DNA of 64,000 bases. Origin: Candidatus Sumerlaea chitinivorans. GTDB taxonomy: Bacteria > Sumerlaeota > Sumerlaeia > Sumerlaeales > Sumerlaeaceae. This document shows, piece after piece, positions 1 to 64,000 of this stretch. Both the position numbers and the translations under genes were made by a program. The DNA lies in contig CP030759.1 of assembly GCA_003290465.1 (NCBI GenBank), forward strand, positions 1,455,144 to 1,519,143. Direction: 5' to 3'. Below the pieces are notes generated by a model. The model ran no database searches. It was not told the DNA's origin and saw nothing but the letters and a program-made list of their open reading frames with translations. Within the stretch, counting starts at the first letter, position 1. Each line of letters begins with the position of its first letter.

Positions 1-2
1 GC

Positions 3-335
3 GATCGGGTGATCATCATTCATAAGGGGCGAATTGTCACCGAGGCCACGGTTCAGGAGCTCTTGAAACCGCTAAATATCTTCGAGATCTCCTTCGCGTG
101 GAACGGAAGCACACCGTTACCGGAAGCGGTGGCGCGCCACTCCCCCACTCGCGAGGGGGACGTGTGGCGCGTCCTGATTCGCGACGTCAATGAGTATGCC
201 CAAGCAGTCACCGCGCTCGCCAATAGCGGCGCGAAAATCTTGGCGACGGCATCAAAATCTCAATCCTTAGAGGATTATTTTATCTCGCTGGTACAAGGCG
301 CACCCACTCGCGAGCAGGGAGGGCAGGTAGCATGA
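3..335 (+). CDS. ABC transporter ATP-binding protein, C-terminal part (cut by window edge)
   Basis: This is the last part of an ABC ATPase whose nucleotide-binding core lies before the window; the frame is already open at base 3. The visible segment starts with the stretch that usually follows the H-loop (reading DRVIIIHKGRIV) and continues into a C-terminal extension of about 95 residues typical of exporter ATPases of the CcmA/NatA type. No Walker motif is visible, so the call depends on this tail and on the context. The stop overlaps the start of the first permease by four bases, and two ABC-2 permeases follow, so the three genes very probably form one exporter. The substrate cannot be told. 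Confidence 0.75.
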   Translation, partial: DRVIIIHKGRIVTEATVQELLKPLNIFEISFAWNGSTPLPEAVARHSPTREGDVWRVLIRDVNEYAQAVTALANSGAKILATASKSQSLEDYFISLVQGAPTREQGGQVA

Positions 336-1108
336 GAGCGGTGCGACTCATCGCTTACAGTGTTCTCATCGAGGCGGTCCGGCGCAAAGAGATTTACGCC
401 ATCGTGCTTATTTCCACGCTCGTCATCCTTGGCGTCATGAGCATAGATTTCTTCGGCTTGCGTGGCCTGCACAAATTCTACTGCGAGGTGGCTTTACAAG
501 TGATGAGCACGGCTGCCGCGTTGACCACGATCGCATTGGCTGCGCGCCAATTGCCCCGTGAGTTTGAAACCCGGACGATTTATCCGCTGCTTGCAAAACC
601 TGTGAGCCGGCTTAAGTTCATGGCTGGGAAGTTGGCCGGCGTCATGGCCGCAGCTGCTTTCTCGTTTCTCTTGTTTATGGCAGTCTATTTAGGAGGAGCA
701 TTGTATCTCGGTTCCCCTGTCAGTCTCCCCCTTCTTCTCCAGTACCTTTATCTTCAGCTTCTGATGATGCTGATTCTTGCGACGCTAAGTTTCTGGCTTT
801 CCCTCCTACTCAATCTCGACGCGGCGATCACTCTCGGTGCAATTCTCTACTTCGCCGCGTCGGTCATCATGACGAGCATCTCCTACATCTACGACTTCGC
901 TTCTCAGTGGGCAAAATACCTGCTTGTCGCGGTGACTTATCTACTGCCACAGCTTCGCCTTTTTGACCTCAGCGAGAAAGTCGTTCACAGTGACACGTGG
1001 CAGCCGCTCGGCTTCGAGACCATGGCACAGCTAACGGTCTATGGACTCGTGTACGCCATCGTATTCTTCTGCTTTGCCTATCTGGTGTTTAGGAGGAAAC
1101 CGCTATGA
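332..1108 (+). CDS. ABC-2 type transporter permease (first of two)
   Basis: A 258-residue polytopic membrane protein with about six hydrophobic segments. The sequence after the first segment (residues about 65-85, with R-x-L-P-x-E-F-E-T-R-T-I-Y-P-L-L-A-K-P) is the cytoplasmic motif seen in ABC-2 permeases of the NosY/CcmB-like group. The start overlaps the upstream ATPase stop by four bases (ATGA), and its own end overlaps the next permease in the same way, so translation is probably coupled along the operon. With its sister permease it should form the membrane heterodimer of an exporter. The substrate is unknown. Confidence 0.85.
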   Translation: MRAVRLIAYSVLIEAVRRKEIYAIVLISTLVILGVMSIDFFGLRGLHKFYCEVALQVMSTAAALTTIALAARQLPREFETRTIYPLLAKPVSRLKFMAGKLAGVMAAAAFSFLLFMAVYLGGALYLGSPVSLPLLLQYLYLQLLMMLILATLSFWLSLLLNLDAAITLGAILYFAASVIMTSISYIYDFASQWAKYLLVAVTYLLPQLRLFDLSEKVVHSDTWQPLGFETMAQLTVYGLVYAIVFFCFAYLVFRRKPL

Positions 1109-1911
1109 CAGTCCATGTTCATGCGGGAAATCGCGAAGTGGAGACTTCGCCTGTACTCTTGTTGGTTCGGGCAATGCTACTGGAAGCCATTCGGAGGCGT
1201 GAATTCTATGCTTTGCTTCTACTAATGGGATTATTCTTGATCGGGGCCGTCTTGGTTCAAGTAGTGGGGATCGAGAACCCGGCCACAGGTACCTTCGTGC
1301 TAAACCTTGGAATGACGTTGGCGTTTGGTCTTGGCCACGTCATGGCCTTACTCACCGCCATCCGTGCACTCCCCGATGAAATTGAAAACCGTACGATTTA
1401 CCCATTGCTCGCAAAGCCCATCACGCGTCTTCAGCTCTTTGTGGGAAAGTGGCTTGCCGCAACCTTGGCGGGAGCTGTGACAACTTTCGTTCTCTTTCTT
1501 ATGGGCTGGGTGCCCGTGCCTAAACTTGAGGCCTATGATCCTGTGATGTTGGCTCAAGCTCTGATGCTTCAGTTTGTGTCTCTAGGCATGATTTCGGCTT
1601 TGGGCCTTTTTTTCTCACTGTTTTTGCCCAAAGCAGTCAATCTGATTGTATTACTTCTCCTGTGTTTCCCAGGAAGCAAGCTTGTTAACATGCTAACTGC
1701 CCGTATGAGCCGAGTCATTGGCAGGGATACTGCGAACTGGCTGTTCGGCTACATTCCTGATTTCCAGCTCTTGAATTTGGTCACGGCATACACGGACGGA
1801 CTTCCAGCGCTCTCACCAACGCAGTTTTTCTTACGTCTATTTTACGGCGCGGTGATCATCGCCACGGCGCTGACAGTGGGCACAACTCTGTTTGTGCGGA
1901 GGAATGTGTGA
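1105..1911 (+). CDS. ABC-2 type transporter permease (second of two)
   Basis: A 268-residue membrane protein, clearly a paralogue of the preceding permease: it repeats the layout 'LLEAIRRREFYALL' near the N-terminus and the E-x-E-N-R-T-I-Y-P-L-L-A-K-P-I-T-R motif after the second hydrophobic segment. It starts by a four-base ATGA overlap with the upstream gene. The pair of related but distinct permeases with one ATPase suggests a heterodimeric exporter. The last hydrophobic helix is followed by a short basic tail (FVRRNV). No substrate can be inferred. Confidence 0.85.
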   Translation: MTVHVHAGNREVETSPVLLLVRAMLLEAIRRREFYALLLLMGLFLIGAVLVQVVGIENPATGTFVLNLGMTLAFGLGHVMALLTAIRALPDEIENRTIYPLLAKPITRLQLFVGKWLAATLAGAVTTFVLFLMGWVPVPKLEAYDPVMLAQALMLQFVSLGMISALGLFFSLFLPKAVNLIVLLLLCFPGSKLVNMLTARMSRVIGRDTANWLFGYIPDFQLLNLVTAYTDGLPALSPTQFFLRLFYGAVIIATALTVGTTLFVRRNV

Positions 1912-2930
1912 CCATGACTGCGAAGGTTGTGACACATGAACGAAAACTTGCCGCACTGACGGTGGTCTGCCTCGTTTGTTATGCATTACTGCCGGCGTTC
2001 AGCCGTCTAATTCAGCGTGACGAAGGCCTACGTTTGAAACGATCGGAGGATTTTCGCGCACAACAATTGCGCAATTCGAGCGCCATCGCCACAATTCTGG
2101 GTGAGTTTCGCACGAATCTCAGCGATATGTTGTTCATCAAGACGGAGCGCTATCTTCATGGCGGCGTGGCCTACATGCCACATATCGACACTGACGAACT
2201 GGCGCGCTCTGGGGAAGTCGAACACACGCAGCAGATGAAGGACGAACATACGACGACGCCTCACGTGGCGAGCATGATGCCATTGCAAACTCATGACGAA
2301 CATACGACCGAAGAAGAGCTTCACCACGAACCCGCGACACTAATCCGAACGCCAGAAAACGATTTCCGCGGCTTCATCGGTGCACTCGAACGCGAGGTGA
2401 AACCTTGGCGCGACCCACGTCTTCCGCACGAGCATCGCGGTGGCATAGAACTCCTCCCCTGGTATCGCCTTGCCACGCTCGTTGATCCCACGAATGTGCG
2501 CGCGTACATGATCGGGGCATGGTGGCTGAAATCTCTCGGTAAAGACGAACAGTTGCTTGAAGCCATCAAGTTTCTGGATGAGGGCATCGAAAGCAATCCC
2601 GAAGCTTTTCAGCTTTATCTGATGAAAGGATACATCCTTCATGCGCTGAAGCGCGAAGAGGAAGCGTCTGCTTCGTTCCGACAAGCCGTTGAGCTAATGG
2701 CCAAACAGCGTCCGGAAAGTGGAGAACTTGGGCCAAAATGGACCCATTACAACGAGGAAGACGCCATCGCGGCGTGCAATATGGCGATCCTACTCGAGCG
2801 GGACTTGCGTGGAGTGAAAGCGGCGCAAAAGTTACTCGAGGACTATGCGCGTCGGTTCAAAAATATGCCGAACTTGGATCGCTTGCGGCGGACGCTGCAA
2901 GAAGAAGAGCGTAAGGCGCAAACTCAGTAA
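1908..2930 (+). CDS. Membrane-anchored TPR-like protein with a His/Met-rich segment
   Basis: About 340 residues: one hydrophobic helix near residues 12-30 and then a long soluble part predicted to lie outside the cytoplasmic membrane. Residues 210-300 look like tetratricopeptide repeats (for example NPEAFQLYLMKGYILHALKR). Residues about 100-145 form an acidic stretch rich in His, Met and Thr, with a repeated D-E-H-T-T unit, which could bind metal. Two starts are possible: GTG at 1908 overlapping the permease stop, and ATG at 1914; a GGAGGA site ends at 1903, so spacing does not decide between them. Its position as last gene of the ABC exporter operon suggests an accessory role. I do not recognise a named family beyond the TPR. 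Confidence 0.75.
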   Translation: MTMTAKVVTHERKLAALTVVCLVCYALLPAFSRLIQRDEGLRLKRSEDFRAQQLRNSSAIATILGEFRTNLSDMLFIKTERYLHGGVAYMPHIDTDELARSGEVEHTQQMKDEHTTTPHVASMMPLQTHDEHTTEEELHHEPATLIRTPENDFRGFIGALEREVKPWRDPRLPHEHRGGIELLPWYRLATLVDPTNVRAYMIGAWWLKSLGKDEQLLEAIKFLDEGIESNPEAFQLYLMKGYILHALKREEEASASFRQAVELMAKQRPESGELGPKWTHYNEEDAIAACNMAILLERDLRGVKAAQKLLEDYARRFKNMPNLDRLRRTLQEEERKAQTQ

Positions 2931-3165
2931 ACAAGCTCGCTAATCATCGTGAAGCGTGATACACGATAGATCCTTTTGGCCACATCGTAGGTTTAGCGAC
3001 GTGGGCGATTTTGTCTCTCCGTTCGACCCGGCAAGACGGCGTGGCAGAAGACAGCCTGCCTCGCCCCATGAAAAACCCCAGGGCTGATGAAACGCGTTCT
3101 TCTGCACTAAGCTATGCGCTGTACGGAGCTCTCACGTCCGGCAATCCCTTTCTGACCGCAGATTT
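2931..3165. other. Convergent intergenic gap
   Basis: This gap of 235 bases lies between two genes that end towards each other. I see no open frame, known RNA or convincing terminator with a T-tract. Confidence 0.4.
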
Positions 3166-5001
3166 CTAAGGGCGCGAGGGAAACTGCATGTGCTCGATGA
3201 AGAGCTCGTCAAAAAGTGGCATCCCCGCGAGTTCGACATACTTTGCGGACCGAGCAACCTGAAGCGCTTGTTCCCATGCTTCCCGCCGACACAACATGTG
3301 GACAACTCCAGCTCCCGCTGCGTTACCCACTGACAGGATTCGATCCGGAGCAACGTCCTCAGGTAAAACACCAATGCGCTGCAAACTTGAAGCTCGCAGA
3401 TGGGCACCAAAAGAACCAGCTAAATAGATCCGCGTAAGCTTAGCGGGAGTGATCTGGCTTTCGTGCAAGAGAACTTCCAGAGCCGCACGGATTGCGGACT
3501 TTGCCAGTTGAAGAGCCCGAACATCGGCTTGGGTCAGAGTTACTGGAACTTGAGAGCCATGTGCAAATATGCTGAGTTCGTAAATGGGTCCATGTGCGCT
3601 TGGCTGGATTCGAAGGCTTTCTACGCACTCACGGGCCGGCTGCAGATTTCCAGCAGCGTCCACCCCTTCGATCTCCAGAAGCAGTGCCAACACATCAATC
3701 AGACCGGCGCCACAAATTCCTTTGGGTGGTCCCCCGCCTATGGTGTGGATGAGCACTTGCCCGTCGGACGTGAACGCAACATGATCGATGGCGCCGGGTT
3801 CTGCTCGCATCCCGCTACTGATCGTTGCCGCTTCGAACGCGGGTCCTGCTGGAGCAGACGTGACCCACAAGGTTTGGCCGTCCCAAAGCGCAAGTTCACA
3901 GTTTGTGCCGATATCGAGCAGCAAAACTGGTTGAGGCTGGGCCAAGAGTCCCGTGGCCACAACAGCCGCTACGAGATCGGCGCCAACGTGCCCACTAATC
4001 ATTGGGCCGCCAACGAGGAGAAGGTGAGGCAGAAGTTCGAATTGGCCACAGGAGACAGCTTCGATGCGGGGACCGTACCAAAGCCCAAAATAAGGTGCCT
4101 GGCCAAGACTCTGGGGGGATTCCCCAAATAAAGTGTGCATCATCGTTGGATTCCCAACCGCAACAGCAACAAGAATATCCTTGTAAGCATGCGGGGTGCT
4201 TTGAATCAAGCGCCGCGACAACTCTTCGATGCCGCGTACGACGGCCTCGTGGAGGCGCATTGTTCCCTCGGGAGACTCCATGGCATATCTGATTCGACTC
4301 ATCACATCCGCCCCCACGCGTGCTTGAGGGTTGAGTGTCGAGTCCGCTGCGAGCACTTCTCCGGTCTCTAAGTCCACAAGTGCTGCTGCAAGGGTCGTGG
4401 TGCCAACGTCCACCGCTAAACCAAGTGGGGAGCGAGTAGCTGCTCTTTCGCTGATGTGCACTCGAAGCACATAGTCGTCGTATAAATCCACCTGGAGCCG
4501 GGTTGGGGTGTATGATAGGGACTTTGGAAGATCCAACGGAGCGCGGCCGAGCCACGTTGGATGAGTATGTCCGTGCTGGCGCAGATGCTCATTGACGTAA
4601 GCGCGCAAGTCTTCGCTCTGCAATGAGCAGTGGTTGGGGACTCTAAGGAGAAAACGACGATATCGGTGGGCCCAGACGGCGGGCATTTGCGCAAAGAAAT
4701 CTTTTGCGGGCACCCATTGCGACGAGGGGGGAACATAAATCTCTGCGGAGTCAGTCAGAATATGGCGACACGCGAGCCGCCACCCAGCCTCTAACTCATT
4801 CGAGGAAACCTCTGCAAATTCCTCGGGAGTCGGCACTGGTGCAGTGCCTAGGAATCTCACGCGACACCGCCCACACGTCCCCTTTCCGCCGCAAGGCAAG
4901 GCAATCGCTGTCCCCGCCGTGAGAAGTGCCTCTGGCAAAGGCAATGAAGCGGGTATAAGGACTTGCGTGCCTTCGGGCTGAATTCGCAACACAATCTGCA
5001 A
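3166..5001 (-). CDS. RACo-like ferredoxin/ASKHA reductive activator (DUF4445 family)
   Basis: A 611-residue protein with a plant-type [2Fe-2S] ferredoxin domain at the N-terminus (Cys37, Cys43, Cys46 and Cys78 in the expected spacing) joined to a large ASKHA-type ATPase part that begins at the phosphate-binding loop DVGTTT (about residues 198-203) and contains later glycine-rich loops. This layout is that of RACo-type proteins, which use ATP to drive reduction of inactive cob(II)alamin in corrinoid methyltransferases. Family knowledge supports a corrinoid-activation role, but no corrinoid protein or methyltransferase is next to it here. It is the last gene of a minus-strand operon behind a DUF1611 protein (95 bases upstream). 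An activator of another metalloprotein is possible. Confidence 0.85.
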   Translation of the reverse strand: MQIVLRIQPEGTQVLIPASLPLPEALLTAGTAIALPCGGKGTCGRCRVRFLGTAPVPTPEEFAEVSSNELEAGWRLACRHILTDSAEIYVPPSSQWVPAKDFFAQMPAVWAHRYRRFLLRVPNHCSLQSEDLRAYVNEHLRQHGHTHPTWLGRAPLDLPKSLSYTPTRLQVDLYDDYVLRVHISERAATRSPLGLAVDVGTTTLAAALVDLETGEVLAADSTLNPQARVGADVMSRIRYAMESPEGTMRLHEAVVRGIEELSRRLIQSTPHAYKDILVAVAVGNPTMMHTLFGESPQSLGQAPYFGLWYGPRIEAVSCGQFELLPHLLLVGGPMISGHVGADLVAAVVATGLLAQPQPVLLLDIGTNCELALWDGQTLWVTSAPAGPAFEAATISSGMRAEPGAIDHVAFTSDGQVLIHTIGGGPPKGICGAGLIDVLALLLEIEGVDAAGNLQPARECVESLRIQPSAHGPIYELSIFAHGSQVPVTLTQADVRALQLAKSAIRAALEVLLHESQITPAKLTRIYLAGSFGAHLRASSLQRIGVLPEDVAPDRILSVGNAAGAGVVHMLCRREAWEQALQVARSAKYVELAGMPLFDELFIEHMQFPSRP

Positions 5002-5096
5002 AGGCGACTCCCTTTGTGAAGCAGTCTTTCAATTCCGAAAGGCAATGGTCCTAAACGCGTACACTTCACGTAGCTTTTCGATCAGGTCGAGCTGTC

Positions 5097-6170
5097 CTAT
5101 ACCGACTTCGCAGCTTTTGTCTGAGAACGCTTTTGTCGGACCAATGGCTCCAGAGCTTCCCAAATCTCAGCTACCCCAGTGCGAACAGGGTCGCATACGG
5201 GCAAACCAGATTCGGCCTTTCTCTGCTCAATGGCGCGTTTTGCTTCGGCATCTGTCAGCTCAACGGTGTTCAGGCAAATTCCGTGAATGCGAGGCGCTTT
5301 ATATGGTTGAAGGAGTGCTTCGTAGGTCTGGATGACAAGCGACATGGATGGTAAGGGGACGGTATGATCTGGCCGATAGGTTGTTCGCCCTTCGACGTGG
5401 CAAAGCAGCATCGCGTCCGGCATCGCCCCCAACATTAGCGCGAGGGTTACCGGACCGAAGCCGGGGTGCAGGAGGGCGCCCTGCCCTTCCACGAAAATCA
5501 CGTCTGCGCCTTCCGCGTCATGCTCCATGACCAGACATTCGACCTCACCAGCCATGAAGTCGCCCGGCACAGCATCGAGAGGTGTACCCTTGCCCTCAAT
5601 GAGAATTCCCGTTTGACCAGTGGCGACAAAACGTGCATCCCAGCCACGCCCCTGCGCAAACTTTTCAAGTTCAAGGGCTGTGGTCATCTTTCCTGAATTG
5701 CAATCCGTGCCGACCGTAAGCACTACAAACGCGCGGGTGTGAAGTGCTCGTCCCGATGCGACGACAAGCCCGGTGCGGGGTTTGCGAACATCCCAGATGG
5801 TCACGCCTGCAGCGTTAGCTGCATGGGAAAGCTCGGAATCCTCACTCAGGAATTCATGTAATCCACTCCACACGTCGAGTCCGTGCTCGATTGCGCACAG
5901 AACTTCCTTGCGAAAATGCGGGGGCAATTGACCGCCTGTGGGGGCAATCCCAATAAGAAGAGTGTCTGGCTGGAATTGCAAAGAATCGGAAACAGAAGCA
6001 ACGATTGGAATTTCCCCTCCAAACCCAAGCACCTCCTGAACCGTTTTGCCGGCCTGGGTACTGTCCACCACAGCAACAGTTTGATTTGGCGAGTAGCGAA
6101 TAACGCCTACAGCGGTTTTGGCTTTGAAGACGGAGAAGGATCCTTCTGCGAGAATGACAAGGCGTCGCAC
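5097..6170 (-). CDS. DUF1611 family P-loop protein (DgcN-like)
   Basis: A 357-residue protein with an N-terminal Rossmann-like part and a C-terminal P-loop part; the atypical Walker A reads GTDCNSGKMTT (about residues 154-164), the hallmark of DUF1611. Some members (DgcN) act in D-glutamate use as N-acyltransferases and others sit beside L-Ala-D/L-Glu epimerases, so a role in amino-acid or peptidoglycan-derived D-amino-acid handling is possible, but no epimerase is adjacent. The start is a GTG at 6170 with an AAGGA site about nine bases before it. The upstream lipoprotein ends 17 bases before this start and the RACo-like gene follows, so the three are likely co-transcribed. Confidence 0.8.
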   Translation of the reverse strand: MRRLVILAEGSFSVFKAKTAVGVIRYSPNQTVAVVDSTQAGKTVQEVLGFGGEIPIVASVSDSLQFQPDTLLIGIAPTGGQLPPHFRKEVLCAIEHGLDVWSGLHEFLSEDSELSHAANAAGVTIWDVRKPRTGLVVASGRALHTRAFVVLTVGTDCNSGKMTTALELEKFAQGRGWDARFVATGQTGILIEGKGTPLDAVPGDFMAGEVECLVMEHDAEGADVIFVEGQGALLHPGFGPVTLALMLGAMPDAMLLCHVEGRTTYRPDHTVPLPSMSLVIQTYEALLQPYKAPRIHGICLNTVELTDAEAKRAIEQRKAESGLPVCDPVRTGVAEIWEALEPLVRQKRSQTKAAKSV

Positions 6171-6187
6171 GTCAGGCTTATCCTTCC

Positions 6188-6604
6188 TTATCGAGTATAC
6201 TTGACCGCGGTACCGCGGAAAAAGTATTCATTCCATTTTCCCTGCATGACCGAAGGAAATGGGGTGCGGGGATTGCTGACAAAACCTTCGTGATTTGTTC
6301 GGAGCCTGCGAACCTGAATGACTGCATCGGCCCCGACAGCCTGCGCCTTGGCTTGAAGATCCCTCATCATGTGCTCCACGGTCTTCTCGTCGAGCTTCTT
6401 CGCGCGGAAACTGTCCACCACTGCAAGTTCCTTCACAGGTCGGTCGCACTCCCCTTCGAAGAGCGCAACCTCTTTCGCTGGGCGGAGGTCCTGTCGCGTT
6501 GACTGGGTGGGTGATCCAGCCCTAATGGCCATACAGCCAACCAGCATGGCCATAACAAACCACAAGCCTACGAGTCGAATCCCTACGGCGCCTAAATGCT
6601 TCAT
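6188..6604 (-). CDS. Small putative lipoprotein
   Basis: About 138 residues with a signal segment ending in a lipobox-like M-L-V-G-C. The ATG at 6604 is chosen over a TTG 21 bases upstream because an AAGGAG site lies about nine bases before this ATG and would fall inside the longer reading. The mature part contains a short alpha/beta domain (about residues 55-100, with VDSFRAKKLDEKTVEHMM and AVGADAVIQVRR) resembling small envelope-stress or heavy-metal-binding folds, where a K-A-x-x-x-G-A-D-A motif is common. It is the first gene of the operon with the DUF1611 and RACo-like proteins. Its function is unknown. Confidence 0.7.
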   Translation of the reverse strand: MKHLGAVGIRLVGLWFVMAMLVGCMAIRAGSPTQSTRQDLRPAKEVALFEGECDRPVKELAVVDSFRAKKLDEKTVEHMMRDLQAKAQAVGADAVIQVRRLRTNHEGFVSNPRTPFPSVMQGKWNEYFFRGTAVKYTR

Positions 6605-6771
6605 GAGCTCATTCTCCTTGTTCAATGGGCTCTAACTTGCAGTTCGACGCGACTCTGTCAATTCTCCAGAGAGCCCAACCTGTAACAAACTGCTGGCACA
6701 TAGCAGCCATGGAGCGGCAAATCGAAGCCTTTCGTGGTCATATCAGGTGGGAGAACGATGTGGTGCGCAAT

Positions 6772-9501
6772 TTACTCGATACGAATCTCGTCCACGATGA
6801 TCCCCAGCCGCCCGATGGGAGTCGAACCAACCGCAGGGCGCAGCGACTGAAGGTCCAAGGTTGACTCTGGAGTCAGTTGGGACGCTTCAATCTCCATCCG
6901 ATAGGTTTCCCACCCGTCCCTTATAGTCGTGACACCCAGTTTTCGAGCCCGCTGCGGTTGCTCGAAATCGAGATACCAGTGCACATCCACCGACTGGGAC
7001 TCCCGCCCCGAGTGCATCACAGCAGCTATCGAAAGCTTGTCACGGTTGATTGGGAATTTGAGTAGCTTCCCGATCGCAATCCGGCCCGTGCCGTTCGTCC
7101 ATCGGTAACAATGACCGTCGTCGGTTGGAGTCGGCGCGAAAAATCCATAGAGAAGATAAGGTTCAGCCATTCGGTCCATCTTGAGTACGATAGGCGGGTC
7201 TGCCGGCGGACGCTCTGGCACTGGATCGCCAAGTCGAGGACACCATCCAGCAGCAAGTCTTTCGGGCTGAACCTCGTAGAACCTTAGTATGGTGCTTACC
7301 GTATCAATGCGGCTGGGAAGCTCGTGCACCCCTTCGACCACCTGCCGGTAATTGAGAGGGATTTCGCCAAGTAAGCGTAACGGTGTGGAGGTGGTAGTCT
7401 CTATGACTTCTTCCGTCAGGTAAATTGCCCGGCCGAATGGAAGGCGACGGTCAAGGAGCAACTTCCGCGTTTCGGTCCACGCCTTTCGTTCGTTGGGTTG
7501 AACGTAGGCCTCTATGTTGAATCGCGCTTTTAGGTAGGCGCCATACTGGGCGATTAAAATATGGGGCTGGAGCAACACGAAATCATTGGGGCGTAAAATC
7601 GTCGTCCACCGGTCCACTTGAGGGATCGCCCCACGCGTGTTGGGTATGGTGACCAAGTACCAAGAACGAGTTACCAACTGATGCGCCACACTGGCCGCGA
7701 CCAGTAGTGCAAGAGCGCTCTTGATGAGGTATAGCCAACGCGCCGGACTCGCGAATCTCCTGAGGCGTGCCACCCACTCGCCAAGCGCTCCAACTCCGTA
7801 AGCTGTGATCAAGCTCAGAAATGGAATGAGAATCACCAGCCAACGGCGGGCTGCCCAGGGATGGTTCGCATCGAGGTTCCGCCGCACGACAAATAACGAC
7901 GCTCCGAGAACCATCAGCAGCAGCAAGCTCATTCCCTGCGCACAAACCCACGAGTTTCGACCGCGCCCCCCGTTGGGGTATGATTCACCATGCGGGGCGC
8001 TCAAGTCAGACATTGAACCCGAACGGGCAAGGGAGAGGGTAAGGGCCACAAGCCCAAAATACGCAAACAGACCGTGTGCGGGCAGGTACAGGGTGAGCTC
8101 GACAAGGTTTGTACTCTCAGCCCACAGATCGAGTCTCGGCACACGCGCCCGCAACCAATACTGAGCTCCCCACACAAGTGGCAAGAGCACGAGGATCCCG
8201 CCCCACACCCCCATGTTTATTCGGCCCAGAGCCCGGCCAACGGCAGGTCGCCATGAGGCCACAATGGCTCCCAGTGCGACTGAACTCGCAACTGCTAAAA
8301 GCCACACGACGGGGAAGAAGTTGTGGGAAATGCCGACTCGTGCTGCGGTAAACTGAATCATCCCGTAGAGATAGTCCGCAGCAAAAATAGCGGCGTGGAG
8401 ATACGCAGTCGCAGCAAGACCCACCACAGTCACCATGAGAGTGGCACGCCTTACGTACACACTCCGACCTGTGTTGTATGACAAATCGAATGCAACCGGC
8501 AGGAGAAAAAACCATGCAGAGAACTTGGTGAACATCGCCGCCGCGAGAGGCAGGAGTGTGGGGAACAATGGAAACAGCGGTGGCGCCACGGACGGCGATG
8601 CGGCGCGAGAATCTCCACCCGAAGACTGGCGAGCCACCACGTAAACAGCCAACACCCCCCAAATCAGCGTCTGAATCATCGGCTCATTCGCGGGGGTTCG
8701 AGCATACCACAGAAACGCTGGATTTAGGCTGTAGAGAAGGGCACCGCCCAGCCCCCCCAGACTGCCAAAGAGACGCCGCCCGACTAAGAACACGAGAAGA
8801 ATTGCCAGCGAAGAGAATGCCGCGTTTACGCAGGCTGCCGCTTGGGGGCCAGCAATCGCATATGCAGCCGCCACCCAAACTTCGTAGCCGTGAAGGAATT
8901 GAGGTTGAACAGTGCCACGCACCAAGTCTGACAAATAGAACCCGGGCAGACGCAAGAATCTTGGATGTCCACGAAAAAGGTCCTGAAGATCGGTAAATAA
9001 ATGTGACGCTGGGCCAACCCCAAACGTCGCAACCAACGGATCTATCCATTGAAAGCCCCCCGTGCGAGCCAAGTGGATCCCGGTGGCAACATAGATCCCC
9101 TCGTCACGAAACGCTTGGATTTGGTGTGAACGCAAAACGATGCCATACGCGAATACGGCGAGAGAGAGACCTATTGCTCCCCAATCGCTCTTGTGGAAAT
9201 CGCCCCCTACCAGAGCCCGCAATCCCCAACAAACGGCACGAGCTCGGACGAGAGCAATCACAGTCAGGCAAGCAACCCACAGTGCGACGCTGAAAATACC
9301 CAGATAACCTAAGGCGAGCCCCAAAACAGTAGCAATGGCGAGTCCTTGGACAATGCCCAGCAGGAGAATTTCAATGCGACTCGTACGGGCAAGGAAACAA
9401 TGCGGCGGAACGTGCCGTCCGATAACCCCAAGCCCACTTGCCAAAACACCTGCCGCAAGTGCACAAAGCGAAATTGACGCAGCGGCAAGGTTGACGGTCA
9501 T
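6772..9501 (-). CDS. GT39/PMT-like polytopic membrane glycosyltransferase
   Basis: A 909-residue protein with roughly a dozen hydrophobic segments in its first two thirds and a soluble C-terminal part of about 250 residues. The first outward loop holds the acidic pair D133-E134 in FRDEGIYVATG, as in PMT/ArnT-type enzymes that transfer sugars from polyprenyl-phosphate donors outside the membrane. A second motif typical of the family, A-R-T-P-A-N-E-P, follows later. The last part, starting about residue 650, resembles a beta-rich carbohydrate-binding region. Its start overlaps the stop of the upstream amidohydrolase by four bases. The acceptor is unknown; modification of a surface glycan or protein is likely. 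Confidence 0.75.
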   Translation of the reverse strand: MTVNLAAASISLCALAAGVLASGLGVIGRHVPPHCFLARTSRIEILLLGIVQGLAIATVLGLALGYLGIFSVALWVACLTVIALVRARAVCWGLRALVGGDFHKSDWGAIGLSLAVFAYGIVLRSHQIQAFRDEGIYVATGIHLARTGGFQWIDPLVATFGVGPASHLFTDLQDLFRGHPRFLRLPGFYLSDLVRGTVQPQFLHGYEVWVAAAYAIAGPQAAACVNAAFSSLAILLVFLVGRRLFGSLGGLGGALLYSLNPAFLWYARTPANEPMIQTLIWGVLAVYVVARQSSGGDSRAASPSVAPPLFPLFPTLLPLAAAMFTKFSAWFFLLPVAFDLSYNTGRSVYVRRATLMVTVVGLAATAYLHAAIFAADYLYGMIQFTAARVGISHNFFPVVWLLAVASSVALGAIVASWRPAVGRALGRINMGVWGGILVLLPLVWGAQYWLRARVPRLDLWAESTNLVELTLYLPAHGLFAYFGLVALTLSLARSGSMSDLSAPHGESYPNGGRGRNSWVCAQGMSLLLLMVLGASLFVVRRNLDANHPWAARRWLVILIPFLSLITAYGVGALGEWVARLRRFASPARWLYLIKSALALLVAASVAHQLVTRSWYLVTIPNTRGAIPQVDRWTTILRPNDFVLLQPHILIAQYGAYLKARFNIEAYVQPNERKAWTETRKLLLDRRLPFGRAIYLTEEVIETTTSTPLRLLGEIPLNYRQVVEGVHELPSRIDTVSTILRFYEVQPERLAAGWCPRLGDPVPERPPADPPIVLKMDRMAEPYLLYGFFAPTPTDDGHCYRWTNGTGRIAIGKLLKFPINRDKLSIAAVMHSGRESQSVDVHWYLDFEQPQRARKLGVTTIRDGWETYRMEIEASQLTPESTLDLQSLRPAVGSTPIGRLGIIVDEIRIE

Positions 9502-10733
9502 GGGGTCACTTTCTCACCCGCAATAAAGGTGGCAACAGGGCGCGTTTCAGGTGCAATGAGAATCGTTTTCAGATCAGCGCTCAATGAGCAACGTGTCTCG
9601 AGCGCAACAAAGTCTGCTGGCGCTTTTCTGGTAATCACGCCAAGATGATACATTGCCAAAGGGCGCGTGCGCGCAGGATTTCGCGTTACAAAGTCCAACA
9701 ATTGTGGCCCCGTTACGGCTGGATAGTCTCGGCCCACCTGCTGAAGCAGCTCAAAAAGGTTCAGGGTATCGGCACTGGCCAAGCTGTCCGTCCCCAAACA
9801 CACATTCGCTCCGCGGGCAAGGAGCTCCGAGATTGGCCATGGATCTCGCTCAAAATACCGATGCGTGGAGGGGCAGTGCACCACACCGCGTGGGGGCGCA
9901 AAAAGCTTGGCCTCATTTTTCGTGAAAAAGTTGAAGTGGAAGGCCAGATCCAGCCGATCGAATAACTCGGCTTTCTGTAGAAACTCCAGAGGCGAACACT
10001 TGGGCACCTCTTCGAACGGGGGCGGGAAGCCGTGCCGCTCCAGAAATTCAGCAAAATGTCCTGCGCCCGTTTCCAACAACTCAATCTCCTCTGAAACTTC
10101 GGCAAGATGCCATGCTGTCGCAAGATCGCGGTGAAGGGCCAAGAAATCACGCAGCTCCACCCGGAGATCTGGCCCAACACTGTAAGGAGCATGGGGATTC
10201 ACTCCCATACCAAGACACATCTTCCCTCGGGGTAGCTCGAGCTTGCGGACCAGTTCCGCCATGGAGGCCACAGCCTTCTCTGGCGTGAGTCCCAACACTT
10301 CCCAGAAGATAAAGTGGCGCACCGAGCTCTCTGCCAGCACCGCGGCCATTTCCGGCCGATGAGCACAATCGAGGACCGTGGTCACGCCCCCGGCAACCAT
10401 TTCGCGAATCGCTTCTGATGCGGATTCGCAAATCTGGGACTCATCTGCTTCCGACTTCAGCTCGGTGAGGGCTTCGATCCACTCGGTGAAAGGGATCTTC
10501 CCTCGAGGGAGCTTGCCTCGACAAAAGGAATACTCGAGATGCGAATGCGCGTTGATGAAGCCGGGAAGCAAGAGATCAACATCAACAATGGATCCGTCAG
10601 TAGGTGCGATCGGACACATGGAGCTGGGAAAAATATCTTCAACAAAGCCATTAGCAACGGCTATCACAACATTTTGGGCAAGGCGATGTCCATCAATCCA
10701 TGCTGCTTTTGCTCGAAAAAACCGCTTGGTCAC
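9498..10733 (-). CDS. Metal-dependent amidohydrolase (Atz/Trz, aminodeoxyfutalosine-deaminase-like)
   Basis: A 411-residue amidohydrolase. Metal ligands are visible in order: His63 and His65 (GFINAHSHLEYS), His209 (AWHLAE), His266 (AFHFNFF) and Asp316 (CLGTDSLAS). The motifs NPHAPYSVG and CPSTHRYF fit the TrzA/SsnA/aminodeoxyfutalosine deaminase branch, whose members remove amino groups from purine nucleosides, guanine or related rings. The futalosine route to menaquinone is one candidate, but no other mqn gene is present in the window. It overlaps the following GT39-like gene by four bases, so the two are co-expressed, although no shared pathway is obvious. Confidence 0.75.
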   Translation of the reverse strand: MTKRFFRAKAAWIDGHRLAQNVVIAVANGFVEDIFPSSMCPIAPTDGSIVDVDLLLPGFINAHSHLEYSFCRGKLPRGKIPFTEWIEALTELKSEADESQICESASEAIREMVAGGVTTVLDCAHRPEMAAVLAESSVRHFIFWEVLGLTPEKAVASMAELVRKLELPRGKMCLGMGVNPHAPYSVGPDLRVELRDFLALHRDLATAWHLAEVSEEIELLETGAGHFAEFLERHGFPPPFEEVPKCSPLEFLQKAELFDRLDLAFHFNFFTKNEAKLFAPPRGVVHCPSTHRYFERDPWPISELLARGANVCLGTDSLASADTLNLFELLQQVGRDYPAVTGPQLLDFVTRNPARTRPLAMYHLGVITRKAPADFVALETRCSLSADLKTILIAPETRPVATFIAGEKVTP

Positions 10734-11058
10734 GAGATCTCGCTTTCTCCCTTCTAATATTCGTATGAAAGTTCATCGTGTGCCGAATCAAACCGCATGT
10801 TTTGAACGATTTGATGTCGGGCTCAACGTCTTTCAGGCATGCTTGGAGGTTATATTTTCAATTCCCAATTCACCAAACAGGCCGCAGGAGTGAAGAGTGT
10901 GCGCAACGAATTCTGCACAACACTCTTACCCACCGAAGGTCTTCTGGCTCGTCGAGTGCATGCCTTCTCATCGCTTCGTGTTTCGGGGAGGTTATCGCGT
11001 TTGTGTGTGCCTGCCTTTGTCCGCGAGTTAGTCACCAATCTTTTTCCCGTAGCTGGCT
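10734..11058. other. Intergenic region upstream of the amidohydrolase
   Basis: These 325 bases lie between the amidohydrolase start and the end of the oppF-type gene, both on the minus strand. I see no credible gene, known RNA or clear terminator; short open frames here run into neighbouring genes and have no coding character. It presumably holds the promoter of the amidohydrolase-GT39 pair. Confidence 0.4.
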
Positions 11059-12105
11059 TTAGGCCCTGCTCTGATAGGCTGGGTCGTGGAGGTGGCATGC
11101 TACGCGACGGCCAGCCGCCACTTCCCGCAACTCCGGGACAATGCTCTCGCAGGGCGAAAACCTGCGGGGACAACGTGGGTGAAAGGGACACCCGGTGGGT
11201 GGAGCAACCGGCGACGGTACGTCGCCACCCAGAATAAGCTTTTGGGTTCGCGTCTTGGGATCTGGGCGGGGGACGGCCGCGAGCAGCGCCTCCGTGTAAG
11301 GGTGAAGAGGCTCAGCAAAGAGGTCACGGGTGCTCGCTTCCTCAACAACTGCCCCAAGATACATAACCATGACTCGGTGGCTCAGATGATGAACCACACT
11401 GAGATCGTGGGAGATAAACAGGTACGAAAGCCCCCGTTCCTCCTGAAGCCGCGCAAGAAGATTGATGATTTGCGAGCGGATCGAAACGTCCAGTGCACTC
11501 ACGGGCTCGTCGGCGATGATGATACGCGGCTCAACCGCAAGCGCGCGCGCAATGCCGATCCGCTGGCGCTGTCCACCGCTGAATTCATGCGGAAATCGAT
11601 TGACCGAGGTTGGATCCAACCCAACCTCTCGAAGGAGTTCATGAACTCGTGCCCTTCGTTCAGCACCCCGCGCAAGCCGGTGAATGATCAACGGCTCGGA
11701 TAAAATGCTTCCGACCGTCATGCGCGGGTTGAGCGAGCTAAACGGATCTTGGAAGATCATCTGCATTTGGCGTCGGTACGGACGCAGTTGGCGGTTTGTG
11801 AGCTCCACAAGATTGGGGGAGTTGCCGAGGTAAACCGCGCCTTTCTGTGGGCGAATTAGTTGCAGAATCGCGCGCGCCAATGTGGTCTTGCCACACCCAC
11901 TTTCCCCGACCAACGCAAGCGTCTCGCGCTGGGCTACCGTTAGACTCACATCACGAACTGCATGGAGCCACGCCTTTGGGCGTCCCCAGAATGTCCTTCC
12001 GATAGGAAACGAGACACTCAAGCCCTCCACCCGTAGAATTGAGTTGTTGGCAGGTGCCGATTGCCTCGGATTTTGTTTTTCTCCAACGATCGCTGACACA
12101 CTCAT
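11059..12105 (-). CDS. Oligopeptide/dipeptide ABC transporter ATP-binding protein (OppF/DppF type)
   Basis: A 348-residue ABC ATPase with Walker [10 protein letters not shown] (residues 67-75), Q-loop [11 protein letters not shown], signature FSGGQRQR (175-182), Walker B IIIADE and the H-loop ISHDLSVV. The C-terminus carries the oligopeptide-family Cys motif G-C-P-F-H-P-R-C-P followed by a further Cys, the site where many OppD/F-type subunits are thought to bind an iron-sulfur cluster. It is alone here: permeases, the binding protein and the second ATPase (OppD) are not adjacent, so this is either the end of an operon broken by rearrangement or an orphan subunit serving a transporter elsewhere. 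Confidence 0.9.
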
Positions 12106-12315
12106 GAGCTAAGGTAAGCCATGCAGGAAAGAGCGGATGGCCTGCAACGAGAAATGCGCTGAGTGGTCGAAGTCATGAGGTGGATGGCGCTTGGTGAACG
12201 GCACTACTTCTCCGCTACGGGTGGAGCAATTCCTGATACGAACGGATACGCGCCGTACACTGCCAAGGCTTCTTCAACCCTAATCCAGTGCCGGTGGGGA
12301 CAATTGAGAGGACAA

Positions 12316-12344
12316 GAAAAAGCAGGGAGCGCACGGCTCCCTGC
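12316..12344 (-). terminator. Rho-independent terminator of the kelch-like gene
   Basis: Read on the minus strand, GCAGGGAGC pairs with GCTCCCTGC (9 bp, loop of five) and is followed directly by TTTTTCTTG. It lies about 50 bases after the stop of the kelch-like gene. The rest of the gap 12106-12391 shows nothing else recognisable. Confidence 0.8.
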
Positions 12345-12391
12345 CTCCACCGCAATCCTCGTAGCAGCAAAGCTCGCGCTACCGGTTCGGG

Positions 12392-13507
12392 TTACTCGAA
12401 AAGACTCCAATCCGACGCTGCTGCTGAGACGGTGCGCGGAAATAGCGGCGACGAAATGTAAGCTTCATTAGAAACCGCCCCATCGGAGGCGCGACGAATG
12501 CTCACAACGTAAATGCTCTTACTGACCGGCGAATAGACGGCGGCATGGTAACGTACGCCGTCCGGCAGTTGGGCATCAGAAGATTGCCAGGCCCCGAGGG
12601 CACCACCACTTAATTGAGCGCGCCACACGTTGTTCTGTGGCGTTCCGCCTGACGCACGGCCACCAAGCACGAAAACTGTGTCTTCGACAGCAATCATTGC
12701 AACACCGTAACGGCCAGCGGGAAGTGCAGCGGCGGTCTGCTCGACCCACGAGCCCATGGTCCCGTCGTTGTTGACTTGCGCCAGATAAACATTCGTGGTG
12801 ACCGAGGTGTTCACGCCCTTAGTCAACAGACCGCGGTGGAGAACGATGTAGTTGCCTACAGCCGCGTTGGCCGAGAAGTAGCACGCAGAGGGAAGCGTCG
12901 TCCCGGTACTAAACGCACCCAAGCCACCATTCGCGGAGACGGGCGCATATACACAAACGTCGTACAAAGGCGGTGTGCCGGATTCGCTGTCACCCGCCAT
13001 TGCATAGAGGTATCCGTTCGACGCGATCACCGCAGAACCGAGCTCCGGGTCGTAGCCCCCCGGGAGGGCTGGGCTCTGCGACCAAGACCCGGCTGTGAAG
13101 TTACCATTCGCATCCACCCCGATAGAGCAGACATTGTTGCGGTTGGGGCCTGTGAGGTTATAACCACCACCGACCACGTAAATCCCGCTGGCTGTGGCTT
13201 CCACTTGCTCGCTGATATAGGCAAAGTTGTTCATCGCTGGCAAAGTGGTCATGGCGGTGCAGTCGCTTAGCGCACCTGTAGCCGCGTCAATTTTGAGCCT
13301 CCAAACACGACCAGTGTCGCCATCCACACTGTTGTTCCCGCCAAGGATGTAGAGGTAATCCCCTACCACGGCTGCACCAGCCATTTGCGTGGCATATCCC
13401 GGAATAATATTCGATTGCGTTACCCAATAGGCAATCGTGTTGGGTGACTCTGCAGAACAAAACGCGACGGCCCCGAACAAAGCCGCAACGATAGCTAACC
13501 TTTTCAT
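12392..13507 (-). CDS. Secreted kelch-like beta-propeller protein
   Basis: 371 residues with a clear signal peptide (MKRLAIVAALFGAVAFCSAES). The ATG at 13507 is preferred over a GTG three codons upstream because a GAGGTG ribosome site lies six bases before it. The mature protein is made of repeated kelch-type blades with G-G and Y-V-V/Y-I-L-G-G motifs (DYLYILGGNN, GIYVVGGGYN, TVFVLGGRAS), so a beta-propeller is likely. Such secreted propellers bind proteins or sugars or have oxidase activity; the role here is unknown. The chain ends in SDWSLFE, close to the end of the B12-controlled surface protein (EDWMLYE). It is a single-gene unit with its own terminator and is divergent from the O-antigen ligase gene. 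Confidence 0.75.
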   Translation of the reverse strand: MKRLAIVAALFGAVAFCSAESPNTIAYWVTQSNIIPGYATQMAGAAVVGDYLYILGGNNSVDGDTGRVWRLKIDAATGALSDCTAMTTLPAMNNFAYISEQVEATASGIYVVGGGYNLTGPNRNNVCSIGVDANGNFTAGSWSQSPALPGGYDPELGSAVIASNGYLYAMAGDSESGTPPLYDVCVYAPVSANGGLGAFSTGTTLPSACYFSANAAVGNYIVLHRGLLTKGVNTSVTTNVYLAQVNNDGTMGSWVEQTAAALPAGRYGVAMIAVEDTVFVLGGRASGGTPQNNVWRAQLSGGALGAWQSSDAQLPDGVRYHAAVYSPVSKSIYVVSIRRASDGAVSNEAYISSPLFPRTVSAAASDWSLFE

Positions 13508-13793
13508 GATTGGCACCTCGTTTCTCGGTCAAAAACGTTCGTTGAAATACAAAACGGAAGTTTCCTTTGGTTGGGAAAGGTGGCAGTTCTCGCAGTTTAG
13601 AGAAGACGATTCGCCCCCTTTGGTTTTCTTGTTTGTATCGAGTTTCACAAATCGTTCTTTATTGAGCAAGCAGAAAGTTTCGTTTTCAGACAAACACTCT
13701 TTGGCAACTTCTCGGGCAATTTGGTTATGTGTGTTCTAAGGACATCGTGCATCCAGAACATCCTTGCAGGGGCACTCTCTCCGTGGGAAGGGT

Positions 13794-15602
13794 ATGCTTG
13801 AGGTGATGCTGCAAGATACAAATCCTTCTGCCCACAGCGAGACGAGCCTGAGCGGCAGCGGAACATCAGACGCATCGGGCGTTCCCCCCTCGAATTTGCC
13901 AGAAACAGCCCAAGGTCTCCGGCGTGATCTCATCGCAGCCCGTGTTATTTTAGGCGCCGCATTAGTTGGCCTCGTGCTTGTCTTAGGGGACAAACGAGCG
14001 GATGCAATCCTCTCAAAACTTGCTTGGTGTCTCATCTTGTGGTTCGTGGGGCTCAAGCTTTGGCCCGAGAGAAGTGCGGCCTCGTCCCACGCCACCCTTG
14101 AAGGTGAAATAGGCGTCACCCCGCGAGTTGGCGTCTACAAATGGTGGGAAATTCTCAAGGAACGGTTTTGGAGCAGCGATAAGAGGCGCTCTGTCGTTGT
14201 CTTCGTCGCGACAACAGCGATGGGGATGGGTCTCGCAATTGCAGGTGGAGCTCCCATACGCGAGGCGATCGCGGGATGGTTGCGTTACGGCATCTGGCTA
14301 TTGTGGCCCTGCGCTGTGTATGCTTTCTTCACGTGGGTCTCCAGCTCCGCACGGGGCGATTCGTCTCCAACGGGTTGTTCTGCGCCCGAGGGGCCGCCAA
14401 TCGTCGAGACGCAGCGGGGCCTCAGGTTCCTGCGCTTCTCTGGATGTGCGCTCGCTATGTATGCAGTGCTGGTCTATCTTGCGTGTTTTCGCTCCCCCTA
14501 TCCCCGCACTGCGTGGAAACTTTTCGCATACGAACTCGCACCGCTGGTGGCCCTCTACTTCTTTGCGATCGAAGTGTTTCCGAAGACCTTAACTCATAGA
14601 GCGCTTGTCCGATATCTGCGAAGGGTTCTCGTAGGAGTCGCACTCATTCTGGGAATCTCCGTCCTTGCTATGGCGGCAGTGGGCACGCTGCACCGTCTCG
14701 GTCTGCTCCCCTCAACCGTTTACGGCTACGACGGATGGATCCGCGTTGAACCACAGAATCCAAGTGCTGCCCCTCATTTGCAGTTTCCTTTCACGCATCA
14801 CAACCGGGCCTCGTTTTACGCAATGAGTGCGATGTTTCTGCTCACGGCGTTGGGCGCAACGCTCATAGGCCTGCGCCTCTACATTTGGGGAAGTGCTTTG
14901 CTGGCGTTTGTGGCTCTGATTTATGGTCTCACTCGGGGCGCACTGATTGGTGCAGCGATTGGCGTTGCGACGCTCTGGCTGGGAGCCATAAGCTATTGGC
15001 GGGGGAAAGCAGTCTGGACAGTCGCACTCCTACTGTTACTCGGAGCTGCCGGATGGGGGCTCCTCCCTCAAAGTGGACGCGAACGGCTACGCGACGCTTT
15101 GGAACTTAAAGCCTACCGCCCGGGGACGGAGACGTCGGTAGGCGCTCGGCTCCTGATTCAGTCCGCCACAATTGCTGCGGTCGGGCAACGCCCCATCTTG
15201 GGGTGGGGCTACGGATATGAAGTCTTCGAACGAGTGTCTGCGAACCTCTTCCCTGAAATGAAACGAACCACTGAGGGAATGAGCCATTCCCACAACCAAT
15301 GGTTGGAGATCGCGTTCGAGAGCGGGGTGGTATCCGCCGGCGCGTTTTTCGCGTTCGTGTTTTTCCGAATCGCTGTGTTGGGAATGGCACTGCGAGCAAC
15401 ACGAGGAGCCGTATTTGTAACAGTGCTCACATTCCTGGCGCTCGAACTTGCAATCCAGATCTACGGCCTTACGAACTATACTCTTAGGCGCAATCTCGCG
15501 TACTACACGTATGCCATCTGGATTGCCTCCCATATTGTGGCATGGTCGGCCCTAAGCCAACGAGAGAAGCGAGCCACCGAAACACAACCTCCTGCATTGT
15601 GA
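13794..15602 (+). CDS. O-antigen ligase-like membrane protein (Wzy_C family)
   Basis: About 600 residues with some 12 hydrophobic segments and a large outward loop. The loop and following helix hold the family features: PFTHHNRASFYAM before the central helix, LTRGALIGAAIG, and GWGYGYEVF followed by SHSHNQWLEIAFESG, the H-x-H-N region seen in WaaL and PglL-type ligases and some Wzy polymerases. It should transfer or polymerise undecaprenyl-linked glycans at the outer face of the inner membrane. The start is uncertain: ATG at 13794, or ATG at 13806; upstream purine-rich sequence does not settle it. The gene stands alone between divergent and convergent neighbours. Confidence 0.75.
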   Translation: MLEVMLQDTNPSAHSETSLSGSGTSDASGVPPSNLPETAQGLRRDLIAARVILGAALVGLVLVLGDKRADAILSKLAWCLILWFVGLKLWPERSAASSHATLEGEIGVTPRVGVYKWWEILKERFWSSDKRRSVVVFVATTAMGMGLAIAGGAPIREAIAGWLRYGIWLLWPCAVYAFFTWVSSSARGDSSPTGCSAPEGPPIVETQRGLRFLRFSGCALAMYAVLVYLACFRSPYPRTAWKLFAYELAPLVALYFFAIEVFPKTLTHRALVRYLRRVLVGVALILGISVLAMAAVGTLHRLGLLPSTVYGYDGWIRVEPQNPSAAPHLQFPFTHHNRASFYAMSAMFLLTALGATLIGLRLYIWGSALLAFVALIYGLTRGALIGAAIGVATLWLGAISYWRGKAVWTVALLLLLGAAGWGLLPQSGRERLRDALELKAYRPGTETSVGARLLIQSATIAAVGQRPILGWGYGYEVFERVSANLFPEMKRTTEGMSHSHNQWLEIAFESGVVSAGAFFAFVFFRIAVLGMALRATRGAVFVTVLTFLALELAIQIYGLTNYTLRRNLAYYTYAIWIASHIVAWSALSQREKRATETQPPAL

Positions 15603-15745
15603 GTGACGGACCCAATGGAAACTCGCGGGGACTTCGTGTGGCGGAGCGCGACACTTGTACGAGCATAAAGGTGAGGAAGAGAAGGCTTTCTCTGCACCGG
15701 CTAAGCCTTGCTCCCGGCGCGGAGGACTCCGCAGCGGCCCCTTCC

Positions 15746-16588
15746 CTACTGTTTCACGCCACCTTGCGTCAGGCCACTAATCAAGAAACGCTGCGCAAAG
15801 ACGAATACTGCCAGCACAGGGAGGGTGGTGAGGACGGACCCCGCAGCCATCAAATGCCAGAATGTCTGATATTGGTCCCCAAACGCCGCAGCCATTCCCA
15901 CGGGCAAAAGATAGTTCTTCTCGCCTGTCATGAAAGCCAGCGCAAACATGTACTCGTTCCACGCAGTGAGAAATGCAAAAAAGGCTGTTACTGCGATGCC
16001 GGGAAGGCTGAGTGGGACGATGATTCGCCAAAAGACTCCGAAAATGCTCAGCCCGTCGACGATGCCAGCCTCATCCAGTGACTTGGGGATTGTGTCGAAG
16101 TAACTCTTCAGCATCCATACGCCAAAGGGCAGACTCACCGTACAGTAAGCGATGATTAGCCCGGGAAAAGAGCCGAGCAGACCCATTCGTTGAAGTAAAA
16201 AATAGAGGGGAACGAGAAGCACGGCCCCCGGAAACATCTGCGTTACAAGGAAAAAGAAAATCAGGGGCTTCTTTGCGCGGAAAGAGAAACGCGAGAAGGC
16301 ATAGGCTGCACTTGCGGCAAGCAAGACACCGAAAAGCGCAGTTGCCCCCGCAACCAAAGCGGAATTGCGGAACCACGTCAGGAAGATGCCATTGTTCATC
16401 GTGAGCACTTCCACATAATTGCTAAAATTCGGGCGCGAGGGAATCACTTCGATCCGCGTGGTCTGATAAACGTCCTCTTTGTACTTCAGGGAAGTCGAAA
16501 CTACCCAAACGATCGGGAAAATAGAGATGATCGAGGCAAGGATGAGCCAAAAGTGAGTCGCAATCGCTGTGCGGGTGGCACGACGCAT
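15746..16588 (-). CDS. Carbohydrate ABC transporter permease, MalG type
   Basis: A 280-residue inner-membrane permease with six hydrophobic segments and the EAA-loop motif L-D-E-A-G-I-V-D-G-L-S-I-F-G followed by IIVPLSLPG, which docks onto the ATPase. The end (RFLISGLTQGGVKQ) is the typical MalG-type C-terminus. Its start overlaps the stop of the MalF-type gene by one base. With the amylase upstream in the same operon, maltodextrin import is the likely task. No ATPase or binding protein gene lies in the operon. Confidence 0.9.
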   Translation of the reverse strand: MRRATRTAIATHFWLILASIISIFPIVWVVSTSLKYKEDVYQTTRIEVIPSRPNFSNYVEVLTMNNGIFLTWFRNSALVAGATALFGVLLAASAAYAFSRFSFRAKKPLIFFFLVTQMFPGAVLLVPLYFLLQRMGLLGSFPGLIIAYCTVSLPFGVWMLKSYFDTIPKSLDEAGIVDGLSIFGVFWRIIVPLSLPGIAVTAFFAFLTAWNEYMFALAFMTGEKNYLLPVGMAAAFGDQYQTFWHLMAAGSVLTTLPVLAVFVFAQRFLISGLTQGGVKQ

Positions 16589-17832
16589 TAGTAGAGTTCC
16601 TCCTCACGATGAAGGAGCTTGAGGTAAAAGAGGCTAAAGACCAAGAGCAGCAGAAAGATCACTGTTCCATACGCAGCAGCTCCAGCATAATCGTGGTAGT
16701 CACGGAACAGACGGAATGCGTAGGTCGCAAGAATCTCGACTGTCGTTCCTCCGCCTTGCACCAGCCAAATGACGTTGAACATGTTAAACGTCCAAATTGC
16801 GCCTAACAAGACTATCGTCATACTCACGGGTCGGAGCATGGGCAGGGTGACCCAGCGAATCTGCTGCCAGCGATTGCATCCGTCAATCTGGGCGGATTCG
16901 TAGAGATCTTTTGGGATCGCCTGCATGCCAGCCAGGAGGCTAATCATCATAAAGGGAATGCCGAGCCAAACGTTTGTGATCGTGACGGCAACAAACGTCC
17001 AGAGGGTATCGCTTAACCAAGGGATGGGTGAATGCCCTAACTTTTGCAGGACGACGTTGAAAAAGCCGTACTGGGAGTTAAACAGCCAACGCCACGAAAA
17101 CGCAGATACATACACCGGCACGGCCCACGGCAGCATAAGAAGCACCCGATAGATGCGTGTGCCGGGCACGTTGCGATTCAGGAGCAAGGCAAGGATAAAC
17201 CCAAAGACGTAATGGCACGCCACGTTGAGAACGGTCCAGAGGACGGTTACCCCAAGGATCTTATAGAACTGCCAAGCGTCTTGATTATCGCGGGTGGGCA
17301 CGAGAATGCGCTTATAATTTTCAATCCCCACAAGCCCCCATGTGGACGAATCGCGTTTGGGGTCAATCCGCCAATCGAATGGTTGACGAGCAAATCGAAG
17401 GAGCGCCGTCGCTGTCGTCTGATCTGGAGTCGCGTAGGTGATCCGTACCTCACGTTTGCCTTGGTGGAGAAACTCCCGCTGTGCGCGTTCCAGCGCCCGG
17501 CGCAGGCCTGCAGCATTTTTCACCGACTGGTCATTGACGCTAACTACACACACTTTACCCTGCATTCCCGCACGTGCAGCGGGCCCGCGTGGTTGCACCT
17601 CAGCAGGCGCGCCAGCAGGGCACGCCCCGGCATTTTCAGCCGGAGCGAGCCCCAACGTCCAGAGATCAAAGTTCTTCTCCTTCAGGTTTGTGAAGCTGAA
17701 GAAGATCGTTTGGAGCAGAGGAAACCCCACAAGCACAACCATCGGCACCAGCGCCGGCAGAACAAAGAGCACAATGGTAACCCAGCGCCACCAGTGACGC
17801 CAGCGACTGCGTGTGTGAGGCTTCCCAGTCAT
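16588..17832 (-). CDS. Carbohydrate ABC transporter permease, MalF type, with PDZ-like insert
   Basis: 414 residues, about 110 longer than usual sugar permeases. The first hydrophobic helix (about 17-45) is followed by an extra soluble segment at residues 60-148 before the usual G-x-E-N-Y motif (170-173). The insert reads like a PDZ domain: R-G-P-A-A-R-A-G-M, then a strand, V-N-D-Q-S-V, an alpha helix (LRRALERAQREF) and a final strand REVRITY. The EAA loop (YESAQIDGCNRWQQIRW) is normal. The insert falls where MalF has its periplasmic P2 loop that contacts the binding protein. The start lies ten bases after the amylase stop, so both genes belong to one operon. Confidence 0.85.
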   Translation of the reverse strand: MTGKPHTRSRWRHWWRWVTIVLFVLPALVPMVVLVGFPLLQTIFFSFTNLKEKNFDLWTLGLAPAENAGACPAGAPAEVQPRGPAARAGMQGKVCVVSVNDQSVKNAAGLRRALERAQREFLHQGKREVRITYATPDQTTATALLRFARQPFDWRIDPKRDSSTWGLVGIENYKRILVPTRDNQDAWQFYKILGVTVLWTVLNVACHYVFGFILALLLNRNVPGTRIYRVLLMLPWAVPVYVSAFSWRWLFNSQYGFFNVVLQKLGHSPIPWLSDTLWTFVAVTITNVWLGIPFMMISLLAGMQAIPKDLYESAQIDGCNRWQQIRWVTLPMLRPVSMTIVLLGAIWTFNMFNVIWLVQGGGTTVEILATYAFRLFRDYHDYAGAAAYGTVIFLLLLVFSLFYLKLLHREEELY

Positions 17833-17842
17833 GGATCTTCTA

Positions 17843-20800
17843 TCACAAGCCCAGAAGTATCCGCGTGGAAGTGGGTGGCATCTTGACGATCAGTCGGTTA
17901 TTTACCGCTTTGAACTCCGGCTTGGCCCGCGAAACGTCAATTCTCGTGACGTCTGATTTGTCGAGCTTTGTCGCGGGCACCACCTTCACATCTGGGGAAT
18001 TCAGCACATCCACATACCGAGCCGGACTCTTCGATGGCAGTTCGAGAACGACCTCTTGTTCGCGGTCGGACTTGTTCGTCATTGTGATCACAGTCTGACG
18101 GTCGGTCCAGCGCCGGAAGGCAAACACCTGCTTAGCGTCGTCGGCAAGGAGAGTTTCAAATTCTCCCACGTGGAGAGCAGGCAACGTGTTGCGAATCGCG
18201 GCGCACCGCTGGAAGTGAGCAAACACGTCATGCATAAAGTAGTTGTCTTGCGGATTCTCGTAGGGTTCGAGATCTTTCCAGATCATCGGCTTGCGATCGC
18301 TCGGATCATCGGCTCCCCACATTCCAGCCTCGTCGCCGTAGTAAATCATCGGGCCACCAACGTAGGCAAACTGGACCCCCACCACAGCCTTCATTTTGGT
18401 GTAGGTTGCGGTGGTGGGTTTCTCCGTCTTGTAAGTCTGGCCCGGTTTCAAATCTTGGATGCGGTTGCCATTATCGTACTCACGCCCCGGGTTATAAAGC
18501 ATGGAAACAAGCCGATCGGTGTCGTGAGAATTCATGAGATTCATCATGACGTAGTTGGCTTGCTCCGGAATATCAAACAATAGCTTTGCAAAGTCCTGTG
18601 CCAACCGTGACGGCGTGCCATCCATATTGTAGAAGCGGTTGAGAGCTTTGGCGAACTGGTAATTCATCACGCAGTCGAACTGATCGCCGCGGAGCCACTG
18701 CTTGGGCGGATCCCAGATCTCTCCCATTATGAGGGCGTTCGGGTTGATCGATTTGACGAGTTTTCGCCATTCCTTCCAGAACTCGCTGCTGACTTCGTTG
18801 GGAACGTCGAGGCGCCACCCATCAACGCCATCCGAGGGGTCGCCGTCCCCATTGGGATCCATCCAACGGCGCGTGATCGCAAAAATGTGCTCTTTCACCG
18901 CTGGATCCACATAACCGTGTTCATTTTCCTTAAAGACAGGGAGATCTTTGACTCCATACCAACCCTCCCATTCGAGAGGATCCCAACTGGTGATGTTGTA
19001 CCAGTCCTTAAATCGGGATTTTTGCTTGTTTTTCAGGACATCTTGGAACGCCGGATGCTTGGTACCGGTGTGATTGAACACGCCATCAATGATAATCCGA
19101 ATACCCGCTGCGTGGGCTTTTTGGATGAGCTCCAAAAAGAGTTTGTCGCTCTTATTGAACTTCCAAGTCGAGGGATCGAGTAGATCCTCTTGGGCAACGG
19201 TTTTTTCGTATTCCCCGGCATAGCCAAATTGATCATCCACGTGGCGGTAGTCGGTTGCGTCGTATTTGTGGAGCGACTCCGACTGAAAAATCGGATTGAA
19301 CCAAATTGCGCCCACGCCGAGGGATTTCAAATAGGGCAACTTTTCTATCACGCCTTGGAGGTCCCCACCATACCGGCGGAAGAACACGCTTGGGAAAAAC
19401 TTCCCCTGATCTTCCGGCAACAGGCGCTCCCAATCCATGGTCCAAGTGCGCGTGCCCGTTGGGTCATTGTCCTTGCTCCCATTGCGGAAACGCTCAGGGA
19501 AAATCTCGTACCAGACCACATGGCGAGCCCACTCAGGCGTCTCGAAGATCTTATCGGGCTGAATCTGGACTTCAAAAGGCTTTACGGACGCTGGTGGTGT
19601 TTTTGCTTCATCTGTCCCGATGACAAACTGCGCTTGTCCATCTTTCACTCCGAAGGTGTAGCTGGTGACGAGTGGAACGCGCACACCGAAAAACTGGAAA
19701 CGTTCATCCTCGTAGACCGAGCGAAGGAGATGCTTCTCCGCGGCTTTGCCTTTTGCCAAAGGCTGGAGCCACGCTTCTTGCACGTCGTGCGCCAAGGTTC
19801 GCAACCGAATCACGACGGGCCCGTTTTTCGAGAGCACGTTAAAGTAATCAATCGATTCCGGGTCATGGAAGATAAAGTCCGCGTCAATCTTCGAGTCGCC
19901 CACTTTGGCATCGGAGGTGACGATGTGGGCGCCGTGGCCAAGCCGCAGCACGCTATTGAAGCCACCTTGGCCGTCGTCTGTCTTCACGGGGTTGAGAGGG
20001 TCTTCTTTCCAAGTCGAGTGGTTGATAACAAACTTGTACTGGTGCTCGCCGTCGGGAAGGACGAGGGTCGAGACAAACTCGTCGCCCACCTTCTTCATTT
20101 TGCGGTCGGTTGGGCTCCACCCGTTGAAAGTGCCAGCCAGATTCACAGTCTCGGCACCGGGCGCTTTAAAGTGGAAGGTCACGCGGTTTTTCTTTCCGCC
20201 GAGGGGCTCAATTTCAACGGAGGGAAACGGACGAAGCACGCTTCCTGAGGTCGCAGCATCTGCGCTGGACGATTCGCTTGCGGACGCTTCGCGCTCGGAT
20301 TTGGACGAAGAATCCTTTTTTTCTTCAGAGCTTGCAGCAGCTGAATTTCCCTGCTCACTCGACTCGGCGGGCAAGCGGATCACGCTGTTTTCCGAACCAA
20401 GCCCGTTTGAGACCTTGTTGGGGTTTTGGGGATCTTCCTTCCACTCCTTGCCATCAACGACGAATTTGTACTCGTGCTCACCTTTTGCGAGCTCGAGCGT
20501 AGCCACAAACTCATCGCCTTCCCGCTGCATTTTTAAAGCGTTCGGGTTCCACTCGTTAAACGAGCCTGCAAGGAACACTTCGGAGGCCGATGGGTTTTTG
20601 TAGCGGAACGTGACCCGGAATTTTCCCTCGGGGAGCTTTTGGACGCTCACGGACGGGCAAATCTTCTGGCCGGAGTCGCCATCGGAGCTTTTAACTACGT
20701 CGGCGTCGTTTGCGCGGGCCAGCTTTGTCGCCGCTATCCGCTCAGGCGTGAGGTTCAGAACACTGTTCTTTCCGCCAAACGAATCGTCCTCGGTTTCGGG

Positions 20801-21127
20801 GTTCAGCGGATCTGCCTTCCACTGCTTACCGTCGAGCACAAACTTATAGCTGTGCTTTCCCTCGGGGAGCTCGATGGTGACGCTGAATTTACCATTCGAG
20901 GGGAGCATTTCGAGCTTGTCGGGGGCCCAATCATTGAAAGACCCAGCCAGATATGCAGTGGATGCAGTCCCTGAGTAGGTGAACGTCACGCGGTATTTGC
21001 CGCCACTGGTCTCAGCCACCGAGATTGATGGAGGTAGCGCAGCGGCACCCCAGATGGTATTGCCCACGAGCACAGTGAATAGTAGGAGGATCCAGACGAT
21101 CGATCCGTAGCGACGCCGAGCATTCAT
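17843..21127 (-). CDS. Secreted GH13 alpha-amylase/cyclomaltodextrinase-like enzyme with three CBM48-type modules
   Basis: 1094 residues. A signal segment (about 1-30) is followed by three similar CBM48/AMPK-type glycogen-binding modules (33-126, 156-252, 301-396), each with L-A-G-x-F-N-x-W and a later Y-K-F-V...W-K-x-D-P-x-N-P motif; a Ser/Glu-rich linker (255-296) precedes the third. A beta domain of cyclomaltodextrinase N-type (about 405-520) leads into the (beta/alpha)8 barrel from about residue 535. Region I is DGVFNH (681-686), the nucleophile is Asp774 (DGWRLDVPNE), the acid/base is Glu803 (MGEIWD) and the third acid is Asp869 (SHDTDR). All catalytic residues are present. It should cleave starch or glycogen outside the cytoplasm, feeding the MalF/MalG permeases encoded just downstream. 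Confidence 0.9.
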   Translation of the reverse strand: MNARRRYGSIVWILLLFTVLVGNTIWGAAALPPSISVAETSGGKYRVTFTYSGTASTAYLAGSFNDWAPDKLEMLPSNGKFSVTIELPEGKHSYKFVLDGKQWKADPLNPETEDDSFGGKNSVLNLTPERIAATKLARANDADVVKSSDGDSGQKICPSVSVQKLPEGKFRVTFRYKNPSASEVFLAGSFNEWNPNALKMQREGDEFVATLELAKGEHEYKFVVDGKEWKEDPQNPNKVSNGLGSENSVIRLPAESSEQGNSAAASSEEKKDSSSKSEREASASESSSADAATSGSVLRPFPSVEIEPLGGKKNRVTFHFKAPGAETVNLAGTFNGWSPTDRKMKKVGDEFVSTLVLPDGEHQYKFVINHSTWKEDPLNPVKTDDGQGGFNSVLRLGHGAHIVTSDAKVGDSKIDADFIFHDPESIDYFNVLSKNGPVVIRLRTLAHDVQEAWLQPLAKGKAAEKHLLRSVYEDERFQFFGVRVPLVTSYTFGVKDGQAQFVIGTDEAKTPPASVKPFEVQIQPDKIFETPEWARHVVWYEIFPERFRNGSKDNDPTGTRTWTMDWERLLPEDQGKFFPSVFFRRYGGDLQGVIEKLPYLKSLGVGAIWFNPIFQSESLHKYDATDYRHVDDQFGYAGEYEKTVAQEDLLDPSTWKFNKSDKLFLELIQKAHAAGIRIIIDGVFNHTGTKHPAFQDVLKNKQKSRFKDWYNITSWDPLEWEGWYGVKDLPVFKENEHGYVDPAVKEHIFAITRRWMDPNGDGDPSDGVDGWRLDVPNEVSSEFWKEWRKLVKSINPNALIMGEIWDPPKQWLRGDQFDCVMNYQFAKALNRFYNMDGTPSRLAQDFAKLLFDIPEQANYVMMNLMNSHDTDRLVSMLYNPGREYDNGNRIQDLKPGQTYKTEKPTTATYTKMKAVVGVQFAYVGGPMIYYGDEAGMWGADDPSDRKPMIWKDLEPYENPQDNYFMHDVFAHFQRCAAIRNTLPALHVGEFETLLADDAKQVFAFRRWTDRQTVITMTNKSDREQEVVLELPSKSPARYVDVLNSPDVKVVPATKLDKSDVTRIDVSRAKPEFKAVNNRLIVKMPPTSTRILLGL

Positions 21128-21164
21128 TTGTTCAACCCTCTTTCAGCAGATTTGGATCGTTCCA

Positions 21165-21191
21165 ATTTTAACAATCGGGGCAAACTGTCAA
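21165..21191 (-). promoter_or_regulatory. Candidate sigma-70-type promoter of the amylase-malFG operon
   Basis: On the minus strand, TTGACA (21191-21186) is followed after 15 bases by TAAAAT (21170-21165), about 38 bases before the amylase ATG, which has a GAGGG ribosome site. The spacer is two bases short of the usual 17. Confidence 0.45.
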
Positions 21192-21322
21192 CACGAATCT
21201 TCGCAACTCAGACCCAGTAGAAATCGGACCCGCCGGATTACTTTTTAGGAATGTTTGTGTTTGGGTTTGAGTGCCCCAAAGAATCGGATTTCTCACCCTC
21301 TCCGAAATCCGCGGAAGCCCCT

Positions 21323-22102
21323 TCAGACTATTGTGGTCCGCAGGAAGTCAGCAACGTGCGCGTTTACGTAGTCTGGGGCTTCAAGCGGGCTGAGGTGCCC
21401 TGCCGCGGGCACCAGGTGCATGCGTGCGTTGGGAAGTCCGTTGAGCATGCGCTCGCCACATTCGGGTGGGGTGACGATATCCTCCTCACCGAAGAGCAAT
21501 AGGACGGGGACCGATATGGTGTGGAGAGTGTCGGTTGAGTCGGGACGTGACGCAAGGGCATGGAGCGCCCCAATCACGGTTTCAGCGGGCGCTTCTGTGG
21601 CCCATTGGGCAACCGCTTGGACTAAGCCGGGATTCTTCTCGCGAGTGGTTTTGCCCACAAGTTTCTCGCTCGCAAACTGGGCGAGAAAACCAGTGCCTTC
21701 CCGCCGCACGCGCTCGATCATCTGCCTACGGTTCTCGCGGGCTTCGGGTGTGTCAGCTTCGGCGCGAGTATCGCAAAGAATCATTCCCGCGACACGCGCG
21801 GGGTATCGCCGCCAAAACTCAAATGCAATGTAGCCCCCCATGGAACACCCGCCAAGCACCGCACGGTCGATCCCGGCCTTGTCGAGGTACTGCAAGAGAT
21901 CGAACGCGAAGAGTCCGACCGTCCAGTCCTCAACTCGTTCCTTCTCGTGAAGGCGGTTGCCACCAAACCCACGAACGTTTGGTGTGTGGATGTCGGCAAT
22001 GTCAGAGAGCGCACGAACCTGTTCGCGCCACATTCGGGAGTCCAGCGGAAATGCGTGAACCAACACCACAGGGATTTTCTCGCGCATGGGGTTCAGTTGC
22101 AT
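21323..22102 (-). CDS. Alpha/beta-fold hydrolase
   Basis: About 259 residues. The ATG at 22102 is preferred over longer readings because AAGGAG lies seven bases before it and the recognisable fold begins soon after (VVLVHAFPLDSRMW). The catalytic serine is in G-C-S-M-G-G, the acid is probably the Asp of GEEDIVTPP, and the histidine is in AGHLSPLEAP. It resembles 3-oxoadipate enol-lactonase and related small esterases, but these motifs do not fix the substrate. It lies alone, divergent from the VIT-VWA gene. Confidence 0.85.
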   Translation of the reverse strand: MQLNPMREKIPVVLVHAFPLDSRMWREQVRALSDIADIHTPNVRGFGGNRLHEKERVEDWTVGLFAFDLLQYLDKAGIDRAVLGGCSMGGYIAFEFWRRYPARVAGMILCDTRAEADTPEARENRRQMIERVRREGTGFLAQFASEKLVGKTTREKNPGLVQAVAQWATEAPAETVIGALHALASRPDSTDTLHTISVPVLLLFGEEDIVTPPECGERMLNGLPNARMHLVPAAGHLSPLEAPDYVNAHVADFLRTTIV

Positions 22103-22211
22103 CGTCTTCGCTCCTTTCAGGGAAAACAGCGACTCTTGCCGCGCTAACAAACCTCTCGAGCATGAGTCGGGTCTAATGTTGTGAAGCAAATATCCGTACG
22201 GAGCATGAATC

Positions 22212-24617
22212 ATGAATCAGGCTCGGAAAAAGTCCAGCGCAGAACCACTTGTAGAATCCGCAGCTTGTGCAGGTACAATAAGAATCCCAAAGGGGTGCCG
22301 TCCGAAGCAAAGCCGGAGTACGTTCTGCCGGTTGCTGCTGTGGGCCACCTGCATGTTCTTCGTCGGATCAGCATACTCCTTGGGCATTCTCGTCCCCCGC
22401 CCACCGGAAGCTGCTCCCATTGAGCCGCGCGACGCCCAAATCCAAATTCAAATCAAAAACGACCTCTCAGTTACACGAATCCACCAGACCTTCTACAATC
22501 CAAATCCCACACGGCAGGAAGCGGATTTTTACTTCCCGGTGCCGCGCGGTGCAAATGTTACGGATTTTGTGCTCTACATGGAAGGCAAACCCGTCCGCGG
22601 CGAGATCCTCGAACGCGAGAAAGCACGCGATATTTATGAGCAGATTGTACGCCGCATGCGGGATCCCGGACTTTTGGAATGGATGGACAGCGATATTTTC
22701 CGGGTGCGGGTTTTCCCCGTGCCGCCTCGCGACACACAGAAAATCGAGATCGAGTTTAGCGCTCCGTTGCAAGCGCATCAGGGAACCTATCGCTACCGTT
22801 TACCGCTTCGCGCACCGTCCCGTTCTGGCAAAGGGCACAAAACAGCGGAAGGCCGCCTGACGGAGTTTCGGGTAGAGTTAACCTCGCAGCGTGAGTTCGG
22901 CACGGTCTACTCACCGAGTCATGAAATGAAAATCACCCGAGAATCGGGACAGCGGGTCCTTGTGGAGCCAACGGACAAAACCCGATTTGATGCAAATCCC
23001 ACCTTTGAGCTCTTTTACGATTACCGGGAAAAGGACCTTTCGATCAGCCTTCTGGCAACGCGGAGGGAAGGTGAGCCGGGGTTTTTTTGCGCGCTCCTTG
23101 CCCCTCCGACCGATCAGCACAAGAGCACCTCACAGCCACTCGACCTGACACTGATCATAGACACGAGTGGCTCGATGGCTGAGAAAGGAAAAATTGAGCA
23201 TGCCAAACGGGCACTGAACTACTGCCTGAGTCAGCTTCGTCCTTGGGATCGTTTTCAGCTCATACGTTTTGCCACGGACGTGGAAGAGTACGGAGATGGG
23301 TTGCAGCCTGCCACGCCAGCATCGCTGGAGAAGGCTAAAGAGTGGGTCGCCGCCCTGACTGCTCGGGGAGGAACAAACATCGCGGCAGCACTGGAGCGGG
23401 CCTTGACCCCAAAATCCAGCTCAACGAGCGGCACCCTTCACATTGTGATCTTCGTCACGGATGGCCTGCCGACAGTGGGCGAGACCAATCCCGACCGCAT
23501 TCTCGAACTCGTGGACCGTCTGCGAGACCAAGCCACGCCGAAGGTGGATCAAACGTCTGAGAGCCGACGTTCCGAACGCTTAAGGATTTTTACTTTCGGC
23601 GTGGGCCACGATGTGAACACGCGGCTTCTGGACCGAATCGCAGAACGAACACGTGCAGCTTCTGAGTACGTTCAACCAGAGCAGGACTTAGAGGTCCCCA
23701 TTAGCGCCCTTTTTGACCGCGCATCGCGACCGGCGGTCACAAACCTCAAAGTTTCGTTTACCCCGGACGTGGCGTTTGACCTCTACCCCAAAGTCCTTCC
23801 GGACCTCTTCTACGGGGATCAGCTCACGATTTTTGGCCGCTACAAGCAGGGCGGGGCCGTGTTGATCACTGTTCGGGGCGAGATGGCAGGCAAACCCGTT
23901 GAATACACCTTCGAACGATCTTTCCCCGAGTCATCTGACGAGAATCCCTTCGTCGAAAAACTCTGGGCAACGCGCAAAATAGGCTATCTCTTGGACGAGC
24001 TCCGAGAACGCGGCGAAAATGCGGAAATCCGCGATGAGATCGTTGCGCTGTCTAAGAAGTATGGCATCGTGACACCCCTCACCTCCTTTTTGGTTGCCGA
24101 AGATGTGCCGGTAGTTGAATCGAGGGGAACAGAGCGTCACGACGTGCCGCCGAATCGTCCATCCGGCTCGGTGAAGCGCTCTCTGCTCCCAGAGTCATCC
24201 GTGGGGCTTGCCCCATCACAGTTGGGGGCTCGGGCGGCTGCTCCAGCGGCCCGCTTTGCGGAAAGTGGTGCCGAGGCCGTAGATCAAGCCGTGGCACTCA
24301 AGTCTCTAAAAGGTCGAATGACTCTCCCCTCCACCGCATCAGAGGAGATGCGAGTGTTGCGTGGCAAAACCTTCGTGCTGCGCAATGGCACATGGCGCGA
24401 CCTCGACATTGAAAGCCGGCGAGATCTGCCGAGGGTAGAGGTTCAGCCGTTTAGTGAAGCCTATTTTGAGTTGCTGCGCCACCACCCGGAGTGGGCCGAG
24501 TGGTTGAGTCTCGGCGAAAGGGTGGAGGTGGTGATTTCAGAGCGTGTCCTCTTGTCCGTGACCCCTGAGGGCAAAACGGCTTTGAGTCCTGAGGACCGAA
24601 AACTGCTCGGTATTTAG
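22212..24617 (+). CDS. VIT and von Willebrand factor A domain protein
   Basis: 801 residues. A hydrophobic segment at about 38-60 anchors or exports the protein. A VIT (vault/inter-alpha-trypsin) domain spans about 70-200 (F-Y-N-P-N-P-T...FYFPVPRGA...EILEREKARDIYEQ). A VWA domain follows from 311, with an intact MIDAS: D317-T-S-G-S321, Thr388 in GGTNI and Asp417 in FVTDGLPT. The C-terminal 250 residues are less conserved and have a proline/alanine-rich stretch. Proteins of this kind in bacteria are envelope-bound and metal-dependent in protein binding; no specific partner is known. It is followed by a strong terminator. Confidence 0.85.
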   Translation: MNQARKKSSAEPLVESAACAGTIRIPKGCRPKQSRSTFCRLLLWATCMFFVGSAYSLGILVPRPPEAAPIEPRDAQIQIQIKNDLSVTRIHQTFYNPNPTRQEADFYFPVPRGANVTDFVLYMEGKPVRGEILEREKARDIYEQIVRRMRDPGLLEWMDSDIFRVRVFPVPPRDTQKIEIEFSAPLQAHQGTYRYRLPLRAPSRSGKGHKTAEGRLTEFRVELTSQREFGTVYSPSHEMKITRESGQRVLVEPTDKTRFDANPTFELFYDYREKDLSISLLATRREGEPGFFCALLAPPTDQHKSTSQPLDLTLIIDTSGSMAEKGKIEHAKRALNYCLSQLRPWDRFQLIRFATDVEEYGDGLQPATPASLEKAKEWVAALTARGGTNIAAALERALTPKSSSTSGTLHIVIFVTDGLPTVGETNPDRILELVDRLRDQATPKVDQTSESRRSERLRIFTFGVGHDVNTRLLDRIAERTRAASEYVQPEQDLEVPISALFDRASRPAVTNLKVSFTPDVAFDLYPKVLPDLFYGDQLTIFGRYKQGGAVLITVRGEMAGKPVEYTFERSFPESSDENPFVEKLWATRKIGYLLDELRERGENAEIRDEIVALSKKYGIVTPLTSFLVAEDVPVVESRGTERHDVPPNRPSGSVKRSLLPESSVGLAPSQLGARAAAPAARFAESGAEAVDQAVALKSLKGRMTLPSTASEEMRVLRGKTFVLRNGTWRDLDIESRRDLPRVEVQPFSEAYFELLRHHPEWAEWLSLGERVEVVISERVLLSVTPEGKTALSPEDRKLLGI

Positions 24618-24779
24618 AAAAAAAATGCAACCCAGCACTTTTTTTGGGAACCCGGATGCAAGAGGTTGTGTCAAACAGAGTGCAGCAGGCCAGAGCCTCT
24701 CGAAAGAGAGGATAAAAAAAAGCAAATTCCAGCAGCTGTCCTCGGACAGTTTACCATAACCTCCTAACCTCAAGATTAG

Positions 24780-24809
24780 CCCCTCGGGCAACCGGGGGGC
24801 TTTTCTTTT
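24780..24809 (+). terminator. Rho-independent terminator after the VIT-VWA gene
   Basis: GCCCCTCGG and CCGGGGGGC form a stem around GCAA, with one G-T pair, and a TTTTCTTTT tract follows directly. It lies 163 bases after the stop. A smaller hairpin (CTGTCC-TC-GGACAG, about 24736-24749) precedes it in the same gap. Confidence 0.8.
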
Positions 24810-24838
24810 GCATTGCAGGCAATGGGGCACAACAAGTC

Positions 24839-25783
24839 CTACGGCAGGCTTTTGCTCACTGCCGGCTCCGCGATCTCGTGCCGGCCGATCCCCCGGTTCC
24901 TCCTTGTCGCAAGGGGTTCCCACGTAAACCTTTCGCCGGGACAGAGATCAAAGACCACAACTTCCGGCGCAACCCCGAACCGGAGAGGAATCCCCGTGCT
25001 ACCGACACCCACAGAAACGAAGACTGGAAATTTGGGGGCTTGCACCCATCCGCCCAAATACTTGGTCCCATAACGGGAAGGCGCATAAGCCCACGGAAGT
25101 GACGGCAGCCGCACTTGGCCTCCGTGCGTATGGCCGGCAAGCATTAGGTCCACTCGCTCGCCGCAAGCGAGCAGGCAGGGATCCTCCGCGGCATCAGGAT
25201 TATGGGATAGGACAATTCGCGGTATCGTCGAGGGCACACTGGCAAAGGTTTCCGAAGGCCGTAGCTGATCTTCCCAGTAGTCCCCGATGCCGGCAAAGCA
25301 CAAGCCGCGAGGCGGAGGCTCAGCCGACAGTTGCCGCTCAGGCGTGAGGAAAAGACGGGTTCGGTCGATCAGCCCGATTCCGCAACTTGCGAAGTCTGCG
25401 CGGCGGTGTTGCGCTCCGACCCACCAATCATGATTGCCCAACACACCCAGCGTAGCGATCCGCGGGCGCAAGTGGGCAAGCGCGCGTATGCCGGGCAGAA
25501 GATAGCGCGGGTGACTGGAAACGTAATCGCCGGTGAGGAGCACGAGATCGGGCCGCAATCGGTTCACAAGGTGGACTGTTTCGAGGATCAACTCTGTGGA
25601 GACCCATGGCCCGTGGTGGAGGTCCGTCAGATGAGCGATCCGCAGGCCGGTAAGGCTATGAGGTAAATCCTCGATCTGGACTCTGAAGTGTCGAACAAGA
25701 AGGCGGTGGTGGCCAAGAAACGTTCTTCGCAGCTTCCTCCCAACTTGAGTGAGGCGGCCAAAAGTTGAAGAGCCGGGCTGCAT
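24839..25783 (-). CDS. Calcineurin-like metallophosphoesterase (YaeI type)
   Basis: About 314 residues from the ATG at 25783; the frame stays open for 261 more bases upstream, but recognisable sequence begins only near residue 25 of the shorter form, so this start is chosen with reservation (no good ribosome site is seen). The dimetal motifs are all present: D-x-H in HLTDLHHGPW, GDYVS, GNHDWW, SHNPD and GHTHGGQ. The order and size fit YaeI-type phosphodiesterases, some of which act on UDP-2,3-diacylglucosamine or other envelope phosphodiesters. Upstream, 25784-26170 shows no other clear gene. Confidence 0.8.
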   Translation of the reverse strand: MQPGSSTFGRLTQVGRKLRRTFLGHHRLLVRHFRVQIEDLPHSLTGLRIAHLTDLHHGPWVSTELILETVHLVNRLRPDLVLLTGDYVSSHPRYLLPGIRALAHLRPRIATLGVLGNHDWWVGAQHRRADFASCGIGLIDRTRLFLTPERQLSAEPPPRGLCFAGIGDYWEDQLRPSETFASVPSTIPRIVLSHNPDAAEDPCLLACGERVDLMLAGHTHGGQVRLPSLPWAYAPSRYGTKYLGGWVQAPKFPVFVSVGVGSTGIPLRFGVAPEVVVFDLCPGERFTWEPLATRRNRGIGRHEIAEPAVSKSLP

Positions 25784-26078
25784 TTGCGAGGTCAAGTCTC
25801 CTACTTTCGTGGCGGATCTACATAACTTCTCGCTCAAACAGGGCGATTGGATCGGGTTCCCGTCTGAAGCAAAGTCAGTACCGTACTCGACGTCACCTAC
25901 AGTAATTGGCATGGTATTTCTTGATTCTGGAACCAATCTGTCTTCCATCCACCTCTCGTTGTCCCTCGTGGATCCCCGTTTTTTAGCACCGACCCACTTC
26001 GCGATACTTTTGGAGACAACCCACCGACTTCTGTTTGCGAGCAAAAGCTGTACCGAGTAGGCGATTTATAGGCCGCGG

Positions 26079-26107
26079 TTGACACACCTTTCCCAGCAGA
26101 TTCTTTG
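26079..26107 (+). promoter_or_regulatory. Weak promoter candidate upstream of galT
   Basis: A perfect TTGACA lies at 26079-26084, about 90 bases before the galT start. The hexamer 17 bases later (TCTTTG) matches the -10 consensus poorly, so only the -35-like element is supported. Confidence 0.25.
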
Positions 26108-26170
26108 TTTTACCTCTGTTTCGTATGTTTGTGCTGGACCACTCCCCAACTTGTGCCCAGACTGTAGCTC

Positions 26171-27220
26171 ATGTCTGTGTTACGAAAAGATCCACTGAGC
26201 TACGGATGGGTTATCTTTGCGGAAGAGACTTATCAGCGGCCAACGGCGCCGTGTCCAGTCGGTGAGGACCTTGCCCCCGCTGACTGTCCATTTTGTGAAG
26301 GCAATGAGGACCGAACGCCACCCGAAATCCGTGCGATTCGCCCTATCGACAGCAAACCCAACTCCCGCGGGTGGCAAGTGCGAACCATTCCAAACCAGTT
26401 TGCAGTCCTGCGCATCGAAGGAAACTTAGAGCGTCGGGGGGAAGGCTTGTACGACATGATGAATGGCGTGGGGGCGCACGAGGTCATCGTCGAGACCCCG
26501 GACCACTACGGCCGAATGTCTCAGTTTGATACAGCTAAGCTGCGCGACGTCCTGTGGATGTACCGAGAGCGAGTTCAGGACCTGCTCAAGGACAAGCGGT
26601 TCCGATACATTCAGGTGTTCCGGAACTACGGCGTGCGGGCGGGGGCACGGCTCCACCATCCTCATTCGCAGGTCATCGCTTTGCCAGTCCTGCCCCGCTG
26701 GGTGCGCGACGAGATTCAGCATGCCTTTGAGTACTGGGGAATTAAGGAACGGTGCATTTTTTGCGATATTCTTGAGCAGGATAGGAAAGGAAAACGTCTT
26801 GTTTACGAAAACGATGATTTCATCGTCACAGAACCGTTTGCCTCGCGCATGCCGTTTGAGACGTGGATCTATCCGCGCGTGCACCAGTCGGAATTTCACG
26901 AGCTGGCGGACTCGGCGCTCGATTCATTAGCTGATGCCCTCCGTATTACGTTACTAACGCTCGAGCAAGCTTTAGGGGATCCTCACTATAATTTGATTTT
27001 TCATTCCGCCCCCTGCCAACCGGAGAAACAGTACAATACCCGGCGAGCCCAGATCTGCGATTATTATCATTGGCACATTGAGATTATCCCTCGGGTCACC
27101 GAGTTGGCAGGCTTCGAGTACGGGACGGGCTTCTATGTGAATTCGGTGTTTCCTGAAAAAGCCGCAGCCCAATTGCGGGATCATATCTCGAAACTGATTG
27201 GTGGGTCACCCCTGCGTTAG
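26171..27220 (+). CDS. galT: Galactose-1-phosphate uridylyltransferase
   Basis: A 349-residue HIT-superfamily protein. The catalytic H-P-H is in RLHHPHSQVIA, preceded by the substrate loop FRNYGVRAGA; the N-terminal zinc pair is C-P-F-C-E-G-N-E and a second C-x-x-C (CIFCDI) opens the C-terminal half. The late YHWHIEIIPR motif also fits. It moves UMP between UDP-glucose and galactose-1-phosphate in the Leloir pathway; members of this branch can also act as other nucleotidyltransferases (for example on ADP-sugars). No galK or galE is next to it, so the exact substrate is open. It stands as a single gene. Confidence 0.8.
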   Translation: MSVLRKDPLSYGWVIFAEETYQRPTAPCPVGEDLAPADCPFCEGNEDRTPPEIRAIRPIDSKPNSRGWQVRTIPNQFAVLRIEGNLERRGEGLYDMMNGVGAHEVIVETPDHYGRMSQFDTAKLRDVLWMYRERVQDLLKDKRFRYIQVFRNYGVRAGARLHHPHSQVIALPVLPRWVRDEIQHAFEYWGIKERCIFCDILEQDRKGKRLVYENDDFIVTEPFASRMPFETWIYPRVHQSEFHELADSALDSLADALRITLLTLEQALGDPHYNLIFHSAPCQPEKQYNTRRAQICDYYHWHIEIIPRVTELAGFEYGTGFYVNSVFPEKAAAQLRDHISKLIGGSPLR

Positions 27221-27470
27221 CATCAGGTGGTAAGCCAAACATAAGCTAAGGTTGGGGTGATGGTTACTCCCAACGCTGAAGAATACGTGTTGGCCCTGAG
27301 GTAAAAAACTGATAAACATAGGTTTTAGCCAGAGAGCAACCCCGTTTGACTGCCAATGTGACGGGGAATAAATTCGGTAGTTGATTGCCTATCCATTCTG
27401 TGCTGAGCAACGACCACAGCGGTGGGGAGGCAGATTCGTGCGCAACACGATGCCGAAGAGAGGTGGCGAT

Positions 27471-29873
27471 ATGGGTTGGCTAAGTCGCGTAGTATGCGTT
27501 GCAGTGGCAGTCAGCCTACTCGGTGGCTGTCGTTCGGAAAAATCCCCCGAACCACAGGGGGCTGCGGAAAATGGGAGCCTTCGCACCGCTCCGACCGCCC
27601 AGGTGACACCGCGGGTTTCCCGTGGAGAGGACACCACATCTGCAACTCAAGCCGCCGCCGGAGAGTCAACGATCCCAGCCTCGCAGCCAGCGCCAGTAAA
27701 TCAGCCAAGCACAGCAACTCTTTTGGCGCGGGTGACTCGGAATGCGCTGGCGGATTCGCTGAGTTCCTATTTGCGTAGCCAGTCCACCTCTCCTGTCGCG
27801 TGGCAGCCATGGGGAGCAGACGTTTTTGAGATCGCGGAAAAACTAAACCGTCCTGTGCTCCTTTCGATCGGCGTGAGTTGGTCCGATCTTGTCCGTAGCC
27901 ATGATGAAACGGTTTTTGGCTCCTCAGAGGTAGCTGCACTCATCTCCGAGCATTTTATTGCGGTGAAGGTGGACGCAGATGAGCGCCCCGAGATCGCAGA
28001 GCGCTATCTTAGCGCGCATCAACTTATCCACCCCGAAAATGGCGAGTGGCCCGTGATTGCGTTTTTGCTGGAAGACGGACGCCCCTTTGAGAGTGTCTCG
28101 GCGGCGCCCTCAGCTGCGGCGACGGATCCCGCAACTTTTGCCGCCATCCTGCGACAAGTCGTCGATCTGTACTCGAACAAGCGGGAGACGCTTGTCCAGC
28201 AAGCGAACCGTATTGAAAAGGCATTGGCTGCGCAGGCACCCGATCCCGCCCGTGTCCGCCCGTTAGATGCTCAGCTTGCGGCTGAGGTGTGCGCTCGGAT
28301 TCGAGAGAATCTGGGAGTCAAACAGACTGGCGAGACCTATTCTCGGCCGAAACCATGGGCCATTTTAGCGCTGTTACACGCTGTGAGTGACGGGCTTGAC
28401 GGCCCGGAGACAACGAAACCGGCGGCATCCAACGAATCGAACCTTTCGGTCGCGACCAAGTTGCTCACCAATTATTATCGTAGCTCCTTGCGCGACCCCG
28501 TGTTGGGCGGATTTTTCACCGGAGCCTTAGACGCTGACTTCCGCGAACCTATGACAGCGAAATTGTTGCCTGATCAGGCGGCAATGCTTCGAGCATTTTC
28601 CACTGCCTACGCCGCTACAGGTCGGCGGGTGTTTCGGGATGCCGGTTTAGAGATCTTGCGCTACATGCGCGATTCGCTGGAACGCGAGGGAGGCGGCTTT
28701 TATTCCGCCCAAGAGGCGGAACCTCGGGGGCAGGCCTCATCCTACTATACGTGGTCAGCAGCCGAGATCCGGCAAGTTGTCGGTCCGGGACGCGATGTGG
28801 ATGTCTTTATGAAGTATTTCAATGTCGTCACTGATCCGCCAACCCAGCGCTGTTTTTTGCGACCCAGCCGTTCGCTTGAGAGTGTCGCAAATGAATTTAA
28901 GATCACCTACGATGAAGCGCAGCAAGCGCTGGATCGTGTGCGAGCGAAACTCAGAGAGGCTCGCCTTGCGCAAGAAACCTTCCCTCGCTTCAACAAGTCT
29001 ATTGTTACTTCGTGGAACGCATTGGCGGTTTCGGCCTATCTCGATGCCTACAGGTTCTTGGGAGATGAGAAGGCTCGCGAGTTTGCTTTGCTGACAATGG
29101 ATTGGATCCTCGACAAGCTGATCTCGGAGACGGAAGGGGCAGCTCATTACTACGCGCGAGAAAAACGTGAGCTTTATGGACTGCTCGAGGACCAAGTCGC
29201 AGTGGCACAGGCTCTTTTGGATTGTTTCCGAGTAAGCGGCAAACATGAGTACCTCGAGACAGCTGAATCGATCATGACTTTCATCGAGGCAAATTATGCC
29301 GATGAACAGACGGGTTTATACCGCGACCAGCCCAAAACGGCTGCAGCCGAGGGACTTTTGCGAATCCCAAGGTACTACGTGTTCGACACGCGGATCCCAT
29401 CCCCCAATGCCCAAAGCGCGATGATCTGGCTCCAGTTATCGTGGCTGACCGGGAAAAAGGAATACATGGACCGGGCTCAGCGATTGATTCGTGCAGTCGC
29501 CGGACAAGAGAACTTCTGGGGAGATAACTCCTCGCAATATGCCGAGGCGTTACTGCTGGCAGTGTATGGGGCCCCCAAAGTGGTGGTGGTTGGCAAAGAG
29601 GACGATGCCGCCCTCGCCCAACTCCGGGATGCCGCAATGAAAGCATTTCGGGTCGGCTCTGTGATCGAAACTCTATCCCCCGAGAAGGCGCAACAAACCG
29701 ATTATTTACCCGCAAGGGATTTAAAGCCAGTGGCGTACGTCTGTACCCCTGAGAGTTGTGCGCCCCCAGTCCAAGATCCGAAGAAACTCAAACCACTTGT
29801 CGAAAGTTTTGGGAAATCGCTACGTGTGCCTGCTGAGAAACGGACAAGCTCGGTGCCAAGCGAGCGCCCGTGA
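27471..29873 (+). CDS. YyaL/SSP411-like thioredoxin-glycosidase-fold lipoprotein lacking the CxxC motif
   Basis: 800 residues from the ATG at 27471, chosen because GAGGTGG lies just before it and the sequence opens with a lipoprotein signal ending L-L-G-G-C20. A Thr/Pro/Ala-rich linker leads to a thioredoxin-like domain (about 92-230) and then an (alpha/alpha)6 barrel to the end. In the family, S-I-G-Y-S is followed by the redox motif C-H-W-C-H-V-M; here it reads SIGVSWSDLVRSH, with Ser138 and Val141 where the two cysteines would be. The rest (VKVDADERPEIAERY, W-P-V-I-A-F-L, TSWNALAVSAYLDA) is conserved. So the protein is exported to the envelope and cannot do thiol-disulfide chemistry at this site. 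The role of the family itself is unsettled. Confidence 0.85.
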   Translation: MGWLSRVVCVAVAVSLLGGCRSEKSPEPQGAAENGSLRTAPTAQVTPRVSRGEDTTSATQAAAGESTIPASQPAPVNQPSTATLLARVTRNALADSLSSYLRSQSTSPVAWQPWGADVFEIAEKLNRPVLLSIGVSWSDLVRSHDETVFGSSEVAALISEHFIAVKVDADERPEIAERYLSAHQLIHPENGEWPVIAFLLEDGRPFESVSAAPSAAATDPATFAAILRQVVDLYSNKRETLVQQANRIEKALAAQAPDPARVRPLDAQLAAEVCARIRENLGVKQTGETYSRPKPWAILALLHAVSDGLDGPETTKPAASNESNLSVATKLLTNYYRSSLRDPVLGGFFTGALDADFREPMTAKLLPDQAAMLRAFSTAYAATGRRVFRDAGLEILRYMRDSLEREGGGFYSAQEAEPRGQASSYYTWSAAEIRQVVGPGRDVDVFMKYFNVVTDPPTQRCFLRPSRSLESVANEFKITYDEAQQALDRVRAKLREARLAQETFPRFNKSIVTSWNALAVSAYLDAYRFLGDEKAREFALLTMDWILDKLISETEGAAHYYAREKRELYGLLEDQVAVAQALLDCFRVSGKHEYLETAESIMTFIEANYADEQTGLYRDQPKTAAAEGLLRIPRYYVFDTRIPSPNAQSAMIWLQLSWLTGKKEYMDRAQRLIRAVAGQENFWGDNSSQYAEALLLAVYGAPKVVVVGKEDDAALAQLRDAAMKAFRVGSVIETLSPEKAQQTDYLPARDLKPVAYVCTPESCAPPVQDPKKLKPLVESFGKSLRVPAEKRTSSVPSERP

Positions 29874-29925
29874 GGGTGGGATAGGACGAGCCGCGTCCCA
29901 AGAAGAAGAAAGGAGTTAGGCTGCA

Positions 29926-31293
29926 TTGCCTTCGAAGCGTGGGATGAACCATCTGACCATTCTCGTGGTGGACGACGAGAAGAATACGCGGGAAGGGCTT
30001 CGTTGGGCCCTTGAACGCGAAGATGTGACCGTTCTTACTGCCGCGGACGGGGAGGAGGCATTGGAGATCCTGCGGCGCGGATCCGTGGATTTGGTCATTA
30101 CGGATCTTCGCATGCCAAAGTTGGATGGCATGGGGGTCCTGGAGGCGGTCAAGCGTGAGTGCCCCGAAACCGCTGTGGTGATCCTCACCGGCCATGGCAC
30201 CATCGAGAACGCCGTGGAGGCAATGAAACAGGGGGCCTATGACTACCTGATCAAACCCGTCAATCTGGATGAGCTCGGCCTTCTCATTGAGCGGTTCGCT
30301 TCAACTCGCAACCTGATCCGCGAAAACGTAGAACTGCGCGAGCGACTGGATGCAAAATTTGGGTTCGACAACATTGTCGGTCAGTCGGCTGCCATGCTCG
30401 AGGTTTTCGAGAAGGTGCGGATGGTTGCGCCGACCCGAGCCAACGTTTTGCTTACCGGTGAGAGTGGGACAGGCAAGGAAGTCATCGCCAACGCCATTCA
30501 CCAGAATTCCCCCCGCCGCAACAAGCCTTTTATCAAGGTCAATTGCGGCGCCCTACCGTTGACACTTCTCGAGAGTGAGTTGTTCGGGCACGAAAAGGGA
30601 GCCTTTACCCACGCAATCAAAACGAAACCGGGCCGTTTTGAATTGGCAAATGGGGGGACGCTCCTCCTCGACGAGATTAGCGAGACGGCGCCTGAGTTTC
30701 AGGTCAAATTGCTGCGAGTACTTCAGGAAGGCGAATTCGAGCGCGTGGGTGGGACCCAGACGATCCGCGTCGACGTGCGAGTGATTGCAGCCACCAACAA
30801 GCGCTTGGAGGAATTGGTCCGGGAAGGCAAGTTTCGCGAGGATCTTTATTATCGCCTCAAAGTCGTGGAAATCTCACTTCCCCCACTCCGTGAGCGAGTA
30901 GAGGATATCCCTCTTTTGGTGGAGCATTTTCTGGAGGAATTCTCCCGCTACTATGGTAAGCCGAAACCACGCGTGCATCAGGCGGTCATGACGGCTCTGC
31001 AGAATTACTCATGGCCCGGTAATGTGCGTCAGCTGCGCAATGTGATCGAAGGCGCTGTTGTGATGGCGGGCGCGGAAATCACGCTCAAACATCTACCGCC
31101 CGAGATTCATTCAGCGCCGCGAGAGGAACATTACGTTCGTATTCCCGTAACAGCATCCCTCGAGCACGCTGAGCGGCTATTGATCGAAGCCGCCCTACGC
31201 TACAATGGAGGCAATCGCGCCAAGACGGCACGGCAGCTTGGTATCGGCCGTAAAACCTTGTACCGCAAATTGCAACAGTACGGGTTAGAATGA
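29926..31293 (+). CDS. NtrC-family sigma-54-dependent response regulator
   Basis: 455 residues with the full three-domain layout. A receiver domain (about 10-125) has Asp17, Asp18 and the phosphoacceptor Asp60 (VITDLRMP), with Lys110 in LIKP. The AAA+ domain (about 150-385) has Walker A GESGTGKE (178-185) and Walker B GGTLLLDE. A Fis-type helix-turn-helix closes the protein (NRAKTARQLGIGRKTLYRKL). The sigma-54-contact loop reads GAFTHA (225-230) instead of GAFTGA. TTG at 29926 has an AAGGAG site about ten bases before it; ATG at 29944 is the other option. No histidine kinase is adjacent. It should activate sigma-54 promoters; the targets are unknown. Confidence 0.9.
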   Translation: MPSKRGMNHLTILVVDDEKNTREGLRWALEREDVTVLTAADGEEALEILRRGSVDLVITDLRMPKLDGMGVLEAVKRECPETAVVILTGHGTIENAVEAMKQGAYDYLIKPVNLDELGLLIERFASTRNLIRENVELRERLDAKFGFDNIVGQSAAMLEVFEKVRMVAPTRANVLLTGESGTGKEVIANAIHQNSPRRNKPFIKVNCGALPLTLLESELFGHEKGAFTHAIKTKPGRFELANGGTLLLDEISETAPEFQVKLLRVLQEGEFERVGGTQTIRVDVRVIAATNKRLEELVREGKFREDLYYRLKVVEISLPPLRERVEDIPLLVEHFLEEFSRYYGKPKPRVHQAVMTALQNYSWPGNVRQLRNVIEGAVVMAGAEITLKHLPPEIHSAPREEHYVRIPVTASLEHAERLLIEAALRYNGGNRAKTARQLGIGRKTLYRKLQQYGLE

Positions 31294-31303
31294 GCTTTCG
31301 AAG

Positions 31304-32650
31304 ATGAGTGCAAAGCAGGAGGAACCGGATCAAGCGCTTCCGTGGGTTCCCAATACGCTGCGAGCCCTCCGCCATCGCAACTACCGTCTATTGATATTCG
31401 GCCAACTCATCTCGCTCACGGGTTCATGGATGCAAAGCACGGCGCAAGGTTGGCTTGTTTATCAGCTTACAGATAGTAAGTTCCTGCTGGGCTTAGTGGG
31501 GTTTGCCTCACAGGTGCCTGTGCTCGCGCTGGGTGTGCTGGGGGGTGTGGTCGCCGATGCCATGAGCCGTCACCGCACTGTATTGATTACCCAAATTCTT
31601 CTCATGGTTCAGGCATTGCTCTTGGCGGTTCTGACGCTGGTTCCCGGCCCAGACGGTCGGCCCCTAATCCAAGTGTGGCACATTATCCTACTCGCTGTGT
31701 TTGCGGGCTCGGTTCAAGCGTTCGATATGCCAGCGCGGCAAGCGTTTTTGGTGCAAGTTGTTCCAAAGTACGACATCAATAATGCAATCGCGCTCAATTC
31801 CCTGACGTTCAATGCGGCACGTGTCTTCGGGCCGGCTCTTGCAGGAATGCTCATCGCAATCATGCAAGGACTTGCCCGCACACGGCAGAATTTTGGCGAA
31901 GGGATGTGCTTTCTCATCAATGCACTGAGTTTCGTGGCAGTGATCGTTCAACTGATGCGCATGGATGCTTCTGCCAAACAGTTGCGTCCAGTCGGCCCCA
32001 CAACCGAAGCAGACCTTGCTTCGGCGCTTCACTACTTGCGGCACCGACTTCACCTTCGGGCCCTGATGTATCATGCGGGCGCGGTTGCGCTGCTTGGTTT
32101 GCCGTATCTCGTCCTCCTACCGGCTGTGGCAAAAGATACGCTCGGAGGGGATTCGCGAATGCTGGGGTGGTTGACCACAAGTGTCGGCGTGGGAGCGATG
32201 ACCGGGGGCGTTCTCATGGCCCGACGTAAGCATATTCAGGGCTTAGGAAAGGTAATTGCGGGAGCAACCGCAGCCTTTGGCCTCACGGTGATTGTTGTGG
32301 CCCAGACTTCCACCCCTTGGTTGGCGTGCGTCGGATTTGGAATTGCAGGTCTGTGCATGGTATCCGCGATGATTAGCTCCCAGACCTTGGTCCAATCGTT
32401 GGTTTCCGAGAACTATCGGGGGCGGGTCATGAGCTTTTACTCCATGATGACGATTGGAATGATGCCATTCGGAAGTCTGTTGGTTGGAGGCTTTGCCGAA
32501 CACTTCAATGTGCAAAAGGCTCTTATGCTGAGCGGTATCGGCTGTATCGGTATTGCTGCCGCTTTCGCGTGGTATCTGCCGGCAATTCGCGCGGCAGCTC
32601 GCTCAAGCCCAGAGTACAGCTCTATCTCGAGCGGGGCGAAACAGAAGTAA
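31304..32650 (+). CDS. Major facilitator superfamily exporter (EntS/MFS_3 type)
   Basis: 448 residues with about 12 hydrophobic segments. The opening LRHRNYRLLIFGQLISLTG and W-M-Q-S-T-A-Q-G-W-L-V are hallmarks of the EntS/MFS_3 branch, as are the motif A-x-x-V-P-K-Y-D-I-N-N-A-I-A-L-N-S between halves and NYRGRVMSFYSM near the end. Members export siderophores, drugs or other small molecules by proton exchange. The gene begins ten bases after the NtrC-type regulator, so the two may be co-transcribed and the regulator may control it; this is inference. It ends five bases from the end of the convergent SH3-like gene. Confidence 0.85.
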   Translation: MSAKQEEPDQALPWVPNTLRALRHRNYRLLIFGQLISLTGSWMQSTAQGWLVYQLTDSKFLLGLVGFASQVPVLALGVLGGVVADAMSRHRTVLITQILLMVQALLLAVLTLVPGPDGRPLIQVWHIILLAVFAGSVQAFDMPARQAFLVQVVPKYDINNAIALNSLTFNAARVFGPALAGMLIAIMQGLARTRQNFGEGMCFLINALSFVAVIVQLMRMDASAKQLRPVGPTTEADLASALHYLRHRLHLRALMYHAGAVALLGLPYLVLLPAVAKDTLGGDSRMLGWLTTSVGVGAMTGGVLMARRKHIQGLGKVIAGATAAFGLTVIVVAQTSTPWLACVGFGIAGLCMVSAMISSQTLVQSLVSENYRGRVMSFYSMMTIGMMPFGSLLVGGFAEHFNVQKALMLSGIGCIGIAAAFAWYLPAIRAAARSSPEYSSISSGAKQK

Positions 32651-32655
32651 GGAGA

Positions 32656-33192
32656 TTAGTAATAACCGCCGCCCCGGCCTCCTTGGGGAGTGAGTGTTTC
32701 CACAGTACGTGACCGGACGGCTGACCTCCAATCGCCACCAGCGCCGCCCTGTTCCGCCCCCATCTGAGTTGGTTTTGGCGTCTCCTTGGGCTTATAGAGC
32801 GCTTGAGACTGCATATATTTGCCAATTTCATTTTTGAATTCCTTGACCTTGTCCTCGAGACTTGGGCCGAACCCCCTCCATTTGGCCTCGACCACTTTCT
32901 CTGGGTAGAGTTCCTCCAGGCTGGCCTTCGGAACATATCCGACGTGGCCGTTATAGCCAAAGGTCACCCACGATTCCGTGACACCAAACGAGAGAATGCG
33001 CGATCCGGGAGAAAGTTCGCCGAGCGGGGCGTGCGTGGCGAGGGCGCGTACCACGACAGGTCCTTCCCCCTGCTTGACCTGAAACCAGCGCGGCTTGCCC
33101 GTGATAGAAAACTCCTGTCCTTCCGCATAAGCCATCGAGATCATGGCAAACCACACTACCAGAACGCCACTAACCACTGCCCTCAAGCGCAT
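32656..33192 (-). CDS. Secreted SH3-like domain protein
   Basis: 178 residues from the ATG at 33192, chosen because AAGGAG lies eight bases before it and a signal peptide follows at once (RLRAVVSGVLVVWFAMISMAYA). The middle part (about residues 35-90; VVVRALATHAPLGELSPGSRILSFG, in two pieces around V-T-E-S-W-V-T-F) has the pattern of a bacterial SH3 domain, often used to bind cell wall or peptides. The C-terminal third is charged and ends in a glycine-rich GGRGGGYY tail. No enzyme domain is seen. Confidence 0.7.
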   Translation of the reverse strand: MRLRAVVSGVLVVWFAMISMAYAEGQEFSITGKPRWFQVKQGEGPVVVRALATHAPLGELSPGSRILSFGVTESWVTFGYNGHVGYVPKASLEELYPEKVVEAKWRGFGPSLEDKVKEFKNEIGKYMQSQALYKPKETPKPTQMGAEQGGAGGDWRSAVRSRTVETLTPQGGRGGGYY

Positions 33193-33470
33193 GGCACTCT
33201 CCTTCTTCGACGCAAAGGCTCTCGTGTATTTACTTACCGCTGCACAGGCTCCGGATTTTGATTCGAGTATGCAAGGAAAAGCCGTAGCCCCCAAAAGCCG
33301 CTTCTTCGGTGGGAGTAGCGTTTTTGACAGCTCTTTGCTTCCCGCGGGTCTCATCTGGATCCTCGCATGTGCTTCTACTGGTTGCTCCGGCAACGTTGTT
33401 GTACCGCTTGAGGAACCACCTGCACGAAACTCGCGATGAATCGCTGGCCCATGCAAGCGGTATAAGTGCG
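33193..33470. other. Intergenic region before the cobalamin riboswitch
   Basis: These 278 bases separate the SH3-like gene start from the riboswitch and must hold both divergent promoters. A TTGACA at about 33325-33330 on the plus strand is the only -35-like element that stands out; no matching -10 is clear. Confidence 0.35.
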
Positions 33471-33710
33471 CGTAGGTTTCCGACGGCGTGTAGGGAGCTG
33501 AAGTCTGTCGTACTGGCGAGCTCCCTGCGGAAGAGGGTGCAATTCCCTCACGGGCACGCCGCTGTGATCAGGGACGAAATCCGCAGTGAGGCGGGCAACG
33601 CATTCTTTCCATCGAGTGCTTGCCTGTCCCACGAAAAGCCACTGGCGCGCAAGCGCTGGGAAGGCGCGGAGAGTAGGATGATCTGTCAGTCAGAAGACGG
33701 CGCTGTCGGA
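33471..33710 (+). ncRNA. Cobalamin (B12) riboswitch
   Basis: The conserved core elements occur in the right order: GGTTTCCGAC at the 5' side, GGAAGAGGGTGCAATTCCC, then GCCGCTGTGA, later GCCACTG, GCTGGGAAGGC, and the 3' box AGTCAGAAGAC. The ends close with TCCGAC (33479-33484) against GTCGGA (33705-33710), which fits helix P1. This is the aptamer class that binds adenosyl- or methylcobalamin. It lies 47 bases before the ATG of the secreted protein, followed by a hairpin that can hide the ribosome site, so B12 should switch translation of the downstream operon off. Confidence 0.92.
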
Positions 33711-33712
33711 CT

Positions 33713-33751
33713 CCTCCAAGAATAGCTTCTTCGCTGAGAGAGAAGTGGAGG
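33713..33751 (+). promoter_or_regulatory. Shine-Dalgarno-masking hairpin (riboswitch expression platform)
   Basis: CCTCCA (33713-33718) pairs perfectly with TGGAGG (33746-33751), which is the ribosome site seven bases before the ATG at 33758. An inner stem CTTCT/AGAAG (33726-33730/33741-33745) supports the same hairpin. It starts three bases after the aptamer, and there is no T-tract, so translational rather than transcriptional control is indicated. Confidence 0.75.
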
Positions 33752-33757
33752 AATCAA

Positions 33758-34567
33758 ATGGACAAATGTGGAGCTTTCCCGCCTCTTTCCCCCCGCAGAT
33801 TCGCCGCAACAACCACGCCAAGGATCCTGGCTGTTGTCCTTGCGCTGCTCTTTGCCATAAATCGTTCTTTTGCCCAAAGCTTTCCGGACCGCGTGACGAC
33901 GTTCACCGCTGGGCTTAATGCGGGTTTCGGCGCGCCCTACTTCCCTACAAACGTCTTAGGGCCACCAAACGGAAGTCTCAACTCTGAGCAACCCAATGCC
34001 TCGGAGAGCGACCTGCTCTCATTAGGCATCGGCGGCTCAATTGTTTTGGAGTTTGTTTCTTCGATTGTCGTGGACGGACCGGGGCCCGATCTAACGGTCT
34101 TTGAGAATCCGTTTCAACCAATTGGCTATCCAGGATTTGTTTTCTGCGAGACGGCGACGGTTGCGGTCAGCCAAAACGGAAGCAATTGGGTTACATTCCC
34201 CTTTAATTTTCACGATCCGGCCACCACAGCGGGCCTCTACTCACCGTCTTGCTACGAGGGCTTAGCTGGCGTTCACCCCGTGTTCAGTTCGCCCAGCAAC
34301 GGGATTTCGCCCTTTGATCCCAATGTGAGCGGAGGGGATTCTTTCGATCTTGCGACCGTGGGATTGCCATGGGTGCGTTTCGTCAAAGTCACAGACACTG
34401 GCACGACAGGTGTGGCTGAGACGGTTGCTCCGAGCGGTGCGATCGTGAATGATCCGGGCAACGCCATGAACGCCGCTCCCACCGCGGGTTTTGACCTTGA
34501 TGCCATCGCCGCCCTTCACTCTTTGCCTGCGACAGCGGTTCGGGAAGACTGGATGCTCTATGAATGA
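33758..34567 (+). CDS. B12-regulated secreted/cell-surface protein
   Basis: 269 residues. A signal segment lies at about 22-42, ending near S-F-A-Q. The mature part has motifs S-L-G-I-G-G-S-I-V-L-E-F and G-P-G-P-D-L-T-V-F-E-N-P-F, then a beta-rich region with four cysteines or fewer; this pattern is known to me from 'cell surface proteins' found near B12 uptake genes in other diderm bacteria. It should be exported and, given the riboswitch upstream, made when B12 is scarce, so binding or capture of corrinoid at the surface is a reasonable guess. The chain ends in EDWMLYE, like the kelch protein. The stop overlaps the pseudopilin start by eight bases. Confidence 0.75.
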   Translation: MDKCGAFPPLSPRRFAATTTPRILAVVLALLFAINRSFAQSFPDRVTTFTAGLNAGFGAPYFPTNVLGPPNGSLNSEQPNASESDLLSLGIGGSIVLEFVSSIVVDGPGPDLTVFENPFQPIGYPGFVFCETATVAVSQNGSNWVTFPFNFHDPATTAGLYSPSCYEGLAGVHPVFSSPSNGISPFDPNVSGGDSFDLATVGLPWVRFVKVTDTGTTGVAETVAPSGAIVNDPGNAMNAAPTAGFDLDAIAALHSLPATAVREDWMLYE

Positions 34568-35210
34568 GCCGCGCTTCCACGGTTTCACGTTGGTTGAGCT
34601 TGTGATCGTTGTCGCGATCCTTGCAATCCTCACGCTTGTGGCCTTACCCAATTTTCTCTTGGCCAAGCAGCGGGCACTCCAAGCCCGTTGTGCGGGAAAC
34701 CTTAAGGCAATCGCGTATGCGCTCTACGCCTATCGTTTGGATCTGAACCACTACCCTCTGGCGGACGGCACAGCCGGGACTATGGAAAGTATGGGGCAAA
34801 CGGAGGTTGGCAACGGACCAGCAGCCAACGGCAGTTGGGACGGTGTGCCCCGCGTTCTCCTGCGACTTGGCTACCTTACGAGCGAGGAAATCCTTTTCTG
34901 CCCGGTCTACCGGCAACAGTTCAAAGGCGAGCGGCTCCAACGGTTTCGCTATGCCTACAATAACTCAGCTGCGGACACGGGCGGAGTCATTGGTGGCGCA
35001 AATAATGTGGAGCGGGATTCTCACGACATCTGGTTCGCTCGGTGCTTGTGGGTGCCGCCAGAATATAGTTTCACGCCACAGGCAACAGACGTAAAATTCC
35101 CCCACGGCGAAAACTTCGACCGCGAAAACGCACTCATGTCTAATGGCCGAGTGGAGTTACGCGACGGCCGAGCTGATTTTCGTGCGGCGTACTCGATTCC
35201 CGCTCCATGA
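34560..35210 (+). CDS. Type IV pilin-like/pseudopilin (GspG-like) protein
   Basis: 216 residues. The prepilin signal is short and standard: G8 before F9-T-L-V-E13, followed by the hydrophobic helix VIVVAILAILTLVALPNF, so it is a substrate of a prepilin peptidase. The C-terminal domain has Y-P-L-A-D-G and cysteines at LFCP and ARCLW. The ATG at 34560 overlaps the end of the surface-protein gene (ATGAATGA), so both are translated together under the B12 riboswitch. It may be a minor pseudopilin of a type II-like secretion or uptake machine; the rest of that machine is not in this window. Confidence 0.8.
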   Translation: MNEPRFHGFTLVELVIVVAILAILTLVALPNFLLAKQRALQARCAGNLKAIAYALYAYRLDLNHYPLADGTAGTMESMGQTEVGNGPAANGSWDGVPRVLLRLGYLTSEEILFCPVYRQQFKGERLQRFRYAYNNSAADTGGVIGGANNVERDSHDIWFARCLWVPPEYSFTPQATDVKFPHGENFDRENALMSNGRVELRDGRADFRAAYSIPAP

Positions 35211-35270
35211 ACAAATGCGGCAACATCTTGTGCTTGCCAGTACCCGGCGGGAAACGCAAGGGTTCCGATT

Positions 35271-36068
35271 ATGAAGCAAACAAGCAAAACTCCGTCCATT
35301 CGTGCGATCCTTGATCGTGTCGCAAAAGGTGAACTTAAAGTCCCCCAAGCGGAGAAGTTACTGAGGGAAATTAGTGTCGAGGGCTATGCTGAACTCCTAC
35401 ACACGAAAGTGGATCTGCATCGCCGCCACCGACGCGGGGTAGCCGAGGCCGTGTATTGCGCCAACAAAACGGCGGACCAAATAGTAGCCATCGTGAGAAA
35501 AATTGAAGAATCTGGACAAAATGTTTTGTGCACACGCGTGCCTGAAACAACGGCGAAAGCGGTACTCGAGCAATGCCCAGACCTAAAGTACTCGCCTGTT
35601 GCGCGTATGCTTTACAAGCAGGTGGAACGGCGCACCGCTCGCCCCCAAGGTCTCATTGCGGTGCTCACGGCTGGCACCTCGGACATCCCTGTCGCGGAGG
35701 AAGCGGCGTTGAGCGCCGAACTTATGGGGAACCGCGTCGTACGTCTCCACGACGTGGGAGTAGCAGGACTTCATCGGCTTCTTCAGAGTGGCACCGATCT
35801 GCTCCTGCGGGCACGAGTCATAATCGTTGTCGCGGGCATGGAAGGGGCGCTGCCGAGCGTGGTTGCAGGCCTCACCGCTGCGCCCGTCATCGCCGTCCCC
35901 ACCAGTGTGGGCTATGGCGCTGCCTTCGGAGGAGTTGCGGCCCTCCTCGGAATGCTGAATTCTTGTAGCGGTGGAGTCGCCGTCGTGAACATTGATAACG
36001 GGTTCGGGGCAGCCCTCATCGCACATCTCATCAATCAACGCCATACGGAAAGAAAAGGAGCACGGTAG
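35271..36068 (+). CDS. larB: Pyridinium-3,5-biscarboxylic acid mononucleotide synthase
   Basis: 265 residues, the usual LarB length. The C-terminal half is PurE-like (VLTAGTSDIPVAEEAA, then VVAGMEGALPSVVAGL), and the active-site cysteine is Cys232 in MLNSCSGGVAVVNIDNGFGA. LarB carboxylates and cuts nicotinic acid adenine dinucleotide in the first step to the nickel-pincer cofactor of lactate racemase and related racemases or epimerases. It is followed five bases later by larC. LarE and LarA are not in the window. It starts 60 bases after the pseudopilin gene, so read-through from the B12-controlled operon is possible. Confidence 0.9.
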   Translation: MKQTSKTPSIRAILDRVAKGELKVPQAEKLLREISVEGYAELLHTKVDLHRRHRRGVAEAVYCANKTADQIVAIVRKIEESGQNVLCTRVPETTAKAVLEQCPDLKYSPVARMLYKQVERRTARPQGLIAVLTAGTSDIPVAEEAALSAELMGNRVVRLHDVGVAGLHRLLQSGTDLLLRARVIIVVAGMEGALPSVVAGLTAAPVIAVPTSVGYGAAFGGVAALLGMLNSCSGGVAVVNIDNGFGAALIAHLINQRHTERKGAR

Positions 36069-36073
36069 CGAAA

Positions 36074-37288
36074 TTGCGGACGGCTTTCTTTGACTGCTAT
36101 AACGGCGTGAGTGGCGACATGACACTCGGCGCACTCATTGATCTGGGGGTTCCCATTGCAGAGCTCCAAGAGATGGTCCGAACGCTTGGGCTCTCAGAAG
36201 TAACGGTGTCGGCAGAAACTGTTCAGCGATGCGGGGTGGCAGCAACACAGGTCCATGTCCACTTTCCTCATCAGCATGTCCATCGGCGTTTTTCGGATAT
36301 TCGGAGCCTGATCGAAAAAAGTCCGCTTTCCGATCGCGTAAAGTCTCAAGCAATTGCGTGTTTTCGCCGGCTTGCTGAGGCAGAGGCGCGCGTTCACCGC
36401 ACGACGATCGAAGAAGTACACTTCCACGAGGTCGGAGCGCTCGACGCGATCGTGGACATTGTAGGAAGTGTTTGGGCGCTCGAGCGCTTGGGCGTCGAGC
36501 AGGTCCTTGCCTCCGAGATTGTGACGGGATACGGCACCGTTCAGGCTGCACACGGAGAGTTGCCAGTTCCTGCGCCCGCGACAGCGTATTTGCTGGAAGG
36601 CGTGCCCGTACGCACAGGCCCTTATCCTCAAGAAATGACCACACCTACTGGCGCTGCAATTGTCACAACGTTAGCAAGAGAATTTGGTCCACTGGGAACG
36701 TTCCGAGTGGAACGAGTCGGATACGGCGCTGGATCGCGTCTGATCAGTGGGCGCACGAACTACTTACGTTTATTCTTGGGGGAAGACGTGGCGCCGGTCC
36801 TAAGCTTGGAGCGCCGGGAACTGCTAATCCTCCAGACAGAGATTGATGACATGCCGGGCGAAATGTTTGGCTTCCTTCAGGAGCGTTTGTTAGCAGCGGG
36901 CGCACTCGATGTCACCTTCGTGCCCATTCAAATGAAGAAGAATCGGCCGGCGGTCAGTGTTCAAGTCCTCACGGCGCCCGAACAGTTGAGCCCCTTGCTT
37001 GAAATCGTGTTGCGGGAAAGCACAACGTTCGGGGTAAAAGTTCTGCGGTGCGATCGTTTCTGCTTGCCGCGAGAGATTCACGAGGTGTCCACTCGTTTCG
37101 GCCCCATCCGTGTAAAAGTGGGCAAGTTAGGTGATAGAGTGGTTAAGGCAACCCCCGAATACGAGGATTGCCGACGCCTTGCCCTTGAACATGGAGTGGC
37201 CCTGCCGGAGATCTTCAAGATCGCAGACCAAAGCATTCAACAATGGCTCGAGCAGGAGTGGGCCAAGAACATTAGCGACACAGAATAG
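36074..37288 (+). CDS. larC: Nickel-pincer cofactor nickel insertase LarC
   Basis: 404 residues in one frame. The N-terminal half opens FFDCYNGVSGDMTLGALIDLG and holds the H-F-H-E-V-G-A-L-D-A-I-V-D-I-V-G motif plus a His-rich stretch (HVHFPHQHVHRRF), possibly for nickel. The C-terminal half begins E-I-D-D-M-P-G-E. LarC puts nickel into the dithiolated pincer nucleotide using CTP. In lactobacilli the protein is made by a frameshift between two frames; here it is continuous. The start is a TTG five bases after the larB stop, with AAGGAG twelve bases before it. Confidence 0.9.
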   Translation: MRTAFFDCYNGVSGDMTLGALIDLGVPIAELQEMVRTLGLSEVTVSAETVQRCGVAATQVHVHFPHQHVHRRFSDIRSLIEKSPLSDRVKSQAIACFRRLAEAEARVHRTTIEEVHFHEVGALDAIVDIVGSVWALERLGVEQVLASEIVTGYGTVQAAHGELPVPAPATAYLLEGVPVRTGPYPQEMTTPTGAAIVTTLAREFGPLGTFRVERVGYGAGSRLISGRTNYLRLFLGEDVAPVLSLERRELLILQTEIDDMPGEMFGFLQERLLAAGALDVTFVPIQMKKNRPAVSVQVLTAPEQLSPLLEIVLRESTTFGVKVLRCDRFCLPREIHEVSTRFGPIRVKVGKLGDRVVKATPEYEDCRRLALEHGVALPEIFKIADQSIQQWLEQEWAKNISDTE

Positions 37289-37304
37289 AAAGGACGGGTC
37301 TCAA

Positions 37305-38210
37305 GTGCGTCTCTACCGGTACCTATGGGAAGAAAAACCGTGTTTGGGCATCCTTGACGGGGAAGAGGTCATCCCCGCGGATACCATCTTTGAACTTGCA
37401 GGCTATTCGGCGCCCGAGGCCGTCCGGCATGCGGATCTAAAAGCGATTGCGGGTGCGCCCGACGCTGTGGTTGTTCGGCTGCAAGAGACCTTAAAAGAAG
37501 CTAAGCAGCGGGGGGTAGATCGCCACCTGCCTCGCGTTCCACTTACTGAGCTGCGGCCGCTCGCTCCGATCCCCCGCCCGGGGAAATTTATCTGCGTGGG
37601 GTTAAATTACCGCGACCACTGCGAGGAGCAAAACCTCGAGCCGCCCAAATCTCCAGTCCTATTCGCCAAATTTGCCAATGCGATCGCAAATCCCGGAGAC
37701 GAGATCCGAAAACCGCAAGTTACCAACAAGCTGGACTTCGAGGGCGAACTGGGGGTAGTGATTGGGCGAGGGGGTAAACATATCCCTCAGGCTGAGGCGC
37801 TCGACCATGTATTCGGGTACACGATCGTCAACGATGTGAGCGCGCGCGACGTGCAAAAGCAGGATGGGCAATGGCTGCGCGCAAAAAGCATGGATGGTTT
37901 CGCGCCAATTGGCCCATGCATCACCACAACGGATGAAATTCCCGACCCGCAGACCTTGGCTCTGCGCACAACCGTGAACGGCGTCGTGATGCAGGATAGC
38001 CACACGAGTCGGATGATTTTCAGTGTCGCCATGCTGATTGAGTTTATCTCTCGCTGCATGACCCTTGAGCCCGGCGATATTATCTCGACCGGCACGCCGA
38101 GCGGGGTTGGCGTGTGGCGCAACCCACCAGTCTTCCTGCAAGATGGCGATGTCGTGCGAATTGAAATCGAACGAATTGGCGTTTTGCAGAATACGGTGCG
38201 GTGGGAATAG
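37305..38210 (+). CDS. Fumarylacetoacetate hydrolase family protein
   Basis: 301 residues from a GTG at 37305 (AAGGA about ten bases before), which removes a tail that would overlap larC. Family features: the FICVGLNYRDHCEE start of the catalytic domain, the metal-binding D-F-E-G-E-L-G-V-V-I-G, N-D-V-S-A-R-D-V-Q-K-Q, and the end motif I-S-T-G-T-P-S-G-V-G. Members hydrolyse or decarboxylate beta-diketo acids in aromatic or sugar-acid breakdown, or hydrate 2-oxo-dienoates. Its place behind larBC could mean a link with a nickel-pincer racemase acting on a hydroxy or sugar acid, but this is only position-based. Confidence 0.9.
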   Translation: MRLYRYLWEEKPCLGILDGEEVIPADTIFELAGYSAPEAVRHADLKAIAGAPDAVVVRLQETLKEAKQRGVDRHLPRVPLTELRPLAPIPRPGKFICVGLNYRDHCEEQNLEPPKSPVLFAKFANAIANPGDEIRKPQVTNKLDFEGELGVVIGRGGKHIPQAEALDHVFGYTIVNDVSARDVQKQDGQWLRAKSMDGFAPIGPCITTTDEIPDPQTLALRTTVNGVVMQDSHTSRMIFSVAMLIEFISRCMTLEPGDIISTGTPSGVGVWRNPPVFLQDGDVVRIEIERIGVLQNTVRWE

Positions 38211-38226
38211 CCGTTACACGAGCTGG

Positions 38227-38778
38227 CTAATCCTTGATGAACTTGCCCATCGCGGGGAAGTCTTTTGTGTCGACAATTCTCCCGTTCTTTAGTCGGTAAA
38301 GTTTTCCGACACTAAAGTACATCCATTCCACCGTGCCGGCTCCCAGATCTCGCACGTCCTCTGGATCCCCATACTTCAGGACAAGGCGAATCTGATCGCT
38401 AAGAGGGATTTCCTCATAGCTCGCGCCCCGAAATACGATTTCTTTGCCTTTGTCGACATAGACCCAGGTGTACGGCGGAATAGTTTTCAGCTTCTTGTCG
38501 AAAGCGAGCTCCAACTCCCGGCGCAGACGAATTTGGCCGGAGGGCGTCCAAAGGACACGAAAAGCAGTCGGCTTACCGTACCGCTCGTAGACCTCGCGTT
38601 CCGGCGGCGTCAATCTCTTCGCGTCAGGCCATTTCGGGGACGGATAGAACACATTCACCGAGTGATCGAGGCGAAAGACAAAAAGATCCTTATCCTTACA
38701 GCCACTCCAGACGATCGCGCTGGCGATTAGCACCAATACGAGCCGGAAAAACGAGACTACCTTTGGATTCCTATGCAT
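38227..38778 (-). CDS. Putative lipoprotein with two YG-x-P repeats
   Basis: About 183 residues from ATG 38778. A hydrophobic segment ends in W-S-G-C, which is only a partial lipobox. Two related stretches follow: residues about 55-75 (YERYGKPTAFRVLW) and about 130-165 (KYGDPEDVRDL, then EWMYFSVGKLYRLKNGRIVD). The repeat of aromatic-G-x-P-x-x-V-R suggests a small beta-sheet module used twice, as in some lipoproteins of the outer-membrane assembly or GWxTD-like group. Function unknown. Confidence 0.65.
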   Translation of the reverse strand: MHRNPKVVSFFRLVLVLIASAIVWSGCKDKDLFVFRLDHSVNVFYPSPKWPDAKRLTPPEREVYERYGKPTAFRVLWTPSGQIRLRRELELAFDKKLKTIPPYTWVYVDKGKEIVFRGASYEEIPLSDQIRLVLKYGDPEDVRDLGAGTVEWMYFSVGKLYRLKNGRIVDTKDFPAMGKFIKD

Positions 38779-38902
38779 GACTCCAAGGAAACGCGGAACT
38801 TGGGCGGTCTTGCAATGTTTTTCGAATTTTGCTGGAAACCGCACAATAAGTCGTGGTTGGAACGATTGATGACCAAGGGAGAGGCGACGGCTGCATAGAA
38901 CC

Positions 38903-39142
38903 ATGAACGCTGAAGAAAGGCTGGCGGCAAATTTCTGTTGCCCGAAATGCCGTGGCAAGATGGCCACGACCCGCACGGTAAAGTTGACTCGCGGATTGCC
39001 GAAAATTTTGAGCCCCGGCGAAGGCCGGTACATCTTGGTCTCTTGTGCGTTGTGTGGCTTTACAGAAATGTATAACGTCTTGGCATTTCAAAAATGTGAA
39101 GAGCAAGTTCCCGAAGGTAAGCCTGTACCGCATCAACCGTAA
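38903..39142 (+). CDS. Small zinc-ribbon protein
   Basis: 79 residues with two cysteine pairs, C-C-P-K-C near the start and C-A-L-C-G about 35 residues on, the spacing of a zinc ribbon (COG3478-like). The small size and basic middle part fit a nucleic-acid-binding protein. The ribosome site is weak. It lies alone between a divergent lipoprotein gene and the cysteine-cluster gene. Confidence 0.65.
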   Translation: MNAEERLAANFCCPKCRGKMATTRTVKLTRGLPKILSPGEGRYILVSCALCGFTEMYNVLAFQKCEEQVPEGKPVPHQP

Positions 39143-39199
39143 GCTATTTCTAACCCAAGAGACTCGATCGATTGGAGCAACCTTCAAGAGAGGCGAATA

Positions 39200-40501
39200 G
39201 TGGTGACACCTTCTGTGGTGATCCATGTGCCGAGCGACCTTTCCTATTCTTGTCACCACAGCGGTGTGTGTTGCACTGTCTTCCAGCACATCCCTGTTGA
39301 CAGGCAGACCGCCGAGCGCATCGAGCACCTCCCAGCCGCCCCCTTTACCTCCGCCACGAAGGAAATTGAGCGGCCCGCCGACGCCCTAAGCTATCCAGAA
39401 GGATTCGACCGCGAGCCAGTCTTGCGTCGGCGTGCGGATGGCGCATGCGTGTTTCTGACACCGAACCACCTTTGCGAACTCCATAGCGTCGCAGGGCCGG
39501 AAGCAAAGCCCGTCATTTGCCGCGAGTTTCCTTATCTTTTCCGCAAGACCCCGGGCGGTATCTTTGTCGGCTTGTCGTTTGTCTGTCCGTCGGTGCGTAA
39601 CAATCGCGGCACCCCCCTTGCTGACCAGCTCGACGAGTTGCATGCACGTGCTGCGATTTCGCCCTACCTGCAGGAAATTGAAGAACCTCTCCCATTTACT
39701 GAACAGTTCCTTATCGACTGGGCAACCTACGAACACATCGAGACTTACCTTGTGGAACTCCTTGAAACTGCTACCTACCCCTTGGCGATCCGCCTCACCG
39801 CATGCCACGTGAGCATCAATATGCTGGATTTGTTTCTGAAAATGCAGTTAGGTCGCCCGGCGGTGGGCACGGTGGCTATTGCCGAGCCAAAAGTCGTTCT
39901 GCAGTACCTGACCGAAGCTCGGCGTGAAGCCCAGCGGCAGCGTCTGTGGTCAATTGCGTCCAAACGTGCTTCCAATGCACGCTCACGACGGGTGTTCTTT
40001 GGGCTAATTACGAGTCTTTTCAGCCTGCTGTGGCAGCAACAAAGGAGATCCGTCGCTCTTTGGCGAGTGTCGGGAATTTATCTAAAGGCGCTTACCGGAT
40101 GGGGTGCCGTGACGCTGCGTCCTCTCGCCCGCCCTGTACCTTTTACCGTAGTGAACCGTGTCGACTTGCCAAGCAACGGGCAGGCTGCGGACCTCTTGTG
40201 TCGGTATGTGCGGCATTGTGTTTTCCGCAAGGATCTTCTCATCCAGGGCTCCCTTCTCCGGGGCCTAAACCACTTGCTGCTAACTCTGGGACTCTTACGG
40301 TGGTATGCTGCGGGTGTGGCGTGGTGTGGCGAACGCACCACCCCTTCTGAAGAAGACTGGTCCTTAGCACTTCAGCACGTCGAGACGTATTTCGCACGCC
40401 ACTCTAAGCTTTTTGCACTTTTGGAGCGGGACCCAACCATTGCCACACTTTTGGATTCGTTCATGGCGCGACGCAATTACCCGTTTCTCGTGGTTCAGTA
40501 G
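39200..40501 (+). CDS. YkgJ-type cysteine-cluster protein (FliB-like)
   Basis: 433 residues. The N-terminal part has the cysteine cluster typical of YkgJ/FliB proteins: Cys18, Cys24 and Cys25, then C-V-F-L-x-x-x-x-L-C-E-L-H with G-x-E-A-K-P-V-I-C-R-E-F-P. These cysteines are thought to bind zinc or an iron-sulfur cluster. FliB methylates lysines of flagellin in some bacteria; many other members have no known role. The C-terminal 250 residues are mostly helical and not recognised. No flagellar genes are near. Confidence 0.75.
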   Translation: MVTPSVVIHVPSDLSYSCHHSGVCCTVFQHIPVDRQTAERIEHLPAAPFTSATKEIERPADALSYPEGFDREPVLRRRADGACVFLTPNHLCELHSVAGPEAKPVICREFPYLFRKTPGGIFVGLSFVCPSVRNNRGTPLADQLDELHARAAISPYLQEIEEPLPFTEQFLIDWATYEHIETYLVELLETATYPLAIRLTACHVSINMLDLFLKMQLGRPAVGTVAIAEPKVVLQYLTEARREAQRQRLWSIASKRASNARSRRVFFGLITSLFSLLWQQQRRSVALWRVSGIYLKALTGWGAVTLRPLARPVPFTVVNRVDLPSNGQAADLLCRYVRHCVFRKDLLIQGSLLRGLNHLLLTLGLLRWYAAGVAWCGERTTPSEEDWSLALQHVETYFARHSKLFALLERDPTIATLLDSFMARRNYPFLVVQ

Positions 40502-40656
40502 TCTGCTTAGTGGGGGCACCGCCGAGGAAGTGAATTTTTTGACCTTGACGTCGTCTATTCCCCTGGAACGAATCCCCTAACGGACACTGTGGCCTACCAT
40601 CTTGCCCAAAGGAAGAGGGGTGCCGCAGTGCGTTTTATTGTGCGTCTACGTGAGAA

Positions 40657-41157
40657 ATGACGACCGAACTTGCGATATTTTGGATTTTCGCTTCCTTGTC
40701 GGGCCTTGCGGCCGTGATTGCAGTCTTTGCCCGCAACATCGCAAATGCCGCTTACGCACTGTTCTTTTCGCTCGGTGCGATCGCAGGGATTTACGGCCTT
40801 CTTGGCGCGGACTTTCTGGCAATTACGCAGGTCGTGATTTATGTGGGAGGGATCGTCACACTCCTGCTCTTTGGTATCCTTCTCACCAACCGTTCCTTGG
40901 AAGATTTGGTTCGATCGGACCGACGACCGTACGTAGTGGGCGTCCTTGGTGGCGTGGGAATTTTTGGTATTCTCCTCGCTATCCTTGCAACCGCTCGTTG
41001 GCAGATTGAGCCCACCCCTGCGCTCGAGGGCACAACGGCAGCTTTGGGGTATCTTTTGCTGCAAAAATATGTGTTCGCTTTTGAGTTTTCCTCTCTGACT
41101 TTGCTGGCGGCGCTGGTGGGCGCTTCTTACCTCGTCCGGCGAAAGGAGCGCGATTGA
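40657..41157 (+). CDS. nuoJ: NADH-quinone oxidoreductase subunit J
   Basis: 166 residues with five hydrophobic helices. The family motif is seen in FLAITQVVIYVGGIVTLLLFG, whose glycines form the flexible helix of subunit J near the quinone-proton coupling site. It begins a run of five complex I membrane subunits. The 155 bases before it show no clear promoter, only paired TTGAC elements near 40540. Confidence 0.9.
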   Translation: MTTELAIFWIFASLSGLAAVIAVFARNIANAAYALFFSLGAIAGIYGLLGADFLAITQVVIYVGGIVTLLLFGILLTNRSLEDLVRSDRRPYVVGVLGGVGIFGILLAILATARWQIEPTPALEGTTAALGYLLLQKYVFAFEFSSLTLLAALVGASYLVRRKERD

Positions 41158-41161
41158 AGCG

Positions 41162-41500
41162 GTGGTTACCGTCTATCACTATCTGATTTTAAGCGCGTTC
41201 TTGTTTTCCGTAGGCGTGCTTGGGGTTCTTGCGCGCCGGAACGCAGTCGGAATCCTCATCTCCATCGAGCTGATTCTGAACGCGGCAAACATCAACTTCT
41301 TGGCATTCTCACGCTATGGTGCGAAAGTGCTCGGCATTCCAACGCTGTCCACGCCGGTAGCTTTGGACGGACATGTCTTTGCTATCTTCGTGATTATCCT
41401 CGCTGCATGTGAGGCGGCCATTGCCCTGGCCATCATCATCAATATCTTCAACTCGTTCGGATCCATCGAAGTGGATTCCGCGAGTACCATGCGAGGGTAA
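41162..41500 (+). CDS. nuoK: NADH-quinone oxidoreductase subunit K
   Basis: 112 residues with three hydrophobic helices. The second helix has the conserved Glu in SIELILNAANINF and the third carries AACEAAIALAI, both part of the proton path of complex I. It starts with a GTG four bases after nuoJ and is followed one base later by nuoL. Confidence 0.93.
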   Translation: MVTVYHYLILSAFLFSVGVLGVLARRNAVGILISIELILNAANINFLAFSRYGAKVLGIPTLSTPVALDGHVFAIFVIILAACEAAIALAIIINIFNSFGSIEVDSASTMRG

Positions 41501-41501
41501 G

Positions 41502-43622
41502 ATGGAGCTCGCATCGCTTCGGCCACACGTCCTGCTGATCCCGTCGCTCCCGATCGTGGGCTTTGCTCTCGTGAGTCTGTTCGGACGACGCCTCCCCCGC
41601 AAAGGCGATTGGCTGGCCACCGGGATCATGGGTGTTGTCCTGGGGTTATCGCTCTATGTTTTTTACCACGTTTTCCGTCAGGCAGCAGTTCATGCAAGCC
41701 TTCGCCTCGTCGTCCCGTGGTTCGACCTTTCCGGGGGCGGACGCGCAATGCCGATTGGCGCGCTGGTAGACAATCTGAGCGCGGTGATGATCGTCGTCGT
41801 GAGCACCGTGAGTTTCCTCGTCCACCTTTACTCGATTGGCTACATGCACGGCGACGCCAAGTATGTGCGGTTCTTTGCGGCGCTCCAGTTGTTTAGCGCC
41901 GCTATGCTTGGACTCGTGCTCTCGGATAACCTGTTCACCCTGTACATCTCTTGGGAGATCATGGGCTTCTGCTCCTACCTTCTGATTGGCCACTATTTTG
42001 AGAAGCCAAGCGCTGCGAACGCCTGCCTGAAAGCATTTATGACGACGCGCATCGGGGACGTGCTCATGTTCGTGGGCATCCTCATTATCTTTTGGAAAGT
42101 GGGCTCGCTGCGTTTTAGCGACATTTTCGAGGCGGTGCGCAATGGCACTCTGGCGGGTTCATGGCAGTTGTGGGCTGGCCTATTGCTTTTCGGCGGGGCC
42201 ATGGGCAAGAGCGCCCAGTTCCCACTCCACGTGTGGCTGCCCGACGCCATGGAGGGCCCGACGCCCGTGTCCGCCCTGATTCACGCGGCGACCATGGTGG
42301 CAGCGGGCGTCTACCTGATGGCGCGCTCTTACCTTCTTCTAACGCCCGAAACGTTCCTCGTAATTGCGTATATCGGCGGCTTCACAGCGATTTTTGCGGC
42401 CACAATCGGCGTCGTCATGGACGACATCAAGAAGGTGCTCGCTTACTCCACGGTCTCGCAGCTCGGCTACATGATGCTCGGGCTGGGTGTGGGTGGCTTT
42501 GTGGCAACCGGTTATACGGCCGGTGTTTATCACCTCACGACTCACGCCTTCTTCAAAGCGTGCCTGTTCTTGGGCTCGGGGAGCGTGATTCATGCACTGC
42601 ATTCGCAGTCGCTGTCCGAAATGGGCGGGCTGCGCAAGAAGATGCCGATCACCTTTGTGACCTTCCTCGTGGCTACGCTGGCGCTTACGGGGCTGCCGCC
42701 ATTTTCTGGCTTCTACACGAAGGATTCCATTATTGCAGCCGCAATCGAACTTGGGCTGAAGGAACCCAAGCACGCTCTCCTGCCGCTGTTTGCAGTCATG
42801 GCTGCGTTCTTCACTGCGTTCTATATGTTTCGTCTGATCTTCTTGGCCTTTTTCGGCACCCCCCGCAATCACCATGCTTTTGAGCACGCTCATGAGAGCC
42901 CGTGGGTGATGACCGTGCCGCTCATGCTCTTGGCCGTGCTGAGCATCTATCCCGTTGGCGGTGGAGCGGGAAACTGGTTCTGGAGTCGCAATCCAACTCC
43001 CTCCATCGAATCTTTTGCAGAGCATTACGGCCCCTCGACCATCGTTTCAAAGGAAGCGATGGAGCACGGTCCTCAGCCCGCGTTCGCGTCGACGCTCACA
43101 ACGTGGCAAAAAGAAGAAGCTGCAGGAGACATGCATGAGGAGCATCTTGCCCACCAAGCGCATCAATACGCGGTTGCTGCGAGCTTAGGAGTGTTCGCGC
43201 TCGGTGTATTGCTGGCGTGGCTGGTCTATATCCGGCGTTGGATTGATCCCGCGCGGGTGGCAGCTCGCTTCGCCTTCCTTTATCGGCTGCTGTGGAACAA
43301 GTATTATGTCGATGAATTCTACGCTTTGGTGGTGATTCGGCCTTTCCTTGCCCTCTGCCGCACAGTTGCCCGATTCGACCTGAGGGTCATCGATGGAATT
43401 GTGAACTTCACTGGGCTCTTTACACGATTTTTGGCGTGGCTTGTTGGCATTCACGACCGGGTGGTTGTAGATGGCCTCGTCAATGGCGTCGCGGACGCTG
43501 TCGCTGCGGGGGGCAAAAATCTCAGCCGGCTACAAACAGGCCGGGTAGGGGCATATTTGGCGGGGTTGACCGTTGGGGTGGTGCTGATCGCTGGATTTAT
43601 GTTTTGGATGATAGGAAGGTAA
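41502..43622 (+). CDS. nuoL: NADH-quinone oxidoreductase subunit L
   Basis: 706 residues from ATG 41502, one base after the nuoK stop. It is an antiporter-like subunit: LFTLYISWEIMGFCSYLLIG with its key Glu, the broken helix motif FPLHVWLPDAMEGPTPVSALIHAAT with the lysine network, and the Lys in KKVLAYSTVSQLGYM. The C-terminal part keeps the long lateral helix and last transmembrane helix that bind K, M and N together. A His-rich loop (residues about 540-555) precedes them. Confidence 0.95.
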   Translation: MELASLRPHVLLIPSLPIVGFALVSLFGRRLPRKGDWLATGIMGVVLGLSLYVFYHVFRQAAVHASLRLVVPWFDLSGGGRAMPIGALVDNLSAVMIVVVSTVSFLVHLYSIGYMHGDAKYVRFFAALQLFSAAMLGLVLSDNLFTLYISWEIMGFCSYLLIGHYFEKPSAANACLKAFMTTRIGDVLMFVGILIIFWKVGSLRFSDIFEAVRNGTLAGSWQLWAGLLLFGGAMGKSAQFPLHVWLPDAMEGPTPVSALIHAATMVAAGVYLMARSYLLLTPETFLVIAYIGGFTAIFAATIGVVMDDIKKVLAYSTVSQLGYMMLGLGVGGFVATGYTAGVYHLTTHAFFKACLFLGSGSVIHALHSQSLSEMGGLRKKMPITFVTFLVATLALTGLPPFSGFYTKDSIIAAAIELGLKEPKHALLPLFAVMAAFFTAFYMFRLIFLAFFGTPRNHHAFEHAHESPWVMTVPLMLLAVLSIYPVGGGAGNWFWSRNPTPSIESFAEHYGPSTIVSKEAMEHGPQPAFASTLTTWQKEEAAGDMHEEHLAHQAHQYAVAASLGVFALGVLLAWLVYIRRWIDPARVAARFAFLYRLLWNKYYVDEFYALVVIRPFLALCRTVARFDLRVIDGIVNFTGLFTRFLAWLVGIHDRVVVDGLVNGVADAVAAGGKNLSRLQTGRVGAYLAGLTVGVVLIAGFMFWMIGR

Positions 43623-43623
43623 A

Positions 43624-45252
43624 ATGTTCAGTACCCATTTACTAAGCTGGATTGTCTTCTTGCCCCTCGTGGGCATGGCGATCATGGCTTTGATCCCTGC
43701 GAAGCGAGGCGACCAAGCGATACGATATGTTTCCTTGCTGACGAGCTTCGCAGTCTTCGCACTAAGCTGCCTCCTCCTCTACCGTTTCTATCACCTACCA
43801 CCCGAGGTGCGTTCAAGCTGCATCGGGATTCCGGGGGCCCAATTCCCCGAGGGAGCGACCTCGCTATTCGAAGAGAAGTTCCCGTGGATCAAAGAGTACA
43901 ACATTTGGTATCATCTGGGGGCGGATGGCCTCAGCGTCATCCTCGTGTTCCTCACCGGATTGCTCTCCTTTCTGGCCGTGTTTGCAGCGTGGAACATCGA
44001 AAAGGCCGTTAAGGGTTTCCACATGATGTACATGCTGCTCATCACGGGCATGATGGGGGTGTTTGTGGCTCTCGATCTCTTCCTGTTCTACGTGTTCTGG
44101 GAAGTCATGCTCCTGCCAATGTACTTCCTGATTGGAATCTGGGGAGGGCCACGCAAGGAGTACGCCGCCATCAAGTTCTTCCTCTATACCCTTGCTGGTT
44201 CGGTACTCATGCTGATTGCCATTATCGTGCTTTACATGAAGTACCGCACGTTCTCGATTCCGGAGCTCATCCATCTTGCGCCATTCAAAGAGCATCTTGT
44301 TGTCGCGCATTTGCTGTGGTTGGCCTTCTTCATCGCTTTCGCAATCAAGATTCCAATGTTCCCATTCCACACGTGGTTGCCCGATGCACACGTGGAAGCC
44401 CCGACCGCAATTTCGGTCATCCTCGCGGGTGTCTTGCTTAAGCTTGGCGGCTACGGAATCCTGCGGATCAACTTCCCGATGTTTGTCAGCTCAACTGCGG
44501 CATTCCTTGGGCTGATCGCCCTGTTTGGCGTGATCAATATCATCTACGGCGCGTTGTGCGCGATGGCACAGAAGGATTTCAAGAAACTGGTCGCCTATTC
44601 ATCGGTCTCACACATGGGGTACGTTCTGCTTGGAATGGCCGCCCTCAATGGCGAGGGCATGAATGGCGCCGTTTTTCAAATGTTCAACCATGGTCTCTCG
44701 AGCGCGATGATGTTCTTGCTCGTGGGGGTGATTTACGACCGAGCTCACCACCGGGAAATCGAGCGGTTCGGCGGACTGGGCCTGCAAATGCCTCGCTACC
44801 TCACCCTTGCCATTATTGGCTTCTTTGCGTCGCTTGGTTTGCCGGGCTTCAGTGGGTTTATTAGCGAAGTGATGGTGTTTTTGGGCGCCTTCAAGGCAAA
44901 CTCGACAACCGCCTTTCCACAGCTCGGCAATGTTGTCTTCGACATGAAGTTGCTGACGATAATCGGATGCGCGGGCGTGGTGCTTGGCGCCGCCTACTTG
45001 TTGTACACTATCCAGCGGGTGTATCTGGGACCGCCGCGCAAGGAATACGAGGGATTTCCTGATCTTCAGCCACGCGAGTACGCAGCCCTTGTCCCACTCG
45101 GTGCCCTTGCACTCTTACTTGGGGTTCTCCCCCATCTGGCGCTCGACGTGTTCGGCGGCACGATGAACCAGATGCTGACGCTATGGAAGACGGAAGGGGC
45201 CGCGAGTTTGGCGACGGCAATCGAATTCTTTAGGAGCTTTGGGCAGTTGTGA
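43624..45252 (+). CDS. nuoM: NADH-quinone oxidoreductase subunit M
   Basis: 542 residues, antiporter-like subunit with LFLFYVFWEVMLLPMYFLIG, the FHTWLPDAHVEAPTAISVIL motif and KKLVAYSSVSHMGYVLLG. It starts one base after nuoL and its stop overlaps the nuoN start (TGATG). It forms one of the proton channels of the complex I membrane arm. Confidence 0.95.
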   Translation: MFSTHLLSWIVFLPLVGMAIMALIPAKRGDQAIRYVSLLTSFAVFALSCLLLYRFYHLPPEVRSSCIGIPGAQFPEGATSLFEEKFPWIKEYNIWYHLGADGLSVILVFLTGLLSFLAVFAAWNIEKAVKGFHMMYMLLITGMMGVFVALDLFLFYVFWEVMLLPMYFLIGIWGGPRKEYAAIKFFLYTLAGSVLMLIAIIVLYMKYRTFSIPELIHLAPFKEHLVVAHLLWLAFFIAFAIKIPMFPFHTWLPDAHVEAPTAISVILAGVLLKLGGYGILRINFPMFVSSTAAFLGLIALFGVINIIYGALCAMAQKDFKKLVAYSSVSHMGYVLLGMAALNGEGMNGAVFQMFNHGLSSAMMFLLVGVIYDRAHHREIERFGGLGLQMPRYLTLAIIGFFASLGLPGFSGFISEVMVFLGAFKANSTTAFPQLGNVVFDMKLLTIIGCAGVVLGAAYLLYTIQRVYLGPPRKEYEGFPDLQPREYAALVPLGALALLLGVLPHLALDVFGGTMNQMLTLWKTEGAASLATAIEFFRSFGQL

Positions 45253-46901
45253 TGAGCGAAAGCCCCACGATGACACTCGCACAAAGCATGCAGGAAACCC
45301 TCCGAGGGCTTCCAGCGTTTGTGCCGATTCTCATTCTGGCCGGCACCGTTCTGGGTGTGCTGTTGTGGGATTTCTTTAACAGCCGTGCGAACTCGCGTCG
45401 GGTTGGGTGGCTTGCAGCTGTGGGCGTCGTCGCTGCAGGGGCCGTAGTCATACGTTTCTGGTGCGTGCCCCCTGCCTTTGGGGTTCGCACTGGATGGGGA
45501 ATGCTTCAGGCGGACCTCTTCACGTGGTTTTTTGCGCTGCTGTTTCTTCTCGGCACCCTCGTGGTGATCGGCATGACCATGGCAGACGCTGAGATTGCCG
45601 ATTTTCGGATGGGCGAGTATTATGCACTATTGCTAACCGCGACGTTAGCCGCCATTACCTTGGTGGCATCCACCAATCTGGCTGTTCTTTATTTGGCATT
45701 TGAGACGCTCTCACTCCCTTCCTACGTCCTCGCCGGCTATCGGAAAACTGACCGTCAGGCCGCCGAAGCTTCGCTCAAATATCTGCTTTTCGGCGCAATG
45801 GCGTCGGGCATTATGCTGTATGGACTGAGCATTCTCTACGGGCTCACAGGAACGCTGGATCTACAAGCGATCCATACTGTGGCGCCAGAGAACCACGGGG
45901 CCTTACTGCTTGTTTTCGTGCTTCTTGTGGCAGGGTTTGGCTTTAAGATGAGCCTTGCTCCATTCCACTTTTGGGCACCTGACGTTTATCAAGGCGCACC
46001 CACCCCAATTACAGCCTACCTCTCGGTGGTCTCTAAGGCGGCCGGATTCGCCGCGTTTGCGCGACTGGTGGCTGCCCTCACTGAAGGTGGCACCTTCTTT
46101 CGGACTGCAAGTACCTCGCCAATCACCGAGTTCGAGCTTGCGAGCCTATTCTGGATCCTTGCGGTGTTGACGATGTTGTGGGGCAACTTTGTTGCCCTGC
46201 GACAACGCGATGCGAAACGTCTGTTCGCCTATTCCTCCATCGCCCACGCCGGATATATGTTTATGGCTTTTGTGGCACAGAACGAAGCGGGGGCGGAGGC
46301 ACTGCTTTTCTATTTCGTGGTCTATGCAATCGCAAATTTCGCTTTCTTCTACGGGATCCAACTCGTGTATCGCTCTCGCGGAACCTACGAGCTGAACGGG
46401 TTTCGGGGATTGGTTTATTCGTCGCCGGTGGTTGCAGCAACCCTCAGTGTAATGCTTTGGTCGCTCATCGGTTTGCCGCCTTCGGCTGGATTTGTGGGAA
46501 AGTGGAAATTGTTCTACTCGGTCATCGAACAAGCACACACCTCGCCCATCCCAGCGCTCTACTATTCGCTGGTCCTGATCGCAGTTGGGACGAGCGTTGT
46601 CGCACTCTATTACTACGTTCAAATCATTCGGCTGATGAGCTTCTACGAACCAGAGGGGCCGGCACCCGCTCTTCGGGTTAGCCCGCTGGGCAAGTTGGCG
46701 CTGTGCGTGGCGGCCGCCCTGATCCTTCTGATTCAGCTCAACTGGCAGCCGCTGAGCCAGAGCGCACGCGCTGCCATCAAGGCTTCCACAAATCCGTCTG
46801 CCTTTCACTCTTCACAACCCGCTCCGCAATCACTGGCAAATTCAGCTGTTGGCGCTCAGAACGAGAGTCGTCCACTGGCCCAAAGGGAGGCCACGCGATG
46901 A
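45252..46901 (+). CDS. nuoN: NADH-quinone oxidoreductase subunit N
   Basis: About 549 residues from ATG 45252 (a GTG one codon upstream is also possible). The motifs YLAFETLSLPSYVLAGYRK, SLAPFHFWAPDVYQGAPTPI and KRLFAYSSIAHAGYMF mark subunit N. It is the last complex I gene here; subunits A-I are not in the window. The stop overlaps the start of a ferritin-like gene by four bases. Confidence 0.95.
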   Translation: MSESPTMTLAQSMQETLRGLPAFVPILILAGTVLGVLLWDFFNSRANSRRVGWLAAVGVVAAGAVVIRFWCVPPAFGVRTGWGMLQADLFTWFFALLFLLGTLVVIGMTMADAEIADFRMGEYYALLLTATLAAITLVASTNLAVLYLAFETLSLPSYVLAGYRKTDRQAAEASLKYLLFGAMASGIMLYGLSILYGLTGTLDLQAIHTVAPENHGALLLVFVLLVAGFGFKMSLAPFHFWAPDVYQGAPTPITAYLSVVSKAAGFAAFARLVAALTEGGTFFRTASTSPITEFELASLFWILAVLTMLWGNFVALRQRDAKRLFAYSSIAHAGYMFMAFVAQNEAGAEALLFYFVVYAIANFAFFYGIQLVYRSRGTYELNGFRGLVYSSPVVAATLSVMLWSLIGLPPSAGFVGKWKLFYSVIEQAHTSPIPALYYSLVLIAVGTSVVALYYYVQIIRLMSFYEPEGPAPALRVSPLGKLALCVAAALILLIQLNWQPLSQSARAAIKASTNPSAFHSSQPAPQSLANSAVGAQNESRPLAQREATR

Positions 46902-47380
46902 TTGCGCGAGAAGAGCTCATCGAAAAGTTGCAACGAGACCTAACCCGCAAGACGTACTCGTTTGTGGAGTACGTGACGATGGCGTCGCCCTATGTTCCCG
47001 AAGGGCGCGAGCCAATGTGGGAGCTTTTGCTTAGGCTCCGCACCGAAGAACGGCAGCATGCAGAGCTGCTCAGCCGACTGATTGTTGCGTTAGGCGGAAT
47101 TCCAAACCCGGGACTTTTTGATGAGGGAGCTGCGGACACGAACTATCTTCACATTGATTACCTCTACAAGTTGCTCATCCGCCACAAAGAACAATCTGTG
47201 AAGGAATTCGAGCAACGGGTGAATGATTCGTCAGGATTTCCCGAGGCTCGCGCTGTACTCCTCAAAATCCTTGAGGACGAAAAAGAACAGCTTGCTGTGC
47301 TGCGAGAATGTTTTGAAAAGTGCGTTGGGGCCTCGCCCTCCAAAAAGGGTTCGAATACCAAGGTTGATGCCGACAAATAA
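46898..47380 (+). CDS. Ferritin-like diiron-fold protein
   Basis: 160 residues from ATG 46898, which follows a strong AAAGGGAGG site and overlaps the nuoN stop (ATGA). Four helices are expected. Helix one has Glu24 (YSFVEYVTM); helix two has E51-x-x-H54 (TEERQHAELL); the last has E128-x-x-Q131 (EDEKEQLAVL) where a ferritin-like diiron site would have E-x-x-H. So the metal site is at least partly kept but one His is replaced by Gln. The close coupling with complex I genes hints at a role in iron or redox balance of the respiratory chain. Function unproven. Confidence 0.7.
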   Translation: MIAREELIEKLQRDLTRKTYSFVEYVTMASPYVPEGREPMWELLLRLRTEERQHAELLSRLIVALGGIPNPGLFDEGAADTNYLHIDYLYKLLIRHKEQSVKEFEQRVNDSSGFPEARAVLLKILEDEKEQLAVLRECFEKCVGASPSKKGSNTKVDADK

Positions 47381-47495
47381 CTGGTTCCGAGTACCACTCC
47401 GGCGTTTTCGGATCCCACCTACAGAACCGACGAGCTCATGGCGGTGGCGAATTTCTACTTGTCGCGCCACCCGAGAAAAGCAAGGTGTAGCGCAG

Positions 47496-48674
47496 ATGAC
47501 TCGACTATTGTTTCCAACAACGGATTTCTTGCCGAAGCTGAGTGGTGTGGCGACTGTGGGCTGGGGCCAAGCGGCAGGGTTAGCACGACTGGGCCATGAG
47601 GTGCGAGTGGACACCCTCGACTTCGGGCCACTTCCGCCCGCGTTGGAGATTCCGCAAGGATTAGAGATTTGTGCTCACTCCATTCGAACGCGGGCAATTC
47701 TGCGCCTTGTTCCCATCGCACAGATGGTCCGACGCGCAATTCGGGAATATCGCCCGGACTGCCTCTACTCGACCACCTATCGGGGCCTCGGACCTGTGCT
47801 TGCCCTCATGGCCGGAAAGGCTGGACTTCGGTTCGCGCTCTATATTCACGGAACAGAGCTTTTTACAGAAAACCGCAATCTATTGCGCCGGAAACTCATG
47901 GAATACACCTTTGGGCGAGCGTCGCTCTTGCTCACAAACTCAGAGAATACGAAGCGCCTCATCCACGAGTTTTTCCCGCGGATCCAGACTCCAGTTGTCG
48001 CGTTACACCCGGGAATAGAGCTCGAGAAATACGACTCCCCTCAGGTTTTTGAGCAGGCAAAAGAACTGCGAGCCCGCTGGCTTGAAACATGTCGGGCATC
48101 TAAGGACGCTTTGATATTGCTAACGGCTGCACGTGTCACCCGCGAAAAGGGAATCCATCTTGTTATGGAAGCTCTAGCCTCACTGCACAAAACGCTACCT
48201 CGGACCGTTTTGTACATAATTTGTGGAAGCGGTCCAGACTTAGAGGCGCTCAAACGTTTGGCAAAAGAATTGGAAGTCGATCGCTGCACTCTCTTCGAGG
48301 GTGCAATTTCTCCTCTTCAACTGCCTGCGAGGTATCGCGCAGCTGACATCTACGTTCAGCCCAGTAATTTCGACAGTTTTGGGATCTCACTGGTTGAAGC
48401 CCAGTACTGTGGCCTTCCGTGTGTCGCAACTCGAGTTGGTGGAATTCCAGAGGCTGTGTTGGATGGGCAGAGTGCGCTACTCGTGCCGTTGAACGACCAA
48501 GCAGCTCTTCAAAACGCACTTCGAACAGTGATTGAGAACGACGAGTTACGGGCGCGCATGGGTGAGGCTGGGAGAAAGCACGCAGCTCAGTTCTCATGGG
48601 ACGTTCATGCGCAACGTCTGTCGCAGCTGCTCGAGGCATGGTGCATTCCATCGCTGGAGCGGACTGCACGATGA
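47496..48674 (+). CDS. GT4-family glycosyltransferase
   Basis: 392 residues from ATG 47496 (AAGGTG about eight bases before). The two Rossmann domains of a GT-B enzyme are evident: the N-terminal G-V-A-T-V-G-W-G-Q-A-A-G-L-A-R-L-G-H-E-V, the C-terminal donor site AARVTREKGIHLVMEA, and the E-x7-E motif in PSNFDSFGISLVEAQ. It should transfer a sugar from a nucleotide donor to a lipid-linked glycan in the cytoplasm. It overlaps the flippase gene by four bases, which supports a surface-polysaccharide unit. Confidence 0.88.
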   Translation: MTRLLFPTTDFLPKLSGVATVGWGQAAGLARLGHEVRVDTLDFGPLPPALEIPQGLEICAHSIRTRAILRLVPIAQMVRRAIREYRPDCLYSTTYRGLGPVLALMAGKAGLRFALYIHGTELFTENRNLLRRKLMEYTFGRASLLLTNSENTKRLIHEFFPRIQTPVVALHPGIELEKYDSPQVFEQAKELRARWLETCRASKDALILLTAARVTREKGIHLVMEALASLHKTLPRTVLYIICGSGPDLEALKRLAKELEVDRCTLFEGAISPLQLPARYRAADIYVQPSNFDSFGISLVEAQYCGLPCVATRVGGIPEAVLDGQSALLVPLNDQAALQNALRTVIENDELRARMGEAGRKHAAQFSWDVHAQRLSQLLEAWCIPSLERTAR

Positions 48675-50116
48675 GCCGAGCGCGATCGCACGCAAAGAAC
48701 ATGATTGCGCTGCTTGCGTCATCTGCCTTTGCGCGAGGGTTAAGCTTAGTTGCATTGGCGATATCCTTTAAGGCGCTTTCGCAGGAGGAGAACGGCGTAC
48801 TTCAGTTTTGCCTCCGCGCGGGATACTTATTTGCGCTGTTCACAGAGTTTGGGATTCGTGGATATTTGGTCCGCGAGCTGGCACGCGTGCGCGGGAATCA
48901 CGAGCTGGCACAAGACCTTTTTGCCCGCGTATGGAATGCGCGCCTACTCCTTGTCCTCCCTGTCTTGCTGCTAAATGTCGTTACGCTAAGCTTACTGCAG
49001 TACGATGGACGCACGGTTTGGTTGAGTGTGGCCTTATTTGTCTACTACGTGCTGGATAGTTTCGCCATCCTCATCAAGTTTGCGTTCCGGGCCTACGAGC
49101 AGATGTGGGTAGACGCCGTATTCTCCACCCTCGGGCGCAGCCTCCTCGTGGCGGGCTTAGTATCGCTGTGGTTCTCGGGCACTCTTACGCTTGAGCGACA
49201 GGCCCTCGTGTACATCGCGTCCTCCGGTGTGGAGTTTATCGCGCTTGGGATACTGCTGTGGCGGCGACTCCACCTGAGCCTGTTCGTCCGCTCACACGTT
49301 CATGCCATGATGAGCGCCGTGCGAACTTCCATTCCGTTCGCGGTCGTCAACATCATCGGGACCCTGTACCTGAGCACAGGAACTTTTGTCCTTTCGAAAC
49401 TCTTGGGTGATACGGCGGTGGCCTCTTACAATGCTGCCGCACGCCTTCCAGAGGCAGCTCAGTTTATCCCCACGGCAATAGTGAATGCCCTTATTCCATT
49501 CTTGTCTCGCCACCATGCGGATCGAGGCGTCGTGGGGCGTTATTCGCAACTTCTTGTGCGCTACTGCGGCTATGCAGGAGTAGCGCTGGCTGCCGTATTC
49601 GTTGCCGAGCCGCTTGGTGTCATCCACCTATTCGCAAAAAAAGAGTACGAACCCGTGGCCTATCTTTTCCGCTATTTTGGTCTGTGGGCCGTCCTCGTGT
49701 TTTATCAAATCGTGGGAGCTAACGTGCTCATCTGCCTAAACAGGGAAAAAGTGGTCATGATGCGTGCTCTGCTCGCCCTTATCACAAATGTGGTTTTGAA
49801 CTTCCTTCTTGTTGAGCATTACGGGTTGGAAGGTTCGGCGATCGCGCTCGTATGTTCGGAGGTGATTTCTTGCGGTCTTTACGCATGGGTTCTGTGGCGC
49901 GAGGGGATTCCCATGCGGCTCAGCACACTGCTGGAAATCGGGATTGTGGGCACGCTTATGGCAGGCACCATGCTGGCCCTTCCTAACGAGCTCCCCTCGC
50001 TGGGGCGAATGATTGCTGGTCTCGCGGTGGGGGGCGCAGTTGTGGGAGTCCTTGTGATACAGCGCGACGGCCAACTCTTGCGGCGGATTTTCATTGGTGG
50101 ACAAGCGGATACCTAA
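48671..50116 (+). CDS. Polysaccharide flippase (Wzx/MATE-like)
   Basis: 481 residues with 12-14 hydrophobic segments. The start ATG at 48671 overlaps the GT4 stop (ATGA). The patterns SSAFARGLSLVALAISFKALS at the start and FTEFGIRGYLVRELAR fit the Polysacc_synt/Wzx family, which moves undecaprenyl-linked sugars across the inner membrane. The O-antigen ligase-like protein at 13.8-15.6 kb could act on the product, but the two loci are far apart. Confidence 0.85.
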   Translation: MSRARSHAKNMIALLASSAFARGLSLVALAISFKALSQEENGVLQFCLRAGYLFALFTEFGIRGYLVRELARVRGNHELAQDLFARVWNARLLLVLPVLLLNVVTLSLLQYDGRTVWLSVALFVYYVLDSFAILIKFAFRAYEQMWVDAVFSTLGRSLLVAGLVSLWFSGTLTLERQALVYIASSGVEFIALGILLWRRLHLSLFVRSHVHAMMSAVRTSIPFAVVNIIGTLYLSTGTFVLSKLLGDTAVASYNAAARLPEAAQFIPTAIVNALIPFLSRHHADRGVVGRYSQLLVRYCGYAGVALAAVFVAEPLGVIHLFAKKEYEPVAYLFRYFGLWAVLVFYQIVGANVLICLNREKVVMMRALLALITNVVLNFLLVEHYGLEGSAIALVCSEVISCGLYAWVLWREGIPMRLSTLLEIGIVGTLMAGTMLALPNELPSLGRMIAGLAVGGAVVGVLVIQRDGQLLRRIFIGGQADT

Positions 50117-50327
50117 CTTGTGCATGAAGTTGCCAAAATAAAACCTCGCCACGAAAGTTTAGATTCGTGCACTTCATAGGGTTTGCGGGGCGCGAGTGAA
50201 GTCGCAGTGCCAGAATGGACGTCGGTGGGTCGGCACCAGTACGAAGCTCCCACCCACGCACATCCTTCCAGACCCATTGGTGCACAGACACCGGCGGCAG
50301 ATGGGCAAAGAAAGGAAAAGACGGACA

Positions 50328-51743
50328 GTGACAGACGGACTGACGATCCATTTCGTGGGAATCGGTGGAATTGGGATGAGCGGAATCGCTCATTTGCTCT
50401 TGGAGGCGGGGGAAGCGGTCAGTGGTTCGGACGTGAAAGAATCGCAACAAACACGCGAGCTTGCAGCCAAGGGCGCGCGCATTTACATTGGTCATGCAGC
50501 GGAAAACGTTCATGGGGCGCGCGAAGTTGTGGTGAGTAGCGCGATCCGTCCAACCAACCCTGAAATCATCGAGGCGCGCCGTCTCGGTATTCCGATCCGG
50601 CATCGCTCAGAAAAACTCGCGGAACTCCTCGACGCCCGTCGAGGAATCACGATCGCAGGGACGCACGGAAAAACCACAACGTCCTCGATGGCTGCCACCC
50701 TTTTGGCGACAGCGGGACTCAACCCAAGTTACGCTGTGGGTGGAGTGATCAACACCGCTGATTCAAATGCAGCCGGTGGTGGTAGCGAATGGTTTGTGGC
50801 CGAAGCGGACGAGAGCGATGGCTCACTTGTAAATTTCCACCCCGAGATTGCCATCATCACCAACGTGGAACTCGACCATACGGATTACTACGAGAACCTT
50901 GAGCAGGTTTACAATGTTTTCTTGGCTCACCTGAAAAACATAAAGGCCGGCGGGTCGGTCGTGGCATGTGTGGATGATCCCGGCGTGCGAGAAGTTCTGA
51001 GCCGCGCGGGGCTCAGCCTCCCACTGCAATCAGGTTGCAGTCGGCTCCCAAACGATGTCCGAGTGATGGGATACGGCACAACCGAAGAAGCGGAGCTGAG
51101 GGCTGAAGGAATCGAGAGCAATGGTTTTGGCTATACGTACACGGCTGTTCAAAATGGTGAAAGACTTGGGCGGTTTTCGCTGAACGTTCCAGGTCAACAC
51201 AATGTCTTAAATTCGCTGGCAGTTATCGCCCTCGGTCGGATCGTCGGGTTGGACACGGAAACGATTGCGCGAGGCATTGCTGCGTTCCGAGGTGTGCGCC
51301 GGCGTTTCCAAGTGATCGCGAAAACAGAGCAGGTGACGATCGTGGACGACTATGCGCACCATCCGACGGAACTCAAGGCCACGTTAGCGGCGGCCCGCTC
51401 GCTACATGCTGGACGCATTGTGGCGATCTTCCAGCCACATCGCTACTCGCGGACTCAATCGTTGGCCCGAGAATTTGGCGCTGCGTTTCACGATGCCGAC
51501 GTTGTCGTGCTCACCGATATCTATCCCGCAAGCGAGGACCCGATCGCTGGGGTGACATCCGAGCTCATCTTGCAGGCGCTGGCGGAGAATCACCACCCGG
51601 CAGCATTCTACGTGGGGTCGCTTGAAGCAGCCGAGGAGTTTGTTGCCGCAAATGTGCGGCCCGGCGACATGATCCTGACTTTGGGAGCGGGCGATATTAC
51701 GAAGTGTGGCCCCTCACTGGCTCGGCGTCTTGGGTGCAAGTAG
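50328..51743 (+). CDS. murC: UDP-N-acetylmuramate--L-alanine ligase
   Basis: 471 residues from a GTG at 50328 (AAAGGA about eleven bases before); ATG 50301 would add nine residues. The N-terminal UDP-binding loop HFVGIGGIGMSGIA, the ATP loop GTHGKTTTSSMAA, EADESDGS and DDYAHHPTELKATL are the four Mur-ligase signatures. It adds L-alanine to UDP-MurNAc in peptidoglycan synthesis. It stands outside a mur/fts cluster. Its last 30 bases overlap the end of the convergent CARF-HEPN gene. Confidence 0.95.
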   Translation: MTDGLTIHFVGIGGIGMSGIAHLLLEAGEAVSGSDVKESQQTRELAAKGARIYIGHAAENVHGAREVVVSSAIRPTNPEIIEARRLGIPIRHRSEKLAELLDARRGITIAGTHGKTTTSSMAATLLATAGLNPSYAVGGVINTADSNAAGGGSEWFVAEADESDGSLVNFHPEIAIITNVELDHTDYYENLEQVYNVFLAHLKNIKAGGSVVACVDDPGVREVLSRAGLSLPLQSGCSRLPNDVRVMGYGTTEEAELRAEGIESNGFGYTYTAVQNGERLGRFSLNVPGQHNVLNSLAVIALGRIVGLDTETIARGIAAFRGVRRRFQVIAKTEQVTIVDDYAHHPTELKATLAAARSLHAGRIVAIFQPHRYSRTQSLAREFGAAFHDADVVVLTDIYPASEDPIAGVTSELILQALAENHHPAAFYVGSLEAAEEFVAANVRPGDMILTLGAGDITKCGPSLARRLGCK

Positions 51744-52967
51744 TTGCTTTGTGCGCTCGCGCAACCAAGGGAACTGCAGGTCAATGCAGGTCTGGGCGAA
51801 ATCTGGGATTTCGCTGGTGAACAAATCCACTGCTTCTTGGAGCAGGTTCTGGCAATCGTTCTCCTGCATCCGGCGAGTGCCGTGCGCCAGAATAGATTTT
51901 GACCGGGCGCGCAAAAGCTCTCCCATGACACGGTTCTGCTGAAACCGCAGACCCAAAGGCGCTTCTAAATGAGCGAGAAGTTCATAGGCTTTGCGCATGC
52001 CAATGCGAACCGTCCCGTCATCCAGCGAACGCATGGCTTCAAAGCTTGGCCGATAACGCGGCGGGACGCGCCGCGTATCCAAATCGTCGGTGTCGATGCC
52101 ATAACGGTTGCGTAGCAGCCACTGGGCCAGCATTTCCAACGCCCGATAGAGACGAGCCACGGCATCGTCCATCTTGCCTTCGAAGATGCGCCTCACGGCA
52201 TTGTTCACCATGTCCGCAAATAGAACCGGGCTGTACTGCTCGGTGGCCTGATCACTGGCCAGTTGTGCAAGCAAAGCCAGCGTTCCGGAATCCACAAGGA
52301 ACTTGCTCACCGGCTCAAGGGTTCGGGGAACATCTTGCATGCATTCGACGAAGACCGCTGGGTTGAAATTATCCCACGCGTAATAGCCGCAGGCGATCTT
52401 GCGCAGGGCTTCGAGAACACTGACATCGTATTCGGAGAGCATTGAGGAATCAATGCGCGCCAGGACATCGGATGCGGATTGAAAACGCAGTTCCTCGATT
52501 AAGCGGGTGCCCATCAGCAAATCGCGAAATGCAATGACTGCCTCGGGCCGGGTGGTGATGATGCGGTCCGCGTGGCCAGCGCCCTCATATATGTATCGCA
52601 GTTGGTTGCATTGGTTGAATACTGCAGCCAGCACGACGCCGGCACCCATTACTTTCGTGCCGCTGGTATAATTGACCGAAATGTCTGCCGCTGAAAAGCC
52701 AGCGCTTAGAAGACGACGAATCGCGTCATTGGTACGTGCAAAAACTTCATTCAGATCATGCGCGGCCTCGAGTTCCAAATACTCCACCTTGCAGCTGGTC
52801 AGGTTGGTGCGTTCCAGAATTTTTTGCGCCGGTTGTTTGCTCTCGGGTGAAACGACAAAAATCAGATAGTCGGGAGTAATCGCCATGATCTCCTTGGCGA
52901 GCACATCCAAAATGTTTTCGCGTCCCTCAAAAACAGTTCCAACTGTGCAAATCAAAGCTTTCGGCAT
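51714..52967 (-). CDS. Orphan CARF-HEPN protein (Cas_Cas02710/Csx1-Csm6-like)
   Basis: 417 residues from ATG 52967, chosen because the fold begins immediately (PKALICTVGT). The N-terminal CARF domain ends with V-N-Y-T-S-G-T-K-V-M-G (98-108), the ligand-binding loop of the Cas02710 group; the linker helix ARLYRALEMLAQ (271-282) is typical of this family. The C-terminal HEPN domain has R355-S-K-S-I-L-A-H362, the RNase motif R-x(6)-H. Family knowledge: such proteins are ring-nucleotide-activated RNases serving type III CRISPR. No Cas10, cyclase, ring nuclease or CRISPR repeat is in the window, so its signal source is open. It is divergent from the AcuC-like gene (136-base gap). Confidence 0.85.
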   Translation of the reverse strand: MPKALICTVGTVFEGRENILDVLAKEIMAITPDYLIFVVSPESKQPAQKILERTNLTSCKVEYLELEAAHDLNEVFARTNDAIRRLLSAGFSAADISVNYTSGTKVMGAGVVLAAVFNQCNQLRYIYEGAGHADRIITTRPEAVIAFRDLLMGTRLIEELRFQSASDVLARIDSSMLSEYDVSVLEALRKIACGYYAWDNFNPAVFVECMQDVPRTLEPVSKFLVDSGTLALLAQLASDQATEQYSPVLFADMVNNAVRRIFEGKMDDAVARLYRALEMLAQWLLRNRYGIDTDDLDTRRVPPRYRPSFEAMRSLDDGTVRIGMRKAYELLAHLEAPLGLRFQQNRVMGELLRARSKSILAHGTRRMQENDCQNLLQEAVDLFTSEIPDFAQTCIDLQFPWLRERTKQLLAPKTPSQ

Positions 52968-53103
52968 AAATAACCCACTCTCCACTCTGCCAGTAGCATC
53001 TGCAAAGGATGATTGCGTGGCATGCGGGATGCTGCAAGTCAATAGCGCAAAACGTTAAACTCGGGTTTCCTTATTGCATCTTTGTTCGGAGGCTGGAGGA
53101 TCT

Positions 53104-54012
53104 ATGCCCATGCGATTTATCTACTCGCCAAAGTATGAAGTGGATATTGGCTCGCACGTCTTTCCTACGTGCAAATATCGGTTGGTCCGCGAGCGCCTGC
53201 TGGAGGAGGGCCTTGCGCGTGAAGAAGATTTCGTTGAACCGGCCCCAGCAACCCGCGCGCAGCTCGAACTTGCGCACACGCCCGAGTATCTGGAGGATCT
53301 CGAACATCTCCGTTGGACAGATCGGACCCGTTTCAGCGAGCTACCGCTGACAAAACCTATTGTGGATGCCTATGTGCTGGCTGCGGGCGGGACCATCCTC
53401 GGGGCCCGGATCGCACTGACTGCGCCAGAACGGCTGTGTGTCCATGTCGGCGGCGGCTTCCACCACGCTTTCGCGGATAAGGCAGAGGGGTTTTGCTATA
53501 TCAACGATATCGCCGTGACCATTCGAGTTATGCAACACGAGCAGTGCATTCGCACCGCCATGGTCGTGGATTGCGATCTACACCAAGGCAACGGGACCGC
53601 ACGGATTTTCAACAATGACCCGACCGTGTTCACGTTCTCCATTCATCAAGAAAACAATTATCCTCTCAAGGAGCGGTCAGATCTGGATATTGGGCTCGAA
53701 GACTTTGCGGGGGACAGCGAGTATTTGAGCGCCCTATCGGAGGGGCTGGAGATTGCATTCTCGCAACACAAGCCTGAGTTGCTTGTCTACGTCGCCGGAG
53801 TCGACCCCTACTACGACGACCAGCTGGGAGCTCTAAAACTCACCAAGGAGGGCATGAAGGCCCGTGATGAACTGGTACTTGGCGAGGCTCGCAAACGAGG
53901 AATTCCGGCTGTCATCGTCTTTGCGGGCGGCTACGCTCGTAGGCTGAGTGACGTTGTGGAATTGCACACCCAGACGTGCCGCGTGGCCTATGAACTGGCA
54001 ACTCAAGGTTGA
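53104..54012 (+). CDS. Histone deacetylase family protein (AcuC-like)
   Basis: 302 residues from ATG 53104, after a GGAGG site. Active-site features are intact: His120-His121 in GGGFHHA, G-F-C-Y-I-N-D-I-A, zinc ligands Asp158 and His160 (DCDLHQGNG) and Asp235 (AGVDPYYDD), and G-G-Y near the end. Bacterial members remove acetyl or acyl groups from proteins (acetoin-utilisation AcuC acts on acetyl-CoA synthetase) or from polyamines. No acetyltransferase or acs gene is adjacent. It is divergent from the CARF-HEPN gene; the shared gap may hold a common control region. Confidence 0.88.
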   Translation: MPMRFIYSPKYEVDIGSHVFPTCKYRLVRERLLEEGLAREEDFVEPAPATRAQLELAHTPEYLEDLEHLRWTDRTRFSELPLTKPIVDAYVLAAGGTILGARIALTAPERLCVHVGGGFHHAFADKAEGFCYINDIAVTIRVMQHEQCIRTAMVVDCDLHQGNGTARIFNNDPTVFTFSIHQENNYPLKERSDLDIGLEDFAGDSEYLSALSEGLEIAFSQHKPELLVYVAGVDPYYDDQLGALKLTKEGMKARDELVLGEARKRGIPAVIVFAGGYARRLSDVVELHTQTCRVAYELATQG

Positions 54013-54041
54013 TGCGTTAGAGAGGAACCGCGTTTAGATTT

Positions 54042-54542
54042 TTAGCGTTCGGAATCGAGCGAGTCGCGCTTCCCAAGCATCACCACCGCCATGGCCGCAA
54101 TCCCCTCCCGCCTACCTATGAATCCAAGACGTTCCATCGTGGTGGCCTTTATGCCAACCCGCTGAGGTTCGATCCCAAGTTCCTTTGCAATTGCCTCACG
54201 CATCGCAGGAATGTGGGGGCCCATCTTGGGTTCCTCTGCCAACAGCGTCGAGTCGACGTTCACAACAACGAATCCAGCGTTGCTCGCGATGCGAGCTGCC
54301 TCCGACAGGAAGACACGGGACGGACAATCCTTCCACCGCGGATCCGTGTTGGGGAAATGCTGACCAATATCAGGTTCTCCTAAGGCCCCAAAAATAGCGT
54401 CACAGATAGCGTGCAGAAGCGCATCGGCGTCGGAGTGCCCTGCCAAACCACGTGTGTGCGGTATTTGAACTCCGCCCAGCACCAGCGGGCGCCCCTCTTC
54501 GAAGGCGTGAACATCGAATCCGATTCCAACACGAAACGACAT
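54042..54542 (-). CDS. ispF: 2-C-methyl-D-erythritol 2,4-cyclodiphosphate synthase
   Basis: 166 residues, the usual IspF size, from ATG 54542 with GGAGAG eight bases before it. The metal site D-V-H is in GIGFDVHAFEEGRPLVLGG, followed by H-S-D-A-D-A-L-L-H-A and the FPNTDPRWK loop. It forms the cyclic diphosphate in the MEP route to isoprenoids. It stands alone, not fused with ispD, and ends 29 bases from the convergent deacetylase gene. Confidence 0.95.
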   Translation of the reverse strand: MSFRVGIGFDVHAFEEGRPLVLGGVQIPHTRGLAGHSDADALLHAICDAIFGALGEPDIGQHFPNTDPRWKDCPSRVFLSEAARIASNAGFVVVNVDSTLLAEEPKMGPHIPAMREAIAKELGIEPQRVGIKATTMERLGFIGRREGIAAMAVVMLGKRDSLDSER

Positions 54543-54629
54543 ACCTAACTCTCCTCGACCTTGCAGTAGGCGTGACAACCGGTTCACACCTTGCAAGATT
54601 GAAACGTCCGGTTATAGAAAAAACGTCGT

Positions 54630-54760
54630 TTCGTACCTCTCGAAAAGGTTGGAATCCTAAGCGCGGAGCGCCTCCCGTATGATGATTCTCATGCCATTGA
54701 TGCTTCATCTCGAGTTCCGGACGGGAGGTGTGAGGTACGAAGGGGGGCGTGTGCCCTCAC
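54630..54760. repeat. Nested inverted repeats (possible structured leader RNA)
   Basis: Between the divergent ispF and subtilase genes (54543-54934), TTCGTACCTC (54630-54639) and GAGGTACGAA (54732-54741) form a perfect 10-bp inverted repeat. Inside it CCTCCCGT (54671-54678) and ACGGGAGG (54721-54728) form a perfect 8-bp repeat, and GCGC-GGA-GCGC (54661-54671) a small hairpin. The right arm of the outer repeat can instead pair, through GTGAGG (54730-54735), with CCTCAC (54755-54760). No known RNA family is recognised and the strand is not certain. Confidence 0.5.
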
Positions 54761-54837
54761 CACTGCTACGTTGTTTGGGTGCCGGCAGAGTCGCTTTTGT
54801 GAAGGAGTTTATGGACCAACCATGTTCATTTTCCCGT

Positions 54838-54853
54838 GACACGCATTCGTGTC
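54838..54853. promoter_or_regulatory. Palindrome upstream of the subtilase gene
   Basis: GACACG-CATT-CGTGTC is a perfect 6-bp dyad 81 bases before the subtilase ATG. A TATAAG element lies five bases after it, and no T-tract follows, so an operator near the promoter is more likely than a terminator. Confidence 0.45.
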
Positions 54854-54934
54854 CTGATATAAGGATAAGCTCGAGGCCAACACGGACTTCACTTATGCAG
54901 GGAATTTTGCGGATCTTTTGGGAGAAACGGTACC

Positions 54935-57139
54935 ATGCGTAAGACTGTTCTTAGCCTTTTAGTTTGGCTTGCAGTAGTTTCGGGAGCGATGGCGGCTGGA
55001 CCTCCCGTTGGCGAGGTGCCGTTTGTTCGCGCCAGTAGTAAGGAAGAAGCGGTTGCGAAACTCCAAGTCTTGCGCAAGACTCTTTCCACGCTTCCGCCGC
55101 GCGTTACCCCAGAACAAAAACTAATCGATGAAGGAACCTACTACCGGGTGGGACAGACCACGGTTCCGCTTCTACGAGTCGCCGAGGAATACGCAGTGCG
55201 CTACCGCCCTGGAACAAGTTATGAAGCTGGCCTACGGGCTCTCAAAGACGCGGGGGTCAACGTGGAGCGAGTTGGTACCTGCGTTCCTACACAGCTCGAC
55301 ATCCTTCGGCTAAGTGCGGACGCGGCTGCGGGGGGCGGACGAGCCCTTCGCTCCGCTTCCTCGATGGTCGAAAAGGTATACCCCGTTTTTGTCTACCCAC
55401 AGGACAATGCTCGAATGATCGCGGGGGATGATGTGATTGTATGTGTGGAGGACGAAGCGACCTTGGCACGTCTGAGCGGCGCATTGGCCAACGCCCGTGC
55501 CCAAGTCGTCCGGCGCTTGCCGTCTAAAAACGCGATCACCTATCTTGTCCGCCTTGAGCCAGATGCAGAGCTGGACGCCCTTGGGCTTTGCGAAATGCTC
55601 CATGGACAGCAAGGGGTGCTTTGGGCTGAGCCAGACTTTACCCGCGAGATCTTTTTCGATTTTACGCCGAACGACCCACTTTTCAGCATGCAGCAGTCGC
55701 ATCATAACACTGGCTCCAATGGAGCTGTGGCGGACGCCGATGTGGACGCGCCGGAGGCATGGGACGTGAGCGTGGGGAGCTCCAGTATCGTGATCGCGAT
55801 TATTGACGACGGCGTGGACACGAGCCACACGGATTTGCTCATTGCGCCGGGTGGTTATGATTTCTACAATAACGACAGTGACCCAAGCCCAACGGGGACG
55901 AACGGCCACGGGACTGGCTGTGCTGGCGTTGCGGCTGCCGTCATCAATAACAATTATCGCACAGCTGGCATCGCCGGAGGATGCAAGATCCTACCTATCA
56001 AAATTGCGGAATCAACATTTGCGAGCAACACGGTCATTGGTAACGCCATCCAGTATGCAGCAGATCATGCGGACGTGCTTTCCAATAGCTGGGGCGGAGG
56101 CGGCTCGAGCTCGTTCATCAATACAGCCATTGATTACGCGGTGACGAACGGGCGAGGCGGAAAAGGTTGCCCCGTGTTCTTTGCCAGTGGGAACTCGGCG
56201 AGCGGGTGGTACCAAGGCGGTGGGCGCTATCGCCTCTCGACAAGTGGCCTGAGTGGGACTTACCGGTTCGCCTTTGATTATTGGAAAGATGTGGCGATCA
56301 GTTCAGGATTGGACACCGTATATATTGACAATGTATGCCTATTGTCCTCTGATGGTTATACCCATATCTGGCGAGAGGATTTCGAGGGCGCCTCGTTCCC
56401 ACCTTCTGGGTGGACGTTGGTCAGCAGCACCGGCACAAACTTCTGGTATCGAACGACAACAAACGCTTACACCGCAACCGGCGGAAGCTACTCGGCCCGA
56501 GCAGGAGCGATCGGGAATAATCAATGGACCGACCTGCGGACCCCGCTGATGACCATCACGGGTACCGAGACATTAGCCTTTGCAGCGTATATCTCAAGCC
56601 AAGCTGGGAAAGATGGGTTGTATGTGGACGTTTATGACAGCTCAGACACCTACATTGGCTCGTGGGGGCTTTTCTCCGGCGTTCCAACGATCTCCACTGC
56701 GGTGGCCTACCCAGCTAACTACGTGAATACAATTGCGGTCGGAGCGGCAAGTGACTGCGATCGGCGCTCAGACTATAGCCAGTATGGACCGGAATTGGAT
56801 TTCGTCGCCCCCAGCAATGGCGGGTGGAATGATATCGTGACACTCGATCCGATTGGCTCGATCGGATGGACGTCTACCGACTACAAGACCAATTTTGGTG
56901 GCACAAGCTCGGCCTGTCCGTTAGCCGCAGGGATTGGTGCACTGCGCCTGAGCTATTCCCCCACCACGACGGCCAGTGCACTGCGAAGCTGGATGCGCGC
57001 CAACTGCGACAAAATCGGGGGTGTCGTCTACTCCGGCGGGGACCCCGGCGCTGGCGGCAGGAATGACCAGTACGGCTACGGCCGCGTCAACGCCTTCCTG
57101 ATGGTGCCCGTAACTGTCAGCCACGTGGAATTCGAGTAA
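54935..57139 (+). CDS. Secreted subtilisin-family (S8) protease with inserted beta domain
   Basis: 734 residues with signal peptide (1-21) and a long N-terminal part (about 25-240) whose second half resembles the propeptide of fervidolysin-type proteases. The catalytic triad is Asp291 (AIIDDGVD), His325 (NGHGTGCAG) and Ser658 (GGTSSACP), with oxyanion Asn420 (FASGN). About 160 residues (about 423-585) are inserted between Asn420 and the next core strand (TAVAYPANYVNTIAVGA); they contain REDFEGASFPPSGW and beta-rich sequence like a jelly-roll or MAM-type module. The mature chain ends in VSHVEFE. It is a single gene, preceded by a GGGAGA site and the inverted repeats described separately. Confidence 0.9.
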   Translation: MRKTVLSLLVWLAVVSGAMAAGPPVGEVPFVRASSKEEAVAKLQVLRKTLSTLPPRVTPEQKLIDEGTYYRVGQTTVPLLRVAEEYAVRYRPGTSYEAGLRALKDAGVNVERVGTCVPTQLDILRLSADAAAGGGRALRSASSMVEKVYPVFVYPQDNARMIAGDDVIVCVEDEATLARLSGALANARAQVVRRLPSKNAITYLVRLEPDAELDALGLCEMLHGQQGVLWAEPDFTREIFFDFTPNDPLFSMQQSHHNTGSNGAVADADVDAPEAWDVSVGSSSIVIAIIDDGVDTSHTDLLIAPGGYDFYNNDSDPSPTGTNGHGTGCAGVAAAVINNNYRTAGIAGGCKILPIKIAESTFASNTVIGNAIQYAADHADVLSNSWGGGGSSSFINTAIDYAVTNGRGGKGCPVFFASGNSASGWYQGGGRYRLSTSGLSGTYRFAFDYWKDVAISSGLDTVYIDNVCLLSSDGYTHIWREDFEGASFPPSGWTLVSSTGTNFWYRTTTNAYTATGGSYSARAGAIGNNQWTDLRTPLMTITGTETLAFAAYISSQAGKDGLYVDVYDSSDTYIGSWGLFSGVPTISTAVAYPANYVNTIAVGAASDCDRRSDYSQYGPELDFVAPSNGGWNDIVTLDPIGSIGWTSTDYKTNFGGTSSACPLAAGIGALRLSYSPTTTASALRSWMRANCDKIGGVVYSGGDPGAGGRNDQYGYGRVNAFLMVPVTVSHVEFE

Positions 57140-57145
57140 GGCGCC

Positions 57146-57168
57146 GTTGGGAGCAGTCGCTGCCCAAC
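57146..57168. terminator. Candidate bidirectional terminator
   Basis: GTTGGG pairs with CCCAAC around a shorter inner stem (CAG-TCG-CTG) in the 33-base gap between the convergent subtilase and recA genes. There is no T-tract on either side, so the assignment rests on position. Confidence 0.4.
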
Positions 57169-57172
57169 TCCC

Positions 57173-58228
57173 CTACTCGGCAACCCCTTCGGAACTGGAG
57201 GCCAACATATCGGGATTGATCTTCTCTTTGATGGCCTGCTCTAAGCGGGCTGCGATCTCGGGATGCTGCTTAAGGAATTGCTTAGCGTTCTCACGCCCTT
57301 GGCCAATCCGCTCGCCTTCAAAGGAGAACCACGCACCGCTTTTTTCAATGAGCTTAGCGCTTACCCCAAGGTCAAGCAGGTCGCCTTCACGTGAGATCCC
57401 CTCACCAAACATGATGTCGAATTCTGCCTCGCGGAAAGGGGGTGCCAGCTTATTCTTTACCACTTTCGCGCGGCACCGATTGCCCACATTTTCCGCACCT
57501 TCTTTGATCGAGCCAATTCGCCGAATGTCGATGCGGATAGACGCATAGAACTTGAGCGCACGCCCCCCGGTCGTGGTCTCGGGATTGCCAAACATCACAC
57601 CGATCTTCTCGCGGATTTGGTTGATGAAGATCACGCAGGTCTTACTTTTTGAGATCGCTGCCGTGAGTTTGCGGAGAGCTTGGCTCATGAGGCGTGCCTG
57701 GAGCCCCACGAAGCTATCCCCCATTTCACCTTCGATTTCCGCTTTCGGAACGAGCGCTGCCACCGAGTCAATCACGATCACATCCACAGCATTCGAGCGA
57801 ACAAGGGTTTCGACAATATCGAGCGCCTGCTCGCCGGTGTCGGGTTGGGATATGAGAAGCTCATCCACATTGACCCCAAGCTTGCGACAATAGGTGGGAT
57901 CCATGGCGTGCTCGGCGTCAATGTAGGCCGCAACGCCTCCCTCTTTTTGGGCATTCGCAACCACGTGAAGGGCAAGGGTCGTCTTTCCAGAACTTTCTGG
58001 ACCAAAAATCTCGACGATCCGGCCGCGCGGAACGCCCCAGATCCCGAGGGCGCAGTCGAGCGAGATCGAACCAGTCGGGATGACCTGAATCCCTTGCTCG
58101 ATTGCATGCTCTCCCATACGCATGATTGAGCCCTTGCCGTACGAGCGTTCGATCTGCGTCAAGGCCATTTCTAATGCTTTTGCGCGTGCGGGATCGCCCT
58201 TCATCTCGGGAGTATCGTTGCGTGCCAC
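57173..58228 (-). CDS. recA: Recombinase RecA
   Basis: 351 residues from a GTG at 58228 (AAGGAG ten bases before). Walker A is GPESSGKTT; the DNA-binding loops follow, with [22 protein letters not shown] for loop L2. All core motifs are intact and the acidic C-terminus is present. RecA drives strand exchange in recombination and repair and LexA cleavage. No LexA-type box was recognised upstream. The gene stands alone, with no recX after it. Confidence 0.97.
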
Positions 58229-58408
58229 GATTTTGCGTCTCCTTATTATTGATGAGGCTTGGTAGTGTTGAATTGCGCAAAGGAAGGCACGCAAAAACAA
58301 GAGAAATCTCAATGAAGGTTGGCGGGCATGCCTTCGGCCTCTTATTGAGGGTGGGGGAATCTTTGAGGTTGCGAGCCCAAGGAGCGCTCAGTAGGCGGTA
58401 GTAACATC

Positions 58409-58876
58409 ATGGGACAGAAACTGATTGATGGAGTTCGAACAAAGGTTCTTCGGGTCCACGCTGACGAGCGTGGTCGTTTGATGGAGATGCTGCGGGCAGA
58501 CGATGAAATTTTTATCAAGTTTGGGCAGGTGTACCTGACCACTGCCTACCCGGGCGTCGTGAAAGCATGGCACTACCATATGAAGCAAACGGACCATTTC
58601 GTCTGCGTTCGCGGCATGATGAAAGTGGTCCTCTACGACGCGCGCGAGGGCTCACCCACATACGGTCTTATCAATGAATTTTTCATTGGGGATTACAATC
58701 CTATGTTGATTCAGATCCCGCCCGGAGTTTATCATGGCTTCAAGTGTATCTCAGAGCACGAAGCGATTGTGATCAACACGGTTACGGAGCCGTACAACTA
58801 CACGAATCCGGATGAATATCGGGTTGAACCGCACGGCGGTCCAATACCCTATGACTGGTCGCGCAAAGACGGTTGA
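58409..58876 (+). CDS. dTDP-4-dehydrorhamnose 3,5-epimerase-like cupin (RmlC family)
   Basis: 155 residues, shorter than classic RmlC (about 180). Family features: D-E-R-G-R-L-M-E near the start, K-A-W-H-Y-H with the catalytic His, and IPPGVYHGFKCIS; the end PYDW is also typical. It should epimerise or isomerise a nucleotide-linked 4-keto-6-deoxy sugar for surface glycans. RmlA, B and D are not nearby. It precedes pheA by 27 bases, though the two pathways are unrelated. Confidence 0.85.
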   Translation: MGQKLIDGVRTKVLRVHADERGRLMEMLRADDEIFIKFGQVYLTTAYPGVVKAWHYHMKQTDHFVCVRGMMKVVLYDAREGSPTYGLINEFFIGDYNPMLIQIPPGVYHGFKCISEHEAIVINTVTEPYNYTNPDEYRVEPHGGPIPYDWSRKDG

Positions 58877-58903
58877 GGAAGGTCGCGCAGGAGCGAAGGA
58901 CGA

Positions 58904-60016
58904 ATGACAAAAAAGAGAATCGAGGAAATCCGCCAGCAAATTGATGCGCTCGACCGGAAAATAGTCGAGCTTCTGGATCAGCGCGCGCAATTGGCCCGTG
59001 AGATCGGAAAAGCGAAACTCCACGAGGGCAAACAAAGATTCTTCGACGCTTCGCGACAGAAACGCGTTCTGGAGAATGCGATCGCCGCAAGCAAGAACGA
59101 CTTCCCGCAGGATGCACTGCGCAAAGTCTTCGTGGAGATTATGTCGGGTTGCCTTGCGGCAGAAAAGCCGCCGACGGTGGGCTACCTCGGTCCAGAAGCA
59201 ACGTACTCACATCTTGCGGCACTCACGGAATTCGGCAATTCGGTGGCATACAAACCCTTTGCAACCGTGGAGGACATTTTCTACGCGGTGGACCGCGACC
59301 AAGTGGACTACGGCGTGGTTCCTGTGGAAAACTCGACCGGCGGCGTCATCCACACGACACTCGACTTGTTTTTGGATTACGAGTTGCTCATCTGCAGCGA
59401 GATTTACCTGCACATCCACCACAACCTGATTTCACGGAACCCCTTGGAGCGAATCAAAACCATCTACTCGAAGGCGGAGCCGTTCCAGCAATGTTCCATC
59501 TGGCTGCGGGCAAACTTGCCGGGCGTGCAGCTCATCGAGGTGAACTCGACCGTGAAGGGTGTGGAATTGGCAAAAGACCGCGATTATGCTGCAGCCATTG
59601 GGAGCGAGATTGCAGCACGCCTCTACAATGTACCCATCGTGGCTGCAAACATCGAGGACATGAAGGATAACATGACCCGGTTTTTAGTGATCGGGAAACA
59701 AGAGTCGGCGCCGACGGGGCGCGACAAAACCAGCCTCATGTTCTCAATCAAAGACCGCCCAGGAGCTTTGTTTGATCTCTTGCACCCCTTCAAGGTGCGC
59801 AATATCAACCTTTCGACTATAGAAAGCCGCCCCTCCCGGCGCAAAGCGTGGGATTACATTTTCTTTGTGGACCTTGAGGGTCACGTGCAGGATCCCCCAG
59901 TCCGAGAAGCACTCAACGAACTGAAAGGCTTGGCAACCTTCCTTCGGGTCATGGGAAGTTATCCGCGCGATGTAAAAATTCGGGATCTCAAGCAAGTGAG
60001 CCAAACGCTTGTTTGA
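58904..60016 (+). CDS. pheA: Bifunctional chorismate mutase/prephenate dehydratase (P-protein)
   Basis: 370 residues in three parts. Chorismate mutase of the AroQ type (about 1-90) begins RIEEIRQQIDALDRKIVELL. The prephenate dehydratase domain starts at VGYLGPEATYSHLAA, with the catalytic T-R-F in DNMTRFLVIG. The ACT domain (about 275-355) has the phenylalanine-binding G-A-L-F-D-L-L and E-S-R-P motifs, so feedback control by phenylalanine is expected. It makes phenylpyruvate for phenylalanine synthesis. Confidence 0.95.
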   Translation: MTKKRIEEIRQQIDALDRKIVELLDQRAQLAREIGKAKLHEGKQRFFDASRQKRVLENAIAASKNDFPQDALRKVFVEIMSGCLAAEKPPTVGYLGPEATYSHLAALTEFGNSVAYKPFATVEDIFYAVDRDQVDYGVVPVENSTGGVIHTTLDLFLDYELLICSEIYLHIHHNLISRNPLERIKTIYSKAEPFQQCSIWLRANLPGVQLIEVNSTVKGVELAKDRDYAAAIGSEIAARLYNVPIVAANIEDMKDNMTRFLVIGKQESAPTGRDKTSLMFSIKDRPGALFDLLHPFKVRNINLSTIESRPSRRKAWDYIFFVDLEGHVQDPPVREALNELKGLATFLRVMGSYPRDVKIRDLKQVSQTLV

Positions 60017-60066
60017 ATGTTGCCTCGCAGCAAAGAGTGAGTGGAAAAGCTCGTTGAGACGTTCTC

Positions 60067-60726
60067 ATGCGCATTGAGCAAAAAGCTTGGTCTCCACTGT
60101 GGCTGGAATTTAGCGGTCTCCCGCAACTGCTGAATCAGAAAATTCGCGGCGGCGCGGGTTGGCCGCTCTTCAAGAAAATTGTGGAGCTGGACTGCGCGGT
60201 CAACCATAGCCCCGGTTTAGTGGAGGTCTCGCTTGCGGAGCTTGCGCTGCGGTGTGGTCTCTCGACGAGCGTCGTGCGGCGTGGACTCCTTGCGATGCGA
60301 AAGCTAAAAATTGTTGCAAGCTTTCTGCCCGACCATGACGAGGAATGCGCATTGCTCAGGGTCTGCGTTCCGCTTTCAACGCCTCGGACGACGGACGAAA
60401 TTCGGGCCGAACATCCAGAACTTTTCGGCGATCGAAAGCATTACTTCCGCTATGCAGTCTCCTCGGATTCGGCCCACGAGCCGACGGATGAGGAAGACGA
60501 CCCGATCTTGCAGGAGATTGTGGATCTTTACCTGAACACGGTCGGGCTAAAGATGAACGCTTTTATATTGGACGAACTCCGTCTGGTGCGTACACGATTC
60601 CCCATCGAGTTGATTCGACGCACCTTTCGTCGAGCGCGACAAAATGACATTCATTCACTGAGTTGGATAGTGCGAGAGATGATTCGGAAGAAGCGGGGCC
60701 AAGATGAAATCGAAGGCGAAGACTAA
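60067..60726 (+). CDS. DnaD/DnaB-like replication protein
   Basis: 219 residues. The N-terminal 90 residues look like a winged helix (VSLAELALRCGLSTSVVRRG then LLAMRKLKIV). An acidic linker (EPTDEEDD) leads to a C-terminal helical part (about 145-210) with the pattern of a DnaD/DnaB_2 domain, ending IHSLSWIVREMIRKK. It overlaps the next gene, a DnaC/DnaI-type loader, by 23 bases. In Firmicutes, DnaD and DnaB proteins bring DnaI and the helicase to the origin, so a helicase-loading pair is likely. The match is by pattern, not strong motif. Confidence 0.65.
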   Translation: MRIEQKAWSPLWLEFSGLPQLLNQKIRGGAGWPLFKKIVELDCAVNHSPGLVEVSLAELALRCGLSTSVVRRGLLAMRKLKIVASFLPDHDEECALLRVCVPLSTPRTTDEIRAEHPELFGDRKHYFRYAVSSDSAHEPTDEEDDPILQEIVDLYLNTVGLKMNAFILDELRLVRTRFPIELIRRTFRRARQNDIHSLSWIVREMIRKKRGQDEIEGED

Positions 60727-61408
60727 GGGTCAAAATGAGGTTTGTCCCAAGTGCGAAGGGCGAGGGTATGTGGACACCGACACCGGGGTAGTTCCCTGCG
60801 AGTGCTTGGTTGAACAACAGCTTCAGGCAAAGTACCGTGCCGCCCGCATTCCCCCCCGCTTTCTAAACAAGTCGCTGGATAACTTTCAAGCGGTCACCGC
60901 GGAACACAAGCATATCGTGACTTTTGCAAAACAATTTCTGAAAACATTTCGGAGCGTAGCCCCCGACCAGCCCGCTAAAGGGCTACTTCTCATGGGGCGT
61001 GAAGGCTGTGGCAAAACCCACATTGCCGTAGCTATTCTCAGGGAAATCATCCGCAAAGGCTACAGCGGCCTTTACTGGAACGTCCCAGAGCTGTTTTTGG
61101 AGCTCCGGCGAACCATGAACGAGCAAAGCGATGAAACGGAAGCCGATTTATTCGACGAGGCTCGGGAAGTGGACTTGCTTGTCCTCGATGATCTTGGAGC
61201 AGAGAAGACGAGTGAGTACGTGACGGACCGCCTCTACGTACTCATCAACGGGCGGTATGAATACGACAAAGCGACTTTAGTCACGACCAATCGGTCGTTG
61301 AAGGAATTGCAGCAGCAGGTAGGCCCGCGCATCGTCTCACGGTTGTGCGAAATGTGCGTCCCAATCGAGTTTCCCCCAGAGGATTACCGAATGCGCCACT
61401 TGCGCTGA
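60704..61408 (+). CDS. DnaC/DnaI-type AAA+ helicase loader
   Basis: 234 residues. A zinc knuckle at the N-terminus (Cys14, Cys17, Cys32, Cys34), as in DnaI, is followed by an AAA+ domain with Walker A GREGCGKTH (98-106), Walker B LLVLDDLGAE and sensor motif V-T-T-N-R-S. The linker RIPPRFLNKSLDNF is typical of DnaC/IstB-type loaders. It should place the replicative helicase on DNA. There is no transposase near, so the IstB alternative is unlikely. It overlaps the DnaD-like gene by 23 bases. Confidence 0.85.
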   Translation: MKSKAKTKGQNEVCPKCEGRGYVDTDTGVVPCECLVEQQLQAKYRAARIPPRFLNKSLDNFQAVTAEHKHIVTFAKQFLKTFRSVAPDQPAKGLLLMGREGCGKTHIAVAILREIIRKGYSGLYWNVPELFLELRRTMNEQSDETEADLFDEAREVDLLVLDDLGAEKTSEYVTDRLYVLINGRYEYDKATLVTTNRSLKELQQQVGPRIVSRLCEMCVPIEFPPEDYRMRHLR

Positions 61409-61639
61409 CGGTTAGTGATCAAATCTTGAACACTTCCTCTGGGATGGAGCTACGGGCGAGAGCTGCTTTTTCGCGGGCCTCGATCATCAAGCCCAAACTC
61501 TTGTGTTCCCAAAAGCTTATCTATCGGCCGTAAAGATTGTCTTGCATGCTCGCCCATGATCTTCTCACAATTTCGGTGAAGGTGTGCTGTTGTGCAAGGT
61601 GGGCTGGCATAGGCATTGCTCAATTCCGAGGAGGTAGGA

Positions 61640-61690
61640 ATGAGCCGGCGCACACCGAAAGAATACCTGAGGAAAGGTGAAATGCCATGA
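61640..61690 (+). CDS. 16-codon leader ORF coupled to the next gene
   Basis: ATG at 61640 follows a very strong GAGGAGG site (five bases between). The encoded peptide is MSRRTPKEYLRKGEMP, and its stop TGA overlaps the ATG of the secreted protein at 61687 (ATGA). The downstream gene has a weaker AGGAAAGG site inside this ORF. So translation of the short ORF probably feeds or controls that of the larger gene. The peptide itself is basic and has no known match. Confidence 0.5.
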   Translation: MSRRTPKEYLRKGEMP

Positions 61691-62604
61691 AAGCGGTTCT
61701 GCGTATTGCAAGCGTGCTGGTCTGTTTGGGTTCGGGAGTCTTGTTTGCTCAGGTTGGACAAAGCGATCAACCCACGACTTCAACTGGCCCACAAAAGCCG
61801 CCTGAACTTACAGTGGTGAGTGGGCGCTTTGTGCGTGATGACTACACAACAATTGGCGGAGGTGTCGTCTACTTCATCTTTCAGGATCGTCTCAAGGAGC
61901 TGCCACACGAGAACACCATGGAGAAAGTTCGAGCAATGGCAGAAACGGCAGCGGAAGTCGATGCTGAGGGAAACTTCTATTTGGAAATGAAGCCGGGCAA
62001 TTTTGCGTTTGTCTACGATCCCCAAGCGAAGTTTTCAGAAGAGGTTGCGAAGCCTGGGCCGGAAAGCATGGAAAAACTTCGCAAGCGGACAAAAGAACAG
62101 CTGGACGCTGTGGTGAAGGCGATCGTCGAGAACGCCAAGAAGGGTCTCCCGATCCGGGATGGGAAAATTGGGGATTGCTACATTATTGAGAACCGATTTG
62201 TCCGCCCGCCGATCAGTGACTTTGGCATCATGCCACTGGGTGTGGACCAAAGCGTCACCGTCCAAGCTGTAAAGGAGAACGGCGAGGTCGTAGATTTCCC
62301 GGTCATGCTCAAGCTACGCGGCAAGAACGGCGATATTTGCGAACCACACCTGCCGACCACTTCTTCGCCGGGGCGGTTCGTGTTCGCCGACCTGATACCT
62401 CAGCGCTACGATGTATTTGCGATCGGCGTGAAGTTGGAGCCTCGTGCGGACGCGCCCGAAACAACGCCAACGCTTGAGAATACCGCTTTTGAGTTCGACG
62501 GGACGCCCTTGGAGCACAAGGTTACAGTCAAACTGGAAGCCGCTGAGGGACAAAGTGACAAACCAACCGCCTCGCGCAAGTCAGTGAGTAGCAAGCGCAA
62601 TTAG
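61687..62604 (+). CDS. Secreted protein of unknown function
   Basis: 305 residues with a signal peptide (MKAVLRIASVLVCLGSGVLFAQ). The first part (about 40-115) has the shape of a carboxypeptidase-regulatory-like beta domain (VVSGRFVRDDYTTIGGGVV), followed by a helical stretch (about 120-150) and a second beta part with E-x-N-G-E-V-V-D-F-P-V-M-L-K-L. It ends in a Ser/Lys/Arg tail closing with SKRN, as does the next protein. I do not recognise the family. Translation is probably coupled to the 16-codon ORF before it. Confidence 0.7.
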   Translation: MKAVLRIASVLVCLGSGVLFAQVGQSDQPTTSTGPQKPPELTVVSGRFVRDDYTTIGGGVVYFIFQDRLKELPHENTMEKVRAMAETAAEVDAEGNFYLEMKPGNFAFVYDPQAKFSEEVAKPGPESMEKLRKRTKEQLDAVVKAIVENAKKGLPIRDGKIGDCYIIENRFVRPPISDFGIMPLGVDQSVTVQAVKENGEVVDFPVMLKLRGKNGDICEPHLPTTSSPGRFVFADLIPQRYDVFAIGVKLEPRADAPETTPTLENTAFEFDGTPLEHKVTVKLEAAEGQSDKPTASRKSVSSKRN

Positions 62605-62720
62605 CCCAACGAAGGGAGCACAGGTGTGTTCTCCGCCAACGAAGAGGAGTGAAAAATCCTTGAGAAGTTGACCTATCGAACGAGCCGAGATACTACACCG
62701 CGCGCTTTACTATCGCGGAG

Positions 62721-63875
62721 ATGTTCAAGCCGCAAAAACACGGCAGAACGGTAAGGGGAATGGTTTTTCTGCTTCGGCGTGGACTGAGAATCCTCGTGCT
62801 GATCACCCTGTTTGCCAGCCAGCTTGGCTGGGCGCGAGTCGAAAGTCTTAGAGAGCGTCCGCTCCCGTCCCCAAACGGGCGAATGGCAGCAAACGTGGAG
62901 TGGGAGAGCCTTGGCGTGGTCGGGTTGCTGCGAATGCGACTTTATAGCCCTTCCGGTACGCCCATTGCTTCAGTTGAAGTTCCCGAGATCTCCCCAAACC
63001 CAGACGAGCTTCACTGGCTTGATGACGATTGGGTCATGTGCGAGTCTTTTTTGGGTGAGCACGCAGTGGGTTTTTTTTACGTCCATGCCCGACAACGGCG
63101 AGGGTACCTTCTGGAAATCCTACAGCCCAATCGTGGGTCAGACTGGAACTTCACGGTGAGTTACTCGGAGCCGGGAAGCACAATGACCGTTTCGTGCGTT
63201 GGGCGAGCACGATCCATGCTCTTTCCAGTTCTTTTGCGCGATTGCCCCAAAAGCGAAAACGAGTACTTTTCGTTGGAGTTTTGCCGCAACTTCGCGGATG
63301 AGGTCGACGGCTTTGTAAGTTGGAAAAAGACACAACGTATTCGCGAATTCGAGCTGATCGGTGAAGCTGCTCTTGCTGAGGGGAAGGGTGGGCTTATCGT
63401 CGCGCGCTTGGATGGGCGCCATGCCGTTCTCTACTTTCCGCTCAGTGCAACAAGCACGAAGGAAATGTTGGCCAGAGTTCGTCGTCTTGACGTTTTCACT
63501 ACGCAGTCTCAAGCGCTACTGACCTCAACTTGTTTGTTTGAGATGAGTCCGCGGTGGCTGGAGGGTACGCGCTTCGTCGTCGAATGCACCTCGTCAAGAG
63601 TGGGTGCTTCTCGGTCCAAGCCCGCAAGAATCCAACTTGCCATTGGGGAAGTGCCAGAAGCTGTGGACGGAGCGATTCGCATCAGCACGGATACGGAAGT
63701 CGTCCGCGGTCGTTCAACTCTGGTTTCGCCCTCAGAGCCTGCTGACACGGAGGATTCTGAGTTGTTAGACGATGCCGTGGATTTGGCAAGACAGACTGGG
63801 ACAACCACACCGCCTGCCATTCTTGAGTATCCGAGCGTACCTTCCTCGACCAAGAAGAAGTCTAAGCGAAACTGA
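62721..63875 (+). CDS. Secreted or membrane-anchored protein of unknown function
   Basis: 384 residues. A hydrophobic segment at about 18-38 (RILVLITLFASQLGWA) may be a signal peptide; ATG 62760 is an equally good start since neither has a well-spaced ribosome site. The mature part opens RPLPSPNGRMAANVEW and is beta-rich with repeated W and acidic positions (ELHWLDDDWVMCES), similar to sequence seen in propeller-type or TolB-like proteins. The tail is Ser/Thr/Lys-rich and ends SKRN. Family unknown. Confidence 0.65.
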   Translation: MFKPQKHGRTVRGMVFLLRRGLRILVLITLFASQLGWARVESLRERPLPSPNGRMAANVEWESLGVVGLLRMRLYSPSGTPIASVEVPEISPNPDELHWLDDDWVMCESFLGEHAVGFFYVHARQRRGYLLEILQPNRGSDWNFTVSYSEPGSTMTVSCVGRARSMLFPVLLRDCPKSENEYFSLEFCRNFADEVDGFVSWKKTQRIREFELIGEAALAEGKGGLIVARLDGRHAVLYFPLSATSTKEMLARVRRLDVFTTQSQALLTSTCLFEMSPRWLEGTRFVVECTSSRVGASRSKPARIQLAIGEVPEAVDGAIRISTDTEVVRGRSTLVSPSEPADTEDSELLDDAVDLARQTGTTTPPAILEYPSVPSSTKKKSKRN

Positions 63876-64000
63876 TATTAAGCTGATTGCCACAAGGGAA
63901 AAGTGGACGAACACACCTAACCACGGACGACAATGGGGTACGGTGCGACGAGAAATCCCCACAGGAATCCGCCGCAAAGAGGTACTTACGAGGACGCGAA
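63876..64000. other. Non-coding end of window
   Basis: After the last stop, 125 bases show no open frame with coding character or recognisable signal before the window ends. Confidence 0.4.

Follow-up and report, generated by a model that had tools for sequence, protein, structure and literature searches.

Cobamides are too large for porins, and all characterised Gram-negative B12 systems, to our knowledge, cross the outer membrane via a TonB-dependent receptor. Among the closest described systems are the BtuB-BtuG-BtuH and BtuFCD loci of Bacteroides (PMC10404256, PMC8941943). BtuG1, a surface protein of Bacteroides thetaiotaomicron, contains a BtuH domain in its C-terminal ~250 residues (PMC10404256), and BtuH2 (PDB entry 7BIZ) binds B12 directly and is required for efficient B12 transport (PMC8941943). 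The locus of Candidatus Sumerlaea chitinivorans described here has in common with the Bacteroides loci riboswitch control, a predicted BtuH-related secreted protein and a co-regulated propeller, and in its relatives the BtuF, FecCD and ABC partners are shared as well. Unlike the Bacteroides loci, however, it includes a pseudopilin, and TonB-dependent BtuB is missing from the genome; furthermore, the BtuH-like protein and the propeller are separate, non-lipoprotein and carry a C-terminal tag with a tryptophan (hereinafter W-tag), and the propeller is not recognisably BtuG. The BtuB-TonB/BtuFCD system of E. coli resembles this locus in riboswitch control and, with respect to the relatives, in the BtuFCD-type inner-membrane step, but the plug-domain receptor is absent from this genome and most Sumerlaeota. 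The BtuJ (DUF4465) lipoproteins are jelly-roll surface cobamide binders that are controlled by riboswitches and have varied C-terminal export signals (PMC12751083); in contrast, the secreted protein of this locus shows no match to any Pfam family, DUF4465 included, and its links go to BtuH. With the competence pilus (ComGC/PilA and a secretin) and the type II protein GspG, the likeness consists of a weak prepilin match at the N-terminus and shared secretins, whereas the C-terminal domain of the pseudopilin is a family of its own and its gene is part of a B12 regulon. No published link of pilins to cobalamin riboswitches or B12 uptake was found in the openly accessible literature. The riboswitch, BtuH-like proteins, propellers, pilins and BtuFCD all represent known kinds; their combination without a TonB receptor is not described in the accessible papers.

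The window, i.e., the whole stretch of DNA analyzed, consists of 64,000 nucleotides (contig CP030759.1, positions 1,455,144 to 1,519,143) from a genome of 3.29 Mb in one contig, which has a second cobalamin riboswitch outside the window. The features of the locus, in window coordinates, are as follows.

33469..33719, plus strand: cobalamin (B12) riboswitch aptamer (RF00174; our own covariance model R1)
33712..33752, plus strand: candidate expression platform (sequence; predicted fold)
33758..34567, plus strand: sec, secreted BtuH-like protein of 269 aa, predicted B12-binding beta-sandwich (AlphaFold2, Foldseek, profile)
34560..35210, plus strand: pil, prepilin/pseudopilin of 216 aa with the cleavage motif G/FTLVE (N_methyl)
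35271..36068, plus strand: larB, nickel pincer cofactor synthesis (NCBIfam LarB, E=3.1e-85)
36074..37288, plus strand: larC (NCBIfam LarC1/LarC2)

A preliminary description of this DNA, made from the letters alone, had claimed a cobalamin riboswitch at this locus and named a search with the Rfam cobalamin models as the check. This search gives a clear match of the window to RF00174 over the full model (1-189), with 62.8 bits compared with the gathering score of 31.5 (E=3.6e-13), and the R1 model finds the aptamer again at 33524-33701, with 84.6 bits. The spacing between the aptamer and sec is 38 bases. Directly 3' of the aptamer, TCCTCC (33712-33717) is complementary to the Shine-Dalgarno sequence GGAGGA (33747-33752), which is located 5 nt ahead of the sec ATG. 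This pairing is present in the predicted fold (fold energy z -0.74, not significant) and could mask the ribosome site, which is consistent with translational control. The ATG of pil is at 34560 and the stop codon of sec is at 34565-34567, so that the secreted protein and the pilin-like protein are encoded by genes that overlap by exactly 8 bases, as originally described. The larB gene begins 60 bp after pil, and read-through from the B12 riboswitch may place larB and larC on the same transcript. Outside the window genome, these two genes are found beside pil only in G001 and G007, close relatives with the same order; given this limited distribution, the Lar genes were rejected as a part of the B12 device and probably lie outside it.

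The sec protein starts with a basic/hydrophobic segment ending in A-Q, which was taken by eye as a signal peptide, and ends with the tag DWMLYE, which is disordered in the AlphaFold2 model (pLDDT 49 vs 85.4 for the model of sec). A Foldseek search started with this model identifies BtuG1 (8blw_B) as the top match, with E=3e-5 and the probability of 1.00 (TM-score 0.40 (query length)/0.19, 14% identity), followed by CBM32-type beta-sandwiches. A 46-member sec profile (A7) run against all PDB sequences detects residues 394-498 of BtuG1 (8blw_B, E=1.4e-4) and BtuH2 (7biz, E=0.34), and no other PDB match with E up to 10. The aligned part of BtuG1 falls in the C-terminal H-domain region. The B12 contacts of BtuH2 are Tyr510, Trp511, Trp577 and His476. 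With a narrow 16-member profile, the similarity to BtuH2 reaches only E=0.07, and a profile built from Bacteroidota alone matches nothing except type IX secretion tails. Given the profile and fold matches to BtuG1 and BtuH2, sec is, as judged by remote similarity, a BtuH-type protein, and the alternative that it is an unclassified secreted protein was rejected on the same matches; we infer that it binds B12 and is located at the surface.

Analysis of the sec family in named genomes across phyla reveals that 54 of the 80 sec loci are preceded by a same-strand cobalamin riboswitch (within 2.6 kb in 50). In Myxococcota, KSB1, WOR-3, Bacteroidota and Methyloversatilis, a TonB receptor is a common neighbor of sec, and BtuF, BtuC or BtuD are occasional ones; this btuB-type association, which is seen in other phyla, is absent from the window genome, where plug-domain receptors number zero. 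The C-termini carry type IX tails in 7 of the 8 Bacteroidota members scanned, PEP-CTERM-like ends (recognized by eye) in Methyloversatilis and a D/N-W-x-x-Y tag in Sumerlaeota. The family shows that BtuH-like proteins extend well beyond gut Bacteroidetes. The nearest named relatives of the window sec are from Sumerlaeota; no homologues were found in viral contigs and plasmids. A sec gene on a contig labelled Bifidobacterium breve (L108) is the same in length and termini as that of an uncultured proteobacterium (L107), and L108 is likely to be a MAG contig that is mislabelled or contaminated.

Within Sumerlaeota, sec lies downstream of a riboswitch in 12 of 15 cases, the window included, and two of the other three operons reach a contig end. 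Several genera carry a beta-propeller gene after the riboswitch and before sec, which suggests, as far as gene order can tell, that the ancestral arrangement was riboswitch-propeller-sec-pil and that the window genome now has its parts in two separate loci. The second riboswitch of this genome precedes a secreted protein of 420 residues with a beta-propeller fold that is structurally closest to SMP-30/Drp35-like lactonases. Its 50 best structural matches include no BtuG and do not support classification of this protein as a BtuG orthologue. In our preferred explanation, it probably captures cobamides, as sec would. In loci L156, L158, L159, L161 and L182, the first gene after the Sumerlaeota riboswitch encodes a secreted propeller of the PQQ_2 or BNR_4 type, mostly W-tagged; these propellers are possibly further corrinoid-binding proteins.

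The W-tag, D/N-W-x-L/M-Y/F-E, is found at the C-terminus of many Sumerlaeota secreted proteins with unrelated folds, at the following sites in the window genome.

34543-34564 of the window: W-tag
12392-13516 of the window, minus strand: W-tag
Contig C1 of the genome (G000), positions 327782, 630922, 2863359, 2909099 and 3233168: W-tags

Six proteins of the window genome end in W-x-L-Y-E (control 0), and 5 of 324 background ORFs end in W-x-x-[YFW]. The W-x-L-Y-E ends occur on varied proteins, so that a B12-specific tag was rejected; the W-tag resembles a signal for export or sorting of a kind not yet described.

The absence of a receptor was assessed in a set of 40 Sumerlaeota genomes, the window genome (G000) and 39 others. 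When TonB receptors are counted by the plug domain (PF07715, as distinct from the beta-barrel family PF00593; positive controls in E. coli, Caulobacter and Bacteroides), there are none in the window genome, and 35 of the 39 other genomes lack them, with four positive. The assembly machinery was judged by the secretin alone (PF00263), which is present in 40/40 genomes, with three copies in the window genome; FecCD is found in 39/40, and Omp85 was detected in the window genome. Together, the secretins, FecCD and Omp85 indicate that Sumerlaeota are diderms with a permease of the BtuC kind in which BtuB is not visible. Most Sumerlaeota apparently lack a TonB receptor, yet possess cobalamin riboswitches and FecCD-type permeases, which raises the question of how B12 is imported.

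The pil protein contains a prepilin leader with the G/F cleavage site and Glu5; Pfam N_methyl is detected with E=8.8e-8, which passes the cut-off, and the N-terminus weakly matches the PilA, GspG and ComGC models. Residues F9, T10, L11 and E13 are invariant across 13 pil orthologues. A Sumerlaeota genome contains ~11-56 pilin-like matches, among which the pil profile is bimodal: orthologues score 182-362 bits, compared with <=94 bits, at the N-terminus only, for other pilins, and exactly one full-length orthologue is identified in 36 of the 40 genomes. In 28 of these 36 (genomes of ~34 genera), a cobalamin riboswitch precedes pil on its strand, at a distance of 51-3895 nt; by chance, almost none would be expected, and a simple p-value would be too strong because the genomes share descent. 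The preliminary description had proposed a survey for the gene pair near B12 riboswitches or btu genes. Besides the riboswitch-linked pil and sec genes, BtuF is encoded directly or nearly directly 3' of pil in eight genomes (G003, G013, G021, G026, G029, G031, G032 and G035), mostly joined by BtuD/BtuC if the contig is long enough; pil and BtuF of G013 are separated by a gene for a 615-residue protein. Riboswitch-free pairs unrelated to B12 are not the rule: of the eight pil orthologues without a detected riboswitch, two belong to operons in which the contig breaks off, and the one in G003 is followed by BtuF. The pil gene adjoins sec in 12 of 14 Sumerlaeota sec homologues. In G002 and G013 it is under a separate riboswitch, away from sec, which makes pil itself a member of the B12 regulon, independently of sec. 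In these two genomes, and in G014, G036 and G037, pil directly follows the riboswitch, with no secreted partner in between. Retention of pil as a single-copy family in genomes that nearly all lack TonB receptors, together with the Planctomycetia prepilins described below, supports a dedicated role for the pseudopilin.

A similar association is observed in Planctomycetia, where cobalamin riboswitches were identified in 55/59 genomes. A prepilin is the first gene in 22 of the 30 best-scoring riboswitch loci with available DNA, and three such proteins examined in related sec loci are of the DUF1559 type. Further downstream, these operons encode small lipoproteins, DUF6580, BtuF or FecCD; one encodes a BluB-like nitroreductase, CobQ, CobO, CobT and CobU. 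No TonB receptor was found in 20 extended Planctomycetia loci, which had been picked for having a pilin; plug domains are present in 6 of 8 Planctomycetes genomes. In 12 riboswitch loci from other phyla, used as the control, there are no pilins and eight TonB receptors. By gene order, the pseudopilin takes the genomic place that BtuB occupies in other phyla, and with the place of the receptor held by a pseudopilin in two phyla, the route of B12 import becomes directly testable. The pilins of Sumerlaeota and Planctomycetes show detectable likeness over the N-terminal ~64 residues alone, so that the association either arose twice or diverged far. It also points to a likely function for one set of the large, unexplained group of DUF1559 planctomycete pilins. 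In L262, L264, L273 and other loci, the gene 3' of the prepilin encodes a lipoprotein of ~100-130 aa, often with a motif near P-x-T-G-x-x-T-L-x-P-A-x-x-C-x-x-C, followed by a diphthamide-synthase-like ATPase and the DUF6580 membrane protein, and then BtuF.

From the gene content and order, the locus is well supported as a B12-repressed cobamide-acquisition operon. Our preferred explanation, to which we assign a probability of roughly 0.55, is that it encodes a capture protein and a pseudopilin that acts via the secretin, as one half of a B12-repressed acquisition regulon of Sumerlaeota. Under this scheme, at low B12 the riboswitch would permit synthesis of sec and pil; sec, BtuH-like and secreted, would capture cobamides outside the cell; the pseudopilin would become part of a machine of the type II secretion/type IV pilus kind and form a short pseudopilus; working via the secretin, this pseudopilus would assist passage of the cobamide, or of its carrier, to the periplasm, for BtuF and BtuCD to continue the transport. 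The preliminary description had suggested a new device for capturing or taking up B12 that involves a pilus-like fibre or a secretion machine. The B12 part of this suggestion is strongly borne out by the similarity of sec to BtuH, the riboswitches and the BtuF neighbors; the mechanical role of the pseudopilin at the outer-membrane step, and with it uptake by a fibre, we infer by analogy with competence pili bringing in DNA. The broader proposition, that a B12-repressed pseudopilus and secretin move cobamides, with or without a BtuH-like binder, in Sumerlaeota and many Planctomycetes and so constitute a new vitamin route, is offered tentatively. If true, it would add a small nutrient to the cargo of type IV filaments, beyond their functions in the traffic of DNA and proteins.

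The main rival to the uptake mechanism is export, whereby the pseudopilin is a secretion accessory that adapts a type II machine to export or display B12-binding proteins, and the cobamide enters by a porin or an unknown channel. This is a possibility of some substance rather than a probable reading: the ubiquity of secretins in Sumerlaeota, the overlap of pil and sec, and the C-terminal W-x-x-[YF] tag common to sec, propellers and other secreted proteins, which would suit an export signal, are all compatible with it. However, pil follows the riboswitch without a secreted partner in the five genomes listed above and has BtuF as an immediate or near neighbor in eight, and in Planctomycetia the prepilin gene directly precedes a small lipoprotein and transport/salvage genes; moreover, the tag is not confined to B12 operons, and given that the genome has one pil only, the other tagged secreted proteins have no pil orthologue. 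Alternatively, B12 could be an environmental signal, scarcity of which induces a fibre or adhesin resembling a pilus, used to attach to neighboring B12 producers or particles, with no role in transport. Pilins commonly serve attachment, and the riboswitch linkage of most pil genes would be expected in this case too, but the operon partners are B12 transport/salvage genes and proteins of B12-binding types, and the pilin occupies the position of the TonB receptor, which makes a signaling role improbable. Chance or hitch-hiking, i.e., abundant pilins landing beside B12 genes with no functional link, draws on the large number of pilin-like proteins per genome and is highly improbable, given that a single full-length family alone is riboswitch-linked across so many genera and that Planctomycetia show an independent association (22/30, against 0/12 in the controls).

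Apart from the cobamide systems, sec shows weak similarity, over 110 residues, to the Leptospira family LIC_13355 (NCBIfam NF033170), with 37.9 bits against the cut-off of 120, so that the window protein falls far below the family threshold. LIC_13355 is studied as a putative lipoprotein to which binding activities are ascribed (PMC11891782). The abstracts searched report no B12 role for it in Leptospira. All 46 sec homologues scanned weakly match NF033170, and the Leptospira family may be BtuH-like.
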